Below are positions 1 through 64,000 of a stretch of 64,000 bases of DNA, one piece after another. Source of the stretch: Roridomyces roridus (taxonomy: Eukaryota; Basidiomycota; Agaricomycetes; Agaricales; Mycenaceae); assembly GCA_029378245.1 (NCBI GenBank), contig JARKIF010000030.1, positions 186,001 to 250,000 on the forward strand. Reading direction: 5' to 3'. Each line of letters opens with the position of its first letter. The first letter of the stretch is position 1. A model generated the notes under the pieces. That model saw nothing but the letters and a program-made list of their open reading frames with translations. It was not told the DNA's origin and ran no database searches. Made by a program: the position numbers and the translations under genes.

Positions 1-2
1 TC

Positions 3-2490
3 GACGACCAGCCGTTCAACGTCAATGACCAGAACCTGTACAAGATTGACGACGACGACGAGGAGCCCTTCGACGGGCTGGTGGACGAGCTGCAGCTGCA
101 GCAAGATCAGGAGCAGCGAAAACGCAGGCAGCGACGATACGCACAAGACCTACAGCAGGAGCATCAGCGGGAGCAACGACGGCAGGGTGTTTCGTCGTCT
201 TCAGCAGCGTACCCCGAGGAAGACGTTGACCCCCAGCTCGCACAGAACATACGCAAGGTCATGCGAGAGGTTAGACCTAACGACCCCGCGTTCGCCGAAG
301 ACCCCAAACCCAAACACCCTTTGGTGCGCAAAGGAGATTGGGTCTTACTCGAACGGGATCCCCGTGTGGTAGCGTACGTGCTGGATGACAGTGCACGCCG
401 TTTCGTCGTCGCAAACATCGTCGTCGAAAACAAGACGGAAAACCCCGAGAACAAGACGGAAAACCCAAAAGGCCTGCGAATCCGCACCAAGCGCAAGCCA
501 GTGACGCGCAAAGCAGCCCCCGTGGTGCATCCCACTGCCGACGATCTCCGCCCCTTCAAAAGTGCCCATCTCCGATTTGCAAAACCTTACTGGGGACGTA
601 CCTCCTACGCTCTCAGTCCTGGCGATCGAGCCTTCGTCGTTGACGGTCCCCACTGCAAATTTAGTGGATTGGTCGACCACCTGCTGAAGAACGAGCATGG
701 CGAATTCGTGGCCGTGCTCGTCGGCTGGCCGTCTGAGACCCCGCATCCCACGATTTCGCAGCTGCGCCGACACCTTCTGGACCCAGGCCCCGTTCCCCGC
801 ATCTGTGATCGTGTGCTCGTGGTCGATGGGCCCTACCGAGACAAGGTGGCTACCATCGAGTCCATCGAAGGACACATCATCAGGATTGGGAACTCGTCGA
901 TGGTGGAGCCTGTAGAAGTGGAGATCGGGCACGTCGCTAGATATTTTTTACCAGGGGATTCGGTATGGATGGCTGGCGAGGACCAGGGCGGTCTTCTGAC
1001 GGAGATGCAGCCATCGCTGGGCATGGTTTCCATCCTTGTCGATCCGCAGAGAGGCTTGGTATGTGCTTGAATAATGCTCTGGGCACCCACTGACCGTGAA
1101 TGCTAGATGAAGGAAGTCCCTCAGTCAGAAATCCACTTCGACTGGTCGGATTATCTGGGGTCCTGGACGCGCATCATTCCTTGGGGTCCATTGACTGACC
1201 AAGACCACGAGCGCGAGGAGCTCAAACTGCGAGCTCTCGTTGACGATGCTTACAAGCTAATGAAGTCTGAGAAAAAATCCGCCGCCGGCGGTATAACCTC
1301 GCGGCGCAAGCTGGTGGCCATTGCGAAGGCTGAGCACGCGTATAGGCAGAATCGGTGGTGGGACGCCGTCCAAGAACTAAAGGTGGCGACGGACCTCGAG
1401 CTCGAGGACGACGAGCATATCACTCGTCGACTGGCGGCAGTAATCTCGGCTCGGGCGAATGGGGCACTCAAGAAAACTCGAGAGCACAGCGAAGATCTGA
1501 CGGATTTCAATCGTAAGATGATGAAGACGGGGCTGCGTTTTGAAGGATTGGAAGTCAAGATTATCGCTCCAAATTATGGGTCGCGCACACTGAAAGAAAT
1601 AATAACGGGGGACCACGACTCCGAGGCCCGTCGCCGGCGGGAGAAGCTTAACAATGCCAAGGAGCTCCTTCGCCTCTGCCGACATGATCTGGAAGGGATA
1701 TTGGCCACCGTCTCCTACGACAAACACGCGCCGGTCGAAAACGTCCCTATCGAGTACATCGTGGAATGGGAGTAAGTGAATTTGCATGTCTTCCCTTTGC
1801 ATGTATTCATTTGAATGTAGAACCCAAATCCCGCTCTCCCGCGCCGTCTATGTCAAGCACGGCTGGAATTCTCGCACCTTCCAGCTGCCCGAGCCTCTCC
1901 CTCCTGCCCCTGCTCCCCCGCCTGCACGACCACCGACTCCGCCGCCCGACCCCTCAAGTTCCTTGTTGCCGTTCGAGTTGCCCGGAGAGACAGACGGTTC
2001 CTGGCTCTATCAGGGCAACCGTTTTGTCGGCAAGTCCCTCGAGGTCGTGGTGCACATCACCGCCAAGACGAAAGGCACCAGGAAACTGACCATCCGAGAT
2101 ACACAGAAGAGCAAAGAAGGAATGGGCGGTTTTTTGTTGGTCGCAACGGAGTACACGAAGGACAGTGTGATGACTGTCTACGGGCTGCCTCCGAGCGGGG
2201 TCCCCGTCAAGTTTACGGGCAGTTGCCTTGCACCGTCGAGGGTACATTCAGACGGGGTTCGTGTCGACGAGCGCATGAATGAGCGCGTCGTGATTATCGG
2301 CGAGGATTCCCTCCACGATGTGTCGCACATTGGCCAATACGGCCTGGTCGTTGACAAGCTGCCGCCGGAGCATGCGGTCGTGCAGCATGAGGACCGTTCT
2401 CGCCACCAGTACCATTGGAAATCTCTGTGTATTTCTACAAACAAGGAACGCTACCAGGGCGAAACCTCATTTCCCGCGACGATCTTCTAG
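3..2490 (+). CDS. KOW-repeat protein, Spt5-like (5' partial)
   Basis: The reading frame is open to the left edge, so the start lies outside the window. Model: <3..1058, 1107..1771, 1821..2490 with TAG stop; both introns (48 and 49 nt) are GT-AG and keep phase. The N-terminal part is acidic (DDDDEE) then Gln/Arg-rich. Several KOW-like segments follow, each a short beta-type stretch with G-D/V-V-x-G: KGDWVLLE, GDRAFVVDGPHCKFSGLV, CDRVLVVDGPYRDKVATI, PGDSVWMAGEDQGGL, and a C-terminal VVIIGEDSLHDVSHIGQYG. A proline-rich linker is encoded near 1890-1960. KOW motifs of this spacing are typical of Spt5/NusG-type transcription elongation factors, but I see no NGN domain and length differs from true Spt5. 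It ends only 269 bp before the KDZ transposase ATG on the same strand, so it may be a passenger of that element (inference). Family assignment is fair; role is unknown. Confidence 0.7.
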
Positions 2491-2759
2491 AGTAATGTAC
2501 GTAGTCGCGCGCGTGTGTACATAGAAATGTCAATGCATTGGTCAAACCAATCCCCCTCGATTGCGTGACACGAATTCAAGTTTCCCAGAAAGTCGTCGGT
2601 GTCTGCCCTATTGTTCGTTGATCGCGAACGCCAATTGTTCGTCAGAATATTTCGTTGATCGCCAAGGCCTACATATTGTTGTTCGTTGACAAGGTGAAAC
2701 TCCTTTGCCAACTCCTCAATTCCCCTTCTCACATCGCTTTACTCTTCTCAAGAAACACC
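2491..2759 (+). promoter_or_regulatory. Spacer between KOW gene and KDZ gene
   Basis: Short intergenic stretch that must hold the KOW 3' UTR and the KDZ promoter. It contains repeated TTCGTTGATCGC / TTGTTCGTTGA motifs between about 2605 and 2690. The KDZ start is in a good context (CACCATGG). No clear TATA box. Confidence 0.35.
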
Positions 2760-5700
2760 ATGGGTCGTTTGACCGCGAAGGATATCGAGGCAGTCAAGGC
2801 GTCGAGCTCCAAAGCCACCGCCCCCCCCAAACTTTTCCCGGTCAAAACCCCTGCGAACCTACTCAAGAAGAAGAATGCCAAAGAACCCGAACCCCTCGTA
2901 TTCTACGCCAACGGCCAGACTTTGAGCCAGCGCCTCCAGAAACCTCCCCAAGGCCAAGTCGGGTGGCGCGATGCGCGCAGCCGAGGAGGACCCCAGTCCT
3001 CCCCGACCAAACGGCAATATGCAGACGTTGCCTTGGCCAGTGAGGACAACTATGTTACAGCGGACTACATCCCAGGTCAGCCAGCTGCGCAGACGAGCCG
3101 CGCCGTGAAGAAGAGCAATCAATGGCACCGATGGACACACGAAGTCATCCCCGCGCTGGTGCCCGTGTTCGTCGATCTCATGCATCAGACTAAGTCCCTG
3201 CGCGACACTGCGGAACTGAGGCTGCAACATTCGGATTGCGCGTGCGCCAAACGCGCACTGTATGTCGCTGTAGTTCGGCTCAACGGTGCGTGTGCTTTGA
3301 AACCTTTACGACAGTGTTGTCATCGACCGAGGTCCGATCAGGTCTGACCGGGTTTATCTGATCCGGTCAGACTGTTGACCGCAATGGTCGGACTCGCAGT
3401 GATGGCCCATCAAATGTCGACAAATTGTACTTATTCCGCTCGTATTGCGCTAATATCAACGTCTCCACGGATTAAGTTACAAATCTAAGTCCTAGTGCAT
3501 CCCCTTGTGAGCCCCCGAAGACATCCTGTGCCTCTCCCGGTCTCGCCGCCGCTCTCGGTCCCGATCCCACTGTCGCCGCCTGGCTCGCGTCCATCTCCTG
3601 CTCCTCTGCATCCAACGACGCTCTCCCCACATCCCAATAGAACGCAAGATTTCGCTCCGTCTCGTCCGCGGGGTAAATGAACACTTCCTCAAGCAACACC
3701 TTCTTGAAGCGCGCAGGTACTCTCGCGCGGGGGTTATATTTAGTGGGTGCGGGTTGTGATGTTGTGCCCGAGTCTTCGTCTTCGTCGTTTCCTTCCCCCT
3801 CATCTCGCTCTGCCTCTGCGGTGGCCATCCCGATGAGTGCAGCGGAAAGCTGTTCAAACTCGTTCTCCACAGTCTCCAAGTCACCCATCTCGGCCGCCGT
3901 CAGTTGACCCGAGCCACCCTCTGCTTCCTCTCTCGATCCCTCCCCATCTGACTCGTTCCCCTCCTCCATCTGCTGCGGAACCATGTCATCGAGGCTGCAG
4001 TGCCGAGGCTTGCGCGGGGGAATTCGCCCCTCGTTTGCATGTGTCTGTAGACGATCCGCACGAACCAGCGACGTCTTGTGCACCTTCTGTGGATTCAGCC
4101 GATTACGGCGTTTGGAGTGAATCATGCCGAAGTCCGAGAAGACTCGTTCGGGGCCGGCAGAATTCGGTAGGATGCTGTGGATCCGGATCGCAAGTGCAAT
4201 GAACATTGAACGTCCGGCCGTCGGGGGTGCACTGCCCGTTAGATGGCGAAAAATTGTAACGAGCGGTAGAGGGGTTTTCTAAAAGGAACAGGTCAATCAA
4301 CGCGGAGGACCCAGTGATGGACGGAAAAAGACAGACTCGGGCTTTTGCTGCGTCGACGTAGTCTTGCAGCATGATGCTCTCGTCGGAGAAAAACCCAGAG
4401 TTGTCCTGCCAATCGGCGCAGGCCTGAGTGAAATCGATGTCTCCGGTAGGGTCGTATCGCAACAGACGCTTGACAGCGCGCCTAATCATCTGGAAAAAAA
4501 TTGACCGGAGGGTGTACTTCGGCATTGAAGTATTTATCGCGCACCAGCGGGTTCAAGTACACCGCAAGTAACATGAGCTCTTGGTCGGTCGCCTTCCAGC
4601 GGCGCTCCAAGCTGGCAAGGACGGCATCCTTCATGGCAGCCTCGTGTTCAGGCAGAGAGGAGAAGTAGCGATAGAGATTTCCGAGAGTGAGGACGACCAT
4701 ATCGAGTCTGCAGTATGGCGCCTGCAGGTTTGTAGAAGCGATCGCAAGCGGCTCGAGATGTTTGGCGGCACTGGATATGCAATGAGAGCCCGTCTTGTGC
4801 ACGAAAATAAAATAAAAACCCCACCGCTTGATGTTCGCCCAAAACTGAGGAGACGACGCGGTAGCCATAGCGCTCTCAGCGACTGCAATCTGTTCCTGTT
4901 TGCGGCCTATACAAGTACGAAGTTTGTCGCGATGGGCGATGACGGTGATGGTAATGGCATCTTCCAAAAGGATGAGCCGTCGGAGGCAGCAGTATTGAGA
5001 AAGCCAGCGCGTCAAAACGGGGAGTAATAGCATGAGGACGATGACACGAGTCCGAAGCTGTTCTGCGCGGAGACACTCGAGCGGAAAATAATGGTGAATG
5101 AAAAATTTGATCAGCTCGATCGCTTTTTTGATGTCTTCGAGCCAGGGTTCCTTGACTGCAAGGGCGTTACCGGTGATGAGGTGCATCTGGTGCGCCCAAC
5201 ACTCGAATACAGCAATCCAATTCATATTCTCCTTGATTAGACGTCGCATCTTCTTGCCGTCAGGGCCATTGTCGGTGCAAATCGCGATGACGTCCACACC
5301 GTACTTGTCGAGAGCATATCGGAGGTCGGTTTTGACAATCTCGTACAACTCGTCGCCCGTCTTTGGCCGCAACATCTTCTGCGAGCTCATCGAGTATCCG
5401 TCCAGAGAGTTTACGTCGGTCAGGGATGGTGTATGCAGGTAGATATTTTTCGAAAAAAGACCTGAACTCGGGGTTTGTGACTGCGTTCCAAGAGAAACCG
5501 CAGACAGTGAAAAGCGAACAAAGGTCTCGCTCGAATTGCTCCTGTGAGGGAGGAGACGACTGTATACTGGAGTAGGTGGAGTCGGTGGATGTTTTACGCC
5601 GTTTGGGTGGTGGGCCGACGAAAGGAGATGGTGATTGATAGACGGGAGGGGACGGGGAGTGTTGGAATGGCATCGCACCAAACGTTTGTGACAGCAGTGA

Positions 5701-8700
5701 AGGGATTGGGGCCGGGGACGGCGAGAAGGACATGGATGGAGAGTAGGAGGGGCCAGCAGAGCTGTTTGTGAAGAATCCTTGGCCGGTGTTCATCGTGTAC
5801 TGACTGTTGGCTGCTGCCATTGAGGTGCGCTTGGCAGAGAACTCGTCCGCCTCTTTGATAATGGTGTCGCGTAGTGCAGCTTCTGCAGGGTTATTGTTGA
5901 TGACACTGCAGTTCAGCAGATGTGTTCGCAGATTGGACGTCTTTCCGGAGATGTAGGAATGGTGTTGGGACGCTGTGAAAAGTCAGCTCACAATGCGGCG
6001 CGTGCCAGCGTATAACGACGCACCAGCGATATACCACTCTTTATCCGACTTTTGAGGGCCCATTTCGATCTGCAGCAGCCTCTGAGACGCCTCATTCGCC
6101 TTTGACTGAGCTATCCACGGCCTCATCTCTGCCAGGCACCACGCTCGATCGTGTCCAGCCTGCTTCACTCCGTCGGTATGGAAACCGTGCCAAAGAGGCT
6201 GTCGTTTCGTCGCATTGGGGTCATCAGCCTTTCGGCTACGCTGTTGGGGGCCAGACATGGGCAGGGGGAGGAAGACGCGCGCAGACGCGTCGTGGTGATT
6301 GGCAAAAGAGTGATGGGAATCTATTTCTAAATACAGACTTGACTTGATGCGACCTTGATCTGACCCGGTCCGACCTCCGCCAGTCAACCGCTGACATCTG
6401 ACCTTTGACCCGTCAAGTCGGACCTTGACAACACTGCTTTACGATGTATTCTGACTTTCACAAGCAATTGAGCATCAACGCGTCGACGTCTGCAAGTGCT
6501 CGCCTGCCCCAGCTACGCTGCTCCGAGCGGGATTGTTTCCCTGCTCGCCGGTCCACCCGAGCTTGGCCGTCGACATCAACGTACTCGACTTTGCGATGAC
6601 GCTGTTCGTGAACATGACGCCGAACAATACCGCCTTCAGTAATACCTTGGAGGCGTTTCTGCGGGGTCGCGGCTACAAGCTCACGACCAGGGCAAGTCCT
6701 TTGCATCTGAGACGTGCCTGTACTGACTAGAACGATTTAGGATACTCTGCGGATCCGGTTTGGCAACGCGCTCGAGTGGTATACCAGTTTGCAGCATGCC
6801 ACGCATGCCGCCGTTGACGCCACTCTCGAACTCGTCCGAGAGACGGTGATTGGTCCGAGCATCGCGAGCCCCGCATCCCCGTCGACAACTCCTGCGGGCT
6901 CAAGACCATGCACCCCGCCGCCACCGAGCCCCTCAGGCTCAGACTCGGACTCTTCAAGATCCGCGCCAGCAACCCCTACGGCAGCGCGTCCTGTGCCACC
7001 AGCGCCGTCTGGACGTAAAAGGCGGGCGCCAGACCGGGAGCACGAGCACGAGAGCAAGGCCAATCCTTTCCCAGACCCTCCGCCTCGCACGCGCCCTTCC
7101 GACTACTTGATCAGCCGGTGTCCGACTTGCTTTGGCGGCCTCGTCCACGACCCCACGGCTGCCTGCGACATCCACGTCTGTGCAGACGCTTGCTTTACTC
7201 AGAAGCGCCGGCGCGGTGGTCCTCGCGATCCCCCACGCACGCACCCTAACACGGTTTTCGTTCCCGAGCACACGACAGACGAGATGGGGGCTCATGTCGA
7301 GGACGTGCGTCCCGTTAGAGGTCAAACAAAGAAGCGAGCCAGACCTTCGGAGGAGGAAGATCATTACGAGCACCAGGACCTGCGAGTTCCGCGCACCGTG
7401 CTGGACGACTGTCGGGACTCCTTCATCGCTGCAGACGAGAAGCGCGAGAAGGCCAGCACCAAGTTCTTCGAGGATACGGGCGTGATGGGTCTCCTTTGCC
7501 GCCACGACCGTGTTTTGTGGCTGGTGAATATGCGGAGCTCGAGCGAGAAGCAGTACTTCGTGCTCGTGCTCTTGGAGACGCTGTTTCAGCATCTCCCGCT
7601 TAACATACGCATTGGAATCCTCTACGATATCGCCTGCCAGCTCCACCGTTCCTGCGTCAAGTACAAGTTCATGGAGCGGTACATGGACCGCATGATATTC
7701 GCGGTGTCCGTCTTCCACGCGTTCGGGCATCGTTGGCCGTGCCAGTTGATATACCATCCCATGAAGTGCTGTGGGTTTGGGCACACCAACGGCGAAGGCT
7801 GCGAGCGCTTTTGGCACTCGATCAGCAAGCTCATTGCTTATCTGCGAGTCACTGGGGTAAGTTCTCCCTTCGTTTTTAGAATCACCGCAGACGCTAACGA
7901 ATAATCAGTATCATGTGCGTTTGTACACTATCGACAGTCAAATTCAGCACGCAGACAAGATGAGTCTCGGGCGCATGGGCTCCTGGATCCTTCGCCGCAC
8001 CGAGCACTGCGAGAACAAGATGCGCGAGGCGCGCGCGGACTTGGTGGCCTGCGGCGTTCCCGTGGCTCAACTTAGGGTGCAATGGGCGGATCAGGTGAAG
8101 GTTCAGACTCAGCCGCTGAAGTGTAAGTGTTCTTTCTTCATTCTGGTGGGCGTCCTATACTAATGTTGACCTCAGCGCAGTCGAAGAACGCCGCCAAACA
8201 AGCCGTGGATACAATCATTGCTGCCCGCGCCAAGCAACAGCAACTCTGGCAGCGGTGGAAAGCCCTGAGCGAGACGCAGGTGAATGAGGACGCCGACGCC
8301 GAAGCACACGACTATGCAACGACCCATGTCCAAGACGCGCTCAAAGCATGGGAAACTCAAGCTGCAAAGACCAAGCAACTCAAGCGCACCCTCGGCGTCA
8401 ACGACAGCACCATTCTCAAGAAACTCAAGTTCACCGACTATTACACCGCCCGCATGAACGCAAGAGCTGTCAAGGACCGTCTTCGCGCCCGCTTGCGAGA
8501 CCGTAAATTCGAAATGGACCCCATTGAGCGTTCGGTACGACGTACTCGCAGTGGTACGTCTCATATTCACGCTACCGAATCCAGCCGCTGACGCGGCGAG
8601 AGCAGAAAACCAGCGCAACGAACACGCAGGAGCAGCCATTAAGCGCCGCGAGCCCAATATCAGTCGTTTGGTGCAGACGTACAACAAACTCTGCGAGCAG

Positions 8701-9393
8701 ATCCAGAGCTTGATCTCCAAGAAGAAGGCGCCTCCTCATTCCGTGGCCCCGTTGCCCGTGCCGTCCAAAGGCATCTACCAGCTGGACGTTGACGATGTCA
8801 TCTGGCAGGACCTTGGCTTGGACGAGGAGGAGAGCCGACCTCCGTTGTGGTTAAGCGACGAAAAAGTGCGGACGGGCATACGGGCAATGTTGATGGTGGA
8901 TCGCTGTAACGAGGAGTCTGCGCGCCTGACGCGCGAGCATGCACATCTGTTCGTCTGGTTCCAGAATGAGTGGAAGACGATACAGATGGCGATTGCTCAG
9001 TCAGAGGGTACGTATTCTTTCTGTTCTGGCGAGGAGTGTGCTCAATCCGACCTAGGTGCGGTTCGTTATCAGATGGAACGTCGACGCGAGGAGCTGCTGC
9101 AGCTCTGTGTGCTCTGGCGGAAGTCGTTAGACCGCATACCGCTACCGACAGAGCAGCAATGGGGACCGACGGATGATGAGTTTCTGGTGTGTGAGATAGC
9201 GGAGGCTACCGCGGCCTGGGGTGATGGAGAGCAGGTGATGGAGAGCGAGGACGAGGATTTGTCGGACGAGGATGAGCAGGAGGATGAGGATGAGGCTATT
9301 TTCCACGTCGTTGCGGCGGTGGAACGGGCTGACAACCACCGAGCGGGGGACGAAGTGGACGCGCTGTCTTGGGATGACGATGCCGAATTGTAA
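2760..9393 (+). CDS. KDZ-superfamily transposase
   Basis: DNA transposase of the fungal Kyakuja-Dileera-Zisupton group, expected to cut and move its own element. Model: 2760..3285, 6465..6691, 6741..7856, 7909..8122, 8176..8553, 8606..9007, 9056..9393; phases agree and the sum is 3201 nt (1066 aa), a usual KDZ length. Visible parts: N-terminal WHRWTHEVIPAL block and Cys-rich HSDCACAK; CKCSPAP...LFPCSPVHPSLAVD, typical of the KDZ-associated cysteine cluster; a second cluster CPTCFGG...CDIHVCADAC; the RNase H-type core with candidate acidic residues in HVCAD, YDIACQ and NGEGCERFWHS; a long helical C-terminus ending in an acidic tail. Intron 1 (3286-6464) contains a complete hAT transposon; without it and one target copy the intron would be 46 nt. 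Intron 2 (6692-6740) starts GC. The KDZ termini were not identified. Whether the long intron is spliced decides if the gene works. Confidence 0.9.
3304..3311. repeat. Left target-site duplication of the hAT element
   Basis: CTTTACGA, identical to 6437-6444. It lies 18 nt inside KDZ intron 1. Confidence 0.95.
3312..6436 (-). mobile_element. hAT DNA transposon inserted in KDZ intron 1
   Basis: Element of 3125 bp bounded by an 11-bp perfect terminal inverted repeat, CAGTGTTGTCA, which fits the hAT superfamily. It is flanked by a perfect 8-bp target duplication, CTTTACGA (3304-3311 and 6437-6444), the size expected for hAT. Subterminal regions are rich in GGTCAGA/GGTCCGA-like motifs. It encodes a hAT transposase on the minus strand. 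Removing the element plus one target copy leaves a 46-nt intron with GTGCGT donor, a CTGAC branch site and AAG acceptor. Confidence 0.95.
3472..6258 (-). pseudogene. hAT transposase, degenerate
   Basis: Begins at the ATG on 6258 with a BED/zinc-finger-type N-terminus (PLWHGFHTDGVKQ, then after an intron KTSNLRTHLLNC), continues with an S/P-rich linker, the RNase H region (AICTDNGPDGKKMRRL, CWAHQMHL) and ends with the hAT dimerisation region (ILPNSAGPERVFSDFG...HSKRRNRL) and an acidic tail. Two breaks are visible. Around 5390 the frame jumps from ...RILDELAEDV to KTGDELYEIV, with about 50 residues of the usual catalytic N-part missing. At about 4495-4501 a T-run shifts the frame between VNFF and QMIRRAVKRL. 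One more intron probably lies before the C-terminal block near 4210-4290. Probably not able to make an active enzyme; homopolymer sequencing error could explain the second break only. Confidence 0.75.
6437..6444. repeat. Right target-site duplication of the hAT element
   Basis: CTTTACGA, identical to 3304-3311; it is followed by the branch site and acceptor of the interrupted KDZ intron. Confidence 0.95.
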
Positions 9394-9559
9394 CAGTAAA
9401 TCTTCTTTTTAATATTAACTTACGCGTATGTACATTGCAGAACGCGACGCGTGTGTATTTATTTGTTGTTCATATACACAGAAGTTGGCGCGTTGTGCGT
9501 GACGCGATGCGTTGTGGGTTCAAATTATCGCACCGTAAGTAGCCAAACATGCTCCACAG

Positions 9560-9690
9560 GACAGAGCTGAACGAACAATAGGTCGCGTATTCAATGGACA
9601 GTGGCCGTACCGCTTGTCCCACGAGACACAGCTAAATGCATAATAGGTCGCGTGTTCGACGGACAATGGGCCGTGCCTCTTGGCCCACGA
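9560..9690 (+). repeat. ~65-bp imperfect direct duplication upstream of the Cys-rich gene
   Basis: Both copies carry AATAGGTCGCGT (9577 and 9642), a TTCRAYGGACARTGG-like stretch and a CTTGKCCCACGA-like end. They lie 110-240 bp before the start of the next gene, in promoter position. Confidence 0.7.
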
Positions 9691-9741
9691 ACAATACGAG
9701 AAGGACATCCCAATTTGGACACAGCAGGCTCGTCCGTCGGG

Positions 9742-9748
9742 TATAAAA
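9742..9748 (+). promoter_or_regulatory. TATA box
   Basis: GGTATAAAAACC, about 55 bp before the ATG at 9800. Confidence 0.5.
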
Positions 9749-9799
9749 ACCGTCAAGAAATGTTCGTCCATTCCTCTGTCCCACTCCATTCCTCTACTC

Positions 9800-10672
9800 A
9801 TGCCTGCCACACGAACCATTCCCTCGCGTACTTCCCTAACCACCACATCCGCACTTGTACAACGCCGTCTGCGGCCCCTCCCCGGCTCGCAGCACGTTGA
9901 GCTCTTCGACGTCGGTGCCACCCGTCCGGGGCGCGACGAGTACACCCCAGCGACAGCAATCCTCCTCACGAAGGAGAGACTTGACGCGCAGGCGGTGCAC
10001 CAACCCACGACTTGTGTTTGCGTCGAGTGCGACCGCCCAATTTCTCTTTGGCAGTTCGGAGAATACGGGATGTCCAAAGACGACCCGTTGAAACTCGAGT
10101 ACACCTGGTTGGTCTGCAAAGGTTGTTGGCAGTACAAATGGCCGCTGAATCCGGCTGCCAATTGGGGTGACAAGCCTGAGGTGTGTGTTCCCAATGACTT
10201 TCGTTGCGCTCCGGCTTATCTGTGACGATTCAGTGCACCTGCCCCGCCGGCGTCCCTGCCGAATATCGTGATGATTGCCTCTTGCACAATGGTGAGTGTT
10301 CCTGCTTTCTGCCCCGCCCGCCGGCGCTGACGTTCATCTAGTTCCCGGAGTTGTGGCCGTCCCCTGGGGCACTCGGATCGAACGGCAAATCGGGTGGTCC
10401 GAGGCCGGGGAGGTTTTAGATCGTTGGCGCGAGCAGGCCGAGGCCCGCTGGGATGAATTGCGGAAGATTCTGCCCTCCACTGACCGCCGGGTGCATCGCA
10501 TTCGAGCCCAAGTGGACGCGGCGTACGACCGAATTGATGAGTGGCTGGCCACTCCCCGCCATCTGTTCAAATTGCGTGAGTGTAAACCTATTCTCTCACG
10601 TCGCGTGCACTCAATTGTTCGGCAGCTCCTCCACTTGTCCTCGAGCCGCTGCCCCAGAACCGTCTTCCTTAG
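9800..10672 (+). CDS. Cys-rich protein of unknown function, downstream of KDZ
   Basis: Model 9800..10180, 10234..10291, 10342..10575, 10626..10672 gives 239 aa; three GT-AG introns of about 50 nt all keep phase, and a TATA box precedes the start. The protein has three Cys pairs that could bind zinc: CVCVEC near residue 75, VCKGC near 107, and CTCPAG...C near 128-142. The second half is helical and charged (ERQIGWSEAGEVLDRWREQAEARW, cut here as separate blocks of charged residues), then a Pro-rich end. I do not recognise the family. It follows the KDZ stop by 406 bp on the same strand, so the KOW, KDZ and this gene form a head-to-tail trio. A role as a DNA-binding accessory of the element is only a guess. 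Confidence 0.7.
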
Positions 10673-11205
10673 CTTATATAGCTCAACCGCCGTGCTTAGC
10701 CTTTTGGTTCATTCCTATAGTTCTTTCTACTTTACTTCTGTTGTCCCGTTGGCGTTGTATTCCAGCAATTCAATGATTTTTAATCATCTCGTTCGAAAAT
10801 TACTTGATTCGGACGATATGGGTTGTTGTGGCGTCATGTTTGGACAGCACAGCAATCGACGAATCCGGAAATGCCGACTTGATTGGCAGTTTATCATTTT
10901 GTTATTAAGATTGACACCGACTGGAATTCTATTCCCCGGGGCAACCCTACACCTGGTATGCCCAGGTTTTTATTGGGCAGCACGATTATATTTTTTCAAA
11001 GATCTTTCGTTGGATGCGGCAGGGACCTAGGAAGTATGAGTCGTTACCCCAGAAATGTCCATTTGGCCTATCAGTAATGCCTGTCCCCTCCATTATTCGC
11101 CGAAACCCGGCGGTCCCGCGTTCAATCCCGGCTGTCGACATCTTCAATTATGCTTTTTGGTCAGCGTGATCATCTTTGTTTTATCAGGCCTGCCATACAC
11201 AGCAA
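10673..11205. other. No gene seen
   Basis: AT-richer stretch between the Cys-rich gene and the palindrome array. Open frames here carry no recognisable domain. Confidence 0.4.
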
Positions 11206-11664
11206 AGGTGGGAATACCCACAATTAAGGAGAGAGCCAGGTGGGTATACCCACCGCTGAATAGTCCCAGTGAGGATACCCACCACCTTGGTGGGGCAAAG
11301 TGGGCATACCTCCAGTGGGCATACCCACTTGTCGTGTTCCAAGAGTAGGTATCCCCACCTTGCAAACAGGAGAGTGGGGATACCCACCTCACTGATGGCA
11401 CGGTGGTGGGGATACCCACCTCGCGTTTGGTGGAGTGAGGATACCCACCGTCAGTGTACTCCCCTTTGTGGGGATACCCGCGGTGGGTATACCCACCTCA
11501 TCATGGAAAGAGTGGGGATACCCACCGTCAGTGTACTCACTGTTTGTGGGGATACCCGCGGTGGGATACCCACCTCACTTTAGAAAGAGTGGGTATACCC
11601 ACAGTGAGTATGCCCACCTTGGAGATGAGACAGTGGGTATACCTACGGTGGGTACACCCCCTCT
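11206..11664. repeat. Array of palindromic GTGGGTATACCCAC motifs
   Basis: Roughly 15 or more copies, perfect or one to two bases off, of a 14-16 bp palindrome (full form GGTGGGTATACCCACC). Some are fused at CCCGCGGTGGG. A higher-order ~76-78 bp tandem duplication is visible at about 11436-11588. Spacing between palindromes is irregular, about 20-45 bp. Confidence 0.9.
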
Positions 11665-12027
11665 GAAATTAGTAGGGCAGTTTATAGAGGTTCGGCACTG
11701 TAGCGGACACGGTACAATTGTACTTTTACGGCGTAGTATGGCACCACTCTGTACCATATCCGTACTGTACTGGGCCCGGTAGCCAGGACACCGGCAGCAC
11801 TCATGGTGACCCAGATTGCACATTGGTTCTCGCATAGTTAAATTCAAAAAGGCTAGACACTATACGAAAACCGAACAAAAAAATCACTGAAGCAAACTGG
11901 GTACCACCAACCCAGCAACAGGCATGACTGTATGGACCGTCATTTATGGCTTGAAAATATCAAAAATCAAGCTAGTTCATCAGCTACTAGCCAGCACACA
12001 AGAAAGAACCGGTACGGGATGCAAAAG
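11665..12027. other. No gene seen between repeat blocks
   Basis: Unique-looking sequence separating the palindrome array from the minisatellite. Confidence 0.4.
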
Positions 12028-12430
12028 GAGCTGGGCTGCTGGCACCCAGCCAGGGGCTAGCACCAGGCACGAGAACCGCCCGTACAGCCCCGAAATTTGC
12101 CCAGCAAGCTGGGCTGGCACCCAGCCAGGGGCCAGCAGCAGGCACAAAAACCACCCCGTACAGCCCCAAAATCCCCAAAACGAGCTGGGCTACTAGCCAC
12201 CATCCAGGGGCCAGCAGCAGGCACGAAAACTGCCCTGTACAGCCCCAAAATCCCCAAAACGAGCTGGGCTACTAGCCACCAGCCAGGGGCCAGAAGCAGG
12301 CATGAAAGCTGCCCTGTACAGCCATGAAAATCCCCAAAACGAGCTGGCCTGCTAGCCAACAGCCGGGGGCCACAAGCGGGCACAAAAACCGCCCCATACA
12401 GCCCCCAGAATCGCAAAAAACGAGCTGGCT
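12028..12430. repeat. ~79-bp minisatellite, about 5-6 copies
   Basis: The phrase GAGCTGGGCT or a close variant recurs at 12028, 12106, 12182, 12261, 12341 and 12422, giving periods of 76-81 bp. Each unit contains CAGCC(A)GGGGCCA, GCACRAAAAC and TACAGCCCC blocks. Confidence 0.9.
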
Positions 12431-12548
12431 CGGTGGGAGGTGGGTATACCCACCATGCAGTGTGACGTGACATGGTGGGTATCCCCAGGTAGGTATACCC
12501 ACCGCCGTGGGTGGGTGCACCACCACTGCGTATACCCACTTCCTGGGA
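12431..12548. repeat. Second cluster of GTGGGTATACCCAC palindromes
   Basis: Four to five more copies of the same palindrome directly after the minisatellite, 80 bp before the next gene. Confidence 0.85.
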
Positions 12549-12631
12549 CCTACTTAGGCCCCACCCCTCAGCCATATGTCAAGCCTAAGTAGGTAGGCTT
12601 TGAGGTAGCCTGAAGTGCCTCTTGCCACGAC

Positions 12632-15229
12632 ATGCATCGCTGCCTGCAGATCCCGGAACTCGTCGGCGTGGTTTGCTCCCATGTGTATGGCCCAAAGGAT
12701 CCCATATTCAGCGTGCCGAGGATGAGGCGCGGAGACCTTGCTGTCCTTGCAAGGACGTCGCAGGCGTTTTCCGTCCACGCACTGCAACTGCTCTGGGACT
12801 CCGTAGCTTTGATCAATATATTCCTGTTGCTCCCCTCGGACTCGTTCGAGCTGAAAACAGTCGGACACGGCGCCTACTGGATGAAGTACACCATGGTACG
12901 TCGTATGCGCTGCTTGTGATGGACATCACACTCTGAGGACCCGTAGCTGCCCACTCGCCGTCTGCAAGAGTCGGACTTTGACAGAATGTCCTTCTACGCT
13001 CCCTTGATCAAACATATATCCTCCGATCCCGGACGGGCTGATCTCTCGGCCATGTTTTCAAGCATCGTTCTGCCCGAAAATATGCTACCAAATCTCCGAG
13101 GGATCGACTGGATGCACGAGGCGACGGATTTTGACCGCATTGATTGGTTCCTCTCTCCTCACATCACCACCGTCTTCATGCCATTCGCCACAGGAACGCT
13201 ACTAGCGAGCCTTGCCATTCGGTGTCCACAACTGAAGGACTTGAGCATCTTCCCTCGGAGATCAGAGGCACTCCCCGCTTTGTCTACGTGTGTACGTCGC
13301 CTACGGAGTATCGAAAGGCTCTCGACAGAGTCGCTCGAGCCCAATGCAATCGAGCATCTCGCGCATCTGCCCAGCTTACATTATTTAAGGCTCGACGACT
13401 AGTGTTCACCACGGGTTTGGTGACCCGGTCCGGGTCGCGGGTACGGGCCACCCGGGTACGGGTTCGGGTCGAGGTTCAGCAACCCGGTCCAACCCGGTGA
13501 CCCGTTTTCAACCCGTAGGCTGGGAAAATGTTACCTCGAAGACAATGATTGGGACGAGTCCGACATTGATTGTTGGCGGTACCTGGCTGCTCCTGGAAAC
13601 TAATGCTGGTAACTAATGCTGGTAACTAATGCTGGTGAACCTGCACGGGGACCTGAATGTTCAGGGATGCATACTCTTGTGAATGCGAGGAGAACGGTAT
13701 TGCGAGGTATATGGACATGGGTGCTATTTCTTCTTTTCTTAGTATCGGGTTTAGCATCGGATATCTTTCTGCATAGATTATATATTCTGTACCGTTGAGC
13801 CGTCTCCCCTCAGACTTCGTTCGACCATTGTGCGCGAAGACTGAGGTGAGCGACTCTTCTCTGTTTTCCTTTCTCTCATTCTAACTCGTATTCTAGTTCT
13901 TATTCTAATAGGTGAATATTACAGACTTCGTTCGACCATTGTGTGCGAAGACTGAGTTCTTATTCTAATAGCAACTCTCGCGCACTTCCAATTAGTCTCA
14001 CTCTAACATTGATATGATCAAGGACGAGTTGCGGGACGTCTTCGAGATGTACAAGGCCGCATACGCCGATGTGATGGTCGTGTCAAATGAGCCAGACCTC
14101 GAGGTTGGCGGCGATGGCGACGTTACCATGGTTTGTCTTTTTTGCCCTTCTGTCTCGCCGCTCGCGCGCCACTGAGACGTAGGGCAGGGTGATCTTCTGA
14201 CCAACTATTTCGGCGCAAAATACCTCATTTATGGTCCGTTTTGGCCGATTACTCAGTACGGGTCAACGAGTCCACGGGTAACCCGAGACCCGCCGTCACC
14301 CGCGGGTGAAATGGCGGGTAACCCGTACCCGGGGCGCGGGTCGGGTCGATTCGCGGGTACGGGTGCGGGTCGTCGTCGGACTACCCGCGGGTGACCCGTG
14401 GTGATCACTATCGACGACATCCCGGTCGGTTTCCTTTGAGCGGCTAGCGCCAAGGATGTGCTGTTTCCGGCACTCCAGACGTTGAACCTTACGGCCGAAA
14501 TCGACACTCTTTGTCGTTTTCTCAACTGGGGAACTGAAGTTCCCCTGACAGAATTGACGGTGGACGCCCCGGCTTATTCAACTCCAGACCAAGTTCACTG
14601 TTTGCTTTCCGCCGTGGCCGATGGGATTTCCAACCATTCCCTGAGGGAGTTCTCATTGGACGACGACTACTCTTCCTCGAATTCCACGAACCCCACCGAC
14701 CATCTCATTCGATCTTCCTCCCTACGCAGTCTCATTTATCAACCTCACATCGGTTTCAATTTTTTCCGCTGTGGGGATCGACCTGGATAATACCACCGTC
14801 ACCGACATGGCTCGTTCATGGCCCCGCATCGAGTCCATCGAATTACAGTCCTACTACGGTTATCCTGCTCCTCGCGCGACGCTCCTCTGCTTGGAGTCGT
14901 TCCCCCAAAACTGCCCGCACCTTATAAAGCTCTGCATCGATTTCGACGCGACCATGATTCCCTCAGCACGCGTCCATGCAGAAGCTCCCCTTTCGCTGAG
15001 GAGACTGGAAACCCTCGGCGTTGGAGGCTCTCCCATCACGAGCGCATCGAATGTGGCAGCGTTCATCGGGACATTGTTTCCCAACCTCCGGAACATCGAA
15101 AGGTTGCTCAGGTCTTGGAATGGGAGTACTTCGACGACCACCGTTGTACGCGAGGCAGTGGAGTACGACCAACGCTGGGGAGACATGGCTTCTCTCCTGC
15201 CGGGATGTAAAGTTGTGGGGCACGTATAG
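12632..15229 (+). pseudogene. F-box/LRR-like protein, copy A (disrupted)
   Basis: Member of a basidiomycete family whose proteins begin MHRCLQIPELV and carry F-box-like then leucine-rich-like segments. Exon 1 12632-12895, 51-nt GT-AG intron, exon 2 from 12947. The coding sequence is interrupted by a 1011-bp element at 13400-14410; with the element and one 8-bp target copy removed the frame runs on as ...LRLDD-IPVGF. A TGA at 14437-14439 then follows, and a one-base frame change near 14735 moves the frame into ...GIDLDNTTVTDMARSWP. Relatives B (15.5-17.1 kb) and C (17.6-19.2 kb) align through both points, so the stop and shift are lesions, not introns. The C-terminal end is at 15229. Confidence 0.85.
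13400..14410. mobile_element. hAT-like non-autonomous element inside F-box copy A
   Basis: 1011 bp with imperfect terminal inverted repeats beginning TAGTGTTCACCACGGGT / TAGTGATCACCACGGGT and a perfect 8-bp target duplication TCGACGAC (13392-13399, 14411-14418). Both ends are packed with GGGT/ACCC motifs. Inside are three tandem copies of ACTAATGCTGGTA (about 13600-13635), two copies of a CAGACTTCGTTCGACCATTG block (13812, 13924), and a short frame at 14014 beginning MIKDELRDVFEMYKAAY, which resembles a hAT transposase remnant. Confidence 0.9.
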
Positions 15230-15496
15230 GCAGGTGAGAGGTTCGTTCCGCGACGTATATGTATCATCAAGCTGAATCTCTTCCTAGATTGCATGATGTC
15301 GGTTTCCTTTTTTTGAATGGCACAGCGGAATAAACTTTAGAGGTCCCCGGCGCGCTGATACTTACCTGGCGCGCCCGCTTGCCGTTTGGTCGCGTGGGTC
15401 TCGAGAACGTCGGAATCGGATTGTGATTCACGCTGATAAATGGGAGATACTACATACTGCACACTACAGCCGAGTGAGTAAGCTCTTCCACCGTTC
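15230..15496. other. Short intergenic stretch
   Basis: Between convergent F-box copies A and B. No gene seen. Confidence 0.4.
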
Positions 15497-15499
15497 ACT

Positions 15500-17079
15500 T
15501 TACACATTTCTTCCGAACATTATGAGGCTCTCCACATCCTTCCAACCAGCATGAGATGCGAGAATGTCAGGCACCGCGGCTGGAAAAGAATCAACAAGCG
15601 TGGTAATGCATCGGAGCATGGGAAAGACGGTCCCGATGTACCGGGCAACGTGAGCAGTGTCTCCAATTGCAACAGGGGAGCTCCCAACGCCCAAATGGTT
15701 CAAGGTCTGAAGGGATAGATCGCCGTTGGATTCGGGGATCACGGTGGTTGAACGAAATGCACAGTTTGGTCAAATGGTGGCAATACTTGGGAAACGCATG
15801 AAGGCACTGAAGCGCAGCGCGGGGAGCGGGGGCTCCGTAGAACGATGGAAAATCGAGAAGCTGGATGTAGGGCCAGGAACGCGCCATGTCTGTGACGGTG
15901 GTATCGTCGAGGTCGACGCCTCCAGCCGAAAAGATGGACACGAGCGTCGAATTGGTGAAACAGAACAGGCGGCGGAGCGATGAGGATAGGATAAGATGTG
16001 TAGCGACATGTGCCGTGTTGTGGCCGTTGTGGAAGAAGAAGTGTTTTAATGTGGTGTGGGATATTCCCTTTTCGGCGGCGGCAAACAGACGGTGTACTTC
16101 ATCTGCTGTGGGCCATTCTGGACATTCCGCAACGAATTTTACAAGGGAAATTCCACCAGCCCATTCCAAGAGGCGAGCAACGGCTTCTATTTCAGTGCAT
16201 AGATGCAAGCTCTGCAGCATTGGGAATGCCACTTCATTGTTGCTCGAGGGAAAGGTGGAGGGGAGACCGCACAGCTGTAGATATCGAAGATCGGGGCAGC
16301 GAGCTATATGCTCGAACGCGACGTCATCGACAATTTCTACCGACAGGCTCTTGATGGCGTGCCAGCTGCACACGCAGTTGGAGATGACACGGCCGGACAA
16401 CTCTCGCAACCCCGCCTCGCCGCGAGGGAAGAGAGTTATGTACGCCAAACCCCTGCACCGGCTAGCTATCCCGGGTAGCAACGTCAGCGCAGTCGGGGAG
16501 ATCTTGTTGATGAAGATTTCGGTGAGTTGAGGAACAAGGAAGGATTCGTTGTATTCGAAGCCTTCCGCTGCGTGCATCCAATAGAGACTTTGAAGGTTCG
16601 GGAACACGCCACTCTCGGAGAGCAACGGGCTGGCGGCGGAGAAGATGGACGAGAGATCTGCGACTTCGGGATCGGAGAAGAGACATCTAACATGGGCAGC
16701 GTGCAATAAAACACGCTCGAAGTCCGACTTTTGCAAAGGACGCAACAGTTGCTGTGCAAGTCGAGGTTAGATATTAGGATGCCTTCGAGCCCGAGTCGGT
16801 CACTTACCATCCTGTATGTCGTTCGATCACCGCCGTCAACTTTGTGGACCTCGAAGGCATCTGAAGGGAGGCAACGAAAGAGATTCAACAAAGCCACAGT
16901 TTCCCACAGCAGCTCGAGCGCATGGACAACGCATGGACCGAAAAGATCGTCGATGTCCTTGCCAGGATTGCGAGGTCCCCATTCTTGACTCTCGGCTGGC
17001 CACGTACAAAGTCGGGCGATGTCCGTAGATAGTGGCATACGAGGCCTACAAGCTCGGGAATCTCCAAGCAGCGATGCAT
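15500..17079 (-). pseudogene. F-box/LRR-like protein, copy B (disrupted)
   Basis: Start at 17079 (MHRCLEIPELVGLV). Exon 1 to 16808, 56-nt GT-AG intron 16752-16807, exon 2 from 16751, stop at 15500. Exon 1 carries an 11-bp tandem duplication (two copies of GTCCATGCG on the coding strand, plus-strand 16919-16940) that shifts the frame between ...TIFSVHAL and ...ELLWETVALLNLF. A second shift lies at about 15742 (coding AAC-CAC-CGT where copies A and C have the equivalent of Asp-Ala-Thr-Val-Ile-Pro). Between the lesions the LRR-like body (FPNLQSLYWMH, ARCPDLRYLQL, DLDDTTVTDMARSWP) is well preserved, so loss looks recent. Confidence 0.8.
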
Positions 17080-17600
17080 GGAGGAGAAAGGCAAGAGGCA
17101 AGATCAGAAAATGATTAGCAGTTCAGTGGCTTCGGCCTGCTTTCGGCCGAACATCCCCGAGAGCAGGCCGAACATCGTCACAGTATATGCAACGACACAA
17201 CCGCTCGATTCAAACGCCCCAAATTCACTCAAGATCGGCCTAGTACCCTTCAACCGCTCTCCCTCGGTTTTTGTACGTGTCAACGATGCCCGTTGTCCCA
17301 AAGGGCCGGTGGCGGCGCCGGTAAGGGAGTGTCGAGAGTTCGCCAGGAGTTCACACCAAGAAATGAGCTCCGTAAGTATACCGAATGTATGGTTTTTGAA
17401 ACCTCTAGCCAGCCCCCTCCCTCCGACTTTCGTGCTACACAAAAAATCATGGACATTGGGATGTCCCCGAGTTTACGCCGTCCTCAGTCCCTCTTGCTAG
17501 CTGAACGAGAGAACGCGCGTTTGTAACTAAAACAACATGAGTATCAAAATTCATCGGCTGCATACACAACCTCACCACCGGATGGAATACTGTCTTACTG
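17080..17600. other. Intergenic, no gene seen
   Basis: Between tail-to-head copies B and C on the minus strand. Contains a short inverted repeat around TTCGGCCTGC / GCAGGCCGAA (about 17129-17173). Confidence 0.4.
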
Positions 17601-19169
17601 CTACGAAGCCACGCCGTGATGTTTCTCCTCGACAGAGCCTTGCACAATGGATGCGACCTCCCGCCAGATAACATCGTATGCAGAGGCCTCTGGCACCATA
17701 TTGGCTTCCCGCTCCTCCGCCCCATGCTCTACATCAAGCAGCGATCGGACGTGCCTCAGTCGCGGGCAGATACGCGCGATAAATTGCGCAACGGGATCCG
17801 CTGCTGAGATAGGCGACGCATCAACATCGAGGTGCGTCAAATCTTTGAGGTAGAAGTCGCCTTGTGATTCACTTGGAACAACCGTGGCGTCAAACGGGAT
17901 CGACAGCATGGCGAGACGAGGACAATATTGGGCGAAAGCCTTCAGACAGCAGAGGGTGGTGCGAGGACTGGAAGGCCCAAAGCACGTCTGCAGCCTCAGA
18001 GACTCGACATGCGGCCAAGAGCGAGTCATGTCGACAACCGTGGCGTCGTCCAAGTCGAAACCAACGGCCGTTTTGATGTCAATCTCAGTGAGATTGTTGA
18101 AACAGAAAAGCCGGCGGAGCGATGACGCAGGGATGATATAGGCGGTGGCATCGGAGCGGTGGAATGGCCCATGACCATCGAAGAATGTGAAAGACGTCAG
18201 AGACGAATGAGAAACTCCGCTTTCAATCGCAGAAACAAGGCGATGGATGTCGTCCGCGGTTGATTTAGTAGGCCCAGGGCCGACAACCAACCAGGTCAGC
18301 GCAATTTCACCGCCCCTATCGAAGAACCAAGACGCGGAGTCAAAATCGGCGACCTGGAGCTCCACGAGCGATGGAAAGAACGGCTGGCTTGGAGAAGGGA
18401 AGTCGGTAGGTGTGCCGTTCAGAATCAACTCCCTGAGGTTCGAGAGACGAGAGAGATGGTCAAGTGCAGGACCATCAAGTACGTCTGTGGAGAGTGATTG
18501 GAGGTGGTGCAATCCACGTAGCGACTCCGACAACGCAGCGACAGCAGCCGGGATCGCATGATTGGGGACAGCGAGTGGCGAGGCTGGACACTAGTGACAT
18601 GGCGGCGGGCGAGTCGCCGGGCATGTAGATTGAGGTGAGACCGGGCGTGAGGAAAAATTGGATGAAACGAATATCATCCTCTTCATGCTGCGAGTGGCGC
18701 GACGACATCGACCAATGCATGGCGCGAAGTATCGGAAACATTGACTCGGACAGCCAAGGATGAACACTCCGGAACATGGGCGAGGTATTAGACGGACCAG
18801 CAAAGCAAAGCAGACACCGGACATATGCTCCGTAGAAACGCAAACGCTCAAAGTCAGAGTCATGCAATGAGCGACGCGGGGACTTTGACGATGGTGAATC
18901 AGAGTTCAGTTGGCCACAGTGATGCCACGCACCATCGTATACTGGTTACTCCAGCGTTTTCTTTCTACTGTCACTCTGTAGGCATCCGAAGGGAGGCACC
19001 GAAGGAGATCTTGCAGTTCCGCTGAGGCCCAGAGCAGTCTGAGTGCGTGGCCGGAGAACACGCTCGAAGTCCTTGCCAGCACAGTGAGGTTGCGGCGCTC
19101 CGCATGTTCCGGGAGGAAGTTAGAGGTTATGAGTGCCACAAGTTCAGGAACTTGAAGGCATCGGTGCAT
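17601..19169 (-). pseudogene. F-box/LRR-like protein, copy C (disrupted)
   Basis: Start at 19169 (MHRCLQVPELVALI). Exon 1 19169-18933, 50-nt GT-AG intron 18883-18932, exon 2 from 18882, stop at 17601. The N- and C-terminal halves of exon 2 are in different frames: ...LVSSLATRCPQ joins ...LSESLRGLHHLQSLS around 18545-18555, with about five codons fewer than the relatives have there. A short deletion with a frame change explains this best. The remainder matches copies A and B (VVDMTRSWPHVESL, LTHLDVDASPISAADPV). Confidence 0.75.
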
Positions 19170-20515
19170 GGCGGAGAGAGGCGAGATCAAGAGGCAGCAA
19201 ATCAAGTGATCCGTGACATTGAGTTGATAGCTCCGGTTGGGTATGATTTGATGGGAAGAAAACACCAACGGCGTTGAGAGTCGTGAAAAGACAAGTGTGT
19301 TTAGTAATAAGTCGAAATAGTGGGTTCAGACTGGGTGGGGAGCATACAGTAGGCAGCGGTGGTGCTTGGAGACTGACAACAGGGACGGTGTTAACGGACC
19401 TCACGGAGGTAAATCTCATTTAGGAAGGGAGGAGTTAGTGCTGCCGGGAGCTGAGGTCGAGCTGACCTCGAGTTGATACGCGAACCCAGCTTCACGCAGC
19501 TCGAGTTGATGGAGCATCAACTCGAGGTGCCTCGAGCTAGCGTCCTGTTTTAGGTATTGGCTTTCTCACAGGCTCTGGAGTGGTTTCGTGCCACTTTTCT
19601 CTTTGGTTGCAGGCCCAAGAAATTTCACTATATGAGCAACAATGTATTCCAGATGGATCACAAAATGTTGAGAGGGAATGAATTCTAGGACCGGAAAACA
19701 TCTTGCGGCGGGACACCAGCCAAACACCAGCCAACTGGGCGGCAGCGCCGGCATTTTGGCATTGACAACAGGCCTTGACAGGCTCCGGTGTTGGCTCCGC
19801 ATGTGGATAATCTATGCGGTGATGGCAACCGAGCTACCTTCGAGTTGAGCTGAGCTGAGGTGCCAGATATGGTAACTCCATCACGTAGAGCCTTCCTCCG
19901 GGTAGAGCTAACTCCAGCTCCCGGCAGCACTAGGAGGAGTCGTGAGAGCGACATCAGTCAGTGTCATGTATCAATTGATCTGGCGCCTCTTGGGCGAGAT
20001 GCAAGCTGGCAGAAGATGATTGACACTTGATTGACACCGCCGGCTTACTTCAGTCTTTCGGCATCCAACCATCCGCGCACACGTGACACAGGCGCCTGCA
20101 GTAACGACTACAGTCAGCATACACGAGCAACAGGATATGTACAGACTGCGCGGTTTCGATGGGAATCCACGACATATGGGATAAGTATGGACCCGCCTGG
20201 ATTGCGCCTGGATAGATGAGTGATATTTCAAGAACGCCCGGGTGATACCACAAAGCCGCTCAAACGGTGACGCGTGGTGTGGGTCCCAAAAGCGGAGTTC
20301 AAGTTGAGGTCTTCAACTCGAGGCGCTCCGAGGCTCGAGCCGGATGGTCGTGAAAGAGCGCGTTGGAAAGCCAAGGTGCTTGGTCGCCGTGTTATGGGCC
20401 GAGCTCTTCAAATACTTCCTCGTCGTTGATTAATCGTGGATAGGAATTAAATAACTCGTGATAATAATAGGAATCTAAACGAACTCGAATGCAACCCAAG
20501 CCCTTGCGCCGTAAA
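19170..20515. other. Intergenic with one MITE
   Basis: No gene seen. Contains the 497-bp element at 19436-19932 and further CTCGAG-rich inverted stretches at 19499-19545 and 20290-20345. Confidence 0.5.
19436..19932. mobile_element. hAT-type MITE, 497 bp
   Basis: Terminal inverted repeats TAGTGCTGCCGGGAGCTG (18 bp perfect) and a perfect 8-bp target du­plication GGAGGAGT (19428-19435, 19933-19940). No coding capacity. The left part contains a CTCGAGTTGATGG/CATCAACTCGAG hairpin. Confidence 0.9.
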
Positions 20516-21831
20516 TCAATACCCCTTTAGCTGCTCCTTCATATACTCGATCATCTCCGTCTGCACCCTTTCATCCGCAGCCCGTTTATCCGCCTGGCCG
20601 ACGACGCCCCATGGGACGACGTACTAGAATTCGTTCAGCGGGCGTCGAGGGGAAAGCATGGCTTAGAACACACCTGGCCGTTCATCTGTGCAGGTGTAGC
20701 GGTGGTCGCGGCCCACAATTGGGGAAGAGCTCCTCTCCTGTTCGATGAATGAATCAGCACCGAAAAAGAAAAAAGACAGGAAACGATACGCACGTAGCGG
20801 GCCAGGAGATGAGGTGCATGGGGTACTGTGCACAGCTCATGGAGTGTCTGTGGGCGGATTAAGTTCCATGGAGACCGAGGACGAGATACCTAACATACCT
20901 AGAGAGTTCTGAGCGGATTAAACCGGGATGAGCGGAGCACGAGACGAGCACGTCCGAGTGGGCCTTTGCCCAGTAGTTCGCGATGTAGATGTTCCCGATC
21001 TTGCTACCGCCGTACAGACCGCTGTAAACGAGGGGATTCGTGGTCAAATAGCGCACATACGGGGTCGGGGAACAAACGCACTATCCCGCCATCATGCCCT
21101 TTTTCTTGATCCACGCGTCGCGCTCAGGTCCGCCTTTGAGACTGACGAGATCCATCCCGGAGCCAGGCGCCATCTGGTGTCCGGCGGAGGAAGTGGTGAT
21201 GATACGTGCGGGGACCTTGGATTGCTCGTAGGACCTGGTGAGCGCGGGCAAGAGGAGTTCGGTGAAGAAAAAGTGGCCGAGGACGTTCGTTCCGAATTCT
21301 AGTTTCGCATTAGAGGAAAGACGCCGGAGAGCTGCAGGCCACGCACGCAAATCGTATCCCTGCTGCGTGAGCATGTCGGTGGGGCAATTCATGACTCCAC
21401 TGCGTGTTGAAGTGAGAAGAAAGAAGAGAAGGAGAGCTGCAGTCCACGCACGCGTTGTTAAACAGGATATCCAACTTCTCCTCTTGATTCAAAAAGCTCT
21501 CCGCCGCCTGACGCACACCGGGCAGGTCTCCGAGATCGAGCTTCAGGAAGAACGCTTTGCGATTTGTTTCGAGCTCCAAAGACTCGATAGCGGTGGCAGC
21601 CTTGTCCGGCGAGCGCCCGGCCAGGTATACTTTGGCGTTCTTGAGCAGAAGCTGCTTCACCGTCTCGTAGCCGATGCCAGAGTACCCGCCAGTGACGATG
21701 ACGATCTGGAAAGGCGGTGAGCTAATCGAGCGGTCGGATGAGGGTCTCATGCTCGCCTTCCCCGAGAGGTCTGTGATGTCCCGCGCGGGCTCAAATTCAG
21801 GCTTGGACATGGGTCCGATAACGCCTCCCAT
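20516..21831 (-). CDS. Short-chain dehydrogenase/reductase, copy 1
   Basis: NAD(P)-dependent oxidoreductase of the classical SDR, retinol-dehydrogenase-like type; substrate unknown. Exons (minus): 21831-21757, 21705-21452, 21399-21347, 21298-21082, 21021-20899, 20847-20794, 20737-20674, 20623-20516; phases agree, 315 aa. Motifs: cofactor site TGGYSGIG, NNAGV, catalytic Ser in ITTSS and Tyr-Lys in YGGSK. Intron 1 starts GC (GCGAGC) where the other copies have GT, and at 51 nt it could also be read through in frame. Copy 1 lacks the intron that the others have after TELL. Tail to head with copy 2 on the same strand, so a tandem pair. Looks intact. Confidence 0.88.
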
Positions 21832-22748
21832 TTTGTCGTTGGTGGTGGTGGTGGTGGAAGAGGAGGAAGAGAAAATTTGAGGGTGATTCTCGGCAATCAT
21901 AAGTACGACAACATATTTGATCCCGAATGAAAAATTACCTTTTGCCGAACTTGTAATGTTCGCCGTGCGCACAAGTTCGTTCGTGAGTGGGGAAGAGGCT
22001 GCCTCTCAAGGCCGTTAAGAGTCGCTCGTACTTATACATTTTAGAATATGAGATAGGTAGAAGCGAAACGTTAGGGCATATCACATGCTAGGAGTCACTT
22101 TCGAGGGGCACGGCGAAAGTATCGCCGGTGACGCAGGTGCCGTTGTACCGCAACTAGCGCTGCCGAGAGATGGCGTCAGCTCGACCACAAGTTTCAGAGC
22201 GATGGAATTACCATTTTCCTCGGCCTTCGGCACTCCGTTGTCATCATCACTTGTCATCGATGTCATCATCCATATCACCCTTCGGCAATGCGGAAAACGT
22301 GAGCGTTGGCGTCCATTCGGCTGTGCTATTGGCTATCCATCCAAAGGAGTTCAATTTTCACACTTTGTCAAATTTTACAGAGTGAAGATTGAAGGAAAGG
22401 TCCTCGAGAAACAAGCAGATATGAAGCTCGTTGGCGTACCGTAACCACCAGTGGCAGAAAATTGGACATTTCAAGGTAGTGTCGAGTCCATTGCCAGTCT
22501 ACATACCGGCTCCATGCAATTTACTGCAGTGTTTTGGCCTTGGGAAGCAAAATACCACATGTTCGTCGACTATGTTCAAATTTTCTCCAGCCGCGCAGGT
22601 TCAAACTTCAATTAGTACTGTGAGTGTTGAAACCATCCCCAAATGAAGGCTCCACAGGCCGCCAGCATTTTTAGGATGCCCAGGAGCCCGAGATGTTGAA
22701 AGTGTTCAAATGGAGCCGCGAGTTTCCAAGGGGGGATATAGAACACGG
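21832..22748. other. Intergenic, no gene seen
   Basis: Between SDR copies 1 and 2. Contains a short GGT-type microsatellite near 21841-21865. Confidence 0.4.
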
Positions 22749-24126
22749 TCACTTTCCAACAAACCCCTGGACCTGCTCCTTCAAAAATGCAATCACGCTC
22801 GCTTCCAACTTGGTGTCCTTTGTGCGCTTTTCTGTCTCGGCTACCTTGCCCCACGGTACCACGTACTAGCAAGTATAAATCATGTGGGTGTAGTTCAGCT
22901 ATGCACGACGCACGTACCTGACCAGTAATCTGCGCTGGCGTGGCGACCGTCCCGGCCCACAGTTGCGCCAGCGCGCCCATTCTGATGAGATACCGAATGA
23001 GTTGAAGGGAGATAGGACAAGAGAACTTTGAAGACGCACGGTGTGGGATACAAGGCGGTCTTGTTGAGGGCCTGCATCCATCCCGGCAGATGTCTGAGAA
23101 ATCAGCGACATGAGCTCCAGTGACAGAGACATCCACACCAATACGCACCGCTGCAGTTCGGATCTGATAGGCCCGGGATGGACTGCACAAGAAACGAGCA
23201 CATCCGAGTACGTCTTGGCCCAGTAATTTGAGGCCAGGATGTTCCCCATCTTGCTTTGCCCGTACAAACGCCTGAAAGAGGGTCAACCACGTGAGAAGCA
23301 GGAAAGAAGGGCGTACCACGGAGCCATAAAGTTCCCAGTCTTCTTAAGCCAAGCATCTCGTTCAGCGCCACCTTTGACACTGGCGAATTCTACCCCGGAC
23401 CCGGGGGCGATCGTGTACACCATCGATGTGGTGTTGACTACGCGTGCGGGGACTTGGTTGTGTTGGAATGATTTCGTCAGAGCGGGCAGCTGGAGGAATT
23501 TGTAATTTTTGAACTTGATGTTGAGGGAGGGAGACGCACGAGGAGTTCAGTAAAAAAGAAGTGGCCCAGGACATTGGTTCCGAATTCTAGCAGTCGTCAC
23601 TAAACTGCAAAGCCCCGAAGAGAAGGCGTACGGAGATCCAGACCCTGCGCTGTGAGCATCTCGGGAGGAGTAGTCATAACCCCACTACAATATTCGGCGG
23701 CTCAGGAGGTGATCCAAGCAAAGTAAAAGACACGCACGCGTTATTGAAAAGTATATCCAACTTTCCCTCCTGCTTCAAAAAAGTGTCCGCCGCTGTGTGA
23801 ACGCGCTCCAAATCCCCGAGATCAAGCTGTAGAAAGATCGCTTGCTTCCCGTTCGTCTCTTCCTCGAGAGATTTGATAGCAGCGGCAGCTTTTTCGGGGG
23901 AGCGCGCCGCGAGGTACACTTTCGCGTTCTTGAGAAGGAGCTGCTTGACTGTTTCGTACCCGATGCCAGTGTTTCCGCCGGTGACGAGGGCGATCTGGGG
24001 TACAAGTTTTTTTTAGATCACTGAGTGGACTCGAACAAGAGGCGGACACACCTTTCCAGTGAGGTCGGGAATGTCCCGCTCGGGGACGAAACTTGGTCTG
24101 CTCATCAACGCCAAGACACCACCCAT
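22749..24126 (-). CDS. Short-chain dehydrogenase/reductase, copy 2
   Basis: Exons (minus): 24126-24052, 23994-23738, 23684-23632, 23586-23540, 23489-23317, 23271-23149, 23093-23040, 22981-22918, 22865-22749; nine exons, all phases consistent, 320 aa. Motifs: TGGNTGIG cofactor loop, LFNNAGV, catalytic NTTS and YGQSK. Exon lengths 75, 257, 53, 47, 173, 123, 54, 64 are identical to those of copy 4 at 42.5-43.9 kb, so the gene structure is strongly conserved. Same orientation as copy 1. Product should be a cytosolic oxidoreductase; substrate cannot be told from sequence. Confidence 0.9.
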
Positions 24127-24559
24127 GTTGGTTAGCCGCGAGATCGAGAGAGGGAAGAGAAGGGGTGGGGATGCTAGCACCACAAGTCTCTGTTTAAGTG
24201 AGAAACGATGTGCTCACCGGTACGTATATATATACAGCGCTCAGCGCCCGTGACAAATCTGACTGATCTACTGCCGCGCTGCAACTCGACGAAGCTTCAA
24301 GCCAATTGCTTCCAATCCCTGACCCGAGCACTAGGATTCAGACATCCCAGTAGGGAAAGGTCGATTGAGACAACAAAAGAGAGTGGGAGTCTCGAGGTGA
24401 GCAGCACGACGTGAATGTTAAAATTTTGACAACAATCAACCAAGAGAGGATGCGCTGTGCAGTGTGCAGGGCGGTAGATATGTAGAATCGAGTCTCTGTG
24501 TCATTCATTCAGTCGGCGATATGGTCTCGTCTGTGGAAGAAGGTAGAATATACATATGT

Positions 24560-24830
24560 GAGTGATATACCCGCCGCTGGAAGAGTCGCTGGCGGCTGGA
24601 TACCGACGGACACCGGCGGCCGTCGGTAGACGGTGGTCACTAAGGTTTCCCGACGGATCACTGATGCATTTGTTGGTGATCGCCGCCGGCATTCATCAGA
24701 TCACACATTCAAGTTGACGAGACTGCCCATCCACTGTGTTCCAGTGAAAGGTAGTGGATACTTGTTCAATCCTTTGAGAATCTATTGGCTTCATTGTTGC
24801 TTTTTTCAACCCGGCCTCATGGATGTCGGC
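24560..24830. repeat. Dispersed repeat, copy 1
   Basis: Shares long similar stretches with 46950-47215: ATATACCCGCCGCT, AGTCGCTGGCGGC, ACACCGGCGGCCGT, GGTGATCGCC, GCATTCATCAGATCAC, CAAGTTGACGAGAC, in the same order and spacing. Confidence 0.85.
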
Positions 24831-25113
24831 AATGCTAGTCCAAGACGAAGGGTTGTCTGCGAGTGTCATGAAAAAATCGAGGTATTACGTGCGAGAAGAC
24901 TCGCCGATGGAAGTCAAGCTACTAATGAAGGCTGGCAACGGCAGAGCTGCGGCCTGCCGCGAGAACGAGGAGAGACGGGTCCGGCCGCGGAGTTGATCCT
25001 TTGTCGTCGTTATGGGTCTTTACGCCGTCATGGGTGAACGGACCTTTTGTTACTATACCCAAGAGATGTCGTTAGCTACATAGTAATGTGCTCAAAGATG
25101 GCAATTTGGAGAT

Positions 25114-25173
25114 TACTTGGGTAAGTAGTACTTGGGTAAGTAGTACTTGGGTAAGTAGTACTTGGGTAAGTAG
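25114..25173. repeat. 15-bp tandem repeat, 4 copies
   Basis: Four exact copies of TACTTGGGTAAGTAG at the left border of an inverted-repeat element. Confidence 0.95.
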
Positions 25174-25361
25174 AGGAACTGTTCGATTGGTCTAATTAGA
25201 TTTGAAATTTCCCCGAAAGGATGACAGACCCGTTCAATGCCAGCCGACTGACCGCGCCTCCGGTCTTTGCCCGGCACCACTGCCATGTGCCGAACCAATC
25301 GAACTATGACTCGAATATTTCGGGGAAATCTAATTAGACCAATCGAACAGTTCTTCTACTT
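25168..25361. mobile_element. Inverted-repeat MITE, about 195 bp
   Basis: Ends are long inverted repeats of about 35 bp: AAGTAGARGAACTGTTCG followed by ATTGGTCTAATTAGATTT. No coding sequence. The target duplication is unclear because the left end merges with the 15-bp tandem repeat. Confidence 0.7.
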
Positions 25362-25865
25362 GGGATGATCGTGTTGGCATGGGACGGCATTTCGGCCCCA
25401 GATCATGATATTGCCCTTTGGGAAAGGTCACACGGCCGTCAATCATCTTCCTCACCACGAAACCTCACAAGCAAATCTGCAAGACTCGACCGGAATGTAG
25501 CGGTATCCTCGACTTTCCCAAATTCACCTCTCAAACTATTGCCACTTTCTGTGCAAAAGCCTGCCCGCTCGTGCTTAGGGCCTTGCTATGATTCAGATGT
25601 GGACTCATGCACGGTTCCTATTTGCCATCTGGTCGACCACCGATTCTCAGCTTGCCCATCGATCCATCTAAAGAGCTCTCTTTCTTTCTCTCTGGATCAT
25701 CTCAGCTCAATCCATCTACCCACGGCTTTACGGCGCAGGAATCAGGATCCGGACACCGCGCAACGGCCCCGGCCGTCCGCTCGATATATATCTCGCACGG
25801 CATCATAGGGCCCATCTTCTTCTTCCAGCCCCAGTGCTGCGCTCGCTCTTTTCTCACCCTTCACC

Positions 25866-27673
25866 ATGCTGCTTCCAACCCTCGTCTCACTCCTTCTTCC
25901 CGCAATATGTGTTGCAGACACGATAAACATCCCACTGACACGACGAGCCCCCGCGCGGACGCGGACAGGCGAGGACTTTTTTGCGGCAGGGCGTCGAGCT
26001 CGCGAGCGCTACGGGTTTTCGCCTCCGACGACAAAGGACCGCCGGGCCAGCGCGACGAGTTTTTCTGTTATCAATCAGGTCGGTAACCCATGTGGAGGCT
26101 GGCGCCGGAGCTAACGGCAGGGGTGCAGCGCGCCGACAGTAGCTACCTCGGAGAGATCTCGATTGGCACGCCGTGCGTTTCATGCTCTTCGTACTATAAC
26201 CTCCGGAGACTGATACTGTCGCAAGACCGCAAACGTTCACGGTCATCCTCGACACCGGGTCGTCCGATTTCTTCGTACTGGACACCTCGTGTGCAGGATG
26301 CAGCGACGGAGGCCCACTATTTGACTCGACTAAATCGTCTACCTTTACACAGACAAGCGATCAATCCACTGAGATCAACTATGGCACTGGCAGCGTGCAT
26401 GCTGCGGGCTTTGTTGCAACCGATACCGTCACAATGGGGTCATTCTCAACCCAGTCCCAAGGATTCCGTATGCCCTTCCTCTCACGGGCTCTTCCATATC
26501 GACTCACCTCCACCAGTCGTAGCCCAACAAATCACACAAGGCCTCATCTCAGGCAACGCCTCAGGACTCATCGGCCTCGCTTTTGAAGGACTCGCAGCGA
26601 CGAAAGTCACGCCATTCTGGCAGTCCCTGATCGGCAGCAACCAGCTTTCCTCGCCCGAGATGGCCTTCCAACTCACACGCTCGACGAGCCTTGATGAGGT
26701 TTCCGGGGGAACTTTCACTCTCGGCGGCACCGACTCGTCGCTCTACACCGGTGACATCGAGTTCCACAACCTCGCAGGGCCGTCAACGCCCTCGTATTGG
26801 CTCTTGTCTCTCTCGGGTGCGCTAGTTTGTCTGCGCGTGGATGAATGTTGATTGTCACTCTAGGATTGACTGCTCAGGGACAGTCGATCCAAATTAGCAC
26901 CGACACTGCCCTCGCTGCCATCGACACCGGGACGACAGCCATTGGTGGTCCTTCGAATGATGTTGCGGCCTTCTGGAACGCCATCCCCGATGCTGCTCCT
27001 GCGACTGTCAGCGGCTCAGAGGGGTTCTTCACCTTCCGTGCGTCCAAGTCCCGACTTTCACTTGCTCAAGTTGACAGAAATTTGTAGCCTGTTCCACCAC
27101 TATAACCGCGACGATGTCCTTCGGTGGCCAACAATGGGCTATCGACCCATCGGATATGAACCTCGGGCCTATCACGCAGGGCAGTGACCAGTGCGTCGGG
27201 GCGCTATTTGGTATCGGCCTCGGTGGCAGCACCGACGGGTCATCGCCGAGCTGGGTTGTTGGAGATTCCTTCCTGGTGCGTCATTCCTCTCTTCATCCAA
27301 AATCTCTAATCGCTGGCTGCAGAAAAACGTGTACTCTGTCTTCCGACAAAACCCACTCTCTGTGGGATTTGCCCAGCTCTCCTCTGGTGGGGGTGGATCC
27401 TCTGGCTCCTCCTCCCAACCATTGCCACCAATCTCAGCCTCAGGCTCGGCACCGATTTCCCCCGAGAGCTCTCGGCTTCCGAGTCCTACTTCCACAAAGG
27501 CGTCTGCTTCCCTCACAGGCACTAGCGATCCGGTCCAGAGTTCGGGTAAGTGTCTTGGATTCGATATTGCTGAGTGACTGACGCCGGTGGTAGTCAACGC
27601 GGGACGATCCTTAATTATGGGCGCGCCGCTCAGAATTGTATTCCTGTGTTTCGGGGCAGCGCTTCTTCTCTGA
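25866..27673 (+). CDS. Secreted aspartic protease (A1/pepsin family), probable GPI anchor
   Basis: Exons 25866-26078, 26129-26172, 26226-26467, 26517-26816, 26864-27037, 27088-27275, 27323-27545, 27594-27673; all GT-AG, phases consistent, 487 aa. N-terminal signal peptide (MLLPTLVSLLLPAICVADT), basic pro-region, first catalytic Asp in VILDTGSSDFF, flap-region Tyr in EINYGTGS, second catalytic Asp in AAIDTGTTAI. The C-terminus is Ser/Pro/Gly-rich and ends in a hydrophobic stretch without charged tail (IVFLCFGAALLL), typical for a GPI-anchor signal, so the enzyme is probably attached to the plasma membrane or wall. Cleaves peptide bonds at acid pH by family. No lesion seen. Confidence 0.92.
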
Positions 27674-27691
27674 GCTGCACGCCGCATGTGT

Positions 27692-27997
27692 TACAGCTAT
27701 TCTACTATTTCTTGAGAAAAGCCATTTTTTCTGTGCACTAGCCGAGCTTGATCGAGTTTTTGATGCAGTGATAAGGAACACCTTTTATAGTAGTTTCCGC
27801 CGGGCAGGCGTCGGTGCCGGTTCGACCACGCCAAGACGGCGCTGTCAACGGTTGCCAGCGGTTGCCCCTCGGCTACAGGTGTCTGTCCGGAGCAAGGCAC
27901 AAAAAAGGTTCAGCTTATCAGGGCATCAAAAACTGGATCAAGCTCGGCTAGCGTAGAAAAAAAGCGACTTTTCTCAAGAAATAGTAGAATAGCTGTA
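27692..27997. mobile_element. TA-flanked MITE, about 300 bp
   Basis: Long terminal inverted repeats (about 70 bp, imperfect) beginning CAGCTATTCTACTATTTC and continuing TTGAGAAAAG; TA at both ends (27692-27693, 27996-27997), as for Tc1/mariner-pogo type elements. Lies 19 bp after the protease stop, probably in its 3' UTR. Confidence 0.8.
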
Positions 27998-28121
27998 ATT
28001 TTAAATATTGAAGAATATAATCAGTATACTAAACCCTCACCCCGGGAACGTGGTTTGAATGTGTTCGTTGATTTGATCACGGAAGCACGTGACACATCCG
28101 TTCTTTCTCTTGACCACCTTC
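27998..28121. other. Short spacer before TPR-MYND gene
   Basis: No feature recognised. Confidence 0.3.
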
Positions 28122-31118
28122 ATGCATGCGACCGCTGGGGAACCGGGGGCTAACTTCAACGCAGAGGTAAGTCGAAACGTATTCCTAAGCTTCCGTCCTC
28201 ATTGCGACCAGGGAAACAAGCTGTTCAAGGCGGGAGATTACACTGGAGCCCTCGAATTCTTTGCCCGTGCTGTCGCTGCGTCAGATCAGATAGCGCCCTA
28301 CTTTTCCAACTTGTCGGTTGCCAACTTGAAATTGGGAAAGTAAGCACTCATATACGCAGCCAGGAGTGCCCATAATCTCGGCGCAGAAACCACGCAGCCC
28401 AGGAAGTAGCGCGGAGGGCCCTACTACTCGAGCCGCGGTCCTCCAAGGCACGGTACAGACGTGCTATGGCGAGGAAGACCCTCAACCTCATCCCAGAAGC
28501 CCTCATTGACATCACCGCGCTGCTGACAGCCGACCCGAGCAGCTCCCAGGCCAGAGCCGAATTTGCAGTTCTGGTGGACCTGCAGAGCAAGACCGGTAGG
28601 CGTGTGCTGGAGCCAAATCAGATCCTTTCTGCCGACTCCCCGCATGCGTATGGGTCTGCACATAACCCCCCACGTGCGAATATCGCGACCGATCTTCACC
28701 AGCGCTCATCGGTGCCCTTCTTCTTCAAGGTCGACGGAGTCCCCACCAACTTCGTCACTTCGTCAGAAGTGCAAGTTCGTGAGGTGCGACGAGCTTGCGG
28801 TGCAAGCTCGTCAGAACTCAATTTCGGCCGCGGAAATCTGCAAGTTCGTCGGCTCGCGGGGTAAGTTCGTCATTCCATCGCGTCCGTGGCCGACTGTCCC
28901 GCAGGCCATCGAGTCATCCCTCTCCCGTCCCGCTGCCTCGCGACCGTCTCCGATGAATTCTTTTAATCTCACCCCCTCGTCTGTCTGCTTCACGCACTTC
29001 GTGAGCTTAGTTATTCCAATTTCCTGCCGCGTGTTCCTGTCGAAGCTGTACTCGCCGCCGGAGCCCACACCATGCCAGGTTTGAATTCAGCGTACCGCGG
29101 GCGCGACTTGCAATGATGCAACACGAGGATTGCGGGCCTCGCGAGCCGAACTCTCTCGTGCGCTCGTAAATACTTGCATCAAATATGTCGTTGAACTCAT
29201 TCTCTAGTTTTTCACCAACATAAAATAGGTACTTTATTCTATTTATCGTGCCCTAAAAAGTCTCCGCACCCTCCCAGCACCCTAGCTCTGTGCCATTCCC
29301 TGATTTGTTCCGGGTCGGGTGAGTATGAATGTTCCAAACCTCTTTGAATCAATCAGTATACGGACGACGGACAGACTTGAAGACTGACCTCAAACTATGC
29401 ACACGACACTGTCTCCCCGGGTTCTCCGAGCGGTTTCGGCTCCCTTCGGGACCCTCCGCGTTGTCACCGGACGATCCATCTGAGAAACAGAAGGTCAGAG
29501 TCTGTTGATTTCGCGGCCGAGTGGAGTCTTACCGGGTGTGCAAAGGGCGGGGAGGAAATTGTCCTCCGCGCCGAGGACGGTGCAGAGCCCCGGAACGAAC
29601 ATGTCGGGGGAAGAAGGTCGTGCTTGGACGACAAGACAGTCAGCAAAAAAAAGAGGCAAGCGGCGCCATGATATCACGCACCGTCCCAGCTGCTCCCCTC
29701 AGGCTCGGGGCGCTCCATGACCGCTGAACTCCTCTCGCGAAGATCCTCCAGTCCGAGCCCGCAGCCCTCGACATCGCCGGGAGTGAAACTCACCGTGTCT
29801 CCCACATCATCCTTCAAACCATCCCCGGCGATGCTCTCGGCGCCGACGGCGGCAACGGCCGTGTCATTCTCGTCCCTTCGAACTGGAATGAGTACCGTGA
29901 GCCTCGATTGGGAGGGAGAGATTGGGATGCTCACTAGTTGAATTCATCGGAAAGGATGGTGCGTAACGTCGCGGGCGTCTTCAAGGGCGGACGAGCAGCG
30001 AGACGATGGTGGGGGAAAGAACGGAAGAATGGTTTGGCAATGTTTGCCGACGTGTGAATCGACAGATTAACCGGATCGGGCGTTCTGACGAACTTGCAGA
30101 GGTTAGTCGAATGAAAATGACTGCCGACCCGCTTAGCTCCTGGTGACGAAGTTGCGCGATCAAATGACGATGATGCGCAATCAAATGACGCTGATGCGCT
30201 TCTGACGAAGTGACGAGGTATTATACGACTCAGGTCGACGCCGACGAGACACCGGGACATGCTGTCATTGAACCGGGGGTCATTGTAGGGGCATGTATGA
30301 CTTGCAAAGTGGCGACGAAGAAGAAGGATTTGAAGAAGTGTGGCAGGGTACGTCTTCTGCTTGTCGACCCGCTGATTTTGACGTACACTCAGTGTGGCCG
30401 AGCGAATTACTGCAGCGTCGTTTGTCAAAGGGCTGATTGGCAAGTTTCTTGTTTTTCATCTGCTTTTTCTCGACGATAACTCCTCCAGGCCGGTACACAA
30501 GCACACGTGCGGCGATGCCCCGGATAAAGACATCACCATCCGGCTGGGACGAAACATCCACCACCACCAATTCTTCCGACTTCATCTCCTTCTCTATACC
30601 CTACGCGCACTAGGCCCGCCTCGCCTCCCCAGCGAAAAACACGAATTCATGCTGATGGTCGTCGTTGACCTGGTGCCACTCTCGCCGCCCTTGAACGATG
30701 CCTTTAATAAAACCAAACGCATCGCAGTGGGCAATAACCTCCCCGTCCCGCTCTGCATCATCCCGCCCGAGATGGTCGAGATCCATCGTGGGGTCGTGCA
30801 AGCAACGCGTCCCGAGGTGAGGCTTCATTGTATCTGGATCACGACGAGCGACGTGTATGCGCCCGGCACGGAAGACAACTCGCGCAATGGCGCTCTCGCG
30901 GTGACGCCGTTTATGCTGAACAATTACCTGCTTCCGGGCTTCTCGCTGGATCTGTACAGTTATGGCTACGGGGTTCACAGGCGTGTGACGCAGGATCTTG
31001 ATTTTCTGTTCGAGTGAGTCCTTTTATTCCATGGATAATGGGATGTTTGACTTTTTGTAGGAGCATAAACGACGAGCTTCGGTTGGATACAGAGAATCAT
31101 TATCTTCTCCGGGCTTGA
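28122..31118 (+). pseudogene. TPR-MYND zinc-finger protein, split by a transposon
   Basis: Exons 28122-28166, 28212-28339, 28387-28748 | 30220-30347, 30393-30439, 30489-31013, 31061-31118. The N-terminal part has TPR-type repeats (GNKLFKAGDYTGALEFFARAV; ARRALLLEPRSSKARYRRAMA). The C-terminal part has a MYND finger: CMTC...KKCGR-CGRANYCSVVCQRADW...HKHTC, followed by a region unlike anything I know. The 1471-bp stretch 28749-30219 carries terminal inverted repeats; joining 28748 to 30220 gives an unbroken frame and a total of 1293 nt (430 aa) with every phase correct. The intron at 30440-30488 starts GC. MYND fingers bind proline-rich peptides; the role of this protein is unknown. In this strain the full product cannot be made unless the insert is removed. 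Confidence 0.8.
28749..30219. mobile_element. 1471-bp inverted-repeat element in the TPR-MYND exon
   Basis: Ends are 21-bp imperfect inverted repeats (ACTTCGTCACTTCGTCAG at left, one mismatch at right) followed by further TTCGTC-type motifs. The boundaries are supported by the restored host frame. No clear target duplication flanks it, which is unusual for a cut-and-paste element. No transposase domain seen inside; there are short frames only. Confidence 0.75.
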
Positions 31119-31814
31119 GCCGTCCTAATCCACTGGGCTAGGTCCGGCGGCGCGCCGGCGTTCCCTTGGATTCTCTGTTGTTAACGTAGGAAATAATCAA
31201 TGCCGAGTACCTCGTTCGGACGGATGAGTCGTATATAATGCACGCCACTCGCACTATTCCGCCGAGGCATCGGTTGCCGCCGACGGTCGGCATGTTTGGC
31301 TTTGATCGTGGCGTCTTTTTTCTCGGACCACCACCATGCTAGTACTCCAATCCTGCGGCTTAATCTTCCACACCGATCCTTCGGCCCCATCAGAATCCTC
31401 TTAGGCTCTGAATCTTACCACTTGTGCCGGTTTGGCATCAGACTTCGCTCCTCCGCTCCGTCTCGACGGTTTGCTGATACGCTCGAGACTCCCCTGCGCA
31501 ACCAAGCCCTTCATTTCCGGGCCATCCAAAAACCAAGAGTATGTAAACCCCTCGGGTGATCTTGCGACCGCTGCGGTTTAGTGGGATGAACCACGACGGT
31601 CACAGTTCTCTCGGCTCTGTCACACGTTCGTCGTCTGCTGCTTTTTCGCTTCAAACTCGGACTAATCGTATTCTTCAAAGGCCTTCTGGGCCCACCATGT
31701 GTGTAGACCATCTACTAGGCTTACATGACTCGCGGAGCAAAGGTGGACAGATCAATCGGCTGATATTTAAAGCAAGCGAATGGTTGGGTCGATCGCTACT
31801 ACTCACTCAAACTC
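31119..31814. other. Intergenic, no gene seen
   Basis: No recognisable coding or repeat feature. Confidence 0.4.
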
Positions 31815-33626
31815 ATGGTGGCCAACAACCCCAATGCACTGCAGCAACCGCGTACTGGTACGCATTCGCTGACGACGTATCGGATGCCCTCATCCATTTT
31901 CCCTGACTCCAGTGTGGGTTCTACCCCACAACACGGGCTACGCCAACATATTTCCCCTCCCTTTGGCTGGACTTGATCGGATGCTCATTCGCACACCCGC
32001 GGTGGGTACTATTTCTGACGCGATCCTCTTGTCGACTGAGTATTACAAGATTCATTTATCACACCTTGTGCCTGGGAGGTTCGACGACAAGCGGTTGATT
32101 GCTGCGCTCCGCTCCACGCTGGACTACTACCCTTCCGCCGCTGCGAGATTGAGGATCAAAGGCGATGATTGGTGGGTATGTACCTGGCCCCATGCTTTAT
32201 TCACATCGAGTAATTATGCACTCCACAGCTCGACGCTGGAAAGCGGGGTATTCCTGTTCGTTTTCAGACGACCGAAGAACCACTAAATCATCAACCCGAC
32301 CTCTCCGTCATACCGACGGAAATCATCGACCCACTTGCAATTGCTCTTGATGTTTCTGGTGCGGTTGAGTCTGATGGGGCCGAACCTCTGGTGCAAATCA
32401 AGGTCACCTATTGCTCCAAAACAGATGAGTCCGCGATCGGGCTGTCATACAGTCACATGTTAGGTGGGTTCAACACTACAACACCTGAATGTATATTCAT
32501 GAACACAGCTACAGGGGACGCACACTCAATTCTCCAGTTCCTTAGTGTCTGGTCTCAATATTATCAAGGCAAGGAACCATTGTCAAGTCGACCAACGTAC
32601 GAAAAATACCGGATCCCCCAACCTCCCGCTGAGCACAACAACAACCCCGAAACAGATGCCTTCTTGACGCGCCATGCGCCGCATCTCAGAATTTTCTACC
32701 CGAAGCACATCTTCGACACAATCAGGGCTGCGACCCGCTCGGCGGCGAAACTAGTTGATCTGTTCTTCAGTTTGGAGCAGATCGAACAGCTGCGCTACGT
32801 TGCAGACTCATGGGTCGGTCAATCTGGGGGCTCTGCAAAGCGGACTACGGAGAGCAACGCTCTTGGGGCTTATTTCATTGCAACCATGAACCGCTGCCTC
32901 GATGTCCCCATCACTCGCGTAGTTGTAACCGTCACCGTACGTCTTCCACTCGTTTGTGCCATCCGTCAGTGATCGACTGTGTTCAGGCTCGCGGCATAAA
33001 GAACCCTGATTATCTCAAATCAGACGACTGGCGTGCCCCGGGTCCCTTGGCCGCCGGCAACCATTTCTTTCAAGTCTATACCCCGACACTGTCTAAAGAA
33101 GAAGCGCGTTCGATTGGCGCGGTGGCTGCGGCGATGCAACAGTGCGTCAAAGACGCCAGACAGTACGACCACGTTAAACGGCTATTTGCGATTTCCGACC
33201 CCATAATGCTCCGCATGGTCAAGGAGAACACTTTTCATTCATTTTTGCATGAAGGTATCTTTCGCTGGAACAACATAGGCAGGTGTGTACATGTAGACTC
33301 CTTTCTCGACAGGATGTGAGCATGGCTTCCAGGTTCGACGGTGACGTGCTGCACTTTGGATTCGGGACCGCCCGGTCACACTCCCATGAATGTGCCCCTG
33401 GCTCTGCTCGCTGCTTTCAAGCGCCAACGGTCCGTCAACTCGACGGGTCGTGGGTCAGAAAGGCCGATGGTCTGATAATGTGGAGCCTCATTCCGGCCAA
33501 ATTCATCAACAATTCTTGGCCATGGTAGCAGCCGATTTGAATTCAACAGCATTCCCCAACAATATCGCCGAAAGGGAGCAGAAGGCGCAGGAGAAAATTC
33601 TGCGTGCTGAAAAGGCCCGGTTGTAA
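31815..33626 (+). pseudogene. BAHD-like acyltransferase (transferase family), 3' part out of frame
   Basis: Exons 31815-31857, 31913-32175, 32229-32463, 32515-32936, 32987-33254 join cleanly. The product resembles fungal members of the BAHD/transferase family, which move acyl groups from CoA to alcohols or amines. The HxxxD-type active site appears as SHMLGDAHS when the acceptor at 32514 is used. A LHFGFG stretch at about 33345-33365 corresponds to the family's DFGWG motif. The join from 33254 to the last part does not keep frame with any acceptor I can find near 33312, and near 33505 the frame changes again from ...LIPAKFIN to ...QQFLAMVAADLNSTAF, ending at 33626. Either the gene is decaying or there are assembly indels. 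An N-terminal alternative start is possible. Confidence 0.6.
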
Positions 33627-33882
33627 TCAAGTTGTAATAACGAATACACAAGTACCTGCTTGAATGGTGCTTCTGATTCTTGAATGTTACATCTGTTGTT
33701 CTTGGGTCCAGTGTGTAATAACAGGCTTGCACCAGGATACATGAACGACCAGTATAACAATTTGCGGGTGTATGGTTTCGTTGTTAGATGCCCTTGTTCC
33801 CGATGCCGTCGATGCCGCCGGCCGCGTCACCGTGTGACCCATTCACGGGGATCAAAAACAGCTCTTGCTTCTGACCACGACC

Positions 33883-35648
33883 ATGCCACAAACCGATTCT
33901 CAACCGTGAGCACTCACCTCACCTCAAACCTCCAACTGACAGTACATAAATCATTCAGTTTGTCCATCTCTGCTCAGAGGCGCAAACTTAAGAATGAAAT
34001 CGCATGGCACTACGCGCAGATCGCCGGCTTGAAAGCCCAGTTCAACGCACTCAATCCCATCTCTGCCCTCCCCAACGAGCTCATTGCCAAGATATTCCGC
34101 TTCTATGCCTTTCTCAACGGGGTCCCCTTCGACTTGACTTGGACGAGGGTGATGCTGGTCTGTCGCAAGTGGCACGCCATCGCTTTGGCCGAACAGCCGC
34201 TGTGGAGCTTCGTGAGGCAGGGGTTCTCGAGCTTCGTTCACTACCGCAGCTTGAAGCGCGTTTTGACTCAGCTGGACCGCTCGGGGGCTGCGCCCTTGAC
34301 GGTCGAGATGCAGTCGAGCGACTCGAGATTGTTCACTGACTCACTTCTCGAGCATACCGATCGTCTGCGGGAGGTCAAGATTCGGGGGGAGTCCGTCCAT
34401 ACTATGCAGTTTCTGCATTCGCTTGCATCACATTCGCTGCCACTCCTCCGTTCCATCACTGTCGATCCAGGGTACAAGTGGGAAGAGGTGCCCGAGACGC
34501 TCAACACCTGCCCACCCGCGCTGTTTGACGGCCGTGCCCCGCAACTCACCTCACTGGACGTGAAGATCGCCAGCGTCGACTGGAGTCTCTTCCGAGGACT
34601 TACCAGACTGTCGCTGGAGGGTGCAGCCGACACGAAGCTGCCGCCGACCAACATCCTCGACGTGCTCGAGGCATCGCCGGGCTTGACCTACATCAGGCTG
34701 GCCCGGGTTCTCACCCGCCAAGTTCTCGTCGGCGAGACGCGTGTCGTCTCCCTTCCCAACCTCGGTGTACTCTGGATCCAAGACGACGTCGAGATCTGCG
34801 CCTCATTTATTCGGCACATCTCTGTTGCACCGACTGCCCATCTCCTCTTGTACGGATACGGAATCCAAACTGGCGGCGACGTCACCGACCTCCTCATCCC
34901 TGTCCGAAAACACGTCCGTGGCCCCTCCGCGCCGGCCATCCGATGCCTGCAGCTCGACGCGAGCGGCGAAGGTAACCTACCCAACAGCCCGCCCCAGCAC
35001 CTACGAATCTGCGCCTCCACCGCTCCCGGGGAACCCAACTCTCTCAAGACCAAGAGCGCGTACATCTCCGTGAACAGCCATCCAAACACGGGGCACGCGC
35101 TTCGCCAGATACTGAGTAAAGTGCTCAAAGCGCTGCCTTCACACACAGTGACGCACCTCGAATGCCGGAGCGCGAGGCATTTCAGCGTGGCTTCGTGGAA
35201 GACGGCGTTGGCACTCCTCCCGTCCCTCGAGGTCATCTATGCGTTTGCGGATTATGGCGCCGAACGACTTTTTCATACGCTCACCGAGCTGACCGAGGCG
35301 CCCAAACCGGGCGTGGGCTTCCCCGTGAATCTGCGACATGTGCATTTACGGGTGTATGTGTGGGAGGCGAGGGATGACGAGGAGGATATGCGGGTTATCG
35401 CTGCCAACGTGCTAACTGCGCTGAAACGGCTGCTTGCTGTCCGCGTCGCTGCTGAGAGTCCGTTGGGGTTGCTTGAAATCGAGGAGGGTGGGTCTGGGGT
35501 TGTTGTATCGGAGGAGGAGTGGCGGGAGCTTTCAGAACAGGTCGGGAGTTTGACGAGGAATGGGTATCCGTATGTGACACGGAGGATGCTGGCGGGGTTG
35601 GACCAAGCGGAAGATTCTAGATCTAGTGATGAAGGTGATGAGGAATAG
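33883..35648 (+). CDS. F-box protein
   Basis: Exon 1 33883-33905, 53-nt intron, exon 2 33959-35648; 570 aa. An F-box is clear at residues ~35-80 (ISALPNELIAKIFRFYAF ... TWTRVMLVCRKWHAIALAEQPLWS), preceded by a short coiled-coil stretch (RRKLKNEIAWHYAQIAGLKAQF). The rest is LRR-like and ends in an acidic tail. F-box proteins usually link substrates to SCF ubiquitin ligases. The long second exon is unbroken, so this copy looks intact. A start further upstream without the first intron cannot be excluded. Confidence 0.85.
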
Positions 35649-35840
35649 GTCGTCGATACTCGGATCGGATATAATGGGTATTGAACTAATATGTACTTCC
35701 TATGATACAGCTGTTTCACGATGACTTATGAAGCGAGTTTTAAAAGTTGAATCGAGCATTTCCTTGCCGAAGAGCCGTTGCTCTGTTTGTTCATGTTTCT
35801 TTCCATCTCTGACCGCAACCACGACCATCTCCCGACGGTC

Positions 35841-36859
35841 ATGGCATCTCTCCCACCCGAGCTTGAAAAAGCCATCTTTGAGACTACTGCATACTCGGAG
35901 CCTACGTTCGTGCCAACGTTGAAGCTCGTGGCGTGGCGTGTAAACGAATGGCAAGGCGATTCTGCGAATCCTCTTCAGTGTACTTGACGGCAGTATAGGG
36001 TCAGCAAATACTTGTACCGCATTCTCATGCTGCGTGGAAGGGAGACGTACAGCCACGACGGGTGGAAGGACTACCCTTGCGACGATGACGCACTTTTCAC
36101 GCGTCTCAAATCCATCCCTCCCTCGGTGCTGCGCGAGAGCGTCCGCCATCTATACCTCGAGGCCATGCCACTCGACATGTGCTTGTATCTCTTGTTGACA
36201 TGCACCGCCGTCGAGGATCTGTGGATCAACCTGTCCGACTCATCGCTGCTTGATCTCGTCGCAGCCTTCCCGTTGCGACGCCTCCATTGTCATCCCGCAT
36301 ATTTGTTTTCCGCACAGGAGAAACTGGACTTTGGTCACCCGCTGTTCTCAAATGTGACACATCTCGAATTGTTCATCGGATCTCCGAGCAACGAAGAATT
36401 CAACCCGTCGTCGTGGACAGGCTTGGCCTCTATTCCACACCTCACCCGCCTGTCCTTCACTGAACCAGTCTTTTTACCGCTGGTGCCGAGTCTGCTGCAA
36501 AACTGCAAACTCCTTCGCGTTTTGGTCTTCATATTGGACAAGGACTGGATGGACGCCGACGAAGCGAGTGCCGTTTTGTCATCCACCGCTCGGGGGCATC
36601 TCCGATTTGTACAGATGGAATGCTCTGCCTTTGGCCAGGACTGGCGCTCCGGAGCGCTTGGACGTGGGGATTATTGGGATCGAGCAGAGGCTTTCGTTGC
36701 GAAGCGCATGACCAAGGAAATCGATCGTACGTCGCACTACCTTCTCTTGCATGCGCAATTCTCTTGACTCGCCGCCTTTGTTCGAGACATCTTACGCGAT
36801 TTTTTCCAGCGGCTTTGTATGTACTTGAAGGAGACGAGAGCGTACTTATCGTCCATTGA
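35841..36859 (+). CDS. LRR-like protein of a basidiomycete-expanded family (WRVNEW type)
   Basis: Exons 35841-35950, 35999-36726, 36810-36859; 295 aa. Begins MASLPPELEKAIFETTAYSE and has VPTLKLVAWRVNEW at the exon 1 end, followed by YLYRILMLRG, LESVRHLYLEAMPLDMCLYLL-type repeats and ALYVLEGDESVLIVH at the end. Intron 1 starts GC (GCAAGG); the truncated relative at 46.2 kb has GTCGGT at the same place, which supports it. The last intron is 83 nt and less certain; without it the frame ends at 36767. These proteins resemble F-box/LRR proteins in plan; function unknown. Confidence 0.75.
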
Positions 36860-39480
36860 ATGGAACTGTTTTATCTTCATGAAAGGGATCGAATCGTGGA
36901 TAATTTTCGAGCAATTCTCATCAGGGATGTGGATATTTGTCAACGTGGGTTTTGAGGCCAGTGCTTAGCATGGCAGTACGACTCGTACGAGTCCGCGTGT
37001 TGGGAAGCTGGAAATAGCATAAGCGGAGACCTCAGCACGATAGCATCAGTGCCGCCGATTCACCGATGAGGAACGGAAGCACAACCAGGCACCGGAATGG
37101 AAGCACAACCGTGACCAGAGGGTAGACTACACACAACACGATTATTTCCACGCACTGCTAGGCTCTCAGCGGAAAAATAGACAGTGATGGCTGGTATCCG
37201 ATGGCCATGTTCAAGTTGCAATCTTCATTTTCCTGCCTCCATTGGAGGACCTCCAATCGTGAGCACTGAGTGCTACACTGACTCGGAAAAAGTAATGGAT
37301 CACGCGTGGTTCGAAATTGTTTGATGCATTGCTTCACAGCCACGCCACTTCTGGGCAATGTTAAGGTCTTCAAAGAAAGCTTACAGGGTCTAGTATATAC
37401 CCGTAAAATATTCAGTTGCCTGACCCTCTCCTTGCTAAAGCAGAGCGATCACAAAAATGAAAGTGATCCATTTTAAAATCTGGTTTCCGTCAAATCTGTG
37501 TGTTTGATCTTTTATCTGGACTTAATGCTTCAGGTGCAACTGGAAATTGGACTGGATGATAGCTTGATGTCTGTTGAGCAATTCTGGGCCCAAAAATCCG
37601 ATCTCAAGTGGGTTGGTTGTGAAGCACTTGGTCAATGAAGTGGTGACCACTAACATGGCAAAGGTGCCCATGGCCTGCCAGTAGTCTTTGATGAGAGGTC
37701 TCAAGCATGTATAGGGCAACTCTTCCAATCCTAAGGACTGCCCCAATGACACAGGCAAGGTGACTGTGACCACCTCACACCCTATCAGGGTTGAAGAACT
37801 TCCACCACCGTTTGGCCACGGCTCTTTGGTGGCCTTGATCTTGAAATAGGGCCTTGCACAATGTGAAAATCCGGCTGAATACAGTAGATGCCGGTCACTG
37901 AGTTACACCTAGAGTGTAAGAAAGGCAACTCATGCAGACGTGCATGGTGGGTGGTTGCCTGATGTTGATTTTTGCATGATCTGTATATACAGCCTGAGCA
38001 AGGAGCTTCCCAACAGCCCCGATAAGCCATATTTCTGGGTCTTGATTGATCAGTTGTGCTATTTTGGATCCTATGAGATGCCTAGAAGATGTACAGACTC
38101 GATGGTGTGATGGTTGACCCTATGCAAAAATCCGGCCACAGATCAGAGCTGAAAAACAACACTGTCTGGTCTCGGGGCATATATGTAGCTCTGTTCCTGT
38201 ACCTGGGACATTGGATTAGTGAAGTAGAGTATCCTAGGCTTCATCCTGGTCAGTTTTGGTATGGCATTGACACTCAAGACACCTGAGAACAAGTGCTGAA
38301 CTTTCAACCCAATGTTCAGCTCGGCAATGAAAATTGAATGGAGGACTCTGCACATTGAATTTCCACTTTTTGAGGACAACTAAGCTTTTCCAGCATCCAT
38401 GAGCTCCCACTGACAAGTTATACCATACAGGTAGGGGGTCCCGGGTACACGGGAGGATTATTTTACTGATTTCTTCATTTGATGTTTCTGAGTCCCTGAG
38501 CAGGCCGGAAGTGCACTGCTTTGGCTCACAGATGGAAGATGGGATAGTGAAGAGGAGCTGTACAACATTTGAGCTCATTTGGGTCAGTCGTTGCAGTGTT
38601 TCACGGCAAATAGTGTGGGTCAACCAAATGCAGAATAACAAATGGATCACATGTTCGCGTTTGACACACCACTGAAGCCGAACAAAGCCGATTTCGGACT
38701 CCGATTTGTACCTGCTGATAGTAGCCCTCCTAGTGCTCCTACTACACCCCACAACCAGTTTCCAATGTCCCTCCATCGGGCTTGACACCGCGTCCAATTT
38801 TCAAGATCTGGTGATCCATTACTTTTTCTGAGTCAGTGTAGTTTGAAAATTGAAGAGACTGAGTTTGGACCGAGTCGAGTCAAATTCATCTTATAAAATG
38901 GCGGCCAAACGGTGGTAACTTTAGGGGAGCAGTGCAAGGAGCAGAGTCTCATTGATGACTGGTGAGGGCAAGTTTGGGCGATCCAAGGGCGATCTGAGAT
39001 GCGAGATTGACCCGAGGGGTCCGGGATGGAAGGGCAAGAATCAGGAATGGACTCCGGAGGCAGAAGTTGGAAGCTGGCAGAGTTGTATGTTGCCGGAGGT
39101 TCCAGAGCCACGGTCCGTCCAGAGACTCGAGAAACTAGAAGAGTTGCATGGCAAGGACCGCCGCAAGCCTAGGTCGGAGGAAGGAGTGGGACTCGGAGAT
39201 CGTTAATCTGATTCGGAACAGAAGTGTAAACAAATAACGACAAGTTCAATGACATCATGGTACTGGATTGATCGAAAAATGTAGGGTAAAGATGATGCCA
39301 AGAACGAGTCCTAAAAGGGTTTAGGACTCGTAATGCTTGCTGATGCGTCTTTTCATCACCGGATAGCCATCATCCCCCTCCCGCCCTCCCGCATTGCGGT
39401 GGGCATCCTGCCTCTGCTCACAAACACATCAGTCACAGCCGCTGTTCCAGTGGCTACCGGCAACCCATCCGAAGCTTCAA
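36860..39480. other. 2.6 kb without a recognised gene
   Basis: Composition is closer to AT-GC balance than neighbouring genes, with TGACCAC/GTGGTCA-type words. No frame gives a known domain. It may be an old unclassified transposon, but I saw no terminal repeats. Confidence 0.35.
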
Positions 39481-40119
39481 ATGGCTGTCCCACGGCTCCT
39501 GGACACCCTTCCGTCACCGTCACCCATGCCACACACGAGGCAGTGCGCCAAAACCGCCTCCTCCGATGTCTCTAAGCTAAACTTTGTTGGCAGGGCGCAT
39601 CAAACCTGCATCACCGACGTCGAATTGACCCTCCGAACCACGCCAGACGGATGCAGTAGCCCCAGCGAAGATGGCTTCATTATTTTCCACGCCACACGCA
39701 ATGCGGAGATCCTCGTGGATACTGGAGCGACGAATGAGAACGATGCCAGACGGATTGCGTTGCCGGTAGCTCTGGGCCTAGGTGCGTGTGCTCCCTGACA
39801 TTTTGTGCCGCCGGGAGCTGAGATTCATGCGCACGGACCAGGTATCTGCCTTGTCATCGCGTTGGGCATCGCAGTCGTCTACGTCCGCCGTCAGCGTGCC
39901 GAGGCTTTGGTGGGCGCTGATGAAGAACTCTTGCCCCGCCGTGAAGAGGGTGGGCCGGTCGGGGAATCGGATGCGTCGCTAGAAGTGGAGAAGGAGGTCG
40001 AGAGAGTCGAGCGCGTCGACGCTGATGCTCAAGTCAGGCCTCCTGCGAGTACGACTCAGCCGCAGGCGGATGCGCAGAGCGTAGAATTGGTTGTCCGGAC
40101 CTCAACGGGACATGGCTGA
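39481..40119 (+). CDS. Possible single-pass membrane protein (5' end uncertain)
   Basis: Joining 39781 to 39842 over a 60-nt GT-AG intron gives a hydrophobic segment ARRIALPVALGL-GICLVIALGIAVVYV followed by a basic stop-transfer RRQRAE and an acidic/Pro-rich cytoplasmic tail ending at 40119. This plan is common for fungal wall-sensor-like proteins with a short extracellular part. The region before it is Ser/Thr/Pro-rich in one frame (about 39420-39570) and switches to another, so the N-terminal half may be degenerate or carry an intron that I could not place. Confidence 0.4.
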
Positions 40120-40487
40120 TATGAAAGTGCGTGGTCGATAGTCTTATCGTCACCCTCTCTAACCCACCCCAGGACAAGTCGCTGGAACTTCTGGTTATCG
40201 AGTCAATATACAGCGGTCGAGGACTGATCAATTGTATGAGATTCGACAACCAGGTTGTCCTACTCTCCCATCCTGTTCATTTCGAGATCTCCGAACGCTA
40301 CACCTGCGAGCTTGACTTCGAATTCTTCGTACCGCCACACGCATTGCTCATCCGATCCACCGGATCGCCGACCGTTCCTTGCCACGGTCTGTCCCACGTG
40401 TGAATAGACAGCTCTAGGAAGGTGGCACCTGCCGCATCATTGTCTCCTTGCCTCCCCCTCCCCTCGCGCCCCCAGTCACGTTTCAAC

Positions 40488-41906
40488 ATGGGAAGCGTCC
40501 TTACTCTGCTAGCCAGGCCCAGTTTCGTCCCCGAACGGGATATACCTGACCTCCCTGGCAAGGTGACTCAGAATCCGCGTCCACTTCAGTTCGACCCCTC
40601 ACGCCATGCAACGCTTACTTTCCTTCTCAGGTCGTTCTCGTCACGGGCGGAAACACCGGCATCGGCTATCACATAGTGAAGCAGCTCCTCCTCAAACACG
40701 CGAAAGTCTACATCGCGGGCTGAGCGAGTTGCCGCTGCGATCAAGTCACTGGAAGCGGAGACGAATGGGAAGAAGGCGGTTTTCTTGGAACTTGATCTCG
40801 GCGATTTGAAGAGCGTACGCAAGGCTGCAGAGAGCTTTTTGGAGAAGGAGGAAAGGTTGGATATTCTTTTCAATAATGCGTGAGTTGGTGATAGATTTTG
40901 TGCGCTCAGGACAAACTACAGTGGGCTCTACAACTGTCCTGCTGAAATGCTCACTGCCCAGGGACTGGATCTACGTGCGTGTTTATCCCTTCCCTTCGGC
41001 TATTTACCAGGCAAAAAACTGCTAGAATTCGGAACGAACGTCCTGGGGCACTTGTTCTTTACCGAACTGCTCGTGCGTCGGCTCAATTCCATCTCATCAT
41101 CCTATCCTCTCAGAGTGACTCACACGGATAATGGATGCAGCTTCCAGCCTTGACGAAATCCTCCGAACACAACAAAGTCCCCGCACGGGTAATCAACACC
41201 TCGTCACGGATGCACACCAGCCTGAGTGCACCTTTATCGGGGGTTGATTTGGTCACCGTCAAGGGTGGTCCGGAGCGGGATCTTTGGGTCAAGAAGGCTG
41301 GGAAGCTCGGAGCTCCCTTGTGCGTACCCACCCTTTTGAACCTCTGACACCGTGAACTTCGGTGACGACCAGCGCCGTCACAACAGGGGACTGTACGGAC
41401 AGAGCAAGTTTATTATTATCTCGGTCTCGAATTACTGGGCCAAGAGGTACCCGGATGTACTTGTATCGTGTGCGGTTAATCCTGGGGGCAGCAAGAGTGA
41501 TATCGCCAGGTGGGCGTGTTTCTGTTGCTGGATTTCGTTTGAGTAATGGTACTTACAAGTGTACGATTCTTAGGCATCAACCACGATGGAAGCAGCGCAT
41601 CGTGAACTTCAACCAGTACCCCACGCCGTGCATTTGATGTTATCTGCCCGGCCTCTCTCTTCAATCTTCTACGAACCGTCTCGTTAGAATGGGCGCATTG
41701 GCACAACTGTGGGCTGGAACCGTCGCTACGCCGGCGCAGATCGCTGGCCAGGTACGCAGATTGTCACCTCGTCCTCTGGTTATTGATTCGTTCTCAAGTA
41801 CCTCGTACCCTGGGGTAAGGTCGGCAAGGCGGACGAACGCACGATCAAGGCAAAGTTGGAGGAAGAGGCGATCGGGTTTCTAAAGGAGCAAATTCAGGGA
41901 TTCTAA
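40488..41906 (+). pseudogene. Short-chain dehydrogenase/reductase, copy 3 (8-bp deletion)
   Basis: Same nine-exon plan as copy 4. Exon 1 40488-40562, exon 2 from 40631, stop position of the family at 41904-41906. In exon 2, right after KVYIAG, eight bases present in copy 4 are missing at about 40722, which puts a TGA directly in frame (GCG-GGC-TGA) and shifts the rest. Downstream exons are otherwise recognisable: [49 protein letters not shown]. Substitutions such as MHTSLSAPLSGVD also suggest relaxed selection. Confidence 0.88.
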
Positions 41907-42494
41907 GCTGCATGTGGAACTTCGAGAATACAGTCTCAAGTCACATGCCCCGAAATCACGAAACAACCCCTCGCCCATCCCTTTCTTCTATCCGTCGACT
42001 TCCACAACACCCCACACTCGTCAGACTTTCTCTCCAACGAGGCGTTGATGGGCGACGAGCTCTTGATTGCAGGTCAAAGCCTTCTGTGGTGATCGGTGGT
42101 CTTATCGTCCCTCTGACCCACCCCCAGGACAAATCGCTTGAACCTTTCTTGCTGTCGAATCGTTCACGACCCAGGGGTCCAGGGCTCGAGTTGTGGGGAG
42201 CGCTGAACGAATTGTACGAGAGTCGTCATTCTGTAAAGGCTTTGATTTCGAGATCTCTTGACGCTGTACTGCTCTGCGCAGGCTGCCAGGCTGCCAGCAG
42301 CTTGACTTGGGAATTCTTGATGCCGCTATACGCATTTGTCCAGCTCGTATGCGCATGCATCTCATGGATCGCCGAGTCCCGACCGACCTGCTCTACCACG
42401 GTCTGTCCCACGTGTGAATAGACACTTCTGTGAAGGGACGTGCGGCATTATTCTCTCTTTCCCTCACCCTCTCTCGCGCGCCCCACGTCGAATC

Positions 42495-43892
42495 ATGGGA
42501 GGTGTCCTAGCGCTGCTAGCCAGGCCCAGCTTCGTCCCCGAACGGGATATGCCTGACCTCTCTGGCAAGGTGAATTCACGTCCGATTCATTCCCTCAGTG
42601 TCACGTCATCCAACGGTTTTGTTTTCTCAGGTCGTCCTCGTCACAGGCGGAAACACCGGCATCGGCTACCACACAGTGAAGCAGCTCCTTCTCAAAAACG
42701 CGAAAGTTTACATCGCGGGACGATCGGCTGAGCGAGTTGCCGCTGCGATCAAGTCGCTGGAAACAGAGACGAATGGGAAGAAGGCGATTTTCTTGGAGCT
42801 TGATCTCGGGGACTTGAAGAGCGTGCGCAAGGCGGCGGAGAGTTTTTTGGAGAAGGAGGAGAGGTTGGATATGCTTTTCAATAATGCGTGAGTTGCGATT
42901 GCTCTTTGAATAGACTTTATGCGCTCATGACAGACTACAGTGGGGTCTTCAATGGTCCTCCCGAGACACTGACTGCCCAGGGACTGGATCTACGTGCGTG
43001 TTCATCCCTGCCCTTTGCCTGCCCTTCGGCTATTTACCAAGAAAAAAAACTGCTAGAATTCGGAACGAACGTCCTGGGGCACTTCTTCTTTACCGAACTT
43101 CTCGTGCGTCACTTCCATTTCATCATCCTCTCCTCTCACTTAACGCGGATGCCCTCTAGCTTCCCGCCCTGACGAAATCCTCCGAACACAACGTCCCCGC
43201 ACGTGTAATCAACACGTCGTCGTTGCTGCATACGACTGCACCTGGTCCGGGGGTCGACTTTGTCACTGTCAAGGGTGGTCCAGAGCGGGATGCCTGGGTC
43301 AAGAAGACTGGTGTCAAGCTTCGAGCTCCTTTGTGCGTACCCACCCTCTTGAACCTCAGTCGAATCTTAACTGCATTGTAACAGGGCACTTTACGGACAG
43401 AGCAAATTTGGGAATATCTTGGTGTCGAATTACTGGGCCAAGACGTACTCGGGTGTGCTTGTATCATGCGCGGTGCATCCCGGGGGAATCAAGAGTGATA
43501 TCGCAAGGTGCGTGTCTTCTTGTTGCTGCATTTCGTTCGATTCTCTGATCATGATTTTTAGGCATCAGCCAGGATGGCAGCAGTTCTTCATAAACTTGAC
43601 TACGTACCCCACACCGTGCGTTTGATGTAATGTTGCTCCGGCCTATCTCCTGAACAACCTGTCTCGTTAGAATGGGCGCGTTGGCACAACTGTGGGCTGG
43701 CACCATTGCTACGCCGGCGCAGATCACTGGTCAGGTACGCACACTGACATCTTGCTGGCCGATTATTCATTTTTTCTCTCCAAGTACATCGTCCCGTGGG
43801 GCAAGGTTGCCAAGGCGGACGAGCGCACGACGATTGCAAAAGTGGAGGAAGAGGTCATCGGGCTTCTAAAGGAGCAGATCCAGGGATTTTAA
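42495..43892 (+). CDS. Short-chain dehydrogenase/reductase, copy 4
   Basis: Exons 42495-42569, 42631-42887, 42941-42993, 43057-43103, 43160-43332, 43385-43507, 43562-43615, 43671-43734, 43785-43892; 317 aa, all GT-AG introns with correct phase. Motifs [19 protein letters not shown] and LYGQSK. It is the intact partner of the tandem pair with copy 3 and opposite in strand to copies 1 and 2. Expected to be an NAD(P)-dependent oxidoreductase; substrate unknown. Confidence 0.92.
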
Positions 43893-43937
43893 ATACAACT
43901 TCATGAATGATGAGTCGACGCGCTACAAGTCACGAAT

Positions 43938-45605
43938 CTACGAAACAACCCTCACCCATCCCTTCCTTCTATCCGTCGACTTCCACAGTGTCCCACACTC
44001 GTCAGAGTTCTTCTCCCAATGATGAAACCGTGAACCCAACCCCAGCTTCCGGAGGCGTGGATATCGTGCCACGAGCCTCGCGATGTGGCGAGAATCGAAC
44101 ATCCAAGGAAGCTCTGCATACGGACCGAAGATTTGGAGCTGAAGCACCTGGATGTTTGGAGGTAATGTAAGCTTGCCGTCCATGAGCCAGTTGAGAGTGT
44201 TCTGAATCAACTTGCACGTTAGACGAGTTCGAAATCTAGGAAGGAATCGTACCTGGAAGTTATTGGAAGGTGGTTTCATTTCTTCCGCCAATGCATCCGC
44301 CTCGTCAGCCCTGACTACGATAATCTCGTTCCGCCCCTCTTCGCCGTCCGAAATCTCTTCAACAGGAACTTCATCGAACGCAAAATCGTCTCTGAGGTCA
44401 GGAGGTGGTTGTACGAGCGAAGGCGGCACCCGACGGCTCGCAGACCGGAGACAACAGCGTCGCTCGACTCTGATGTGTGTGGGATTATCCACACTGAACA
44501 GCAGCTCCTGGAGCTCGGGGAAGAGCGAGAATATCTTGACCAGGGTCTCCAGCCGTGGGACTGTGGGCCGGCAGACGGCGAGGGAGAGGATCGGAGCGGC
44601 GCTGTAGGAAATGGCTAGACACGTGCGTACGAGCGTGTCGTCGTCCCAATGGCCGAGTTGTCCAATGCCGACGGTTGCGGATGTGATGGGCCGACCGGGG
44701 ACGAGCCACGGATGCATATAATGGGGGGCGTCGAGTGCACGCAACCGAGGGAGGACGAGGAGGGGAAGGGGCGGGAAGTCGAGCTCGAGTGTGATTGTTT
44801 GGATTGTCAGAGATTCGAGTGCGCTGCATCGTTTTAACAATGCGATGACAAGAGCGATGTCGAAGATGGCTGGCAGTGATAGTGTGACCAGCTGCTCAAG
44901 GTCTTCCGAGCCAAATCCTCGCAGCAATTGGGCGATGAAATAGTCAGGGTTGAGAGTACGCAGTGTGTGGGGTGAAGCGATCCGCAGAACTCCATTGTCT
45001 GACGATCTAGTACATTCTGTGAGCTCCAGATGTTCGATGGGTAGGACAATCGCATTCTGCAGGATGCCAAAGTTGCATAGGTTGAGGTGGAGAGCCTCCA
45101 ATCTCGACAGAGAGCCGAGACTTTTGAGGAGGGAGTCGTCGACATGCATGTGGGTGAGATGGAGGGTAGCAAGGTTTGAGCACAGCGGGAGTGCAGTGGA
45201 AAATGCTAGGAGGATCCTGCTATGCATACTGCGAAAGAGCTCTAGGCTCTCTTCCAGTGTATGGAGGTGCGGAGGTAATGAGTTCTGCCAGTGGTAGCTC
45301 CGGCGGCTCGTTATCGTCAACGAGCGAACCCAGGAGGCGTACGGAGCCCCCGAATCGGCCATCCTATCCAACCGCACCGCCGTGCGATGAAGGTGGCGAA
45401 TCTGCGTGTGGCTGGTCATCGGGCTGAAGTCCTTGGATGCGTCAAAAGTCTGCGCCTCCCAAAGAAGGGGCAGGACAAGGGATCGAAACAGCCGACATAC
45501 GACGGAGAGCCTGCGGAGCAGTCGTCTAGAGCACTGACTCCAACATAGGAGCCAGACTTCTGGGGGCAACTGCGAGATGTGGACGGTAGCTGGCTCTGCG
45601 TCCAT
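43938..45605 (-). CDS. F-box/LRR-like protein
   Basis: Start at 45605 (MDAEPATVHISQLPPEVWLL). F-box-like region at residues 9-50 (LPPEVWLLCWSQCSRRLLRRLSVVCRLFRSLVLPLLWE, shortened here to its LPPEVW...VCRLFRSL...LLWE landmarks), then leucine-rich segments (NLATLHLTHMHV, RLEALHLNLCNF, IEHLELTECT). The frame is open over the whole span, yet a 42-nt GT-AG intron with a CTAAC branch site fits at 44211-44252 and would not change the frame. The last ~70 bp fall in the tandem duplication; a copy of this 3' end is left at about 41935-42010. Confidence 0.8.
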   Translation of the reverse strand: MDAEPATVHISQLPPEVWLLCWSQCSRRLLRRLSVVCRLFRSLVLPLLWEAQTFDASKDFSPMTSHTQIRHLHRTAVRLDRMADSGAPYASWVRSLTITSRRSYHWQNSLPPHLHTLEESLELFRSMHSRILLAFSTALPLCSNLATLHLTHMHVDDSLLKSLGSLSRLEALHLNLCNFGILQNAIVLPIEHLELTECTRSSDNGVLRIASPHTLRTLNPDYFIAQLLRGFGSEDLEQLVTLSLPAIFDIALVIALLKRCSALESLTIQTITLELDFPPLPLLVLPRLRALDAPHYMHPWLVPGRPITSATVGIGQLGHWDDDTLVRTCLAISYSAAPILSLAVCRPTVPRLETLVKIFSLFPELQELLFSVDNPTHIRVERRCCLRSASRRVPPSLVQPPPDLRDDFAFDEVPVEEISDGEEGRNEIIVVRADEADALAEEMKPPSNNFQVRFLPRFRTRLTCKLIQNTLNWLMDGKLTLPPNIQVLQLQIFGPYAELPWMFDSRHIARLVARYPRLRKLGLGSRFHHWEKNSDECGTLWKSTDRRKGWVRVVS

Positions 45606-46189
45606 GGGAGTTTGGAAGCAAGCAGTGTACGTATGTCAGCGGGCTGAAAAAGCCGAGTTCTGATGCCGACGGTCTCGGCCTCGGAACCGGAAATTGTGAC
45701 GCTTCTAGTTTGCTTCTAGTGAAGGTTGATGGTGTGAACAAGAGAACGAGGCCAAGTGCGCCGTGTTCAAGTGGATGTAGAATAAACTACTGTACTCACT
45801 CTCATTGCACGGAGGCTCATATATTAACTTGAAGTGATTAACTACAGAAACTGCGGCAAAGTCCGCAGGGTCTGTAAGTGGAAGGCAGCGGGCGCGGACT
45901 TCCGCGGTCCGGAGTAAGACTGCCCCGGGTAAGTTGTGCCGCATTAGCCGATATTTCACACTTTGGTCCGACTGTGCCGATACCCACCGACTCCCCAGCA
46001 TAAGTATGCGCTGCCTTCAGTTGACGAATTTTTGTTGATGAAATTTCTACATATGTTGTTTCTATGTAGCCCCGCTCTTGCCAAATTCTCACAGCTAGTG
46101 ACAGCTTGACACCCACGGCTGTGCATTGCTTGGGTCTGTTTGGTTTCCCTCTTCCTCCGCTATCATCTCGAACGAGCTTGGAACGAGCC
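45606..46189. other. Intergenic, divergent promoters
   Basis: Between divergent F-box and LRR-like genes. No other feature recognised. Confidence 0.4.
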
Positions 46190-46749
46190 ATGGCTGTACC
46201 TTCGCCAAACCTGCCTCCTGAACTTGAGAAAGAAATCTTCCAACACACCGCATACCTAGATCCCCGCTTTGTCCCGACACTGATGCTCGTAGCATGGCGC
46301 GTCAAAGAATGGTCGGTCTTTGAGCCTCGATCCACTGATTCATCGCTACCATGCCCTCCAGGGTCGAAGAGTCTCTCTATCGGGTCGTCATGTTGGCCGG
46401 AAGGCAGCCGTACGACCTCCATTTTCTCCAACAGAAATGGACAGACTTCTCTTACGACGACCCCGACTTGACGCATATCAAATCAATCCCACCAGCCCTC
46501 CTACGACGCTCAGTGTGCCATATGTACCTCGAAGCCATGCCCTCCAGCGTTGTGCGGTACCTCCTCGCCACATGCACCGCAGTCGAGGACCTCTGGCTCA
46601 ACTTTACAGCCACATTGGCATCCCTGGATCTCATCGCCGTGAATTCTCATGCTCTAGCGTTCGTATCAAAGACTCATCTGTGCGACCAAAACATCCCCAT
46701 CGTTTTGAATTCTTGGCTTAGCCCGTGCAATGGTGCGAAGGTTCGCTAA
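46190..46749 (+). pseudogene. Truncated LRR-like protein, relative of the 35.8 kb gene
   Basis: Exon 1 46190-46311, 50-nt GT-AG intron, exon 2 46362-46749; 169 aa. MAVPSPNLPPELEKEIFQHTAY and VPTLMLVAWRVKEW match the 35.8 kb gene, as do HMYLEAMPSSVVRYLL and CTAVEDLWLNF. The similarity stops after about residue 145 (LDLIAV), and the frame ends soon after, so about 45% of the usual length is missing. It may still be expressed as a short protein. Confidence 0.65.
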
Positions 46750-46949
46750 GCGACTTTGAAGCGACTCCGAGTTGAGCCCTCCGCCGAGAATCATTGACCT
46801 GACTCTGACACTTGGAGTGATGCGGAGAATGTGTACTTGTCCCAACGTAGTTCAATGTCCACGGGACTCCACCACGATTTGTGCTTTGTGCACAGTTGAA
46901 ATTCGCAAATTATTGCCATACTTGCACATGAGTTGTAGACAGCGAGGGT

Positions 46950-47215
46950 GAGTAATATACCCGCCGCTAGCAAAGTCGCTGGCGGCCACCGGTGGCTACC
47001 GATGGACACCGGCGGCCGTTGGTTGTCATTGTTTCCCAGCGAATCTGATGAATGTTGGTGATCGCCGTTGGCATTCATCAGATCACCCACTCAAGTTGAC
47101 GAGACGGCCTCCCCACTGGGTTCCAGTGGGAGGTAGCAAAGACTCGCTCAATGTTTCGAGAACTTATTCGGTTCATCGTTGCTTCTCATGATTTACAACC
47201 CCTGGCTGATCCATC
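46950..47215. repeat. Dispersed repeat, copy 2
   Basis: Similar to 24560-24830 over its full length (ATATACCCGCCGCT, GTCGCTGGCGGC, CACCGGCGGCCGT, GCATTCATCAGATCAC, CAAGTTGACGAGAC). The following 400 bp are rich in CCAGTGGATTCC/GGAATCCAGTGG words and may belong to the same element. Confidence 0.85.
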
Positions 47216-47830
47216 TGCGCGAATGAAGGGTTCAAGGTGATGTAACCCGTTCCTGCTTGCTGGTTTCCGACGGCTTCCAGGGGATTCCATTGGGTGAAGT
47301 ATTTCTTTGGTTGTAGGAATTAGATACAGTCACCAAATTGCTGAGGAACACAGAATGATTCACTGGAATCCGGTGGAATCCAGTGGATGCCGACGTTGGT
47401 TCAACGTGCCGATGTCATACTGCAACTCAAAGCTGTTCAAGTTGAACATCATGAACTCAAGAGCGCGAACAATGGCCGTAGAAATATCTCGAAAAAATAA
47501 AAGCCCACGCACCACCAGCCCACCCAAAACCCGCCACAGTCCATCATGAGCCAGTGGATTCCAGTGGAAATTGGTGTGACGCTCGGCGGCCGACGTTGTT
47601 GTCCGCCATCATCCAACGCCGATCCCTGCCGATCAGCCGTTTGACAGCTCCGCGTGTATTACTGGCGAGGGTGGGCGGGACGAAAAGACAATGATCATTG
47701 ATCCGAGGCGATGATCCGTCGTAACGCCGCATTGTTTGAGCCCTGAAATAGAAGAATCACCAGAATTTCCCATGCTCTCTGCCATCGGCAAAGATCCCTC
47801 TTACACTGTGACCACCATCTCGTCTGTATC
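47216..47830. other. No gene seen
   Basis: Possible continuation of the dispersed repeat to about 47670, then the promoter of the next gene. Confidence 0.35.
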
Positions 47831-49630
47831 ATGCCGCTGCCCAAGGTGCCCGAGAAATCCGGTTCGACTCGACCCAAATCGACACGAGGAACGTCGCAGC
47901 AGCGGAATCGGGGAAATCTAAACAGGACGGGTAAAATGACAGATGCCGATCTGGATGAAAAGGGTGCGTTGCAGTTCACTGCGACCCAATAAAGCTTACC
48001 CCACTTTATTTCAAGTGTCTGCGCCACACACCCTTGCCGACGAACACTCAACGACCGTGTCCCACAGGACACGCAGTAAATCCACGTGCATGCACTTCCC
48101 AGTCCCCTCAGAGGACGAGATGGATGTCGATTGGACTGTAGCCGTCGCGGATTTATCCCCCAACACGAGCCGATGGTCCTCAGAGACACTCGTCAACGCA
48201 GAACTTCGCGCCACGACGGTGACGCCATTCCAGTCTTATTACCCCTCAAAATCCACCACTCCCACACCGAGTCTCGGCAAACGCAAACGGTTTGTGCTGG
48301 ACCATGTCCTCGTCCCGCGGCTGTCGGCCATCCCGTCGTACAACGACCCGTTGAAAGATTTAAGGGAACGCAGGACGTATTCACGCAAGGACAAGAGAGC
48401 AAGGCTCGGGTCTGTGTCAACCGAGTCGGCTGGAATTCTTCGAGGTGGGACGAGTGCAGCGCTGAAGAGCGAGTCTCCGGATGTTTCGCAAGAATTCGCA
48501 GCTACGCCTCGACGCGACATCTTCCTGCCACCGAGCCAACTCACACCACCGGGATGTGACCTGTATGACACCGTCGAGTGGGAGACGGGTGTTTTTGATC
48601 AAGTCGACCCTCTGCCGCCCTTCCTTGAAGACGATGATGACTCGAATACATCTGACGCCGATGATTTCACTCCCGAATCTGAAATCGAGAGCCGTTGCGA
48701 CTCGATACTCAGGCGGCTGAGGGAAGAAAACTGCCAGCGGGAGGTAAAGCAGCAACTATACGACGCCGGGATATTTCATCTTCGGCCTTCAACAAGTTCC
48801 CTGGTTGAAGAATCGGACGAGATGGTCATCTTATGCTCCGAGGACGACGAGCTTCAAAACCCATGTGTGTATCAATTTTCAAATCCTCCCTGATCTTATT
48901 GACATCTCCCAGTCGTGCCGAGTGTGGAATTCAACACCGAGGACAACCCGATAACGGACACTTGGCCACCCATTTGCTCTCCTTCAGACGTGATTGCTTC
49001 CCCCCCAACCACCGATGCAATCGAACCTCGCGAACCGGTTGCAGGGCTGCGTTGTCGCGTACTCAAGCAGGAAGCGAGTCTCACTATGAGCCCGCATCTC
49101 CTCCAAGTCTCCCGCGACAGCCATGAGGACGTCGAATGTGATATGTTACCACCCATGTCCCCTGTGGACGTTCTGACCCACATTCGACCTCCTCGTAACA
49201 AGATTCCCCTGAGCGCGGAGCAAATGGACGTGGACGTGGAGATGTCTTCGGTCGTAGAGGGTGAGTTGCATTTCCTCTCTTGGAGGAGAACTTGCTTAGA
49301 CGGATTTGGTGTAGATTCAGATTCATTCTCGGTTCCCTTCTTGTTCGAATCCCCTCGAGACGACGGCTCACGATCAAGTCTGGACTCTTCTTCCAGTGGC
49401 ATTTGCAACGACGTCGACATCAACGGGTACTCATCCGAATCGCCGGAAGCACGCTGTCCGTGCGCGCAATGCACGCCCCAGCCCCTGCAGCGTGAGTATT
49501 CGATGAGCGTACATGCATATTCTTCTCTGACAAAACGATATGGAACGTAGGAGCGACGTCAAGGCAGGCCCAGCAAGAGACCCACCGGTTGTTTGGGATG
49601 GGCATCTTTTCGAATTCTCGGCGGAGGTGA
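47831..49630 (+). CDS. Low-complexity protein of unknown function
   Basis: Exons 47831-47963, 48016-48864, 48913-49260, 49315-49491, 49551-49630; 528 aa with all phases correct. Basic N-terminus (MPLPKVPEKSGSTRPKSTRG), then Ser/Thr/Pro and acidic tracts (FLEDDDDSNTSDADDFTPES), two MDVD-type motifs (EDEMDVDW, EQMDVDVEM), a nuclear-type KRKR stretch (GKRKRFVLDHVLVPR) and a CPCAQC pair near the C-terminus. Mostly disordered by composition. I recognise no domain. Probably nuclear (inference). It is convergent with the 51.3 kb gene, which also has MDVD/MEID motifs. Confidence 0.7.
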
Positions 49631-51280
49631 GGACCAACTCAAGTGAGGGTTGAAACGGTGCATGTGGCCAAGCGTTCGGAAACTGGAATACTAGCAAGCA
49701 GAAAGCAATTCATTTCGCGATACAAGAATGCACTATATGATGCCAGACGCAGCCTTCGAAAGCAACAGTGAGACGTCCAGCGTTCCGAGTCTTGACAGCT
49801 ATCGAATAACAAGGTCAGCTCGACAGCCTTGAGCATAGAACAGAGAGAAAACACACCAACGAATTCGACAGCAGACCACAGAACGAAAGAAAGGAGAGCG
49901 AATTCGGTCGTTGTGGACGGTCAGTACTTGAGTCTTCGATGCGCAGTCGGTTAGTGTCGGAGAGAGCCCAGGGAAGCGTCCTTCCTTGGTGTGGGTGGGG
50001 TTGAAGAAGTGGGCGGGGTTTCGCGGACGGGATGAGGGAGAAGGGCTTCGCGGCGGATTGAAGAAGAGGCCGTTGGTGTGTGTTGCGCGTCGCTGCCAGA
50101 AGGGCTTCATAAACATATTGAGGAAGAGTGGGTAGCGCGTCGAACCAAATCCAAACAAGCAACTAGCGGGCACGAGATCATGAGCTCTCTCTCTGTGGGA
50201 CCGCGACGGATAAAAGGCTCACCGTCATCCACAAACTCTAACAATCGTATCCAAGCAACGTCCCCAGTATTCTTTCTCCGTTCAAATCTAGACAGCGAGT
50301 GGTCAGCGTCAAGTCAGGAGACATGGGAATAGAAAAGGAGAACTCACGACGTATCACGTATGCAAAATTCCGAGTAAGCAAGCAACACCTTCTTCGTATA
50401 TCTATATCAACCGCCACCCCCCACATCTATCAGGCTCGTGAGCAGAGTTCGGCGAAGGACGCCAAGAAAGACTCACAATATAACTCCTGATCCACATCTC
50501 GACCGCCTCCCCCCACATCTAAGAGCCTTGGTCAGAAAGAAGATAAAGGAGGATACGGAAGCGGCGTACAATCAACTCGAAGCAAGTATTTCTTTCCAAA
50601 CCTGCAATGCAATCCGAGACAAACGTGAGCACTGCGCGTCATCATACGAAGAGAAGAAACTGACCAAGCAAGTATTCCGTATCCAATCCAGCAAGCAACA
50701 CCTTCGTACATCGACCGCCACCCCCCACATCTATGGACGCCGTGAGCAGAGTATGATGGAACGACCGATGAAGGACTTACAATAAGCTCCTTATCGGCAT
50801 ATCGACCGCCTCCCCCCACATCTAGGAGCCTGGGTCAGGACGAGGATCAAAGGGAAAGTGGAGCCAGCGTACCACTGAGATTCAAGCACTGTACTTCATT
50901 CTATTCCACGCCTTCAATACGCAAAGTGTCAGAGCTGCGCGTCAGATATAAGAGCAGGAAGAACTCACCCAAGCAAATTGAATATTGATTCCGTAACCAA
51001 GCAAGAGACACCTCATACCAGCAGCAAATAACGTCCCCTACAGCCAAAGACATCGTCAGCGGACATGAAAAGGAAGCGAAGAACAAGACATGCCTTTTTT
51101 CGTTCGCCGTCGAGATCTAGCAAATCGTCCCCGGATGGAGTAAAAAAAGAGTATAGATCAAGCACCGTAACCTAGACGTCCTCATGAGAAATCGCCACAA
51201 AAGAACGGCGAGAGACGCACCAGCAATTTTTTTGTTCTTTTCTTCATCTTCACGACCCCACGTTCCCGAAAAGCTGGCGC
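49631..51280. other. Intergenic between convergent genes, with a tandem duplication
   Basis: No gene seen apart from the repeat at 50395-50850. Numerous short purine-rich stretches. Confidence 0.45.
50395..50850. repeat. ~306-bp tandem duplication with CCCCCCACATCTA motifs
   Basis: ACCGCC(A/T)CCCCCCACATCTA occurs at about 50409, 50503, 50717 and 50808, i.e. twice in each of two ~306-bp copies; AGCAAGCAACACCTTC and GTGAGCAGAGT are also shared by both copies. Confidence 0.8.
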
Positions 51281-51829
51281 CTAAACTCTTCTCCGACCCT
51301 TGAGCCGCGCTGTCGATGGGTACGGCTGGGCGTTCTCCTTTCCTTGACTCTTGCACGTCTTGAGAGTGCGGTACGCGCCGCCGCCGCCGTTGCCGTTGTT
51401 CACGGGCTTGAGGATCTTTATGTGCTTGGTCTTGGGCTTGCGCAGGACGGTGTCGACATCCATGGGCGTGTCGACGTTGGCAATGTCCGTGTCAATTTCC
51501 ATCGGTACTGGAGGCGCAGGCGCAGGCGGTGGAGGAGGAGGTGAAGGCAGAGACCATGCAGGCTGGTATAAGACGTGGATCGGGGCGGGTGTGCGTGGCG
51601 GGAGGGCAGCGAGTCCGCGTCGAGCTTGATATCCGTGCATGAGCGAGGACCTGGGAATACGAGGGCGGGCCCGAGTTGGCGCGAGCTGTAGGCGTTTTGC
51701 GGGTCGGTCGCCGCCGTAGTCGTCCAGCTTGCGCGAGACCTTGTTGAGGCTGAGGGAGGAAAAGGTGAGGTCGAAGCCTCGGGGAAGGGGCGAGGCTGTC
51801 GGATTGAATAAGAAGCTGGGCGCAGACAT
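51281..51829 (-). CDS. Proline-rich small protein of unknown function
   Basis: Single exon, ATG at 51829, 182 aa. N-terminus MSAPSFLFNPTASPLPRGFD, then RPAKRLQLAP (possible nuclear signal), a PPPPPPAPAPP tract, MEID and MDVD acidic motifs, and a basic C-terminus (KPKTKHIKILKP ... LKGRRRV) with KENAQPYPSTAR. No domain recognised. Low-complexity composition resembles the neighbour at 47.8-49.6 kb. Confidence 0.6.
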   Translation of the reverse strand: MSAPSFLFNPTASPLPRGFDLTFSSLSLNKVSRKLDDYGGDRPAKRLQLAPTRARPRIPRSSLMHGYQARRGLAALPPRTPAPIHVLYQPAWSLPSPPPPPPAPAPPVPMEIDTDIANVDTPMDVDTVLRKPKTKHIKILKPVNNGNGGGGAYRTLKTCKSQGKENAQPYPSTARLKGRRRV

Positions 51830-52533
51830 TGTGGTGTGTAGAGTAGAGAGACGATGAGGGTGGCTCAAGCGAGACATATTTGATGAGCTGACGCTTGTTG
51901 TCGTCGGCGCAATCGGCACGTCAGTGAACCATTGATGGCGCATCATTCGGTCTTGGGCTCCAGAAGGCTCGGTTCAAGCATCCAAGTCTACGCAGTGGAA
52001 AATCGTCTCAGACTGTTCGATGACGTCCATTCAACTCACCTCTCTGCAACTCGATCGGAATCATCGGATCGGTGGAACCGGCAGGCACGGAAGCTCCACT
52101 CCAAAGTCTCGCGATTGCAGGAACGAACAAAACATGTTCCTTCCCCTGAGTAGAGAAGATCTAGAGGTGACGTATACCCGACTGTTTCTGCCGACTTGGC
52201 TTGATTATTCAATGTTGGAATTCGGTGCTGTGAATCGATTCGCCGATGTAATTAGTATTCCACCTGCTTTGTAAGGACCTTGAGGAATACGCAAGCCAAG
52301 GGGTGAAAAAGGGACTCCAGACAGGGAGAGCTCCCGCGGAATCATCGACCTCCGGTACCCCTAAAGCTGTGTTTTCGATCTCCTGTTGCCTCCCCTGTGT
52401 CGTCTCCGGTGGGGTACATAGCCAGCGGGTGTACTCCACCCAAAATCATCCGTTGCTCCCACCCACCACCCTTCTCACTCACCGTGGTTGCCTCCTGATT
52501 CACATACTTCCCTCCAACCATCCTTCACCTACC
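51830..52533. other. Intergenic, divergent promoters
   Basis: No feature recognised. Confidence 0.35.
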
Positions 52534-52779
52534 ATGTTGACCACCGCCTCGCACCCCGTCCTCGTCGAAGTGACGGTCCACGAGCCCACCATCAGCGTCT
52601 CCCGCCCTCCTTCAATGGAGGAGGTCCAGTTCCTCATCGGCTTCGAGGCACTCATGGACCACCGCGAGCTCGCGAGTATGAGCCGTGCCGCATATACGGC
52701 CCAGGAGTCTCGTGCACGTCGCCCTGCAGCGGCAGTCCGTTCGAGACGCACGCCGTCACCCACCGAATCGGCGTTTTGA
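52534..52779 (+). CDS. Small protein, 81 aa, unknown
   Basis: ATG in ACCATG context; MLTTASHPVLVEVTVHEPT..., a helical middle (MEEVQFLIGFEALMDHRELA) and an Arg/Ser-rich end (RSRRTPSPTESAF). No intron, no domain known. Could be a spurious frame, but the start context and distance from neighbours are reasonable. Confidence 0.4.
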   Translation: MLTTASHPVLVEVTVHEPTISVSRPPSMEEVQFLIGFEALMDHRELASMSRAAYTAQESRARRPAAAVRSRRTPSPTESAF

Positions 52780-53040
52780 ACGCTCGGGGCCCAGGTTCAG
52801 AAACATCATTAATCCCATACCCAGACTTGTGTATAGCTAGACATCCGTGCTTTCCTCTGCTTTGCCATTATACAACCTTGTAATTGTAATTTACCGCGCA
52901 CTGTACTCGCCACTCGTGTTTAACTTATACACCTTGGAATTCGAAACCAAAACAGACCAACATACTTCACAGATTCACAAAAAAAGTACACAAATCCAAG
53001 ACGATTCCTTCCTTCCTTCTCGATCCCACCGACAGCCAGC
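52780..53040. other. Short spacer
   Basis: Likely 3' UTRs of the flanking convergent genes. Confidence 0.3.
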
Positions 53041-53781
53041 TTACGCGCCATACGGCGCCACAACCTCCCACTTCCTCACAAACTCCACAATCCGCTTATT
53101 AAACGGCTCAGGCCCACACCCCGTCGTCGCATTCACAGCCGCTCTGTGGTCCTCGCTCTCGCCAATCTCGAAGACCCACCGGCCTTGATACCTGTCCAGG
53201 GAATTCAAATCAGCCACTACTAAAGAAGAAGAAGACGATGGGGGGAGGAAGGAATCCGACGTACGTTCCGAGGACGGACGTGTCCAAGAGGGCTTCAAAG
53301 AACAAACCAGGGAAGAACCCGCACAGGTTAGTGTCCGGGCCAGATTCGAGGCTACATTAAAATCTCATCAGCCACCATCCGAATGAATAAACGCAACGGC
53401 AGCTCACCCGAAAATGAACTCCTCGTCACCCCCAGGCGGGGTCTCAAACACAGTAATATTCTTCGCAAACCCATCAAACGCGATCTGCGCGTCTCCTTCG
53501 ACGGGGAACTGAATCCCAAGGTCGGCAAAGTCGCCCTGCGTAACCGTCTTGTTGACGATGAGGTTGGCTGGGGAGGGTCGGAATGGCCCGACAGTCACAG
53601 TGATCGGCGGCGTATCCTGGCGCGCCGCCAAAGCACCCGACCCAGCCACCGTGCCAATGGTGCCTTGAATGACCTTGAAGTTCCCACTGCCGGTGGTGAT
53701 CTTTCCAGGGAAAGTGGGTGTAGCGGATACGAGCGCGCCGACGAGGAGGAGGGCGAATTTAGCAAAAGCAGTAAAGTGCAT
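53041..53781 (-). CDS. Secreted protein of unknown function
   Basis: Exons (minus) 53781-53408, 53351-53265, 53191-53041; 203 aa, phases consistent. Signal peptide MHFTAFAKFALLLVGALVSA, with cleavage likely near ATPTF. The mature part has two N-glycosylation-type sites (VNKT, KNIT) and two Cys (NLCGFF, TGCGPE) that could pair. Ends EVVAPYGA. No known domain. The gene looks intact. Confidence 0.7.
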
Positions 53782-54477
53782 CGTTGAATGTCCTGGTCAA
53801 TCCATGAAGACCCGCAAACCTTTTATACCCTTGGACTCCCTCCTCGTCGAAGAGAAGGTAATCCAACTCCGCCCGAAAGAAGATCGAACAAACGGTCATG
53901 GCCATCCAAGACCGTCGTGAGCTCAAGTCCAACTCCGCAGCACGTTCAAACCTTGCTCCGCAGCACTCCTCGAGCTTCGATTCATCGTGATGGTGGCATG
54001 TCGAGAACTGTCCATGTGTTCCTCCTCGGCGGGTGTCTAAATACTAAAAAGGAGCATTGCTTCCGATCATGAGCGTCCCGCGCCTTGATCTTTGGAGTCG
54101 TTGCAACCGACGAGCGCCCTTGACGCCAAGAGTGCGAGATAAGTAACCAAAAGCTAGAAACTCAGGCTCGGGTGGGCACTTGAAAGAAGTCGAGCAACAT
54201 CTTCCCCTTCCTTGTCCTTCGTCAACCACGGAACCGGAACTAATGATACTCTCAGTCATACGTATCAAAATGAACACTCCACAATTCTCACCGCCGAGGC
54301 TTTTGTTCTCTATTTAGTAGCCAGTGTGAAAGAACAAAGTCATCAGAATCTTCATGCAGAGCTTCTTTCCGCAGTCGTAACCAACCACGCCTGTCTACGC
54401 TCTCTCGTGGAGTCTAAAGGAATGAGCATTAACTCATAAATTATTAAAACGAGTTAGTAAAAGTCCGCGGTGCGTCT
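53782..54477. other. Intergenic, no gene seen
   Basis: Holds the promoter of the secreted protein gene and the 3' flank of the Iml2-like gene. Confidence 0.35.
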
Positions 54478-57129
54478 CTACAGCCGTTTGGTATGAATAC
54501 CTTCGAGAGCCGCATTTGTCCGCACATGAAGCGCGTTCTGTTGTTGCTCCGTCAGAAGCCTGCAGCCAGGGGAGTCTGATACGTTACCTGCATGCTGTAC
54601 TTTCCCTACAGCCGCAAAAGAAATCACCAGGCACGTCAGACAGATGGAGAGAACCAAGGAAAGAAACGTAAACAGACCTTCCTACCCGACGGCCCAACCT
54701 CGAGGTACTTGCCTATTCATTCCCAAAACTGTCAGATAGATACTCACACCAACGTTCGACGAACCAACGCACCGGAAAGCACCAGCTCGAAATGTCTCCT
54801 CGCCTCCTTCTCATCACCCAGCCTCGCGAGCAACCGACCGAGTTCAAAGTCTGCGTGCATCAAATTTAAATCCACACTCAGAGAAAAGAAAAAGAGTGTG
54901 ATGAGACGTACGTGAATTATACACCACATAATGATCAAACTCGATCTTCTCGCCGTGCTCAAACACAGCTTCAAACGCCTCCCGGGAGGCTTTGGCTGCA
55001 TCGTCCCGAGCCATCTGGGGCACCTCCTCCTCCGGTCCGAGCACATCGTCGGAGTTCTGTGTCGTCAGTTGCGTCGTCAAGAACACGTGGAGGAAGAAGA
55101 GGGGGAACACGCACAGGGAACGCAACGTATCGCAAACACAGGCCCTCCAAATATTTCGCCAAACACCAATCGTCCCAATACCCCTGCGCACTCTCGCCTT
55201 TCTCCTTGAGGTTGACGAGCTCAGCGCGCAGGGAAGGCAACATCCGCTCCTCAATGACGCTCCGCGGCGGCGCACGTGCGATACCAGAAAAGACAGCGCT
55301 CAGCTCGAGCGTGGGGAGTAGTAGACGTCCCTTTTGGGAAAGACATTTGCGCGCTTTGCGGGCGACGAATTTCTGTCGAGTGTATCAGTTTGGCAGAAGA
55401 GGCTCAGGACCCAAACGCACCTCAAGCGGGATCGACTTGCCCGCAATCTTCTGCCTCAGCTCAGGCACGCGCTCCATAAGCTTCATCGCCTCCTCCTTCC
55501 TCTTCCCCGTCCCATCCTCCTCCTTTACTTCCCCCTCACTACTCGCCAACAAACAAACCGCCATCCCATACGTATAAATACACTTACTCCACGTCGCCTC
55601 CTTCTCCAACACCCTCCAACACGCTAAACTCTCCTCCACATCCGCAAGGTTCATATTTGCCAACGCCATCTCCCAATACGATATATGATGTAGGTTGCGG
55701 TATTGCGATTGCGCGGCAATAGCTTGCCTATGGTACGCAATGGAATGGGCGGGTTGGCACCGAACAGTCGAGAGGAGGCCAGCGAAAAAGAGGAAGAAGA
55801 CGCCTGCATCATCGGTGAGAACAGAAGTGCAATGTGAAAACGACTAACCCTCTGGATAGCGCTTCAAATTCCAATTCACAATCCGCGCCGCCATGGAAAC
55901 ATCCACGCACTCGAACGTGAAGCTCCCAAGTGCCAAATGAAACACGACCAGCGCCAAGTCGCATAGAGCGCGTCGCGCACCTTCTTGCGCGGTCGAGATG
56001 TCGGGCGAGACGTTCTCCCTGTCCCCATCCACACCGTTAACGGACGAGTCGTTCTTCTTCTCTGAATCCCTACTCGGCCTGGACGTGGATGGTCCACCCC
56101 ACCCACCCGCTCGCCCGAGAATGTCCAACGCTTCGGCACGATCGGCAGCGTACCCAAACATCTCGACGAGATTGATCACGCGGGCGGGGAGGAGCGAGAT
56201 GATGAGGCTGCTCAGGCCCGTGCCGAGATAGACGCCCGAACGAAAGTGTGCGTCGATAGCGGGTGATTCGATGCGCTCACCAGGAGTGGCGGAGGCGGCG
56301 TACTCTGCGTCGACGGTGGTGATGTACTTGTAAAGTGTACGGTAGATGCCGATGACGGTCCGGAGGTTGAGGCTAGGAAAGAGTCAGAGGGAGGCGGGTG
56401 ACGCGTAGTGATGAGAACGGACGCCTCTTTGATAAACGCCAGCCAGTCGCCAGAGTAGACGATCCCAATGATGGCCTTGCGGTTGTTTGGAAGAGAGTAA
56501 GTATGAGCAAAGTTCAGACGACGCACCTTCTCGACCAGACTCTCCGCATAAATGAGCTCGGCATGGCGCTCAACGTCCGTCATTGTCTTGATCCATCCCA
56601 CTCCGGTTGTATTCAGACTCGACACACTGCGGGTCGAGAATCAGGTTCCGGCCTCCGCCGACGCCGGGAATAGACGTACACGTAGCCCGCCAGCCGCGAT
56701 GTGAGATACGGTGCCTTTTTGCGGTGCTGTGAAGCGATGACGACGCACTGCTTTGTGTGCTCCAGCGCAGCAAGAAGGTCCTGCGCGTGACCTTGTCAGC
56801 TGAAGAGTAGGCATCGAGTGGAACGACGACGCACCTCGTCCGCAAACGACATGACACCCTTCATGCACTGAATCAGACCAACGGCCGACGCAAAATACAG
56901 CCGTTGCCTGCGTAGGATTCAGGTCCGGAGGATGCCACCCCTAATAAGCGCCGCACCTTTTCTTATCGTTCTCGCTCATGTATTCCTCCGCCTCCACCAT
57001 CTTGCTGGATAGGAAAAGATTCAGTGCATAGGCGGCGCTGGGTATGTCGTCGAGGGCTTTGGCGGGGTTATAGGGCGCTTTCACGGGCACTGGTGACGTG
57101 TAGATCGACTGATAGGATGTGCTGGCCAT
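54478..57129 (-). CDS. IML2: Iml2/TTC39 family TPR protein (inclusion body clearance type)
   Basis: Start at 57129 (MASTSYQSIYTS), stop at 54478. Many short introns; the first exons are 57129-56957, 56907-56835, then segments with DLLAALEHTKQCVVIASQHRK, VGWIKTMTDVERHAELIYAESL, IIGIVYSGDWLAFIKEA, NLRTVIGIYRTLYKYI, FRSGVYLGTGLSSLIISLLP, INLVEMFGYAADRAEALDIL, HSIAYHRQAIAAQSQYRNL, SYWEMALANMNLADVEESLACW, WDDWCLAKYLEGL, EFDHYVVYNS, DFELGRLLARLGDEKEARRHFELVL and the end NALHVRTNAALEGIHTKRL. This order is that of the fungal Iml2 family, whose yeast member acts in lipid-droplet-linked clearance of protein inclusions. A variable linker GGWGGPSTSRPSRDSEKKN sits mid-protein. No lesion seen; internal exon edges were only partly worked out. 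Confidence 0.85.
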
Positions 57130-57393
57130 GGTGACGGGGGGTATTCGCAGTTAGAAGTGGATGTAGGTAGGTGAAATGCGCATCGATGGGGGGAGAGACT
57201 TCTAGGTATCGTTTGCTGAGCAACGTTGGGGAGATGGTGGAGGGCAAGGGGTATTGTCGGAAGAATGGTCCGAGATTGCAAATGATTGACCCATGTGGCA
57301 AAAGTGGCATGCATCAGGAGGGTAAGTAGAGCGTCAGCCCAACAATCTCTGTTTCGAAAGAGTTTATCGAGCATCGTCGGCAGCGCACGCCGC
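57130..57393. other. Promoter region of the Iml2-like gene
   Basis: Upstream flank; no specific motif assigned. Confidence 0.3.
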
Positions 57394-57960
57394 TACACAC
57401 AGGGGGGATCTACCGTGGCACTTTTTTGTGTGTGCCAAGGTGGCACTTGGCGCGTAGTTGGCATGTGGAGGTAAAACCACGTGCCTTTGGTGCTCCCTTG
57501 ATGTGCGTGAGTTCGAATCTGCACATATGCATCCTTTTTCTCTGCTCGGCACATTTGGTGATTATGAGCCTCAAACACCCGGTTTACAATTCAAATAAAA
57601 TGTACAGAGTACTGCCTGACCCATTGAGTGAGTTCACAATGTGATTCGGAGGATGTTGGGCGGTGTCATTGGGTATTTCCGCACCTGGGTCACTCCATTT
57701 CCGTGGAACAGGCAGGGCCACAGCACGAAGGGCATTAACAGTAATTTTGCAGATACTCAAGGCCCTGTATGTGGAAACCCACTCCCTCAAGAAATAATAT
57801 CTTCCAAGACATCACAAAGTGCCCGGCCAATTGTGAAAGCCGGGGAATAAATCAAATTCCCACAAAATGTCCAACTTCCGGCCAACCACGCACCAAGTGC
57901 CACGCAAGTGCTACCTTGGCACACGAGGCCAAGTGCCACGCTTGATGCCCCCTGTGTGTA
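57394..57960. mobile_element. MITE, about 565 bp, TA-flanked
   Basis: Terminal inverted repeats of about 65 bp, imperfect, both beginning TACACACAGGGGG and containing CGTGGCACTT and GTGTGCCAAGGT. The outer TA (57394-57395, 57959-57960) may be the target duplication. No coding capacity. Sits in the spacer upstream of the Iml2-like gene. Confidence 0.8.
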
Positions 57961-58235
57961 CATGGCCGTTCGGAACAGGCGGTTATTTGTTTGGCAGGAC
58001 CATCGGCATCGGCACGTGTTGATGGATTACTGATCCAGCTGATCTCACGAAATTCACAACATTTTCAACACCTAAAGACACATTTCTGTACGCAAACAAC
58101 AAGAAATTGAAGAGATGCGATTCCGTCCTCCCGCGAATTTCAGCCATACTCAAGCTATCCGGGGAACCTGTGGGATGGTGAGCCATTTGAAATTCCCAGT
58201 GGTATTGCACATCAAAGACTCACACCTCGAAACGC
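57961..58235. other. Short spacer
   Basis: No feature recognised. Confidence 0.3.
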
Positions 58236-58604
58236 TCAAGAGCAGACGAACGAGTTGACGCTGGTGCCGACGTTGACATTGATACACTCGCCGCTGCCCT
58301 CGGTGCCGAAGTTGAACGACTCGCCGGTGCAGTCGTCGTTGGTGAAGAGGACGACATTGCCGTTTCCGTTGAGGACCTAACACCATAATAATTAGTGTGA
58401 GTGAGAATACTGGGAACGGCAGATACTGACCTGGAAAGAGTGTCTGTTTTGGAAGCCCCCACAATCGCCGTTGCACGAGACGACGGAGCCTTCCGCGCCG
58501 TTGCAGGTGTCGCCGCTGAAGGCGACAAAGTTGGAAGCGTTGGCTTGGAGTGCTGTAGCAAGGATGGCGACGGTGACGAGCTTAAGAGAGATGGTGAATT
58601 GCAT
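58236..58604 (-). CDS. Small secreted Cys-containing protein, crystallin-like repeat pattern
   Basis: Exons (minus) 58604-58431 and 58376-58236; 54-nt GT-AG intron; 104 aa. Signal peptide MQFTISLKLVTVAILATALQA. Mature protein has about six Cys (GDTCNGAEGSVVSCNGDCGG; DDCTG; GECINV; FVCS) and two similar halves with F-x-G-D/N-x-C-x-G and G-x-x-x-x-F patterns. This resembles small secreted proteins common in agarics that may adopt a beta/gamma-crystallin-like fold; that is an inference. Intact. Confidence 0.75.
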
Positions 58605-58689
58605 TGTTTCTGCGATTGACTTGAGGGAGGTCGGTTGACTTCTGGGAGTTCGACCTTTTGTGCGGCTGGTATTTATGCGATTTGGAGTT

Positions 58690-59395
58690 GCAGATGGGAT
58701 TTTTCTGGGCGTTCATCTTGGTGATCAGTCCGTGGCGAGGGTTCGATTCCCTCCAACGGCATTTGCTCTAGTAAAGTCTGCAAGCTTCTTTTTCTTCCGC
58801 TGGATGCAGATTCTTTGACCGTCTTGTATTTCCTTTTGTTTCCCCTCGAAGTGAGGGGCGCGCTCAGAGTCAGTGGGTGTGAGCGATGAGTCCTCGTCGA
58901 TCGTGGCAGGGCGGAATGAATCATGATCGTGAGTAGGCAGTGGGGGTTCAATTGCCCGCGAGGGCATGTGTTGCTGGGTGAAGAGATTTTTGGATGGAGA
59001 TTGAAGCCCTTGTTTTTTTCCCCCCCGTGAAGCGCTGAGTGAGTGTGAGGGATGTACGACTTGATCTTGGTGATCACCTACCTCGAATAACATCGGTCTA
59101 TGAAGAGTCAGTAGGTGAGGGTTCGATTCCCTCCGAGGACGTGCCTTGACTGGACGGGATTTTTTTTAGATGGAAATTGGAGCCCTTCTTCCTTTCTTCG
59201 AGGTGTGTTGCTGAGTGAGTGTGAGGGAGTCTTCCGAGAGCATGACGATGTTCACGAATCACGACCAATTTTTTGGATGAAGATTGGAACCCTTCTTGCT
59301 TCAGGGTTTGGCCGAGGTTTGGCCGCGAAGTGTTTGAAGGAGGAGCCCTTGCGGCCTCCTCAGTCTTGGAGATCACCTATTTGAAGTGCATACAT
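58690..59395. repeat. Degenerate repeat cluster with tRNA-like T-arm motifs, before the LINE
   Basis: GAGGGTTCGATTCCCTCC occurs at 58737 and 59117 (perfect 5-bp stem with 7-nt loop as in a tRNA T-arm). Also repeated: GCTGAGTGAGTGTGAGGG (59033, 59211), TTTTTGGATGAAGATTG-like words followed by GAACCCTT/GAAGCCCTT (58987, 59168, 59271), GATCTTGGTGATCA. No complete tRNA cloverleaf can be built. Confidence 0.65.
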
Positions 59396-59397
59396 AG

Positions 59398-61512
59398 GTT
59401 GCAGCTGAATCCGACGAAATCTTATCTCCAATTCAAAGCATATGCCAGGATTGGAAGGACAAAATAGTGGAAATTGGCCTTGAGTGTACACGGAGAGTCA
59501 AGGATGACTTTGACCGCCAAATTAAAGATCTGCAAGTAAAATTGAGCCTGGTCATCCATGATGAGACAATTCCACAGGCTGATAGATACCTCTCTGCCTA
59601 CCTGATCGAGCAAAAGATACAAGCAATAGTTGATGAACGCGCTGAGAAGCGCCGGGTACTCAGTGAAGCAAGATTTCAAATAGAGGGTGAATCACTGCAG
59701 ACTAAGACATGGACAAAGGCTTCCAAAGGTTATAAACCAACAGAGGCTATATATGAGTTTAGAAGTAACCCGGAGGATGAAGTACGAGCAGAATACACCA
59801 CTAACCCAAAGAACATGGCTCAAATGGCCCGTGATTACCACGAGAAACTACAGGAAAAGGATCCCTGTGATGAATATGCTAGGATAGTGGCCACTGAGGT
59901 CACACTTGATGCATGTAACTCGAAATTGACTCCAGATGAGTTTGCAAAGATGGATGTAGATCTTACTGTAGAAAGCATCCGCGACTCGTTGAGACTTTCA
60001 AATAATGGAAAGGCACCTGGACTCGATGGAATTCCGTATGAATTCTACAAGATGTTAGACCTGAAATATTGTCTCAGAAAGGAAAATGGACCCAAGATTT
60101 TTGACATAATCGGACTGCTTCACAAACTATTTACAGATATTGAAACACACGGGTTGAATAAGGGATCAAAGTTCCACATGGGTTGGATGTGCCCAATATA
60201 TAAGAAAGGCAGCAGAGCCCTTATATCAAACTACCGACCAATTACTTGTCTAAACACAGATTACAAGCTCATGACAAAGGCCTACTCCCTACGCCTCATG
60301 ACAGTTGCTGGATCTCTAGTGCATCCAGATCAGGCAGGTTTCATGAAAGGTCGAAGAATTGAAGACCAAGTTAAACTGGCAAAATACTTGCTTGACTATG
60401 CAGATGTATCGGAGGTCAATGGCACTCTGGTCTCATTGGATCAGGAGAAGGCCTATGACCGAATCAAACATGACTACCTCGAGAAAGTCCTCAACCATAT
60501 GGGCCTTCCACAGCGTTTTACACAAACTGTACTGAACCTATACAGTAATGCACAGACCATGGTCATGATAAATGGCGAGCTGAGCACACCATTCACTGTC
60601 ACTCGAGGAGTGCGCCAAGGGGATCCACTATCATGTCTACTGTTTAACCTGGCTATTGAGCCACTTGCATGTTGGCTACGCAGCTCAAAATTAGCCGGCA
60701 TAAAAATCCCGGGAACAGACCGGAGACTTCTGGTATCCCTATTTGCTGATGATACGACAATCTATCTTTCCCACCGTGATTCATGGAACAGCTTATGGCG
60801 CATACTAGACACCTGGAAATTGGCCTCGGGGGCCAAGTTCAATGCTTCAAAAACTATTGTTGTGCCATTTGGTAGTGCAAAGTACCGCACAACTGTTATA
60901 GTCAAACGGCGACTGGATGCTGCAAAAGTAGACGATCAAATTGACGATAATATAGTCATCTTGACTGATGGGAATTGCTTCAGGATGCTGGGTGCATTTT
61001 TAGGAAACAAGATACCTTATATGACTCCATGGCCCTCAGTGCTAGAAAAAATTAGGGGAGATGTAACTAGGTGGATGTATTCCAGCCCCGGACTCGAAGG
61101 AAAGTGACACATTGGGAATATGTCATTTGGAAACAGAACTCAATACTTGACCAGGACCCAAGGAATGCCTGATGAAATTCTGGAAACCCTTCAACGACAA
61201 CTCCAATCCTTCATTTGGGATGGAAAAAAGGCAAGAGTTGGCCATGAGACAATGCGTCTCCCCATTGAGAAGGGTGGCAGGGCAATTGTGGACCTTGCAA
61301 CAAGAAATGTGGCAATTGACCTTTGGAACTTTAAAATCTACATGAGCCAGGGAGATGACCGACCTTCCTGGTGCTTCCTTGTGGACAAACTAATCATTCG
61401 GGTGCTGGAAGATAGCTACATTAAGCTAACAAAGGGGATGGCAGTGAACATATTCCTCCAAAACATTGAATTACCCTTGTCGAAGAAGACCAAACTACCT
61501 CAGGACATCTAG
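59398..61512 (+). pseudogene. LINE reverse transcriptase, first part
   Basis: Open from 59398 to the in-frame TGA at 61105-61107; the same frame continues (NRTQYLTRTQGMPDEIL) to the TAG at 61510-61512. All RT blocks including FADD are present, so the catalytic site is intact but the protein is cut short after the RT domain. Confidence 0.85.
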
Positions 61513-61588
61513 AGGATGATCAAGGCTGCAAAGAAATACAGTTTCATTTTTTAATGGGAACCTAATAGATCTGAATGTAAAACTGGAG

Positions 61589-63611
61589 ATGCCAATTTGG
61601 AAACATGTTGGAGTGATCCCGGAACTCTATAAAAGGGCTTTGGCAAGGAGGAATTGTCCTTGTCTCAGACTGAATCACCGTGTTGAAACTGTGGATGATG
61701 CACTTTATATGGCCAACCAAAAGGAGTCAAATCCGAGGCATACTGTAAATGTTGGCTCCGGAATTGGAAGACAGAACTGTGGTTGCGACGACTGCCACTA
61801 TGATCGTGACATTCTAAATTGTGAGAACCCCGGTGAATGCATTAAAACAGCCCAAATGCTGATTATAAGTATCAATGAAAAATGGAGCCCGCTGATGAGC
61901 ATTGCAGGCCAAATGGGAGCTCTGGCATTATCTGAAGAAGAGAAAGAGGGAAACAACGGTGACCTTGCACCAAACAGTACAGTTTTCTCCTATGACCCCG
62001 ACTACACCCTGAGAGACATGGACGAAGGCTGCCGTATTTTTGCTGACAGAGACTTCAATAAGACAATCCCAGCTCGTCGGCAAGCTCCTGATCCGGCAAA
62101 TGAGCCAAGTTTACAAACCATTCATATTCACGCTCAAGTGCAAAGTGCTGGTCAACATGAACCCAAAATATATGCAGCAATCCGAATCGATGATTCAGAA
62201 GGACTGGGCATGGAACACAGGTTTCAGGTAACTTTTGATGACCAAAGTATCACACACAACTCAAGCAATGCATGGGTGGCAGGTCTCCTTATTGCACTAC
62301 AACGTACTAACATCCACGACCCCTTATTGATCTGTACACGGTCAGACATCCTCCCACACATGCTGGTAAAAAATAGATCACACTATGCAAATGATATGTT
62401 GAATCCAGCCTTCCCGGTACTATCAGCAGCAATCACAGCACTCAATGAGTGTACTGGAAGAGTACAGTTCAAACATATTACAGACACAGTACTACAGATA
62501 CGGAAGGATGATGAATTCAAAAGTATTGAAGTTGATACATCCCACGACATTATGTTTGACAATCCTGGCATTTCACTACATAGCGGCTCACAACGGACTT
62601 TCACTAAAATACTCAAAATGAGGTACCAAACACCCGAGCGGAAAAGTACCTTCAACAATGTTGAAAGAGTTAGGGCGACCATTAATGAGTCTTTTGCCTA
62701 TACCCCCTCGGATGCAGCAATCTGGAGATCCATCAGGGACAAAAAATTCCCAATCAATGTCCAAGGTTTCCTGTGGAAATGTTTCCACAACACATTTCAT
62801 GTTGGTGAATACTGGGATCATATTCCCGAGGCAGAAATCAGAGGTGAATGCCCAATATGTAGAGTACCCGAGAGCCTGGAGCATATAGCACTTGAGTGTG
62901 AGGCACCTGAGCGTCACTTGATTTGGGGCCTGACGGAACAACTATGGCACATAAAATATACTGATTGGCCAACTATAACTTGGGGTCTGGTTTTAGGTAA
63001 CAATCTGGTGAAATTCAAACAGAATGGAAAACCTATGCCACATAAAGATAGACTGTTCAGTACTGTAGTATTTCGTTCAATTCGTATAGTCACAGGTCAC
63101 AAGCGATTTTTCATACGGAAATTTTCGTATGTCACAGGGTCACAAGCAAAATTTTCGCCCCGCCGAGGTATGCCGGTACGTGCCGCCGCCTGCTGGCGGA
63201 TCAAATTTCCTTTTTGGGACGTGCCGGCCGTCGGCTACGAAAGGTTCCATTCGTATGAAATGTCACACGGCAAAGGGTCATTCGAATTGAACATAATACT
63301 ACAGTATCCTAGTTTCAACAGCTTGGCACCTGATCTGGAACTTACGTGTAGATCGGCGCATTCGACACCCTGATCAAGATATCTCCAAGTCTGGAATACA
63401 CAACCGTTGGGTTAGAACGATGAACTCTGCCCTTCAACGAGACCGTATCTTGACAGACAAGTTTAAATTTGGTCCACTAAGCTTCAACAAACAGGTAGTA
63501 CTTAACACCTGGAGTGGACTATTACTGGACGAAGATGCCCTGCCGGAAGATTGGATTAATGTCAGGGGGGTTTTAGTGGGTATTCTGCCCTTGAGAGCAG
63601 GTGTTGGTTAA
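61589..63611 (+). pseudogene. LINE C-terminal part (RNase H-like and Cys/His knuckle)
   Basis: In another frame than the RT part (MPIWKHVGVIPELYKRAL...). Contains IRIDDSEGLGMEHRF...SSNAWVAGLLIAL (RNase H-like, degenerate) and CPICRVPESLEHIALEC. Interrupted at 63061 by a MITE; beyond 63306 the frame resumes as ILVSTAWHLIWNLRVDRRI and ends at 63611. Confidence 0.8.
63061..63306. mobile_element. TA-flanked MITE inside the LINE, 242 bp
   Basis: Inverted ends CTGTAGTATT then, after two variable bases, GTTCAATTCG; TA at 63061-63062 and 63305-63306. Deleting the element and one TA joins RLFS directly to ILVSTAWHLIW in frame, which fixes the borders. Internal words TCACAGGTCACAAG / GTCACAGGGTCACAAG are repeated. 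Tc1/mariner type by target. Confidence 0.9.
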
Positions 63612-63736
63612 ACCGCACCTATGCAGGAGTCCCACACTGGTATAACATGCATAAAGGCATTTCCTCCTGAGCGGTTTTTTCCCGGCTTCTACTGGTATAC
63701 TTCTTCCAGTTACCCCCAGCGGATGTATATTAGAAT

Positions 63737-64000
63737 TGTTACGATCCGATTCCAAAAGACAAGTCCGGAGTAGATACCGGAACTCCGGTAGTGACCGGAG
63801 TTGGAAGGAGTCGACCGGAGGAGCGATCTAAGAGCACCACAGAGGAGTAGGGTGTCAAAGACGCCTTGCTATGTTGATAGGAAGGGAAGGAGTAGGAACC
63901 AGCCAAGACGAGTAGTCAAGAATGTCAATTATCAACTAAGGTTGAATACAGATAAGGAAAGTCTTATATACGAGTAAGTAGAGATATATGTCATTACCAC
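63737..64000 (+). mobile_element. Probable LTR start, cut by the window edge
   Basis: Begins TGTTACGATCCGATTCC, a start typical of Ty3/Gypsy LTRs, continues with CCGGAGT/ACTCCGG repeats and a TATA-like TTATATACGAG near 63963. No second LTR or end CA is inside the window, so this is tentative. Confidence 0.45.

What the first reader, a model, noticed from the sequence alone, without database searches (positions are those of the whole stretch)
3286..6464. A complete hAT transposon lies inside a spliceosomal intron of a KDZ transposase gene
The 8-bp duplications CTTTACGA and CAGTGTTGTCA ends fix the hAT borders to the base. Without the element the intron is 46 nt with normal donor, branch site and acceptor; with it, 3179 nt. 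Exon phases on both sides match exactly. So one DNA transposon has parasitised another at a place where splicing could hide it, leaving the KDZ protein possibly functional. The hAT is in antisense to the KDZ gene, so transcripts of both would overlap.
Basis: partly seen in the sequence, partly recalled or inferred. Interest (0 to 1): 0.8.

Follow-up and report, generated by a model that had tools for sequence, protein, structure and literature searches.

The report
Jumping gene inside another's intron
In a mushroom genome, a crippled cut-and-paste transposon has recently landed inside a tiny intron of another transposon-type gene, leaving that gene's protein code intact; it is a clean example of a familiar kind of event, and similar insertions occur in related genes.

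Summary
A hAT element (3312-6436; 8-bp duplication CTTTACGA; 11-bp perfect inverted ends) sits in phase-1 intron 1 (3286-6464) of a KDZ transposase gene. All five close paralogs found in the same assembly (very probably Roridomyces roridus) lack it; four keep one uninterrupted CTTTACGA and three have exactly the predicted 46-nt intron. The intron recurs at the same position and phase in a more distant KDZ gene. The exon join aligns without gaps in 71 of 103 homologous proteins that span it. Of the six copies only the window's has no coding lesion, taking its own frame (1066 aa) as yardstick.

Corrections: the hAT is not complete; it lacks about 195 bp, with the DGWSN motif, that four relatives keep. 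KDZ element ends were not found. Splicing of the 3,179-nt intron is unproven: the deposited gene model starts inside the hAT, and the hAT has a cryptic acceptor-like site at 3370 leading to a quick stop.

New: an 875-bp DNA element sits at the start of the same intron in one paralog, and a relative of it fills intron 5 of another KDZ gene. All 3 expanded introns, of 53 examined, are explained by DNA elements.

Verdict: real, a known kind of event; moderate interest.

The parts
2760..3285 (+). KDZ gene exon 1
   Evidence: conserved in paralogs and homologous proteins
3286..6464 (+). KDZ intron 1, phase 1, 46 nt without the hAT, 3179 nt with it
   Evidence: same position and phase in L042
3304..3311 (.). 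left target-site duplication CTTTACGA
   Evidence: one copy in L023, L024, L025, L026
3312..6436 (-). hAT element, 3125 bp, internally deleted; transposase gene on the minus strand
3312..3322 (.). left inverted end CAGTGTTGTCA
6426..6436 (.). right inverted end TGACAACACTG
6437..6444 (.). right target-site duplication CTTTACGA
5983..6258 (-). first coding part of the hAT transposase remnant, approximate (ATG at 6258 by eye)
5372..5982 (-). second coding part of the hAT remnant, up to the internal deletion (approximate)
5370..5372 (.). point of the ~195-bp deletion that removes DGWSN, present in L030-L033
4482..5370 (-). part of the hAT remnant like fungal 'ribonuclease H-like' proteins
3472..4278 (-). 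C-terminal part with hAT dimerisation-like stretch
   Evidence: PF05699, E 7.4e-4, 19.7 bits, under the 21.4 cut-off
3341..3370 (+). cryptic branch-like CTGAC (3344) and acceptor-like CAG (ending 3370) in the hAT; an 85-nt intron then a stop at the third codon
   Evidence: pattern; translation
5287..5428 (+). first exon of the deposited model P0002, read from hAT DNA antisense to its gene
6465..6691 (+). KDZ exon 2 (most of the CxC1 domain)
6741..7856 (+). KDZ exon 3 (KDZ core)
7909..8122 (+). KDZ exon 4
8176..8553 (+). KDZ exon 5
8606..9007 (+). KDZ exon 6
9056..9393 (+). KDZ exon 7, stop at 9391-9393

Best explanation
A defective hAT element, most likely carried by transposase from a relative with near-identical ends in the same genome, inserted recently into the 46-nt first intron of one copy of a multi-copy KDZ transposase gene and made the usual 8-bp duplication. 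Because it landed between donor and branch site, the native splice signals remain and the coding sequence is unchanged; splicing out the 3,179-nt intron would still give full-length KDZ protein. The copy is free of lesions either because the insertion is tolerated or because it is young. Shown: borders, duplication, empty sites, intron position and phase, intact frame, hAT deletion. Inferred: trans-mobilisation, and that splicing works at least part of the time (about even odds).
For: 8/8 duplication and inverted ends. 5 of 5 paralogs found lack the hAT, 4 with one uninterrupted CTTTACGA. Intron at the same site and phase in L042. 71 of 103 homologous proteins spanning the junction align without gaps within 10 residues. 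Joining exon 1 to exon 2 takes CxC1 from 37.8 bits (exon 2 alone) to 40.8 and from profile position 38 back to 12. With the window frame as yardstick each of 5 paralogs has at least one coding indel. Nearest KDZ copy differs by 16 of 3501 bases, so the insertion is young. About 195 bp with DGWSN are missing that L030-L033 keep; those four are 99.8-99.9% alike and 84% like the window copy, yet the terminal 40 bp match at 37 and 39 positions.
Against: No RNA data. The deposited model of this gene, P0002, omits exon 1 and starts inside the hAT. Introns 3-5 in related genes are about 46-61 nt with one exception, so a 3.2-kb intron may not be recognised, and an acceptor-like site at 3370 would give a normal-sized 85-nt intron ending in a stop. 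The deletion could have followed the insertion, in which case no trans-mobilisation is needed. Whether L030-L033 make working transposase was not tested.
Confidence: 0.8

Rival explanations
1. The hAT now breaks the KDZ gene: the spliceosome pairs the old donor with the acceptor-like site at 3370, or fails on the long intron, so only truncated protein is made. The intact frame merely reflects youth.
For: Branch-like CTGAC 3344 and CAG ending 3370 give an 85-nt intron followed by a stop at the third codon; introns 3-5 in this gene family are about 46-61 nt with one exception; the insertion is young.
Against: Native donor, branch-like site and acceptor are all present. By the window's own frame every other copy already carries a coding indel, so this copy is not the one decaying first.
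Confidence: 0.4
2. The hAT supplies a new first exon: transcription starts in hAT DNA, and exon 5287-5428 is spliced to 6465, giving a 930-aa protein with a hAT-antisense start, most of CxC1 and the KDZ core.
For: This is the deposited model P0002, with the join in phase. It still scores 33.0 bits for CxC1, over the cut-off.
Against: It could be a gene-prediction rescue: it drops exon 1, which homologous proteins have, and lowers CxC1 from 40.8 to 33.0 bits. P0001, the model for the damaged C57 copy, also departs from the paralog structure at this junction (by eye). Whether RNA supports either model is unknown.
Confidence: 0.1
3. KDZ introns are favoured or tolerated landing sites: insertions that fall there persist while exonic hits are lost or fatal.
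For: 3 of 5 larger insertions seen in KDZ genes lie in introns, which are 8.6% of gene length: binomial 0.0055, or 0.039 leaving out the one that drew attention. L026 intron 1 and C442 intron 5 carry the 875-bp family.
Against: Five events only, one family giving two of the three; exonic insertions were looked for systematically only in the six close copies. L026 also has an exonic insert, so nothing was protected there. At ten other sites of this hAT family no intron was recognisable, one (L039a) unresolved.
Confidence: 0.25
4. The hAT sequence created the intron itself (introner-like) rather than entering an old one.
For: DNA transposons do make introns elsewhere (PMC9860276, passages read).
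Against: The intron is present, 46-48 nt, in four paralogs without any insert, and about 55 nt in L042.
Confidence: 0.01

Closest known systems
Nested DNA-transposon insertions and intronic transposons in general (recalled)
   Same: One element inside another's gene, in an intron, with target duplication
   Different: Borders, empty 46-nt site and intact host frame are all documented here, with a second element in the same intron of a paralog
Maize Ac/Ds (hAT): internally deleted Ds moved by Ac (PMC3260210, start of abstract seen in a listing)
   Same: hAT-type element, internally deleted copy with conserved ends beside longer relatives
   Different: Ds being spliced out of exons is recalled, not read here; in this case the element lies in an existing intron
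Introners (PMC9860276, passages read)
   Same: DNA elements whose duplications meet splice sites
   Different: No new intron is made; the intron pre-dates the element
Fungal KDZ transposons, Kyakuja and Zisupton (PMC12730594, passages read)
   Same: KDZ-type transposase gene in an agaricomycete
   Different: Element ends and 7- or 8-bp duplications were not found for this gene; a TET/JBP neighbour was not looked for

Membership tests
hAT superfamily | 8-bp target duplication | tested here: met
   8/8 in the window; exact 8 bp in 7 of 12 other copies examined, two of the 7 sharing one site
hAT superfamily | short inverted ends of CAG type (recalled) | tested here: met
   11 perfect bp, CAGTGTTGTCA
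hAT superfamily | hAT C-terminal dimerisation domain PF05699 | tested here: inconclusive
   19.7 bits against a cut-off of 21.4; L030 20.3; several homologs of the middle part carry PF05699 and/or PF04937
hAT superfamily | complete DDE catalytic set (first Asp in a DGW-type motif, recalled) | tested here: not met
   the DGWSN motif lies in the segment missing from the window copy and kept in L030-L033: a member by ends and descent, not an active one
KDZ transposase gene | PF18758 core | tested here: met
   E 5e-58, positions 3-217 of 217
KDZ transposase gene | CxC1 cysteine cluster | tested here: met
   40.8 bits with exons joined, cut-off 26.9
complete KDZ transposon | element ends with 7- or 8-bp duplication | tested here: inconclusive
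   no ends found; shared segment exceeds the stretches fetched or is broken by another insert
spliceosomal intron at 3286-6464 | GT-AG, branch-like site, conserved position and phase | tested here: met
spliceosomal intron at 3286-6464 | excised in RNA | not testable with these tools
   no RNA reads available
Introner | insertion creates the intron | tested here: not met
   intron exists without the element

The most novel reading that the evidence does not exclude
The 875-bp element (6-bp duplication) seeks or survives best at splice junctions of KDZ genes: in L026 its duplication is the donor itself (GTGAGT/GTGCGT, the outer copy changed to consensus), and in C442 it lies about 4 nt before exon 6 by match coordinates. 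Together with the hAT, KDZ introns would then be recurrent, splice-masked refuges where DNA transposons stack inside other transposons without killing them.
Probability: 0.1. Interest if true: 0.65.

Novelty: new member of a known kind. Interest (0 to 1): 0.38.

Why it matters
It is an unusually clean natural experiment: near-identical gene copies with an empty 46-nt intron, a 3.2-kb hAT-filled one and a 0.9-kb one filled by another element, all in one genome. That makes two questions directly testable by RNA-seq: how long an intron a fungus with mostly tiny introns can splice, and whether introns of transposon genes serve as refuges for other transposons.

Tried and rejected
Rejected: new-intron (introner) origin, by the empty introns. 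Not supported: a general preference of this hAT family for introns; at ten other insertion sites none was recognisable (judged by open frames and by eye, no family search of the flanks; L039a, with a GGTGAGT 16 nt before the element and no clear right end, is unresolved). Rejected: KDZ unit end at -4600; that break is an 875-bp-family element beside the L024 copy. Led nowhere: a full protein alignment timed out (replaced by local comparison); inverted-repeat search for KDZ ends. Literature: hAT in a basidiomycete intron (0 papers), Roridomyces with transposable elements (0), a transposon in a transposase-gene intron (2 listed; 10 of 32 listed), KDZ with intron (8 listed), intron length and definition (4 listed); nothing on point in the listings, but these searches do not show that the case is unpublished.

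Full report
What was checked. The window is C224:186001-250000 of a 90.8-Mb assembly. The lengths of contigs C224 (738,335) and C57 (1,507,652), given, equal those listed for two Roridomyces roridus KDZ proteins, P0002 and P0001, so the source is very probably that mushroom. The hAT borders, duplication and inverted ends are as described. Beyond the first 11 bases the inverted ends match only imperfectly.

The intron is real and older than the insertion. Searching the flanks against the same genome gave five other copies of the KDZ gene. In L023, L024 and L025 the intron is 46 nt with one CTTTACGA; L026 also has one uninterrupted CTTTACGA; L027, the most distant, has a diverged 48-nt intron; none has the hAT end there. 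The KDZ gene on C423 (L042, about 39% identical over residues 390-817) has an intron at the same place and phase. At protein level one search listed 120 of 199 homologs; 115 of these 120 matched the region, 103 spanned the junction, and 71 of these had no gap within 10 residues. The other 32 had a gap there and 12 did not span, among them P0001 and P0002. A few of the 71 are aligned without gaps but are unlike the query on one side (for example P0017 and P0030).

The host gene. The gene model has seven exons and 1066 residues (a first version kept a 48-nt in-frame intron and had 1082). Intron 2 begins GC. KDZ and CxC1 domains score above cut-off, and CxC1 extends into exon 1 when exons 1 and 2 are joined (exon 1 alone matched no family). 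Coding indels relative to the window copy: L023 a 22-bp deletion near the C-terminus; L024 a 1-bp insertion, a 13-bp and a 15-bp deletion; L025 deletions of 233, 1 and 14 bp; L026 a 734-bp insertion in exon 2; L027 a 784-bp insertion in exon 3 and several small indels. So the copy with the hAT is the only one of six without a coding indel by this yardstick; the yardstick is the window copy itself, so some of the smaller differences may not be damage. None of the five has a stop made by substitution. Substitutions: L026 16 of 3501, L024 24 of 3473, L023 29 of 3479, L025 31 of 3253, L027 243 of 3495. The insertion thus post-dates a split of about 0.5%.

The hAT. It is 84% like L030-L033, which are 99.8-99.9% like each other and lie at three sites, L031 and L032 sharing one: probably a recently mobile lineage. 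The window copy lacks about 195 bp (196 by BLAST) with the DGWSN motif, which all four keep; its coding pieces either side lie in different frames, and whether an intron could still bridge them was not tested. The outermost 40 bp differ from those four at 3 positions on the left and 1 on the right, so cross-mobilisation is plausible; it is not shown. Whether L030-L033 encode working transposase was not tested.

Would it be spliced? Native signals are intact. Against that, introns 3-5 of related KDZ genes, 41 in 15 genes measured by match spacing, are about 46-61 nt, except one, and the hAT brings a branch-like CTGAC and CAG at 3370 that would end the protein two codons later. The deposited model P0002 takes its first 47 residues from 5287-5427 in the hAT and splices to 6465. 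The basis of that model (RNA or prediction) is unknown to me. I put the chance that full-length joins occur at a meaningful level near one half.

Recurrence. In L026 the same intron is 927 nt because an element of 875 bp with inverted ends sits after its first six bases; the duplicated six read GTGAGT and GTGCGT, against GTGCGT in the window and the four other paralogs. One search gave 31 end-to-end matches including this one, a lower bound because only 40 of 51 candidates were scored; exact 6-bp duplications were present in 7 of 10 copies sampled, one more matched at 5 of 6, two had none. In the KDZ gene on C442 intron 5 measures about 937 nt, and a member of that family fills 876 of it; only coordinates were seen there. 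Counting intron 1 in 7 genes, intron 2 in 5 and introns 3-5 in 41 places (one pair, C79b, could not be assigned and was dropped), 3 of 53 introns are expanded, all by DNA elements. Intron 6 was not counted. The binomial figures (0.0055; 0.039 without the first case) rest on five larger insertions (hAT; 875-bp in L026; LTR-like in L026 exon 2; unidentified 784 bp in L027 exon 3; 875-bp family in C442), a gene length taken from the window copy, and partial ascertainment.

What is known. Passages of PMC12730594 give 8-bp duplications for Zisupton and 7-bp for Kyakuja; this KDZ unit's ends were not found. Passages of PMC9860276 describe introners whose duplications supply splice sites. Insertion of transposons in introns and in each other is long known (recalled). 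The finding is therefore a well-documented new instance, with an unexpected recurrence that deserves a genome-wide count.

Noticed in passing
L026:4045-4919 (C124): 875-bp DNA element with 6-bp duplication at the donor of the same intron; the outer donor differs by one base from the other copies and reads GTGAGT.
   Followed up: partly
C442:2988338-2989213 (coordinates only): Member of the 875-bp family fills intron 5 of another KDZ gene, apparently ending about 4 nt before exon 6.
   Followed up: partly
L026:5138-5866: Insert in KDZ exon 2 with TGTTA...TAACA ends and 5-bp duplication GCCTT, like a solo LTR; a partial copy of the same compound stretch lies about 43 kb away in L028.
   Followed up: partly
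window 6692-6740: KDZ intron 2 begins GC (GCAAGT) in the window and in the four paralogs that keep it.
   Followed up: no
window 1-2490 and upstream: KOW-domain gene (Spt5-like by eye) shared by the KDZ copies; the unit shared with L024 is at least 13 kb without the hAT, and 3 of the 6 KDZ copies lie within 55 kb of a contig end.
   Followed up: partly
L034 (C228:2083-2861): A hAT relative is itself interrupted by a member of the 875-bp family.
   Followed up: no
L030-L033: Four hAT copies 99.8-99.9% identical, probably a recently mobile lineage distinct from the window's copy.
   Followed up: partly
L035-L040: Short (about 1.2-1.7 kb) relatives sharing the hAT ends; the L038 copy is flanked by open frames that look copia-like by eye.
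   Followed up: no
window 11230-12620: Cluster of GTGGGTATACCCAC-type repeats downstream of the KDZ gene.
   Followed up: no
P0001 (C57 copy): Deposited model of the copy with a 233-bp deletion uses a shifted intron-1 acceptor, possibly an annotation rescue.
   Followed up: no
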